A DNA stretch of 25,539 bases, taken from the IMG/VR virus record IMGVR_UViG_3300008050_000280, positions 1 to 25,539 of that record, one strand, 5' to 3'. How positions within the stretch are numbered: position 1 is the stretch's first letter; every line of letters begins with the position of its first letter. Source of the stretch: a virus. The translations under genes and the position numbers were made by a program. This document shows, piece by piece, positions 1 to 25,539 of the stretch. The notes beneath the pieces were generated by a model. It saw only the letters and a list, made by a program, of their open reading frames with translations. It was not told the DNA's origin and ran no database searches.

Positions 1-114
1 GATGAGGCTTCTGTTGTTTCTCAAGCGGTGAGATTTCTAATCCCCCCTGCACCAGCAGCAGTCTCAGAAGAGGCAGACGTGTCAGAAGAAAACGTTGAAG
101 AAGAATCAGAATAA
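1..114 (+). CDS. C-terminal end of an unidentified protein with an acidic tail (partial)
   Basis: The first reading frame is open from base 1 and ends with TAA at 112-114, giving the last 37 residues of a protein that starts outside the window. The visible part is a short Ala/Pro-rich stretch (PPAPAA) followed by a strongly acidic Glu/Asp/Ser tail ending EEESE. Acidic tails occur in many phage structural and DNA-binding proteins, but nothing here identifies a family. It lies just upstream of small putative head genes, so a virion or assembly role is possible by position only. Confidence 0.6.
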   Translation, partial: DEASVVSQAVRFLIPPAPAAVSEEADVSEENVEEESE

Positions 115-138
115 TTTAGACATTTAAGCAAACACATT

Positions 139-151
139 ACTATTTATAATG
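139..151 (+). promoter_or_regulatory. ACTATTTA motif, putative phage late promoter (copy 1)
   Basis: ACTATTTATAATG lies in the gap before the 138-aa gene, 55 bases from motif start to the ATG. The same 13 bases recur at 9540-9552, and the 8-base core ACTATTTA recurs in four further gaps, always in this orientation. A phage-specific late promoter is the simplest reading. The reverse complement contains the T4 late box TATAAATA, but all nearby genes are on the + strand. Confidence 0.5.
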
Positions 152-157
152 ATTGAT

Positions 158-184
158 AAGGCAAGAAGCCTTTTTTAAAAGGAG
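158..184 (+). promoter_or_regulatory. Overlapping hairpins in the leader of the 138-aa gene
   Basis: AAGGC (158-162) can pair with GCCTT (168-172), followed by a T run to 176, which looks like a short intrinsic terminator. A second pairing, CCTTT (169-173) with AAAGG (178-182), uses some of the same bases and would cover the Shine-Dalgarno AAGGAG at 179-184. The two folds are mutually exclusive. It could end the upstream transcript, or act as a leader control element. Confidence 0.35.
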
Positions 185-193
185 AAAACGAAC

Positions 194-610
194 ATGGCTA
201 AATTAGGAAGATATTCAGCACAACGAAGAAAGATCCAGGATCTTGGAACGACCGCTACAACCATTACAGCATCCCAGTGCGGAACTGAGTTTCTTGTAAA
301 TCAAAACGGAACGGCGAACATCACTCATACCTTGCCCACCGTGGCGGACGCCGGCCCGGGCTGGTGGTGCGCGTTTACTCTCGCAACAGCAGTCGCCCAC
401 GACGACGCTGACGTAACGATTACAGCAGAAGGGGCAATCGTTCAGGGTTTAGAGGTGGGAGACACCGCCGCCGCCTTCGCCTCCATAACTAGTGTGGTGA
501 TTGAGGGCAACTCTGCTCAATTGGGTTTACGATTGGAATATTGGACGGACGGTACCGCTTGGTACGCGGTTTCTTTCGCTACCATCGACGCCAGTATCAC
601 AACCGCTTAA
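194..610 (+). CDS. Small putative virion (head decoration type) protein, 138 aa
   Basis: The ATG is preceded by AAGGAG about 9 bases upstream, and the gene has its own ACTATTTA motif. The product starts with a short basic stretch (MAKLGRYSAQRRK). The rest is rich in Thr, Ala, Val and Gly with alternating hydrophobic residues, which suggests a beta-sheet fold, and it has no signal peptide or membrane segment. Small beta-rich proteins of this kind sit near the capsid and neck genes of T4-like marine phages and often decorate the head. I do not recognise a named family, so the role is inferred from position and composition. A terminator follows at 642-677. Confidence 0.6.
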   Translation: MAKLGRYSAQRRKIQDLGTTATTITASQCGTEFLVNQNGTANITHTLPTVADAGPGWWCAFTLATAVAHDDADVTITAEGAIVQGLEVGDTAAAFASITSVVIEGNSAQLGLRLEYWTDGTAWYAVSFATIDASITTA

Positions 611-641
611 ATTTTAACCTTAAATTTATTTTATCAACAAC

Positions 642-677
642 AAACCCCTTGCTCTTTTATAGACAAGGGGTTTTTTG
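642..677 (+). terminator. Rho-independent terminator after the 138-aa gene
   Basis: AAACCCCTTG (642-651) pairs perfectly with CAAGGGGTTT (664-673) around a 12-base loop, and the right arm runs into a T tract ending at 676. It sits about 30 bases after the stop codon at 610 and just before the ACTATTTA motif at 688. Confidence 0.85.
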
Positions 678-687
678 TTATATCTAT

Positions 688-698
688 ACTATTTATTA
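688..698 (+). promoter_or_regulatory. ACTATTTA motif, putative phage late promoter (copy 2)
   Basis: ACTATTTATTA lies between the terminator at 642-677 and the start of the 129-aa gene, 31 bases from motif start to the ATG. The terminator-then-motif order supports a promoter role. Confidence 0.5.
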
Positions 699-718
699 CG
701 TAACAAAGGAGACCTATA

Positions 719-1108
719 ATGGGCAAACGCAAGAGAAGACTTCATAGTCCAAAATATGCTAAAAAATACGCCTCTGTGAGGGAGAGCTACGCCAGACTGC
801 GAGATGCAATGCTCGCGGCAGACGCTGACGGCAAAGTAACCGCTGAAGAGTCACAAAAAATAGAAAGAATCAAGAAGCAAGTCGTTGACGAGGCTGTGGA
901 AACAGTTATAAAAACTGCGGAAGAACTCGCTGTGCCAGTAATCGAAAAATCTAACCAGATTAAAGAAAGAGTGGCAAAAATTGTAGATTCAGTAACGCCA
1001 AAGGTTGAGCCATCGCCGAAAAAAGAAACTAAAAAGTCGACCCCGGCAAAAAGCAAAGCTACGAAAACCACAAAAAGAACTCGCTCAAAGAAAACCTCCA
1101 AGGCTTAA
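719..1108 (+). CDS. Small basic protein with histone-like Lys tail, 129 aa
   Basis: ATG at 719 follows AAGGAG with good spacing. Residues 1-17 are basic (KRKRR near the start). Residues 20-90 look helical and include ADADGKVTAEE (34-44), which resembles the acidic turn of TerB-type or degenerate EF-hand helices but lacks the first calcium ligand. Residues 95-129 are almost entirely Lys, Thr, Ser, Pro and Ala, much like a histone H1 tail. This composition suits binding to DNA or another polyanion, perhaps inside the head or during packaging. The family is not recognised. An overlapping frame at 541-747 is not considered coding. Confidence 0.75.
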   Translation: MGKRKRRLHSPKYAKKYASVRESYARLRDAMLAADADGKVTAEESQKIERIKKQVVDEAVETVIKTAEELAVPVIEKSNQIKERVAKIVDSVTPKVEPSPKKETKKSTPAKSKATKTTKRTRSKKTSKA

Positions 1109-1114
1109 TTCATA

Positions 1115-1142
1115 TCTCCTAACTAATTATACTGATAGGAGA
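1115..1142 (+). promoter_or_regulatory. Inverted repeat covering the Shine-Dalgarno of the 162-aa gene
   Basis: TCTCCTA (1115-1121) pairs perfectly with TAGGAGA (1136-1142) across a 14-base A/T-rich loop. The right arm is the Shine-Dalgarno sequence of the gene starting at 1151, so the folded mRNA would hide the ribosome binding site. No T run follows, so it is not a terminator. Confidence 0.5.
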
Positions 1143-1150
1143 CCGTATGA

Positions 1151-1639
1151 ATGGCCAGCACAATTACAAGCGCGACAATGAAGGTGACCATAACTGAGCA
1201 GATTAATCTGAATGGTGCCGAGCAAGGTTCGAAAAACACACTGAATATTAGCGGCATAAAAGACGTATTTAAGAGAATAGTGACTATTGCAGCAGACGAC
1301 GACGCCACAGTGCTGGTTTTTAAGTCGACGACGGCAACTGCAGACGGAGCACTGGACTTACAAAACGTAAAATATATCCGTGTGACTAATTTAGATGATT
1401 CCAACTCTGTTGGGCTATCTTTACAGTTAGATTCCGATGAGGATAACAGCGCTGCTAACGAGTCCTGCACTATTTTACTGGAAGCTGGGCGAAGCTTTAT
1501 TATGGGAACACCGGACGAGGGAGTCCACGTCGACGATGATTCGGCTGGTATACTAGCTGCTTTGACTGATTTAGAAAGCATTATAGTGAATCCAGGAGCC
1601 AATGTTGGTACCGTAGAAGTATTCGTGGCTAGCACATAA
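1151..1639 (+). CDS. Small putative virion protein, 162 aa
   Basis: Two ATGs lie close together. The one at 1147 gives only 16 codons, so 1151 is the start, about 9 bases after AGGAGA. The product is acidic and beta-rich with many Val, Thr, Ile and Asp residues and clusters such as AADDDA and DSDEDN. It has no cysteine pair, signal peptide or membrane segment apart from one isolated cysteine (NESCTILL). It sits between a basic small protein and the neck genes, so a head-surface or fibre-type structural role is likely by context. The family is not recognised. Translation may be controlled by the hairpin at 1115-1142. Confidence 0.65.
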   Translation: MASTITSATMKVTITEQINLNGAEQGSKNTLNISGIKDVFKRIVTIAADDDATVLVFKSTTATADGALDLQNVKYIRVTNLDDSNSVGLSLQLDSDEDNSAANESCTILLEAGRSFIMGTPDEGVHVDDDSAGILAALTDLESIIVNPGANVGTVEVFVAST

Positions 1640-1651
1640 GGAGAGGAGTAT

Positions 1652-2938
1652 ATGGCAACACCAACATTATCCCCGGCTTCTGAAACAAGTGCTGTTATCT
1701 TAACATCGACGGGAAGTATCGCACTAGTCGGTCCTGGCGCGGGTAATTCATCACACTATCCGTTTGGCATGTACGCTGACCCGGATTCTGACCTATACGA
1801 TGTAAATTTTGTTAATGGCGCCTCAGATCAGGTCGCATATGCCTATAAAAAATTAGGCGGCGATGTGCTCGATATCGAATTGACAACCGGAAACATATAT
1901 GCTTCGTATGAGGAAGCGGTATTGGAATATTCGTATATTGTCAACGTACATCAATCAAAAAATATTCTTCATAGTTCGCTAGGAGCGGTAACTGGCACTT
2001 TCGACTCCGATGGTCAAAGAACGGACGCCTCTAAAGCGGATAATGTAGAGCTGAAATACCCTAGGTTTAGATTTGGATACTCAAAAAAACTTATGGACCA
2101 CAATGCAACTCAGGTTAATGTTGGCGGTACGATACCTATTTATTCTGCTTCTTTCGCAACGACAAAGAGTGTTCAAGATTATGATTTGCAAGCGATAATT
2201 CAGAATAGTTCTGCTTTAGAGAACGCTCAGTTTACTGACAAGATCAATAACAGAAGGATCACGGTGAGAAAGGTCTTCTTTAAGACTCCGCATGCTATGT
2301 GGAGATTTTATGGATATTATGGCGGTATTAATGCAGTCGGTAACATGTCGACTTACGGAATGTATGCCGACGATTCGACATATGAGGTAATTCCTCCATG
2401 GCAGAACAAAGCTCAGGCCATGGCATACGAAGACGCGATATACACAAGAAATTCCCACTATTCGTACGAAATTAAGAACAACTGGCTGAGAATATGGCCC
2501 AGCCCAACTAGTATTTCCCCTAGAAAACTCTGGATTCAGTTTAGTGTTGACGACACCGCGCCGTGGGAAGAACAATCTGATAAAAAAGATGGCCTCGCGG
2601 GCGTTAATAATATGAACACGCTACCTCTAGCAAATATACCATATGCGAACATTAATTCAATTGGCAAGCAATGGATCCGCCGGTTTGCATTGGCTTTATC
2701 AAAAGAAACTTTAGGGCAGATCAGGTCAAAATTTGGTTCTATTCCTATTCCAGGTCAAGCGGTAAACTTAAATGGCAAAGACTTGGTTACGGAAGGTAAA
2801 GCCGAACAAAAAGAACTAAGAGAAGAGTTGCAGAAGGTACTGGATGAGTTAACATACGAGAAGATCACAGAACTGCAAGCTAATATGTCTAAAAACACAA
2901 GAGAGATTGTTTACCCGTTCTTTATATATCAGGGGTAG
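1652..2938 (+). CDS. Neck / head completion-type virion protein (gp13-like), 428 aa
   Basis: ATG follows GGAGAGGAG directly after the previous stop. Residues 60-110 carry the pattern YKKLGGDVLDIELTTGNIYA followed by YEEAVLEYSYIVN. This resembles the N-terminal 'LG.pv..vel.d.qi...i.eAi..Y' segment of neck proteins of T4-like phages, which close the filled head and form the tail docking site. The rest is rich in aromatic residues, and the C-terminal part (about 375-415) is a charged helix. T4 gp13 is 309 aa, so this protein is longer. Its place directly before gp14-like, gp15-like and sheath genes fits that role. The exact gp number is an inference. Confidence 0.6.
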   Translation: MATPTLSPASETSAVILTSTGSIALVGPGAGNSSHYPFGMYADPDSDLYDVNFVNGASDQVAYAYKKLGGDVLDIELTTGNIYASYEEAVLEYSYIVNVHQSKNILHSSLGAVTGTFDSDGQRTDASKADNVELKYPRFRFGYSKKLMDHNATQVNVGGTIPIYSASFATTKSVQDYDLQAIIQNSSALENAQFTDKINNRRITVRKVFFKTPHAMWRFYGYYGGINAVGNMSTYGMYADDSTYEVIPPWQNKAQAMAYEDAIYTRNSHYSYEIKNNWLRIWPSPTSISPRKLWIQFSVDDTAPWEEQSDKKDGLAGVNNMNTLPLANIPYANINSIGKQWIRRFALALSKETLGQIRSKFGSIPIPGQAVNLNGKDLVTEGKAEQKELREELQKVLDELTYEKITELQANMSKNTREIVYPFFIYQG

Positions 2939-2943
2939 CTTAG

Positions 2944-3438
2944 ATGCCTAATGAAAAAAACAAGTGGTCACAACCAAGCCAGCCTCCGCCTCCTTTGTTT
3001 TTGGGCGAAAAAGAGCGCGATCTAGTCAAACAAGTCAACGACGAGCTTCTTGAGAGAGTCATAGGCCAAAGCATAGTATACTATCCCATTGATTTAGAAC
3101 ATACTAATTTCCATCCGTTGTACAACGAAGCAGTTGTTAAGAGCTTCTTATCGCCTGTAAGGGTTCATGCTTTGGTCGAATTCTCTGGTGAGGAAACGCG
3201 TACAGACAATTATGGCATTGACAAGATAACTAAAATCAAAGTGCACTTCCACAAGCGAAGGCTCACAGAAGACCAGAACTTGTTTGTAAGAGAGGGCGAT
3301 TTTTTAGCCTATGGAGAGTCATTTTACGAAATTGTTAAATTAACTCAGCCGAAAGAGCTATTTGGCCAAGCCGACCGCCGAATCGCGGTCTCCGCTGAGT
3401 GTATTAAGGCAAGAGAGGGTTTGTTCGATGCCTCATAA
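2944..3438 (+). CDS. Neck protein, gp14-like, 164 aa
   Basis: The ATG lies five bases after the previous stop, with a weak AGGGG upstream. The protein has a polar N-terminus rich in Pro, a helix (LVKQVNDELLERVIGQ), then a compact beta region ending VREGDFLAYGESFYEIVKLTQPK. The 'GD.l.yg..fyEI' element matches the C-terminal region of T4 gp14-type neck proteins. Those join gp13 at the head-tail junction after DNA packaging. T4 gp14 is 256 aa, so this is a shorter version. The 3' end overlaps the next gene by 11 bases, so the two are probably translated in a coupled way. Confidence 0.6.
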   Translation: MPNEKNKWSQPSQPPPPLFLGEKERDLVKQVNDELLERVIGQSIVYYPIDLEHTNFHPLYNEAVVKSFLSPVRVHALVEFSGEETRTDNYGIDKITKIKVHFHKRRLTEDQNLFVREGDFLAYGESFYEIVKLTQPKELFGQADRRIAVSAECIKAREGLFDAS

Positions 3439-4297
3439 ACCAAACGAAAGAGATAAAGAACACCGCACACGTGATGTACCTTTTTATAAGTCAGAATTAG
3501 AAGATATTGATTACGCCTTATTCAGATTTGTTGATGAAAATTTAAATATTAGCACAAATACAAATAAAGGCTTTAAAAAGGTTCCTGTGGTCTGGGCAGG
3601 ATCTGAGCGCGCCCATAGCATAAAAAATACCAACTTAGACCGTGACAAAATAGGCATGGTCAAATATCCAATAATTACAATCGAGAGAAGCAGTGTTAAC
3701 AAAAACATCAAGAAAAGGACTATTCCGTACGCCCAGGTCGACCCCGTGGGTGATCTCAAGGGCGGCACAATCACAGTTAATAAAATAATAAACCAAAAGA
3801 AAACCTCGGCATATGCAAATGCTGATTCATTTAGGCTCCACAATCAAGAAAACTATCCTAGACATAAAAAAGGGCGTAATGATATGGTTCAAAATTCTAA
3901 AATAGTGTATGAAACCATAACTTTGCCTTTGCCAGTATACGTTGAGCTGGGTTATAAAATATATCTGAGAACAGAATACCAAGAACAAATGAATGATCTC
4001 TTAACACCTTTTATCAGAGTATCAAATGGCCATAGAAGAATAAAATTAACACACAATAGAAATATATATGAAGCCTTTATAAATGAAGAATACACGATGA
4101 CTAATAAAATTATAAATTATGAATCAAATGAGAGAATTTACGAAACTGTGGTCGGTGTCGAAGCTTTGGGCTACTTAATTGGTGATGGCAATAATCAAAA
4201 ACGCCCTCGTGTTGTTCGTAGAGAGAACGCTGTCGACGTCCGCATTGCCCGTGAGCGAGTTATAATTGATACTGACGATGGTGAATTTAGATTTTAA
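3428..4297 (+). CDS. Tail completion / sheath stabiliser, gp15-like, 289 aa
   Basis: An upstream ATG at 3362 would overlap the gp14-like gene by 77 bases. The ATG at 3428 follows AGAGAGGG and gives a short 11-base overlap, so it is preferred. Residues 163-196 (YETITLPLPVYVELGYKIYL, then RTEYQEQMNDLLTPF) match the most conserved segment of gp15-type proteins of T4-like phages. Those form the top ring of the tail and cap the sheath and tube. The C-terminal part (about 225-260) returns to a beta region with GVEALGYLIG. The length is close to T4 gp15 (272 aa). The following gene is the sheath, as expected for its partner. Confidence 0.75.
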   Translation: MPHKPNERDKEHRTRDVPFYKSELEDIDYALFRFVDENLNISTNTNKGFKKVPVVWAGSERAHSIKNTNLDRDKIGMVKYPIITIERSSVNKNIKKRTIPYAQVDPVGDLKGGTITVNKIINQKKTSAYANADSFRLHNQENYPRHKKGRNDMVQNSKIVYETITLPLPVYVELGYKIYLRTEYQEQMNDLLTPFIRVSNGHRRIKLTHNRNIYEAFINEEYTMTNKIINYESNERIYETVVGVEALGYLIGDGNNQKRPRVVRRENAVDVRIARERVIIDTDDGEFRF

Positions 4298-4318
4298 AGG
4301 CCTTTCTCATGTGGCAAT

Positions 4319-4330
4319 ACTATTTATTTA
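4319..4330 (+). promoter_or_regulatory. ACTATTTA motif, putative late promoter of the sheath gene (copy 3)
   Basis: ACTATTTATTTA lies 22 bases after the gp15-like stop and 64 bases before the sheath ATG, in one of the longer gaps of the structural module. Confidence 0.5.
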
Positions 4331-4355
4331 AGAAAAAGTTCTAACAAGATTTGAA

Positions 4356-4371
4356 CTTAAGTATACTTAAG
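4356..4371 (+). promoter_or_regulatory. Perfect 16-base palindrome overlapping the sheath Shine-Dalgarno
   Basis: CTTAAGTATACTTAAG is a perfect palindrome that can fold as a 6-bp stem with a TATA loop. Its last three bases belong to the AAGGAG Shine-Dalgarno at 4369-4374, upstream of the ATG at 4383. It may be a protein binding site or a translation control hairpin. Confidence 0.4.
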
Positions 4372-4382
4372 GAGCGTAAAAA

Positions 4383-7300
4383 ATGGCAGTTGATAAATTT
4401 AAGTTTGTGTCACCGGGTATTTTCATTGATGAGATTGATGAATCAGCCCTTCAACCACTACCCGATAGAATGGGCCCAGTCGTTATAGGGCGATTCCAGA
4501 AAGGGCCGTCGAATCGTCCAGTAAAAGTTGATTCTTACAAAGAATTCGTACAGGTTTTCGGTGCCCCAGCTCCTGGCACCGCAAAAGGCGATATTTGGCG
4601 TACGGGCGATCAAACCGCCCCTACCTACGCTGCATATGCTGCGCAGGCATGGTTAAAAAATAACTCTCCATGCACCGTTATTCGACTCTTGGGCAAACAT
4701 CCCAGTGATGCTGCAGACACTCAGCTTGGTCGGGCCGGTTGGATAACAGACAACACACCGAATACTGACATTGCCCAGGCCGGCGGCGCATACGGCTTGT
4801 TTGTCATGCCTAACCCAGATGAATATACCGGTGGCTCGGAGCAAGCTGTTTACACAGACGCTATAGACTTTGCAAGTTACGGTACCAGTGACGATTTTAC
4901 GATTAATGTGCCCGCGGCCGCAGGCGGCACTGGCACCACAATGACCATACGACTTACCGGCGCCGACGCCACAGGCGCGGCATCGACGAGCGCAACAGTT
5001 ATCGCCATGGGCGTTAGCAGTACTCCGCCTCCCAGCGCAGGCACCGTTGCGGAGACTATAGTAGATGCAATAAATGGCTTCTTTGGTTCAGGCGGGGCAT
5101 ACAATCACAGCTTTGCATCAGCGAACACCGGGGTCAACACTGGCGTGGCCGGCGTGACTGCTACATTGAGCGGCACAACTAAAATTACTCTAACCGCAGA
5201 TATCGCGGGCCAGGCTGGCAATAACATACAAGTTACTGACGGTACTGGGAGCCCGGCTACTACCGGTAAACTCGCCGGCGGCGGCGGCCCAGCCGTCACA
5301 GGCTCGCTAGCAGCTGTCTGGTATGTACAAGATGGAGCAGTTATTCTAACAGGCACTGCAAGAGACGGCAAGCAACGCGAAGGAGCTGCTGTGCTGATTA
5401 AGGCCGGCACTGGCCAGACTTTCACAGCCAAAGTTGTGCGAAACGGAGCTGATTCTTCAGACTGGACAGTTGACAAGACAGCGACGTTTGACTTCGTATC
5501 GACTTCAGAAAAATATATCAGAAAGGTCTTCAACACTGATCCAACCTTGACAAACGACGCACTATACTCCAGTCCTGATTTAAAATACCACTGGCTTGGG
5601 GAAACGTTTGAGACCCACGCTAGAAGCGAAATGTATGTTACTGGTACTGCAGTTTCTGCCGAGACAAACAAATTTTACGGTGTTATTCTAGGATTAAACG
5701 GTACCGGTGGCAGCACCGGCGCCGGCTTTGACTGGCATGATAGAAAGCGAACCAACGCAGCTGCCAACACTGGCTGGTTTATCTCACAAGATATTAGAGG
5801 AGAGGTCACGGCCGATGCAGCCAACGGCTTCGACCCCACCAACGCAGCTCACGCTGCCAGGTTATTCAGATTTCATGCATTAGATAGTGGAGAGAGCGGC
5901 AACAGAGATCTTAAGATATCGATCGAAGATGTCAAGGTGCCCACTGACAACTTCAACACTTACGGAAGCTTTACTGTCCTTGTTCGCCGCGGCACCGATA
6001 ACGACAACAAATTAGAGGTTTTGGAGCGCTATAGCGGCGTGAATCTAGATCCTACGTCAACGAACTTTATCCGCAAGGCGGTAGGAGATCGTCAGTACAG
6101 TTTTGATGCTAGCACAAATGTTTTAACAGAGATAGGACAATATGCTAACAGATCTAAATATGTCCGTGTTGAAACATCTCCTGGCGTCGACGCCGGCGCT
6201 GGAGAGGGTCTGCATCCATTCGGCGTTTTCGGACCGGTCGTGCCGAAAACATTCCAACTATTGAGTGGCTCGGTAGCTGATGCCTTGAGCGATGATAGCG
6301 GCGCAGCAGTTAAAGACTACGTTATTGGTAGCGGTAGCACATTCCCTTCTGGCGCTTTTGCCGTGGGTCAGACTGTTAGCATGCCCACAGCCCAACTGGT
6401 TTGGCACGGCCCGATGGCCGCAGATAACCAATTTACTGCATCCTTGCGGTTCCCAACCCCAAGAGCACGCATATCTTCGTCTGAGGGCGGCCTAGTAAAA
6501 GCTAATAAAGCTTACTTTGGGTATCAATCTAATTTGGTTGGCGCTAAAAAATATGATTACAGTAACCTGGACATGCTACGGGGCCGCCCCCTCGCTTTCA
6601 ACAACGGTGATGCGTCAGGCATAATTTCTAGCCCTGACGAATATCAGTACTCATGGGTGTTTACGCTAGATGATGTTAAACAAGCGACGGATGATACCAG
6701 TCATGCGGTCTGGGTAAGCGGCTCTAGGGCAGACGGTTCTTCCTGGACTGCGCAGTCGGGCTCAAACTATGTCGTTAAAGATCTAGGGTTCAACCGCTTC
6801 ACTGCGCCAATGGCAGGAGGGTTTGACGGATTCGATGTTACAGAAAAAGATCCGCTTCGTAATTCTAGACTGCTCAATGGCACAGAGCTATCAAATTCTG
6901 GGTTCTACACTATCAAAAAAGCAATTGACATGATAGCGGATAGGGAGTTCCTTGAATTTGATGTTGCAGCAGTCCCGGGCGTAACAAATACTGGTTTGAC
7001 AACAGCCCTGGTTAATGCATGTGAAGACCGCGGAGACGCTTTAGCAATTATTGACTTAAAGCACGACTACACGCCCCCTCACGACACGAACGTCACAGAT
7101 AACGCTGAGTCTAGTCGACTTGGAAGCGTGTCCTCGGCGGTTAATGCCTTAAAAGATATGAATGTCAATTCAAGTTATGGTTGCGCCTTTTACCCTTATG
7201 TTCAGATTAAGGATACCGGATCCGATTCAATCTTGTACGTTCCCCCCTCTGTCGTCGCGCTGGGCACGTTTTCAAGTTCTCAAAAGAAATCGGCCGTCTG

Positions 7301-7817
7301 GTTTGCTCCGGCCGGATTCACGCGTGGAGGCCTTAGTGAGGGCTCTGCTGGAATTCCCGTCCTCGGAGTACGCAAGCGTTTAACAGCTAGTGACAGAGAC
7401 GAATTGTACGATGCTAACATTAACCCAATTGCGTCTTTCCCAGCTGAAGGTGTCGTAATCTTTGGCCAGAAAACCCTGCAGGTAACTCAGTCAGCGTTAG
7501 ACAGGATTAACGTGCGCCGCCTGCTGATTTATCTTAAGAAGGAGATTTCTAGAATTGCCTCTACAATTTTGTTCGAGCAAAATGTACAGGCAACATGGGA
7601 TAGCTTTACTAGCCGCGTTAACCCGCTCTTGGAGGATGTTAGGGCAGCTCAGGGATTGATGGATTTTAAAGTTGTTTTAGACAACACAACAACAACAGAT
7701 GAACTAATCGATAGAAATGTTATGTATGCTAAAATCTATCTCAAGCCAGCCCGGGCGATTGAATTCATCGCCCTAGACTTTATTATTACTAGGTCTGGCG
7801 CCTCATTTGATGATTAA
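4383..7817 (+). CDS. Contractile tail sheath protein (gp18-like), 1144 aa with inserted domain
   Basis: The N-terminus (FVSPGIFIDEIDESALQPLP, then GPVVIGRFQKGP and a FVQVFG segment) and the C-terminus from about residue 973 (VWFAPAGFTRGGL ... DELYDANINPI ... RINVRRLLIYLKKEI ... ARAIEFIALDFIITR) are typical of T4-type tail sheath proteins. These polymerise around the tube and contract at infection. T4 gp18 has about 660 residues, so this protein is nearly twice as long. Part of the excess is a Gly/Ala/Thr-rich module at about residues 158-308 (bases 4854-5306), placed between GAYGLFV and LAAVWYVQ. That segment has visibly higher G+C. The ATG at 4383 has a good AAGGAG. Confidence 0.93.
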   Translation: MAVDKFKFVSPGIFIDEIDESALQPLPDRMGPVVIGRFQKGPSNRPVKVDSYKEFVQVFGAPAPGTAKGDIWRTGDQTAPTYAAYAAQAWLKNNSPCTVIRLLGKHPSDAADTQLGRAGWITDNTPNTDIAQAGGAYGLFVMPNPDEYTGGSEQAVYTDAIDFASYGTSDDFTINVPAAAGGTGTTMTIRLTGADATGAASTSATVIAMGVSSTPPPSAGTVAETIVDAINGFFGSGGAYNHSFASANTGVNTGVAGVTATLSGTTKITLTADIAGQAGNNIQVTDGTGSPATTGKLAGGGGPAVTGSLAAVWYVQDGAVILTGTARDGKQREGAAVLIKAGTGQTFTAKVVRNGADSSDWTVDKTATFDFVSTSEKYIRKVFNTDPTLTNDALYSSPDLKYHWLGETFETHARSEMYVTGTAVSAETNKFYGVILGLNGTGGSTGAGFDWHDRKRTNAAANTGWFISQDIRGEVTADAANGFDPTNAAHAARLFRFHALDSGESGNRDLKISIEDVKVPTDNFNTYGSFTVLVRRGTDNDNKLEVLERYSGVNLDPTSTNFIRKAVGDRQYSFDASTNVLTEIGQYANRSKYVRVETSPGVDAGAGEGLHPFGVFGPVVPKTFQLLSGSVADALSDDSGAAVKDYVIGSGSTFPSGAFAVGQTVSMPTAQLVWHGPMAADNQFTASLRFPTPRARISSSEGGLVKANKAYFGYQSNLVGAKKYDYSNLDMLRGRPLAFNNGDASGIISSPDEYQYSWVFTLDDVKQATDDTSHAVWVSGSRADGSSWTAQSGSNYVVKDLGFNRFTAPMAGGFDGFDVTEKDPLRNSRLLNGTELSNSGFYTIKKAIDMIADREFLEFDVAAVPGVTNTGLTTALVNACEDRGDALAIIDLKHDYTPPHDTNVTDNAESSRLGSVSSAVNALKDMNVNSSYGCAFYPYVQIKDTGSDSILYVPPSVVALGTFSSSQKKSAVWFAPAGFTRGGLSEGSAGIPVLGVRKRLTASDRDELYDANINPIASFPAEGVVIFGQKTLQVTQSALDRINVRRLLIYLKKEISRIASTILFEQNVQATWDSFTSRVNPLLEDVRAAQGLMDFKVVLDNTTTTDELIDRNVMYAKIYLKPARAIEFIALDFIITRSGASFDD
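4854..5306 (+). other. Inserted Gly/Ala/Thr-rich domain within the sheath
   Basis: Residues about 158-308 of the sheath form a beta-rich, low-complexity-like module with the order DFTINVPAAAGG, then AETIVDAING, then GVTATLSGTTKITLTADIAG and GQAGNNIQVTDGTG. Similar 'aINg ... g.tA ... ItLT.d..G.aGN' modules turn up inside various structural proteins of marine phages, as far as I recall. The module is absent from T4 gp18. It probably projects from the outer sheath surface. Confidence 0.55.
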
Positions 7818-7831
7818 AAATATTATACAAC

Positions 7832-7842
7832 ACTATTTAAAG
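7832..7842 (+). promoter_or_regulatory. ACTATTTA motif, putative late promoter of the tube gene (copy 4)
   Basis: ACTATTTAAAG lies 15 bases after the sheath stop and 47 bases before the tube ATG. It would allow the tube gene to be transcribed separately from the sheath. Confidence 0.45.
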
Positions 7843-7854
7843 GTGTGATCACAC
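7843..7854 (+). repeat. Perfect 12-base palindrome in the tube gene leader
   Basis: GTGTGATCACAC is a perfect palindrome immediately after the ACTATTTA motif and just before a six-T run (7858-7863) and the tube Shine-Dalgarno. As a hairpin it would have only 4 bp around GATC, so a DNA binding site is as likely as an RNA structure. Confidence 0.35.
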
Positions 7855-7878
7855 AGATTTTTTAGGAGACCAATAAAA

Positions 7879-8460
7879 ATGGCATTTTTTTCAGAAACAA
7901 GCTTTCAGGCAAAAAGAAAGTTTCGCTGGACGGTTAATTTCGGAATTACTGGAGGAGATATGGTCTTCATGGCTAAATCAATCAATAAACCGTCCTACAC
8001 CATGGAAAGCACTCCTCACAGATTTTTAAATCATGAATTTAAATATCCAAATATCGTCAAGTGGGAGGATATTAGTGTTACTTTTGTTGACGCGGTCGAC
8101 CCAAACACTGGATCTAGGTTCTACAGTCTCTTAAAAAATACAGGTTATACACAACCCGACACTCAGGGTATGGCGTTTACCGGTGGCATCACAAAAGGTC
8201 AGTCTGTTGCTGCACTCGGCGAAATTACTATTAGGCAGCTTGATGGTGGCGGTGTTGACGTTATTGATCCCAAAGCTGATAATAACCCGCTAGCTAATGT
8301 TAATGTCATCGACGAATGGGTTTTAAAAAATGCTTTTATAAATTCGGTTAAGTTTGGCGAGCTAGCGTACGGCGAAGATGACCTGGTAACTATTGAAGCT
8401 GTTATTTCATACGATTGGGCTTACTACTACCTTAAAAATGCGCCCTACGTAATAGACTGA
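7879..8460 (+). CDS. Tail tube protein (gp19-like), 193 aa
   Basis: ATG follows TAGGAGA. The product begins MAFFSETSFQAKRKFRWTVN and has SINKPSYTMESTPHRFLNHE, KYPNIVKWEDISVTFVDAVD and a C-terminus with YGEDDLVTIEAVISYDWAYY. This is the pattern of T4 gp19-type tail tube subunits, which stack as hexameric rings inside the sheath and carry the DNA. The length is nearly identical to the family (T4 gp19 is 163 aa; marine relatives are often near 190-210). Its place directly after the sheath gene is standard. Confidence 0.92.
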   Translation: MAFFSETSFQAKRKFRWTVNFGITGGDMVFMAKSINKPSYTMESTPHRFLNHEFKYPNIVKWEDISVTFVDAVDPNTGSRFYSLLKNTGYTQPDTQGMAFTGGITKGQSVAALGEITIRQLDGGGVDVIDPKADNNPLANVNVIDEWVLKNAFINSVKFGELAYGEDDLVTIEAVISYDWAYYYLKNAPYVID

Positions 8461-8483
8461 TATATTAACAAGAAGAGGTTAAG

Positions 8484-9323
8484 ATGAGAAATAATCAAAA
8501 GCGCTTGGGCCCGGGCCCTGAAGCTTCTGATGTTGTTGCGCCGATGGTGGCTAATCCACCGTTGGCCTATGTGGTACCAACAGAATTTGTTGAATTGCCC
8601 TCGCGAGGCAGGTTCTACCCAAAGGACCACCCTCTACATAATCAGGATACAATTGAAATTCGCTACATGACGGCGAAAGAAGAAGATATTTTGTCTTCTG
8701 CCGTTCTAATTAAGAAAGGGCTAGCTATTGAGCGGTTGCTTCAAAACCTGGTAGTTGATAAAAACATCGATACAAAAAGCATGCTTGCCGGCGATCGCAG
8801 CGCGATTATGATAGCCGCTAGAATATCTAGTTACGGCGCCGCCTACGACACGGTGGTTACATGTAATTTTTGTGATGAACAAAGTGATCTTATGTTTGAT
8901 TTGTCGAACCCTGAGTTAATCGGCGAGTGTTTCAACGAAGCTTATCTAAAAGAGAACAGTGTTGATTATGACGAGGAAGAAGGTACATTCAAGGTCATCC
9001 TCCCAAAATCCCAAGTCGCTATTGGCTTGAGGATGTCAACCGGCTATGATGAAGTCAACCCTCTTGAAGAACAGGGTAAGGAAGATAGCTTGGTTACCAA
9101 TATATTGAATACTTTGGTCGCCTCTGCCGATGGTCATTTTGATCGGTCGGTGATTTCACAATTTATCGACTCTATGCCAGCTGCCGATTCAAGATATATA
9201 AGGACTATATACTCTAAATTGGTTCCCAGTGTTAATATAACACAGGATTTTTTCTGCTTGGAATGTGCCTCAAAAGAGGAAAGAGAGGTAGTCCTGTCGG
9301 CGGACTTTTTTTGGCCTAAATGA
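8484..9323 (+). CDS. Baseplate hub assembly protein / tail chaperone (gp26-like), 279 aa
   Basis: ATG follows AGAGGTT. Residues 32-70 (PTEFVELPSRGRFYP ... IEIRYMTAKEEDIL) are the signature of the T4 gp26-type baseplate protein family. Two cysteine pairs, CNFC (127-130) and CLEC (258-261), could bind one zinc ion. In T4, gp26 helps assemble the baseplate hub and is followed by gene 51. By position between tube and tape measure it also resembles the tail chaperones of other phages. The 3' end has a run of seven T (9306-9312) and stops at 9321-9323. A +1 or -2 shift there would add a 44-aa conserved-looking extension encoded in the next frame. Confidence 0.8.
   Translation: MRNNQKRLGPGPEASDVVAPMVANPPLAYVVPTEFVELPSRGRFYPKDHPLHNQDTIEIRYMTAKEEDILSSAVLIKKGLAIERLLQNLVVDKNIDTKSMLAGDRSAIMIAARISSYGAAYDTVVTCNFCDEQSDLMFDLSNPELIGECFNEAYLKENSVDYDEEEGTFKVILPKSQVAIGLRMSTGYDEVNPLEEQGKEDSLVTNILNTLVASADGHFDRSVISQFIDSMPAADSRYIRTIYSKLVPSVNITQDFFCLECASKEEREVVLSADFFWPK
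9306..9312 (+). other. Seven-T slippery run, possible programmed frameshift site
   Basis: The gp26-like frame reads GAC TTT TTT TGG CCT AAA TGA. A +1 or -2 shift in the T run leads into GGC CTA AAT GAT GCA TAT ATG, the frame of the 44-aa partner, giving a fusion of about 326 residues. Loss of one T through sequencing error would give the same fusion. Confidence 0.4.
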
Positions 9324-9330
9324 TGCATAT

Positions 9331-9465
9331 ATGGAGGCCGTTTACGAACAAATCTTTGTCCTCAAGCATCATGGAGGGTGGAGTTTTATAGAAGCCTATA
9401 ATCTTCCAGTTGGTCTTCGACGTTGGTTTTTGGACAAGTTGAAGGAACAACTTGAAGTATCATAA
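9331..9465 (+). CDS. Small C-terminal partner of the gp26-like protein, 44 aa
   Basis: Starting at ATG 9331 and ending TAA at 9463-9465, this frame encodes 44 residues including HHGGWSFIEAYNLPVGLRRW and a charged helix (FLDKLKEQLE). The 'W...EAY.LPv.lR.w' pattern is like the short C-terminal or downstream partner seen next to tail assembly chaperones in tailed phages, and T4 has gene 51 at this place. There is no Shine-Dalgarno before the ATG, and the frame is open upstream through the T run. It may therefore be made only as an extension of the gp26-like protein. It lies in the +1 frame relative to that gene. A terminator follows 38 bases later. Confidence 0.7.
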   Translation: MEAVYEQIFVLKHHGGWSFIEAYNLPVGLRRWFLDKLKEQLEVS

Positions 9466-9503
9466 GGCCTCTTCGACGCTCAAATAGCAGAAGAAGTTCT
9501 AGT

Positions 9504-9532
9504 AAGGACCCCCGATGGGTCCTTAATTTTTT
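9504..9532 (+). terminator. Rho-independent terminator after the gp26-like pair
   Basis: AAGGACCC (9504-9511) pairs perfectly with GGGTCCTT (9517-9524) around a five-base loop, followed by AATTTTTT. It is directly followed by the ACTATTTA motif at 9540. Confidence 0.88.
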
Positions 9533-9539
9533 CTGGCAT

Positions 9540-9552
9540 ACTATTTATAATG
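9540..9552 (+). promoter_or_regulatory. ACTATTTA motif, putative late promoter of the tape measure gene (copy 5)
   Basis: ACTATTTATAATG is identical over 13 bases to the copy at 139-151. It lies right after a strong terminator and 46 bases before the GTG start of the tape measure gene. Confidence 0.6.
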
Positions 9553-9585
9553 CAGCGCGTTTTAAGATAAGGAGGGTGTTGGCAA

Positions 9586-11748
9586 GTGAGTAGTATACCT
9601 AGGAGCCCCGAAGAAGTTAAAGAACTGGCAGAGGCTATTGAAGCAGCTCGTACGAGCGCCGAAGCGTTGACCGCTGAGCAAGCGCGCATGGTCGAACGAG
9701 GCCTGGAGCTTGAAGCTTCTATGGAACGTAACCGTACAGCATACAGTGAACTTCTACGTCAGGAAAGTCGACGTCTTGAGGCAATGAAAAAAACTACCGG
9801 CAGCACGGCGACCGAAATCAACGCCCTCGAAGACAAGATCGCCAAGCTTCGGGAAGCTAGAGCATTGCTTAAGCAAATGCATGACGAAGAAAAGTTGCAG
9901 CTTAAAGAGGCTGAAGAAGCGAAGTTTAAGGCGCGCAAAAAAGAATTAGAGCGCACCAAAAAATATGTTAAGACGTCTAGCAAAACAGTGAAATCGGCCA
10001 TGGACAAAGATACCAAGGATCTTATCGGAACAATTCAAGGGGCGGCCGGCAAAGCTGTGGATACTATATCCTCGCTGGTCACCAATGTTAGCCCAATGCT
10101 ACAGGTTCTTTCTGCTTTTTTCCCCAAATTAACCATAAGAAATCTTTATGAGAACATGGCTAGCGAATTAAAGGGGATGGAAGGCGAGATTAAAGGTGTC
10201 GTCAAGCGCACGGGCATATATACAAAAGAATTGGATGATAATATAGCAGCTGCTATGGATCCTGATGGCGCCATTAAAGACCTTAGGGTTAATTTTGCCG
10301 GCTTGCGCGAACCAATGAGGGAGCTTGGGTTAGTGTCCAAGGAAACTGCTCCCGCCCAAGAAGCATTATTAAACAACTTTTCCAAGTTTAGGCCAACTTT
10401 TGTTGAGGCCAACCGAGCCTTAAGCATTGTTACCGTTAATATGGTTGCCGGCCTAAAAAAGTTAGGTGCCAACGAGGTCACAACAGCTAAACTTTTAGAT
10501 CAGTTCAACAAGGCCTTGGGCGAAACGCCCGAGCAGGCATTGGACACCACCATGCAAATAACTTCGATGGCCAAGTCTCTCGGCGTTAATCTGGGCCAGG
10601 CGTTTAAGGATTTAACGGGCTTAATGCCTACCTTAGCGCAATTTGGATCCCGCGTTGTAGAAGTTTTTGGGAAGATGAAAGCAGCAGCGCTGGCAACGGG
10701 GATTGAGGTTAACAAATTAACTCAGTTTTCTATGAAAATGGATAAATGGAAAGGCGCCGCAGAGGCAGTGCAGAGATTTAACGCGGTACTTGGTGAAACC
10801 GCGGTCGACGTAGCAGAAGTCTGGCGCGCCGATCCAAATAAAAGAATTGACATATTTGTTAACGCCTTCAAGCGCGCTCGCGGATCGATCCACACTGAAA
10901 ATCGAAGGTTCATACAAGAATTATCCGAGGCGCTACCTGCAGGCGGTGATACTGAATTTACTAGAAGATTGTTCGGTAGCCAGAAAGAGCTTGGATTAAT
11001 TAAGAAAAAATTAGATCTTACCTCGATGAGCAACGAAGAGCTGGAAAAAATGGTACTTACTTCTAAAACTTCGATTGAGATGCTCAATAGGGCAATATCG
11101 AGACAAGGGATGGGTTTCAAAAGAATTATAGATAAGACTCGCGGCTTCGCTGTCAAGGCTGGTAACCAAATTACTGCGTCGTTCAAGACAATTCATAAGA
11201 ATGGTAAGTCCGCGCTAGAGTCGTCACTGGGTATCGTCGCCGCGTTTAGGTCTGCGATTGGTCTGGCTGGTAATCTTGGCATTGCTCTAGCTCCTGTTGC
11301 AACTAAAATGAAAGCTGCCCTAGGTGGCTCCTTTCTCCTGGGCGGTGGTTTGGACGCTTCCGGTGGCTTAACCGAAGCAGAACTGGAGAAGTTGAAGCCA
11401 GCCGAGCGCAAACGTCTTGGGGACCTTATAAAAAAAGCCCGCAGAAAAGCCGCCGCCGCCAAGCCAAAGGCTCCGAAGAAGCCCCCCACGCCAAAGAAGC
11501 CGGTGACACCCTCAACGCCGATAACATGTCCCACCGGCTTTAGAAAGAATGCGGACGGCACCTGCTCACCCGTCACCAGCGGCCTACCCGGCAGCACGCC
11601 GGGAGACGAGGGCAAGGTTGAAAAGACCGCCATTATCAACATGTACGCGAAAATAGATACAAAGGATATCAAGGCAGATGTATTAAGGGTCATTGGATCA
11701 GAATTTCGAATTGAAAGAGGCGGCGCCGCAGTGTTTAGCGCTGCGTAG
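9586..11748 (+). CDS. Tail tape measure protein, 720 aa
   Basis: The start is GTG at 9586, preceded by AAGGAGG about 10 bases upstream. Residues 5-145 are a long charged coiled coil rich in Glu, Ala, Lys and Arg. The middle has hydrophobic helical segments (around 160-200 and 545-590) typical of tape measure proteins, which fix tail length and enter the host envelope. Residues about 617-646 form a Lys/Pro/Ala linker. C648 and C660 then bracket CPTGFRKNADGTC, a short possible disulfide loop. The last part (about 680-720) is a small beta region. T4 gp29 has 590 aa. Position between the gp26-like and baseplate genes agrees with this call. Confidence 0.75.
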   Translation: MSSIPRSPEEVKELAEAIEAARTSAEALTAEQARMVERGLELEASMERNRTAYSELLRQESRRLEAMKKTTGSTATEINALEDKIAKLREARALLKQMHDEEKLQLKEAEEAKFKARKKELERTKKYVKTSSKTVKSAMDKDTKDLIGTIQGAAGKAVDTISSLVTNVSPMLQVLSAFFPKLTIRNLYENMASELKGMEGEIKGVVKRTGIYTKELDDNIAAAMDPDGAIKDLRVNFAGLREPMRELGLVSKETAPAQEALLNNFSKFRPTFVEANRALSIVTVNMVAGLKKLGANEVTTAKLLDQFNKALGETPEQALDTTMQITSMAKSLGVNLGQAFKDLTGLMPTLAQFGSRVVEVFGKMKAAALATGIEVNKLTQFSMKMDKWKGAAEAVQRFNAVLGETAVDVAEVWRADPNKRIDIFVNAFKRARGSIHTENRRFIQELSEALPAGGDTEFTRRLFGSQKELGLIKKKLDLTSMSNEELEKMVLTSKTSIEMLNRAISRQGMGFKRIIDKTRGFAVKAGNQITASFKTIHKNGKSALESSLGIVAAFRSAIGLAGNLGIALAPVATKMKAALGGSFLLGGGLDASGGLTEAELEKLKPAERKRLGDLIKKARRKAAAAKPKAPKKPPTPKKPVTPSTPITCPTGFRKNADGTCSPVTSGLPGSTPGDEGKVEKTAIINMYAKIDTKDIKADVLRVIGSEFRIERGGAAVFSAA

Positions 11749-11791
11749 CGCACTGGATAATTTACAATATTGCAAGTGGAGATTTTAAAAT

Positions 11792-12661
11792 ATGGCAAGG
11801 TTTTTTCAATATGAAATAGCGGCTCACGCGGGGCAAAGGGACCGGTTTAAAAACTTAGAGTTTAAAAAGGGAAATTTCGAAAACTCTCTTGGCGCCAGGC
11901 AGGGCACATTATTAGAGATAATACCTGTGCACGTAAAGAATCCTCCTGTGATAAAGTTTATATCTTTTATTACCGCGCTATCGGATAATTATGCCCCGGA
12001 ATACTCGCAGCAACAGCCGTTTGGTCGACCCGATCCTTACTATATTTGGAAATCGTCTCGTAGAAGCATTTCTCTTACTTGGTCTATTCCCTCTTCTTCG
12101 GAGACGAATGCCTTAGACAATATGAATAATTTGAGCTGGTTCTTGGCTTCACTTTACCCAACTTACAAGGAAGCAGACCAGGCCAATTCAATAGCCGCCT
12201 CTCCTTTATTCAGGGTCAGATACGCAAACTTAATTTCATCACCGACACAAGATGGTCAAGGGATCTTATGTACTATTACAGGTGTAACTGTTACTCATGA
12301 TACTAAGTCTGGCTATATAGCAATTGATCCGGGAGGGTATACTAATTCTGCCGCGGCCGCAAAACAGGCTATAAAGGAAGCCGGCTTTGAAGCCAATATC
12401 AAACATGGCACGGTGTTGCAGGTACCCAAAACAATGACTATCAGTTGCACTCTAAATGTTATACATGACCATCCGCTTGGCTGGGATGCTTCCACTGGAG
12501 AGTGGAGGGGCCGCCGCTCAGGCCAAAATTACCCATATTCAGTCGGACTTCAACGCGCCCCAGGTGCTGCCGCCGGCACCCCCGGCAAGCCTTTCGTGCC
12601 GACACCGGGTGACACAGCTTCAAAAGTAGCTGAAGCCCGCGCATCCGAGCTAAATAGATAA
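11792..12661 (+). CDS. Putative baseplate / tube-cap protein (gp48 or gp54 type?), 289 aa
   Basis: ATG follows GTGGAGA with AT-rich spacing. The product is a beta-rich soluble protein with PVIKFISFITALSDNYAPEY, FGRPDPYYIWKSSRRSISLTW and a C-terminal segment VPKTMTISCTLNVIHDHPLGW. The last two pieces alternate hydrophobic strands in the way tube-fold proteins do. The final 40 residues are a Pro/Gly/Ala-rich tail. In T4-like phages the genes after the tape measure encode gp48 and gp54, which start tube polymerisation on the baseplate. I infer this role from position and fold-like pattern, not from a clear signature. Confidence 0.45.
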   Translation: MARFFQYEIAAHAGQRDRFKNLEFKKGNFENSLGARQGTLLEIIPVHVKNPPVIKFISFITALSDNYAPEYSQQQPFGRPDPYYIWKSSRRSISLTWSIPSSSETNALDNMNNLSWFLASLYPTYKEADQANSIAASPLFRVRYANLISSPTQDGQGILCTITGVTVTHDTKSGYIAIDPGGYTNSAAAAKQAIKEAGFEANIKHGTVLQVPKTMTISCTLNVIHDHPLGWDASTGEWRGRRSGQNYPYSVGLQRAPGAAAGTPGKPFVPTPGDTASKVAEARASELNR

Positions 12662-12686
12662 CGTGAAAGAAGAGGAGAACTAGGAA

Positions 12687-13019
12687 ATGAGATATCACAA
12701 ACAAACTATTTTTTATAATAAAAATGAAGCTTATAAGCGCTTTCTAAAGAGCCGCGGCCTAACACAAATTACACAATATGATACTCCTAAGTTTCGGAAT
12801 CCCACTGCTAATGAAATTATCGATTTAAATACTATAAATCATGTATGGAAACACGGTGACCACTATTATAGGTTGGCGGAGCAATATTATAGTGATGCAA
12901 CAAAATGGTGGGTTATCGCGCTTTTTAATCAAAAGCCTACAGAGTTCCATATAGATTTTGGCGAAATAATTTTCATACCAACTCCCTTGGAATCTGTCAT
13001 GTATTATTTGGGTTATTAG
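12687..13019 (+). CDS. Baseplate wedge protein (gp53-like), 110 aa
   Basis: ATG lies after GAGGAG. The sequence ends with HYYRLAEQYYSDATKWWVIA followed by LFNQKPTEFHIDFGEIIFIP, the typical 'yyrLa..yYgd...wWvIa..N' and 'l..G..i.iP' pattern of T4 gp53-type baseplate wedge proteins. That second part resembles a LysM-like module. T4 gp53 has 196 aa, so this is a compact form that keeps the conserved core. It would help join baseplate wedges around the hub. The next gene begins nine bases downstream. Confidence 0.8.
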   Translation: MRYHKQTIFYNKNEAYKRFLKSRGLTQITQYDTPKFRNPTANEIIDLNTINHVWKHGDHYYRLAEQYYSDATKWWVIALFNQKPTEFHIDFGEIIFIPTPLESVMYYLGY

Positions 13020-13028
13020 GGGTTTTAT

Positions 13029-15866
13029 ATGGCTGACACTACAAGCACCCTATCTGTCGGCGCCGTCGACGAGGCCGGCACTGATGAATCAGCAAGTCCC
13101 GGCGCGGAAACAGTAGCCATTCGCGAAAAAAAGACCTTCAATGGTACCGAGCGGAATTATACTAATTTAGAGCAACAATTGTTGGTGCAAAATATAGATA
13201 AGGTAACCAGTTACCACACTGCCAACAAAGATCTCTTTGCCTACAGGACTTTTAGGCAAATCGACGGAGACAGCTCAAGTTTAATTAACAAATTAAAAGG
13301 CCTGCCAGATCTGAGTATTTTTCACAAAATTAAAACATCAACTTTATCATTGTTGCGCCCTAAATTAAGAATTTTTAAGGTACATTACGCGGAGTTTAAA
13401 CCAGATGCCAACGGTGTTATCTCAGAATCAACCGTGACTCGGCTTCCAGTACCTGTTTATAAGGAGTTTAAATTTTCAGATAATTTTGGAATTGAAACCG
13501 CTGCGTCGGTGCAAGATTATTTAAAATACGAAGGCACAAAGCCTTCTTGGCGTAATGTGGGCCTTGAATCTTTTGCAATGCAAATATACGGTGAAAGCCA
13601 GGGCGCCCTAGAAGATAACATGTTATGTAAGCTTAAACTGACGTTCAAGAGTTTGAAAGATCTAACTGCCCAGCCACCTGGCGAACCTTCGCCGGAAAAT
13701 GGTGGATTGCGGTACGCAGATTTAATTATTGCTCCTGGCACCCGCGTCGACGCGGAGACTGAAGTGTATAACCCGAACCACTATCAACTTAAGGTTTTAG
13801 TTGGGTACACAGCTCCAACTCGCGAGCAACTAGCCGGCTTAAATTTAACATCATCAGAAATAAGAGAACTGTTAAAAATAGAAAAATATAATGTAATGTA
13901 TTCTATAGGTTTGTCGGATTATACTTTTGAAATTCAAGACGACGGCCAAGTATCGCTGACCGCGGAATATCGTGGATGGATAGAGTCGAGTTTTGGTAGC
14001 AGAACAGCCAACATATTTCAAGATAATTTTGAGATCAATGAACGAGGTGACTACAAGCCTTCGGATTCAGTTGACGCCAATTGGAGTACTGACAAGGTTT
14101 ATGAGCTAAATCCTAGAATTAATTCAATTCACAAAGGCTTGAATTCCGGCCCGGGCCTCGATTACGATGCAGCCGAGGCTCTGTTTAGGAGACTCGTGGC
14201 CAACAATAAAGCTTTTTCCGATGTTTATGTGGAACTCACAAGAAACCATAAAACGGGCGGCTGGGTAAAAACAGCAGACGGGGTAGAACTTAAGGCTTCG
14301 GAAAGCGCAGCTGCAGCATTCAAATGGATGAGAAATAAAAAAAATGTCAACAAGATCTTCGCCCGGCTAAGACAGAAGGTTGGGCTCTTTGAAACGAAAA
14401 TATTTCGAACTTTTACCGATAATTTAATAGAGGGGAACCCATCGGAATCGAACGGAGTGGGCACACGCCTCTTTTGCGCGAAAGTTGATCGGGCCGAGGT
14501 GATGAAGGCGCTAGGCATTTTATTTATTAATGATGAGGAAGAAGACGAGTTAAACACTGCCAGTGTTTCAGAGCAAGATATAATAGAGAGCACTACCATG
14601 GCTTTAAACATGGACACAACCAGTTTTAAGGTCGGCCGTTGTTCGGATGTGCAGGAGCAATCTATTAAAGTCACTAGTGATACTGCTGAAAGAATACAAA
14701 AAACACTGCAGCCCGCGTCTTCTGGGGACGACGTCCCCGACGAGAGTAACGATGTTCAGAATACTTCAATTTTTAATTCGAACCCTGACAATTATAAATT
14801 TTACTATATTTACGCGGGGGATGTCATTGAGCTGGCATGCAGGAATGCCGGCTTGGAAGTGCTGCCATTCCAAGCTTATAAAATGACTTCTGCGCCAGCC
14901 CCCTTCAAGAAACAGGGTTACAAGACCAACAACAAAGCTGATGTTAGTTATACTTTAGCTGATAAGAGAATTCTTATCGGCCCTCTGGAGTATATAAATG
15001 AGAGAGGAAAAATAAAACAAATTAACCTGGCTCAATTTCCTATTTCATTTAATTTTTTTAGAGCCTGGTTTATTAATACAGTGGTGCGCCGCAAATATAC
15101 ACAAATGCCGGTATTAGAATTTTTAAAACGATTTATAGATGAAGTTGTTATCGTGGGCATGGGCGCCGGTATGACAGACTCTATTAAAGCCGATAACTCA
15201 ATACCATATATGACGCCGCTAACTTTACCGGGCAAGCAGAAATCTGGCACTGTGCGCGCCCACGGCAGAGATGTATCTTTTTTCGAGGAGCTTTTGCCAG
15301 TCGAGCCCAGACTTGATACCTCTGGCGCGCTATTTAATTTAAATTATTATAGAAAAATTAACGAGATATCATCGTCAGAAACGATGGTGCGCACTTCTTT
15401 TGACTATTTGCTGTTTCATATCGCCGCTCATTCTTCTGATTCTATTAAAAATCGAACAGGCAATCCGGTAGAAGATATGAAAGACGGTATTTACCATTTT
15501 AGTATAGGCTCCGATAGGGGAATCTTAAAGAAAGTGACTTTTGAAAAGGTTAATATGCCCGGTCGCCTGGGGCGCCTCGACGCAGAATCGAGGGCGAATA
15601 ACCGACAATCTCTACTTCAGTTCCCGTTCAACTCGGATGTCACGCTGGTCGGCGCCCCAATATTCAGCCCGGGCATGTATTACTATGTTAATCCGAGCTT
15701 GCTAGGTCTTGGGAACCCAAGAGATGCTAGCGCGCTCGCAAGTGACCTAAGTCTTGGCGGATACCATGCTGTTCAAAGGGTGGACTTTTCTATCACGAAA
15801 GATCACTATGAAACTACGTTAAGAGCAAAACGGGTTGGCGGCGCCGCCAAAATCAACGGAGGATAA
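13029..15866 (+). CDS. Large unrecognised virion protein, probably baseplate, 945 aa
   Basis: The ATG follows a weak AGGGG ten bases after the gp53-like stop. The protein is soluble, mixed alpha/beta, with no signal peptide or membrane segment. Visible landmarks are an acidic disordered N-terminus (1-30), a region with VSLTAEYRGWIESSFGSR near 310-330, an acidic helix (FINDEEEDELNTASVSEQD) near 500, and a Gly-rich turn in FIDEVVIVGMGAGM near 710. The C-terminus (YHAVQRVDFSITKDHYETTL) resembles the end of hub or spike-bearing baseplate proteins. I do not recognise a family. Location between gp53 and the replication genes suggests a hub or wedge component. Confidence 0.7.
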   Translation: MADTTSTLSVGAVDEAGTDESASPGAETVAIREKKTFNGTERNYTNLEQQLLVQNIDKVTSYHTANKDLFAYRTFRQIDGDSSSLINKLKGLPDLSIFHKIKTSTLSLLRPKLRIFKVHYAEFKPDANGVISESTVTRLPVPVYKEFKFSDNFGIETAASVQDYLKYEGTKPSWRNVGLESFAMQIYGESQGALEDNMLCKLKLTFKSLKDLTAQPPGEPSPENGGLRYADLIIAPGTRVDAETEVYNPNHYQLKVLVGYTAPTREQLAGLNLTSSEIRELLKIEKYNVMYSIGLSDYTFEIQDDGQVSLTAEYRGWIESSFGSRTANIFQDNFEINERGDYKPSDSVDANWSTDKVYELNPRINSIHKGLNSGPGLDYDAAEALFRRLVANNKAFSDVYVELTRNHKTGGWVKTADGVELKASESAAAAFKWMRNKKNVNKIFARLRQKVGLFETKIFRTFTDNLIEGNPSESNGVGTRLFCAKVDRAEVMKALGILFINDEEEDELNTASVSEQDIIESTTMALNMDTTSFKVGRCSDVQEQSIKVTSDTAERIQKTLQPASSGDDVPDESNDVQNTSIFNSNPDNYKFYYIYAGDVIELACRNAGLEVLPFQAYKMTSAPAPFKKQGYKTNNKADVSYTLADKRILIGPLEYINERGKIKQINLAQFPISFNFFRAWFINTVVRRKYTQMPVLEFLKRFIDEVVIVGMGAGMTDSIKADNSIPYMTPLTLPGKQKSGTVRAHGRDVSFFEELLPVEPRLDTSGALFNLNYYRKINEISSSETMVRTSFDYLLFHIAAHSSDSIKNRTGNPVEDMKDGIYHFSIGSDRGILKKVTFEKVNMPGRLGRLDAESRANNRQSLLQFPFNSDVTLVGAPIFSPGMYYYVNPSLLGLGNPRDASALASDLSLGGYHAVQRVDFSITKDHYETTLRAKRVGGAAKINGG

Positions 15867-15869
15867 GAT

Positions 15870-17201
15870 ATGCCAGCACGCCCAGTAGAAGCGATGTTTA
15901 ACACTAGAAATAATATGAATAAGCTCATGGAGGGTCAGTTTAATCCGACCACAAAACATTTTGATCTCCATAGGAAACAATTGCTATATGGAAGAATCGA
16001 TCGCGCCGGCGATGCTGTCTTGATTAACGGGCCCTTGGAGCAGATACACACTGGCCGCGGCATTACAGAGTTCGCGGTTGATTTTGTCTGTGAAGCTTTC
16101 AAGGATTTGCAGGCCTTTTACCAACGTCATATTGTCTCGAAACAGGCTGACGCCACCAGTCTTTTCGGGCCGACATTGAGGGTTGCCAAGGCTTGGCGAA
16201 GTGGGGATCCCCTCTATGAATATAACGCATATATGTCCAAAATTTACACGACGTTTGTCCAAGATTACCTTAATATTAACCGCCGACACGAGAAGATAAA
16301 GAATTTTCATGACTTTACGAAAGAGTTTTTTAATTTTATGCTTGACAACGCGTATTATTTTCCTATAACAAAGACTGGCTTCGTTTTATCATATCACTGC
16401 TCTCCGTTCGCTAGCGGTTTAATGATAGAGGTTGCAAAACAAAAACATGGCACCCACAACAATGCGGCTGTGTTTAAATATGCGACCGACCCAAATTATG
16501 AGTCCGGTTTGATCATTGAGATGGCAAAAAAATTTGGCTTTATGATGGATATTAACGCACCATGGCGGATGGTTTTTAACATAGCTTCCGGCTACGCATC
16601 CATGGCCGCCTCCGGCGCCAATACCGGCGGCCGCAAATATATGGAAGACTTCGGCGTCAGCTTCGAAAATATATTTGATTATTATTATGAAAAAACACAT
16701 CTACAAGAGATAGAAAATTTGCAAAAAATCATGTATAACAGCTACGAGTCTTTCTATAAGCAATTTAGTACGTACGAAACTCTTAGATATCATGGCACGC
16801 CCGGGGAAGACTGTTCGTCATTGACAATTGTCAACGAAAGGAGTGACCGCGAGCCACCGCCGCCTAGCCTAGGCCCATTGGCAGAGACGGATGAATATTT
16901 TTTAAAAATGGTCTTGGTGTTACGGTTGGCTGAAACAGAACGCAGCATGAGCACGAAAAATATATCACCCCAAATAAAAAAAATTATTTATCATTATCGT
17001 AATTATGGCAAAAACGCCGCTCTGGATTATATTAATGAATTGACTAAGGGCCTAAGTGTTACTAAGTTTAATAGAAGAGGCAAGTATTGGTATGGCGTAA
17101 CTCTACGAGAGCATGAAAGCAGAAAAGCAATTGCCAAAGAAAAGGCCGCCGATCCTAGCATCGCGAACTATGTTTTAACAGGCACCAAAAATAAGCCGTA
17201 G
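15870..17201 (+). CDS. Unrecognised probable virion protein, 443 aa
   Basis: ATG at 15870 is three bases after the previous stop, with GGAGG inside the end of the upstream gene, so the two are likely co-translated. The protein is rich in Tyr, Phe and Asn, with many helical aromatic stretches (YMSKIYTTFVQDYLNIN, FTKEFFNFMLDNAYYFP) and a Pro-rich break PPPPSLGP near residue 332. The C-terminus is basic. No catalytic motif, signal peptide or membrane segment was seen. It is the last gene before the replication block and follows the baseplate genes, so a structural role is more likely, but this is not shown by the sequence. Confidence 0.65.
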   Translation: MPARPVEAMFNTRNNMNKLMEGQFNPTTKHFDLHRKQLLYGRIDRAGDAVLINGPLEQIHTGRGITEFAVDFVCEAFKDLQAFYQRHIVSKQADATSLFGPTLRVAKAWRSGDPLYEYNAYMSKIYTTFVQDYLNINRRHEKIKNFHDFTKEFFNFMLDNAYYFPITKTGFVLSYHCSPFASGLMIEVAKQKHGTHNNAAVFKYATDPNYESGLIIEMAKKFGFMMDINAPWRMVFNIASGYASMAASGANTGGRKYMEDFGVSFENIFDYYYEKTHLQEIENLQKIMYNSYESFYKQFSTYETLRYHGTPGEDCSSLTIVNERSDREPPPPSLGPLAETDEYFLKMVLVLRLAETERSMSTKNISPQIKKIIYHYRNYGKNAALDYINELTKGLSVTKFNRRGKYWYGVTLREHESRKAIAKEKAADPSIANYVLTGTKNKP

Positions 17202-17212
17202 CGAGAGGTTTT

Positions 17213-18391
17213 TTGTTATTTCAAACACTGGACAATAAAAAAGAGTGTTATGCTATATACTGCGATAAGGACTTTTATTATTATCCTAATAAACTGGACT
17301 TGACGCATACGTGGTCGTATACTCCTCATTTTGAGAATAAAAAAATTGAATATGCTAATATTTGGTGCACCGGCGCGAACCTAGACAGCGCATGCCCAGA
17401 ACATCTTAAAGAAGACTGGTCTAGAATAAATAAAAAGGCAAGAGCTTATCTTACTTCTTTTGATGAGGCTAGGATAAATCTAGACGATATTTGTTTTTAC
17501 GACGCTGTGCCTAGAAAATTTTTAGTTGAGTATTGTGATTATAAAAACCAGATTACCGACTGGGTCTTCCACCATTACAAAAAACCAAAAAATTATGATT
17601 TTTTAAATGAGCTGGTAATTTTCTTACACAAGCTAGGGCGCCAAGAAATGAATTTGCAAACCACAAACCTGGATTTTATTAATCCAAAAGTAAGAAAAAG
17701 CTTTGATAAAATTAAGAATTCAAGTAATCGCATTATATACGACCCATGGGTGACCGCAACTGGCCGGCTCACAACAACGCAAAACAGTTTCCCTATCCTA
17801 ACCCTGAACAAGGAGCTGCGCCACGTTCTAGCTCCCTGCAACAACTTATTCATGGAGCTGGACTACAATTCGGCCGAGCTGCGAACCTTTTTTGGCCTTT
17901 CGGGCCAAGATCAGCCGGCCGAGGATATACATGCTTGGATTAACAGTACCATATTCAACAACAAATATACGCGGGAAGAGTGCAAAAAGAAGGTGTTTGC
18001 ATGGTTGTACAACCCCAAAGCTAAAAATGCAAAATTAAATAAATATTTAGATCGCGATTCGCTGCTCAATAAACTCTATATTGACGGCCATGTGGAAACC
18101 CCATATCAAAGAAGGTTGAACGTATGCCACAGCAAAGCGCTGAACTATCTAATCCAGAGCACAACAAGTGATTTATTTTTAACATCTGTCCTGAAGGTTG
18201 ATAAAATGTTGAAAAACAGAAAATCTTTTATCAGTTTCTGTATACATGACAGCTTGGTAATAGATTTTCACAAAAGTGATCGGTCTTTGGTAAACGAAAT
18301 ATTGAAAATTTTTTCGGCTACAAAATTTGGAGATTTCAAGATCAATTTGAGCATTGGCAATAACTTCGGAAATATGAAAAAAGTACTATGA
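17213..18391 (+). CDS. Compact family A DNA polymerase, 392 aa
   Basis: The best start is TTG at 17213 after AGAGG; no suitable ATG lies near. The TGRL signature is at 183-186. Motif A is LDYNSAELR (catalytic D217, E222). Motif B fits RxxxKxxxFxxxY (R254, K258, F262, Y266), with Asn in place of the usual Gly after the Tyr. Motif C is IHDS (H345, D346), with Ser replacing the common Glu. F262 corresponds to Phe762 of E. coli Pol I. Exactly 46 residues follow the motif C Asp, as in Pol I. The 180 residues before TGRL are enough for a thumb but show no 3'-5' exonuclease motifs. Classic T4-like phages use a family B polymerase here. Confidence 0.88.
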   Translation: MLFQTLDNKKECYAIYCDKDFYYYPNKLDLTHTWSYTPHFENKKIEYANIWCTGANLDSACPEHLKEDWSRINKKARAYLTSFDEARINLDDICFYDAVPRKFLVEYCDYKNQITDWVFHHYKKPKNYDFLNELVIFLHKLGRQEMNLQTTNLDFINPKVRKSFDKIKNSSNRIIYDPWVTATGRLTTTQNSFPILTLNKELRHVLAPCNNLFMELDYNSAELRTFFGLSGQDQPAEDIHAWINSTIFNNKYTREECKKKVFAWLYNPKAKNAKLNKYLDRDSLLNKLYIDGHVETPYQRRLNVCHSKALNYLIQSTTSDLFLTSVLKVDKMLKNRKSFISFCIHDSLVIDFHKSDRSLVNEILKIFSATKFGDFKINLSIGNNFGNMKKVL

Positions 18392-19221
18392 ACATAATTG
18401 GTTTGGGAAATGCTGGCAGTGAAATAGCAAAGAATTTCGAAATTTATAGCCAGTATCGGGTATTTTGCATCGATACCGAAAATAACGGGTATCCCACCTT
18501 TATAAAGATTGAATATCAAAATTCTCATGAATCCTACGAAAAAAACTACAAAGAATTGAATTTGCCTGGCATCGCCGGCCCCACGACTCTTATCCTGAGC
18601 GGCGCCGGTAATATAAGCGGCGCCGCACTGCGGCTGCTAGAGCAACTTAAGGCATGCCCTATAACCGTTATTTACGTAAAATCGGATCCTGGCCAGCTGG
18701 CCAGTGAGGCTAGGACAAGAGAGAAAATTACTTTTGGAATTTTACAACAATACGCTAGATCCGCTTTGCTTGAGACCTTATATATTGTCTCTAACAAGGA
18801 AATTGAAGAGGTTGTTGATAATCTAACCCTAAAGAACTATTGGCAAGACATAAATAATGTTATTTCTAGCACTTATCATATGTTAAACGTGTATGAAAAC
18901 ACAGAGCCACTTTTAAATACATCTCCGCCTCGTGGAGAATCATCTAGAATTGGCACGTTCGGTGTCGTCGGATATGAAACAAAAGAGGAAAAACTATTCT
19001 ACAAATTACAATATCCCAGAGTAAAGAAATACATTTATGGCATAAACGACGATCTGACGAATAACGATAAAAATCTTCTCCACGGAATACGAAGCTTCGC
19101 AGCTAGCCAAAAAGAAGAAAAAAATGAAGTAGGCTTTTCGATATACACGACGAGTTACGAGTACAACCATATATATGCGATTTATTATGCTTCTTGTATA
19201 CAAGAACAAATATTAGAATAA
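18388..19221 (+). CDS. Tubulin/FtsZ-like protein coupled to the polymerase, 277 aa
   Basis: The ATG overlaps the polymerase stop in ATGA, so translation is probably coupled. The N-terminus MNIIGLGNAGSEIAKNF with a following CIDT matches the first glycine loop of FtsZ-type GTPases. Residues 67-80 (TLILSGAGNISGAA) sit where FtsZ has GGGTGTG. Residues 91-136 (PITVIYVKSD ... EARTREKITFGILQ ... LYIVSN) follow the FtsZ order 'ltVaiVt.P...E...R...A..gi..L...livi.N'. The family T7 loop (NxDFADV) is not visible, and 277 aa is shorter than FtsZ. A plain Rossmann nucleotide-binding protein is the alternative. The function in this phage is unknown. Confidence 0.5.
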   Translation: MNIIGLGNAGSEIAKNFEIYSQYRVFCIDTENNGYPTFIKIEYQNSHESYEKNYKELNLPGIAGPTTLILSGAGNISGAALRLLEQLKACPITVIYVKSDPGQLASEARTREKITFGILQQYARSALLETLYIVSNKEIEEVVDNLTLKNYWQDINNVISSTYHMLNVYENTEPLLNTSPPRGESSRIGTFGVVGYETKEEKLFYKLQYPRVKKYIYGINDDLTNNDKNLLHGIRSFAASQKEEKNEVGFSIYTTSYEYNHIYAIYYASCIQEQILE

Positions 19222-19242
19222 GTGTTTTACTTCAAATTTTAA

Positions 19243-19291
19243 GTTATTATTTTATTAATAACACAGAAGCCAGCCGGGATATTAACTGGCT
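19243..19291 (+). promoter_or_regulatory. Two hairpins upstream of the single-strand binding protein gene
   Basis: GTTATTA (19243-19249) pairs with TAATAAC (19256-19262), and AGCCAG (19268-19273) pairs with CTGGCT (19286-19291). No T run follows the second. T4 gene 32 is repressed by its own product at a structured leader, so this could be a similar control site. A leaky terminator is also possible. Confidence 0.4.
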
Positions 19292-19324
19292 GTACTATAG
19301 CTAAATGCAAAAAGGAGATTTATC

Positions 19325-20068
19325 ATGGCTTTAGATTTAGAGAAAATGAAGGCAAAGCGCGATGCCTTGGAAAACCGCGGAAATGGAAAGAGCGTCTTTT
19401 GGCGCCCTGAAGACGGAGAACAAACAATCCGTATTGTTCCGACCCCTGACGGAGATCCATTTAGGGAATACTGGTTTCACTATAACCTAGGAAAGAACCC
19501 GGGCTTCCTGAGCCCAAAGAAGAACTTCGGCGAAGACGATCCGTTGAACGATTTTATCCGCCAGCTGTATAAGGATGGATCTGACGAATCTATTAAGATG
19601 GCCAAGAACCTTTCGGCGCGCCAACGATTCTTCACGCCTGTCCTCGTACGTGGCGAGGAGGACCAAGGTGTGCGACTATGGGGCTTTGGCAAGACAGCAT
19701 ACAGAGAATTGCTTAATTTGGTTCTCAACCCCGAATATGGCGATATCACCGATACTGATGAGGGTACCGATCTTACGCTTAACTATGGTAAGCCCCCCGG
19801 TGCGCAGTTCCCTCAAACTACGATCACGCCCCGTCGAAAGTCGTCGCCTCTATCTGCCTCAGAAGAGCAAATTGGCCAATTGCTGGATCAAATTCCTGAT
19901 TTTGGAAGTGTTTTCGATCGAAAGACGCCGCAGCAAGTTCAGGCTATGCTAGACGAGTTCCTCCTGGGGGAGGATGACGCCGAAGAAGTATCTTCAGAGT
20001 CGACTAAATATAGTGGATCTGGCAAGAGCACGGTTGACAAGGCCTTCGAAGAGCTTTTGGCCTCTTAG
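19325..20068 (+). CDS. Single-stranded DNA-binding protein (gp32-like), 247 aa
   Basis: ATG follows AAGGAG. The N-terminus MALDLEKMKAKRDALENRGN is followed by FWRPEDGEQTIRIVPTPDGDPFREYWFHY, the typical entry to the OB-fold of T4 gp32-type proteins in marine phages. Residues 57-82 (KNPGFLSPKKNFGEDDPLND ...) align with the zinc-loop region of gp32, but the whole protein has no cysteine, so a zinc ion bound as in T4 is not possible. The C-terminus is acidic (LLGEDDAEEVSSES) and ends DKAFEELLAS, fitting the tail that contacts replication partners. T4 gp32 has 301 aa. UvsX follows two genes later. Confidence 0.85.
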   Translation: MALDLEKMKAKRDALENRGNGKSVFWRPEDGEQTIRIVPTPDGDPFREYWFHYNLGKNPGFLSPKKNFGEDDPLNDFIRQLYKDGSDESIKMAKNLSARQRFFTPVLVRGEEDQGVRLWGFGKTAYRELLNLVLNPEYGDITDTDEGTDLTLNYGKPPGAQFPQTTITPRRKSSPLSASEEQIGQLLDQIPDFGSVFDRKTPQQVQAMLDEFLLGEDDAEEVSSESTKYSGSGKSTVDKAFEELLAS

Positions 20069-20074
20069 TCCTCT

Positions 20075-20113
20075 ACCGCAGGGAGGCCTGGGTTTACAGA
20101 GGTCTCAATTTTT
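20075..20113 (+). repeat. Hairpin-forming 39-base repeat, copy A (after the gp32-like gene)
   Basis: This copy begins six bases after the gp32-like stop codon. Its first 28 bases are identical to 20323-20350; the full 39 bases differ at two sites. It can fold GAGGCCT (20083-20089) with AGGTCTC (20100-20106), the one difference in the stem being kept as a G-U pair, and ends in a short T run. It is probably a weak terminator or RNA-level control element. Confidence 0.75.
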
Positions 20114-20133
20114 CACACACACAGGAGTTTATT

Positions 20134-20316
20134 ATGAGTGAAAATAACAGAAGTGGATATGAAATCCGCGAAGGTTTACTTGGCTTGGCCAAGGATATTT
20201 GTGAGCAAAATGCGCATATGCGCTTTGAGCAAACAAAGCAGTGGAGCGAGGTGACGACGGAAGAAGTCATTCGTGAAGCTGAAAAGCTTTATCAATTTGT
20301 ACAGACGAAGTCCTGA
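20134..20316 (+). CDS. Small conserved-type protein of T4-like marine phages, 60 aa
   Basis: ATG follows CACAGGAG. The product is a soluble helical peptide that contains NRSGYEIREGLLGLAKDI and ends VTTEEVIREAEKLYQFVQTK. Small proteins with 'SGYEIR..LLglA' at the start and a C-terminal helix occur next to gp32 and UvsX genes in T4-like marine phages as I recall, but I know of no assigned function. It lies between the single-strand binding protein and UvsX and is flanked by the two repeat copies, so a link to recombination or replication is suggested by context only. Confidence 0.75.
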   Translation: MSENNRSGYEIREGLLGLAKDICEQNAHMRFEQTKQWSEVTTEEVIREAEKLYQFVQTKS

Positions 20317-20322
20317 TTGATA

Positions 20323-20361
20323 ACCGCAGGGAGGCCTGGGTTTACAGAGGCCTCAACTTTT
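20323..20361 (+). repeat. Hairpin-forming 39-base repeat, copy B (after the 60-aa gene)
   Basis: This copy begins six bases after the 60-aa gene stop, the same spacing as copy A. It folds GAGGCCT (20331-20337) with AGGCCTC (20348-20354) as a perfect 7-bp stem with a 10-base loop and is followed by CTTTT. It ends 18 bases before the uvsX ATG, so it might also affect uvsX translation. Confidence 0.75.
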
Positions 20362-20378
20362 AAAAAACGAGGATTATA

Positions 20379-21491
20379 ATGGCAAAGAAGGCAAAAAAGC
20401 TAGGTCGCCTAAGTATCGGAGAGATGAGGAATCTCATCAATAAGAAAGCCGGCGTCGAGGTAGCTTTCGATCTGACAAAAGAGAATCCCACGCAGGTCAA
20501 AGACTGGATCCCCACCGGATCTCGATGGCTAGACAGCGTTATCTGTCGTGGCAAGCTAGCCGGTATCCCAATGGGCAAAATTGTAGAAATCGCCGGCCTC
20601 GAAGGCTCCGGTAAATCATACATGGCGGCCCAGATCGCCGCTAACGCTCAGAAGATGGGCGTCGACGTTGTATATTTTGACGCCGAATCGGCAATTGATC
20701 CGGATTTTCTGTCTTCCGCGGGATGCGACGTCGACAACCTTCTTTATTTACAGCCTCCTAGCGTCGAATACGTCTTGGAAACTATAGAGGAACTGTTAGG
20801 CTCGAACGACAACAAAATGTTATTTATTTGGGACTCTCTCGCACTCACGCCTTCTGTCAGCGATGTGCAGGGAGACTTTAACCCACAATCGTCAATGGCG
20901 GTTAAGCCTAGAATTTTAGCTAAGGGCATGTCTAAATTAACTGTGCCAATCGCCGCCTCAAAGTCGACTTTCTTGGTACTGAACCAATTGAAAACCAACA
21001 TTACCAATAATGTAGCCGAAGCAATGACCACGCCCTATGTAACTCCCGGCGGCAAAGCAATGCACTATGCATATTCTTTACGAATCTGGCTGACAAAGAG
21101 AAAGGCAAAGGCTTCTTTCATTATCGATGAAAACGGTTTTCGAGTCGGATCAGAGGTGAAGGCAACACTTAAGAAAAGCAGGTTTGGCACAGAAGGACGC
21201 CAATGCACGTTTAAGATTCTTTGGGGCGCCAACGTCGGTATTAAGGATGAAGAGAGCTGGTTTGAAGCCATTAAGGGCTCCGACAGCTTAAAACAGGCCG
21301 GCGCATGGTACAGCCTAGTATACAAAAACGGCAAGGAAGAGAAATTCCAAGCTGCCAAGTGGTTAGACAAATTAAAGAACCAAAAATTTAAAGATCGGGT
21401 GCTTGAAATAATGGATGAAGACATCATCATGCGCTTTGAAAAGAAGGAAGGGAAGGCGAAAGATTTTTACGATATCGATCAAGAGTCCTAA
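20379..21491 (+). CDS. uvsX: UvsX/RecA-type recombinase, 370 aa
   Basis: ATG follows CGAGGA. Walker A is GLEGSGKS (73-80) and Walker B lies in MLFIWDS (147-153). Residues 93-107 (MGVDVVYFDAESAID) carry the RecA-type 'fiD.E.a.d' segment, and a loop with QLKTNITNNV and TPYVTPGGKAMHYAYSLRIW fits the L1/L2 DNA-binding region. The length is close to T4 UvsX (391 aa). The enzyme would form filaments on gp32-coated single strands and drive strand exchange for recombination-dependent replication and repair. It sits in a block with the gp32-like, helicase and exonuclease genes. Confidence 0.93.
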   Translation: MAKKAKKLGRLSIGEMRNLINKKAGVEVAFDLTKENPTQVKDWIPTGSRWLDSVICRGKLAGIPMGKIVEIAGLEGSGKSYMAAQIAANAQKMGVDVVYFDAESAIDPDFLSSAGCDVDNLLYLQPPSVEYVLETIEELLGSNDNKMLFIWDSLALTPSVSDVQGDFNPQSSMAVKPRILAKGMSKLTVPIAASKSTFLVLNQLKTNITNNVAEAMTTPYVTPGGKAMHYAYSLRIWLTKRKAKASFIIDENGFRVGSEVKATLKKSRFGTEGRQCTFKILWGANVGIKDEESWFEAIKGSDSLKQAGAWYSLVYKNGKEEKFQAAKWLDKLKNQKFKDRVLEIMDEDIIMRFEKKEGKAKDFYDIDQES

Positions 21492-21536
21492 TGTTACTCT
21501 TTATGTTCCTCATTGTGGTGTTTATATTAATATCAT

Positions 21537-21977
21537 ATGAAAACGAGATTTAAAAATCACACTTCACAAGTCGGCTTTCAAGTCGAGGAATCTAAAAAAG
21601 TCAAAAGATACTTTGGATTGGCCAAGAATGTTGCTTTCGGTAGCGATTACGGCAAGATCCGCCACGGCGCCCTCTTAGTGAAGGGCGGCTCGGTAATCAA
21701 TACTTGTTGCAACAAAGACAAGTTTTGCTCTTTTGGTACACGTTTCCGCGACCCCGCTCGTGGCCACGCAACAATACACGCAGAATTAGGCTGTATACTA
21801 GGCGTCGACCGAGCCACAACATCGGGAGCAGACATATACGTCTGCCGTGTTAACAGGAGAGGTGAATTTCGTAACAGCAAGCCATGCGCTATGTGCCATG
21901 ACGTGCTCAAATATGTTGGCATCAAAAGGGTTTATTACACTACCAGCGAAGGTACTGTTGAAATGTACAAATTATAA
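21537..21977 (+). CDS. Cytidine / deoxycytidylate deaminase-type protein, 146 aa
   Basis: The zinc motif is complete: HAE at 81-83 (H81 ligand, E83 catalytic) and PCAMC at 116-120 (C117, C120 ligands), followed by LKYVGIKRVYYTT, the usual strand after this motif. This identifies a member of the cytidine/dCMP deaminase superfamily. In a phage with its own ribonucleotide reductase the most likely role is supplying dUMP for dTTP, but the substrate cannot be read directly; a nucleic-acid editing role is not excluded. The ATG at 21537 has no clear Shine-Dalgarno, which is unusual in this window. Several extra cysteines (57, 58, 64, 85, 103) are present. Confidence 0.82.
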   Translation: MKTRFKNHTSQVGFQVEESKKVKRYFGLAKNVAFGSDYGKIRHGALLVKGGSVINTCCNKDKFCSFGTRFRDPARGHATIHAELGCILGVDRATTSGADIYVCRVNRRGEFRNSKPCAMCHDVLKYVGIKRVYYTTSEGTVEMYKL

Positions 21978-21988
21978 ACTATTTACTG
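21978..21988 (+). promoter_or_regulatory. ACTATTTA motif, putative promoter of the 125-aa gene (copy 6)
   Basis: ACTATTTACTG starts on the base after the deaminase stop codon and lies 27 bases before the next ATG. It is the only copy seen in the replication module. Confidence 0.4.
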
Positions 21989-22004
21989 TACGGAGGCTAG
22001 AAGC

Positions 22005-22382
22005 ATGAAAGACAGTATTAAGAAATTAGTGAGAGAGTACCTTTACGAGCAGCTCTACGAAGCGGAGTGTATTCTGAGATCAGATTCAACCAAGAATTTC
22101 ACAAAAGTTACTGATAATTTACGAGGCGTGTGTGGCATAACCGTTGTTACAATCGCCGGCCCAGCTGAAGCAGTTAGAGGTAGCACTGGCGTTGAAAAAT
22201 CAAAATTAAAAGTAAAATTTTTTCAGACAGAAGCTAGCATGAAGAAGCAGCTAGCTAGAATGCAACTCGATGCAAAAAAAATTGATGGGATATACTCGTT
22301 TATACCTGTTAGATGGAATAAAGTAATTAGTAGAATTTATAGACCAGATGGCCCTACGCCACGCATGGTCGCGGAAGAATGA
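22005..22382 (+). CDS. Unrecognised small protein, 125 aa
   Basis: ATG follows CGGAGG at normal distance. The N-terminus MKDSIKKLVREYLYEQLYEA is an amphipathic helix. Then come two strand-like parts (GVCGITVVTIAGPAEAV and KLKVKFFQTEASMKKQL) and a basic end with IYSFIPVRWNKVISRIYRPDG. The alternation of strands and helices could fit a small alpha/beta sandwich, but I recognise no family. It has its own ACTATTTA motif, unlike its replication neighbours, which suggests expression with the late virion genes and so perhaps a packaged or structural role. It ends seven bases before the exonuclease start. Confidence 0.65.
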   Translation: MKDSIKKLVREYLYEQLYEAECILRSDSTKNFTKVTDNLRGVCGITVVTIAGPAEAVRGSTGVEKSKLKVKFFQTEASMKKQLARMQLDAKKIDGIYSFIPVRWNKVISRIYRPDGPTPRMVAEE

Positions 22383-22389
22383 GGTAAGG

Positions 22390-23364
22390 ATGCATGAAAA
22401 TAAGAGAATAGTAATTATTGATCAACTAAATCTTTTTTTTCGTAACTACATTGTCAATCCTAGTTTATCGGTTAATGGTAACCCTATTGGGGCGCTAAAG
22501 GGATGTTTCCAAAGCATTCAAAAAATCGTAAGAGAATCTAAACCAGATATGATTGTGGTTTGTTGGGATGGGGAGGGAGGTTCGAAGAAAAGAAAGCTTT
22601 TAAAGAAAGATTACAAGGCCGGCCGCAAGCCAATCAGGCTAAATCGAGACATCCGTAATATGTCGGAACAGCAGGAAGTCGAAAACAAGATATGGCAGCA
22701 GACGCGGCTAATAGACTACTTCAACCAAACGCCGATTGTTCAGTTTATGTTTCCAGGCACCGAGGCAGATGACATTATCGCATATCTGACACAATTAAAA
22801 GAACTATCAAGCTGTCAAAAGCTGATAGTATCGAGCGATAAGGATTTCTACCAACTGTTGGATATGGAGACAGTGTTATATAGGCCGGTGCAGAAACAAA
22901 TCTTGAACCAGAAAGCCATCGTCGATCAGTTTGATATCCATCCAACAAATTTTGCTCTTGCCCGGGCTATGGTTGGTGACAAATCAGATAACATCGATGG
23001 TTTAGACGGGGTGGGGCTGAAAACAGTTTCGAAACGTTTTCCATTCCTTAGGAGTCATGAATCGGCAACACTTGAAAATTTATACGATTATTGCACCGAG
23101 ATGTTATCTGAGTCCAAAGCGAAAGTGTATGAAAAGGTTCTTGAAAATAGAAGTCTGGTCGCAAGAAACTATCAATTGATGCAGCTATACTCACCAATTT
23201 TAAATATAGGCGCCAAAAAGACAATTCGTGAAACCATGAGAAACCCAGATTTCTGTTTTAACAAGACCGGTCTAATAAAAATGATGATGCAGGACGGTTT
23301 TGGTGAAATCAATTTTCTAGAACTTTTTCAGCATTTCAATAAAATCTCCGTAGACAATCAATAG
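22390..23364 (+). CDS. 5'-3' exonuclease / RNase H of the FEN family, 324 aa
   Basis: An upstream ATG at 22348 overlaps the previous gene by 35 bases. The ATG at 22390, after GAGGTAAGG, is preferred. Conserved acidic metal ligands of the FEN family are visible: IIDQLN (D11), VCWDGE (D60), TEADDII (E125, D127, D128) and SSDKDF (D150, D152). The helix-hairpin region is GDKSDNIDGLDGVGLKTV (196-213). This is the T4 RNase H / Pol I N-terminal type enzyme that removes RNA primers and flaps. The family A polymerase upstream lacks this domain, so the two activities are on separate proteins here. Confidence 0.92.
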   Translation: MHENKRIVIIDQLNLFFRNYIVNPSLSVNGNPIGALKGCFQSIQKIVRESKPDMIVVCWDGEGGSKKRKLLKKDYKAGRKPIRLNRDIRNMSEQQEVENKIWQQTRLIDYFNQTPIVQFMFPGTEADDIIAYLTQLKELSSCQKLIVSSDKDFYQLLDMETVLYRPVQKQILNQKAIVDQFDIHPTNFALARAMVGDKSDNIDGLDGVGLKTVSKRFPFLRSHESATLENLYDYCTEMLSESKAKVYEKVLENRSLVARNYQLMQLYSPILNIGAKKTIRETMRNPDFCFNKTGLIKMMMQDGFGEINFLELFQHFNKISVDNQ

Positions 23365-23397
23365 ATCGTAACTAAAATATTATTATTGGAGAATAAT

Positions 23398-24777
23398 ATG
23401 ACTAAAGAGATAGACTTCTCAAGATATGGGAAGCAATTTCAGGAATCTCTTGCACAGATGATCCTGGAGGACAGGCCATTCGCAGACCAAATCGAGGAGG
23501 TCATAGATACGCGATTCTTCGAATTGAATTATCTTCGCGTGTTTGTATCAAAAATCTATGAATATCGCAGAAAATATAATGTGCACCCTACAAAGAAGAT
23601 CCTAGCATCCATATTAAGGACCAACTTAGAAAACTTTAATGATGGGGTACAAAAACAAGTAAGAGATTACTTTGCGCGCATTTGTATTAAAGATGTAGAA
23701 GATGGCCAGTATATCAGGGACACGAGTCTAGACTTCTGTAAAAAGCAAAAGCTTAAAGAAGCACTGATGAGAACAGTAGATCTCGTTCAGAGTTCATCTT
23801 ACGACGAGGTACGCAAGGTTATCGACGACGCCTTAAAATTAGGCACTGATAATAACTTTGGTCATGACTTTCTTAAAGATTTTGAATTAAGATATGAAGT
23901 AAAAGCTCGTGATCCGATATCGACCGGCTGGGAAAAGATTGATGCGCTCACAAAAAAAGGCCTAGGCATCGGCGAACTTGGTGTGGTGATCGCTCCTACC
24001 GGCGCCGGCAAGTCCATGGTCTTGGCTCACTTAGGGGCCCATGCCATCAAGGCAGGCAGAAATGTTGTACATTATACACTAGAGCTGTCCGAGTCTGTCA
24101 CCGGCCAAAGATATGACAGCTGTATTAGTAAAATACCGTTGAACTCTCTTTTCCATCAAAAATCGGAGGTGCTAGAGGCAATTAGTGATTTGGGGGGGTC
24201 TCTGATCATCAAGGAGTATCCGACTAAAACTGCATCGACTAACACAATACGAACTCACCTGGAAAAACTAAAAAAAAGAAATCACAAAGTTGACATGATT
24301 CTAGTAGATTACGCGGATCTGCTCAAGTCGGTAACAAATTTTAAAGAGAAACGTAATGAATTAGAATCTATTTATGAAAACTTGCGAGCAATTGCTCAGG
24401 AGTATAAATGCCCTATTTGGACTGCATCTCAGACAAATAGGACAGGCTTAAACGCAGAAGTTGTAACTATGGAATCTATTTCGGAAGCCTTCAATAAATG
24501 TTTTGTTGCTGATTTTATTTGCTCTGTTTCTAGGACGATTAGGGATAAAAATGCCAACACGGGACGTCTCTTCATAGCTAAAAATAGGAATGGTCCAGAC
24601 GGGCTAGTATTTCCTATTTTTATGGATACCAGTAACGTAACGATTAAGGTGTTAGCTAAAGTAGATACCCCTGTTGTATCGCCGGCGATGAAGCCCGGCG
24701 ACCTGGCCGACGCGTTAAAAGTGAAATATAAGGAATTTAGAAAAGCAAAAATGCAAATGCCGGAGGGGGGATTATAG
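23398..24777 (+). CDS. Replicative DNA helicase (gp41 / DnaB-like), 459 aa
   Basis: A TTG at 23386 would lie on top of the Shine-Dalgarno. The ATG at 23398, six bases after GGAG, is the start. Residues 1-150 form the helical N-terminal domain of T4 gp41-type helicases. Walker A is APTGAGKS (199-206) and Walker B is MILVDYADLL (300-309). The later segment WTASQTNR carries the sensor Gln of RecA-fold helicases, and FIAKNRNGPDG is the usual arginine-bearing motif. T4 gp41 has 475 aa. It would move 5'-3' on the lagging strand and work with a primase not seen in this window. The reductase gene starts immediately after the stop. Confidence 0.92.
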   Translation: MTKEIDFSRYGKQFQESLAQMILEDRPFADQIEEVIDTRFFELNYLRVFVSKIYEYRRKYNVHPTKKILASILRTNLENFNDGVQKQVRDYFARICIKDVEDGQYIRDTSLDFCKKQKLKEALMRTVDLVQSSSYDEVRKVIDDALKLGTDNNFGHDFLKDFELRYEVKARDPISTGWEKIDALTKKGLGIGELGVVIAPTGAGKSMVLAHLGAHAIKAGRNVVHYTLELSESVTGQRYDSCISKIPLNSLFHQKSEVLEAISDLGGSLIIKEYPTKTASTNTIRTHLEKLKKRNHKVDMILVDYADLLKSVTNFKEKRNELESIYENLRAIAQEYKCPIWTASQTNRTGLNAEVVTMESISEAFNKCFVADFICSVSRTIRDKNANTGRLFIAKNRNGPDGLVFPIFMDTSNVTIKVLAKVDTPVVSPAMKPGDLADALKVKYKEFRKAKMQMPEGGL

Positions 24778-25539
24778 ATGGAGCTGCCAAATAGAATTTT
24801 ATCAGATATTACAGTTCACATGAAGTACGCCAGATATCTGCCAAATTTAGAAAGACGCGAAACCTGGCAAGAGCTAGTTACTAGAAATCAAAATATGCAT
24901 ATCAAAAAGTATCCCGATTTAAAGGACGAAATAAAAGAAGCATATAGTTACGTCTATGAAAAAAAAGTTTTACCATCTATGCGATCCATGCAATTCGGCG
25001 GCAAGCCGATTGAAGTGGCACCTAACCGGATATATAACTGTGCTTATATGCCTATCGATCATATCGCTTCTTTTTCTGAGTGCATGTTTCTCCTTCTCGG
25101 CGGCACTGGTGTTGGATTTTCTGTCCAAAGGCATCATGTTGATAAATTACCCGAGATTCAGAAGCCAAATTCGAAAAGAACTCGAAGATTTCTTGTCGGA
25201 GATTCGATCGAAGGGTGGTCCGACGCAATAAAAGTTTTAATTCAGTCCTACTTTAAGGGTGGCTCAAAAATAAAATTTGACTTTTCTGATATCCGTCCGA
25301 AGGGAAGCAGACTAGTTACAAGTGGAGGCAAGGCTCCCGGCCCTCAGCCGCTGAAAGAATGCCTCCTTAAGATTCAAGGCATCCTTATAGAAAAGGATAA
25401 TGGAGACAAGCTTGAACCTATCGAAGTACACGACATTATTTGTTATATTGCTGATGCTGTTCTTGCCGGGGGGATTCGCAGGGCTGCTCTTATTTCGCTT
25501 TTTTCCGCAGAAGATGAAGAGATGCTTGCCGCAAAGACA
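24778..25539 (+). CDS. nrdJ: Class II (adenosylcobalamin-dependent) ribonucleotide reductase, N-terminal part
   Basis: The frame is open from ATG 24778 to the window edge (254 residues). GGAGGGGGG lies just upstream, in the end of the helicase gene. Residues 66-90 (LPSMRSMQFGG ... RIYNCAYMP) hold the first redox cysteine. FLLLGGTGVGFSVQRHHVDK and ADAVLAGGIRRAALISLFS match the monomeric B12-dependent reductase family, which converts ribonucleotides to deoxyribonucleotides without oxygen dependence. The radical-bearing and C-terminal cysteines lie beyond the edge. Class I NrdA is the alternative, but the 'GGTGVGFSVQ' block fits class II better. Many T4-like phages have class I genes instead. 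Confidence 0.8.
   Translation, partial: MELPNRILSDITVHMKYARYLPNLERRETWQELVTRNQNMHIKKYPDLKDEIKEAYSYVYEKKVLPSMRSMQFGGKPIEVAPNRIYNCAYMPIDHIASFSECMFLLLGGTGVGFSVQRHHVDKLPEIQKPNSKRTRRFLVGDSIEGWSDAIKVLIQSYFKGGSKIKFDFSDIRPKGSRLVTSGGKAPGPQPLKECLLKIQGILIEKDNGDKLEPIEVHDIICYIADAVLAGGIRRAALISLFSAEDEEMLAAKT

Follow-up and report, generated by a model that had tools for sequence, protein, structure and literature searches.

A divergent FtsZ/tubulin-fold protein predicted directly behind the DNA polymerase gene of uncultivated, mostly marine bacterial viruses

What does the open reading frame directly behind the DNA polymerase gene of this virus encode, and is its product linked to replication? In the stretch of 25,539 nucleotides analysed here (the window), the ATG of this frame (18388-18390) overlaps the TGA (18389-18391) of the polymerase frame (17213-18391), as the initial annotation had observed. 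The translation of ORF 18388-19221 carries the segments GLGNAG, SGAGNISGA, TREKITFGILQ and LYIVSN in the order from which that annotation had deduced a tubulin/FtsZ-like protein. We call the product TubL. The + strand is used throughout, in the order tail module, polA, TubL, SSB, UvsX, dCMP deaminase, FEN-like exonuclease, DnaB-like helicase and ribonucleotide reductase, and the features that bear on the question are:

17213..18391, + strand: polA, stand-alone family-A DNA polymerase, 392 aa, TTG start, polymerase domain only (PF00476, DNA_pol_A, E 1.7e-15; phrog_17, E 1.5e-14)
18388..18391, + strand: ATGA overlap of the TubL start codon and the polA stop codon (read in the sequence)
18388..19221, + strand: TubL, predicted divergent tubulin/FtsZ-fold protein, 277 aa (AlphaFold2 pLDDT 89.2, pTM 0.89; Foldseek to FtsZ, E 1.4e-12)
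19325..20068, + strand: gp32-like single-strand DNA-binding protein (SSB), the next gene past TubL (phrog_1192, E 6.8e-25)
20379..21491, + strand: UvsX/RecA-like recombinase (phrog_97, E 9.1e-55)
22348..23364, + strand: 5'-3' exonuclease, FEN-like (PF02739, E 1.9e-27)
23386..24777, + strand: DnaB/gp41-like replicative helicase (phrog_19, E 5.6e-76)

The motifs LDYNSAELR, KKKVFAWLYN and CIHDS can be read in the polA sequence. The DNA_pol_A_exo1 domain had no match in 11 large related contigs; the polymerase of the window consists of the polymerase domain only, and proofreading may be absent or provided by an unrecognised gene. A search with the sliding clamp family PF02916 gave no hit, a result that, for want of a positive control, we do not count as evidence. 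Directly 5' of polA, in nearly all loci, lies a 443-aa ORF (15870-17201 in the window), for which no Pfam, PHROG or cultured-phage match was obtained. Further downstream, a 46-nt direct repeat (ACCGCAGGGAGGCCTGGGTTTACAGAGG...), with copies at 20075-20120 and 20323-20368 that are 89% identical, occupies both intergenic gaps, one past the SSB gene and the other past a 60-aa ORF at 20134, and folds into a modest hairpin.

Scanning viral contigs with the window protein returned 26 loci with TubL relatives, and a profile scan of viral contigs returned more than 596 loci or stretches. In five close pairs, dN was 0.006-0.07 against a dS of 0.05-0.77 (dN/dS of about 0.05-0.13), and TubL is under purifying selection. 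The survey of the gene pair that had been proposed at the outset was carried out on 80 loci chosen by the polymerase profile alone (A2; the best 80 of more than 580), and it revealed a conserved arrangement, with TubL downstream of polA in all 80. Because of the number of relatives, the low dN/dS and the presence of TubL in every polymerase-selected locus, the ORF is a real gene and not a chance reading frame. The TubL start overlaps the polA stop in 55 of the 80 loci, by 1-16 bases, and 33 of these have an exact 4-base overlap of the ATGA/GTGA type. One small gene, nearly always MazG-like, separates the two genes in 13 loci, and larger inserts are found in eight. A gp32-like SSB gene follows TubL in most of the polymerase-selected loci that have enough flanking sequence. 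When 80 loci were selected by SSB instead, TubL was present in 74, and four of the six exceptions end just upstream of the SSB gene; the other two (L428 and L460) have room for TubL and do not carry it. As the SSB-selected loci were likewise the best 80 of more than 580, the exact frequency among distant relatives lies outside both samples. In the 11 large contigs (103-184 kb) there is one TubL each, and no second tubulin-like gene was detected in them.

The MazG-like gene, of about 100 aa (YNKLVRDRIPEII...), stands between polA and TubL in 12 loci (L047, L249, L257, L260, L267, L269, L270, L272, L281, L283, L287 and L290); by resemblance, it is probably a nucleotide pyrophosphohydrolase. In L248, L258 and L271 the insert is an ORF of about 643 aa with a lipobox-like start (AIASCGD / SILAITSCGD).

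Since support from sequence comparison is weak, the fold assignment of TubL rests on structure prediction, which was repeated once, for a second member. The AlphaFold2 model of the window protein, built from a 17-member alignment, had a pLDDT of 89.2 and a pTM of 0.89; that of member L069, from another genome and 37% identical, reached 94.4 and 0.92. Foldseek against the PDB gave 504 matches at E <= 0.001 for the window model, the best 50 of which were all FtsZ or TubZ (TM normalised to the query 0.62-0.71, best E 1.4e-12). Among the 50 PDB matches listed for the L069 model there were only FtsZ, TubZ and one CetZ, the best being the TubZ structure 4ei7 (E 2.3e-11). Over the matches listed for both models, the query TM to FtsZ-family structures was 0.62-0.74. 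In the viral library the best match to the window model was an uncultured Caudovirales protein annotated as FtsZ (TM 0.74). Both models show the topology of the superfamily, with a nucleotide-binding domain, a core helix H7 and a C-terminal domain. Thus the structure prediction and fold search that had been suggested as a check favour the proposed tubulin/FtsZ-like fold, which on these models we regard as nearly certain.

The sensitive profile search, suggested alongside, gave no such support. PF00091 did not match the window protein, and its gathering score was not reached by any member of the family; weak matches occurred in 7 of 75 members (best E 0.019). The phiKZ PhuZ likewise falls under the PF00091 cut-off (31.8 against 33 bits). 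The NCBIfam family matching most members was TIGR00065 (ftsZ), with 10 of 75 and a best E of 9e-4. An hmmsearch of the PDB with the 75-row TubL profile found no tubulin. The hhalign comparison with an FtsZ alignment (Prob 0.6%, E 0.09) did not exceed the null families, of which UvsX scored Prob 1.2%; even at this null-level score, the register still places T4, T6 and H7 correctly. Direct sequence homology to FtsZ, TubZ or PhuZ was consequently rejected on the hmmsearch of the PDB and the null-level hhalign scores. That TubL could be an ordinary Rossmann dehydrogenase-like enzyme is suggested by weak TrkA_N matches in 30 of the 75 members (best 2.3e-4) and by matches to Sacchrp_dh_NADP. However, no dehydrogenase is among the 50 fold matches listed for either model, the modelled protein appears to possess H7 and a tubulin-type C-terminal domain, and the positions expected to contact guanine are conserved; the fold searches of the two models rule this identity out, and we assign it hardly any probability.

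Residue conservation was counted over the 75 members, with numbering according to the window protein. The segments corresponding to the active site of the superfamily are:

18400..18423, + strand: T1-like loop GLGNAGSE, residues 5-12 (G5 and G7 in 75/75, G10 in 73/75)
18601..18621, + strand: T4-like loop GAGNISG, residues 72-78 (G72 in 71/75, G74 in 70/75, S/T77 in 73/75)
18742..18762, + strand: family-diagnostic LQQYARS, residues 119-125, end of helix H6 (L119, Q120, Y122, R124 and S125 in 75/75)
18793..18795, + strand: N136 in the T6-like VSN segment, presumed guanine contact (74/75)
18838..18897, + strand: helix H7, residues 151-170, with aromatic 152 and N156 as presumed guanine stack and contact (DSSP on the model)
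18898..18948, + strand: T7/H8-equivalent segment, residues 171-187, no NxDxxD and no helix (both models; conservation)

The T1-like loop has the family consensus GLGxAGCN. The T4-like loop reads GxGx(I/V)(S/T)G in the family instead of the tubulin signature GGGTG(T/S)G, so the alteration of this loop that had been noticed in the window protein extends to the 75 members. In H7, the aromatic residue at 152 is kept in 72 members, and N156 and H164 in all 75. N136, aromatic 152 and N156 are the presumed equivalents of the residues that contact guanine in tubulin (N206, Y224 and N228) and in FtsZ, as set by alignment register, not by coordinates. The T7 loop, which the initial annotation could not see, is indeed missing, both in the conservation over 75 members and in the two models. 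In polymerising members of the superfamily, its NxDxxD sets off GTP hydrolysis in the adjoining subunit. No NxDxxD occurs in residues 165-192, where the best conserved acid, at 173, reaches 64%; helix H8 is absent from the modelled T7/H8-equivalent segment of both members, and the 17 residues leading from H7 to the next strand are mostly coil. The sequence INVFxNT (166-172) resembles the FtsZ NVDFAD loop minus its aspartates and is possibly a degenerate T7 remnant, although both models keep it mostly within H7. Both E. coli FtsZ (NVDFAD) and phiKZ PhuZ (LDLMD) retain the motif. In the models, the C-terminus extends no more than about 10 residues past the last strand, and the linker and conserved C-terminal peptide of FtsZ were not found. 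The most conserved motif of the family is LQxYxRS (119-125). Judging from the topology, this motif should share with H164 and N167, at the H7 end, the face that points away from the nucleotide and through which the subunits of known filaments touch.

TubL is carried by a large group of uncultivated, mostly marine bacterial viruses with genomes of 147-184 kb. By tail sheath, the nearest cultured records are Microcystis phage Mel-JY01 and Flavobacterium phage immuto, and this similarity points to T4-like myoviruses, which we would place near the Far-T4 phages. For Far-T4 phages, Flavobacteriales have been suggested as hosts (PMC13037479). The sheath protein of the window (4383-7817) is unusually large, at 1144 aa, and its cultured matches run mainly from about residue 503 to the end. 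With three members as tblastn queries, no TubL was found in cultured phages among 50,697 phage records, and a profile search of Mel-JY01, immuto, RM378 and phiKZ found none; a marginal match in Listeria phage LIS04 contained six stops and was discarded as noise. Among 84,980 prokaryote species genomes, one per species, no cellular homologue was detected by conserved peptide and tblastn, a search that reaches only relatives keeping a TFGILQQYA-type peptide. Tubulin is not mentioned in the Far-T4 papers PMC4360716 and PMC13037479, and we found no report of a TubL-like gene in the literature. The sister freshwater clade around Mel-JY01 has polA, SSB, UvsX, FEN and helicase in the same order; in 80 of its loci TubL was not found, and the genes in the polA-SSB slot differ and do not match it. 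TubL is thus specific to its own clade, in which it is fixed.

In the Mel-JY01-like clade, the position of TubL directly behind polA is held by a conserved gene of about 138 aa (L326 6235-6649 and relatives), with 75 family members in the 80 loci. In the Mel-JY01 record itself (L109) the slot contains a SAM-lyase-domain gene, the FEN-like exonuclease is labelled DNA polymerase I and the true short polA hypothetical (positions 20398-21624, 22406-23692 and 25793-26833 of the record).

How might such a protein act? We propose that TubL is a minimal, highly divergent FtsZ/tubulin-fold protein that would be made together with the polymerase. Both the fold and the conservation of the pocket speak for binding of a guanine nucleotide, most likely between T1, T4, T6 and H7. 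Subunits would self-associate head to tail, the conserved far face (end of H6, end of H7 and start of S7) meeting the nucleotide face of the next one, and the assembly could serve as a scaffold on which the replisome (short PolA, gp32-like SSB, UvsX and helicase) is gathered or positioned. Without the T7 catalytic loop, such assemblies would either be stable or respond to nucleotide binding, not to canonical hydrolysis, and in general its loss speaks against GTPase dynamics of the canonical kind. Given the coupling to polA and the constant order polA-TubL-SSB, a link to the replisome is likely, whereas GTP binding, self-association and the scaffold role are what we infer. Taken as a whole, a GTP-binding, self-associating replisome scaffold that works without canonical T7-driven hydrolysis is a reading on which we are evenly divided. 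It is favoured by the presumed guanine-contact positions, kept in 72-75 of the 75 members, and by a precedent: phage copy number drops two-fold when the phage actin AlpC is lost, and deleting phuZ has the same effect (PMC4446434). Against it, the T4 signature and the T7 loop of polymerising members are altered or lost in TubL, and the sister freshwater clade has a related polymerase and replicates with no TubL; moreover, the gene neighbourhood speaks for likely co-expression rather than for contact. The more specific version, in which the marine T4-like clade uses a T7-less FtsZ-type TubL that polymerises on GTP binding as an obligate scaffold holding polymerase and SSB in a replication factory, is possible but doubtful.

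The main rival is a PolA accessory that does not polymerise, in which a GTP/GDP-sensing tubulin fold would act on processivity or regulation as a monomer or 1:1 complex. The strict pairing with polA, the bare polymerase domain with no exonuclease domain match in the large contigs and the loss of T7/H8 would all fit, and we keep it as a tentative alternative. Nevertheless, conservation is highest where H6 and H7 end, on the filament-contact face, as self-assembly predicts, and this surface could equally bind PolA. A dynamic GTPase filament for moving or centring the phage DNA, in the manner of PhuZ or TubZ, would agree with the fold, the phage origin and the TubZ structures among the best matches listed, but a protein that has neither NxDxxD nor H8, is shorter than FtsZ, TubZ and PhuZ and is encoded by genomes of a size unlike that of PhuZ-type jumbo phages is improbable in this role. 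Phages often target FtsZ, and a T7-less FtsZ-fold protein could cap or poison host filaments and block host division; its fixed position in the replication operon, not among accessory takeover genes, and its essentially universal presence in the clade make such a decoy quite unlikely.

Most of what is known of phage tubulins comes from jumbo phages that form a nucleus and from TubZ partition elements. TubL adds a tubulin-fold family that is invisible at the sequence level and is found at every polymerase locus sampled in a large marine clade. As it always stands directly behind the polymerase, it suggests that these viruses use a skeleton-type protein within, or as a scaffold for, their DNA-copying machinery. 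If TubL is a replisome component, it would be, to our knowledge, the first member of the tubulin superfamily built into a DNA replication machine, and the functions of the superfamily, which moves DNA and divides cells, would come to include the organisation of replication. It also offers a concrete test of whether the tubulin fold can work without the T7 catalytic loop.

Compared with FtsZ, the bacterial and archaeal cell-division GTPase, TubL shares the overall predicted fold, with nucleotide domain, H7 and C-terminal domain, and retains the T6 Asn and the H7 aromatic residue and Asn; however, it is only 9-15% identical, lacks GGGTGTG, the T7 NxDxxD, H8 and the C-terminal tail, and is a 277-aa product of a phage replication operon. 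TubZ, the Bacillus plasmid and phage partition tubulin, provided the best PDB match (4ei7) among those listed for the second model. It is about 100 residues longer, has a C-terminal tail and works with TubR and a centromere. In type III partition the TubR adaptor and the tubC centromere adjoin TubZ, whereas TubL adjoins polA and SSB. PhuZ of phiKZ and 201phi2-1 is also a phage tubulin-fold protein with a short N-terminal resemblance (GGAGFRIGELF..YIDT against GNAGSEIAKNF..CIDT in TubL), but in its 280 kb genome the phuZ gene lies away from that of the polymerase. The catalytic Asp of T7 is retained in PhuZ, which also has an acidic knuckle/C-terminal tail (PMC3678025), whereas T7 is missing from TubL. 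The TubL profile had no phiKZ match, and hhalign against PhuZ gave an E of 0.085 over 29 columns. With no detectable sequence homology beyond the fold, a smaller size, no T7 and genomes of 147-184 kb, TubL is not a PhuZ. The FtsZl1 family also has a diverged FtsZ fold, in which the filament elements T6-H7 are unrecognisable (Makarova and Koonin 2010, PMC2875224); FtsZl1 is cellular, with a coiled-coil C-terminus and membrane-remodelling neighbours, whereas in TubL T6/H7 are kept, T7 is lost and the link is to DNA replication. AlpC, the actin-like protein of prophage CGP3, supports phage DNA replication (PMC4446434) and, as a phage-encoded cytoskeletal-fold protein, is a functional analogue; it has an actin fold and a DNA adaptor, AlpA, and is not homologous to TubL. 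Since TubL departs from FtsZ, TubZ and PhuZ in the features that define them (the T4 signature, the T7 loop and the family-specific tails or partners), the most fitting description is that of a new, highly divergent family within the FtsZ/tubulin superfamily, found in a genetic setting that is also new.
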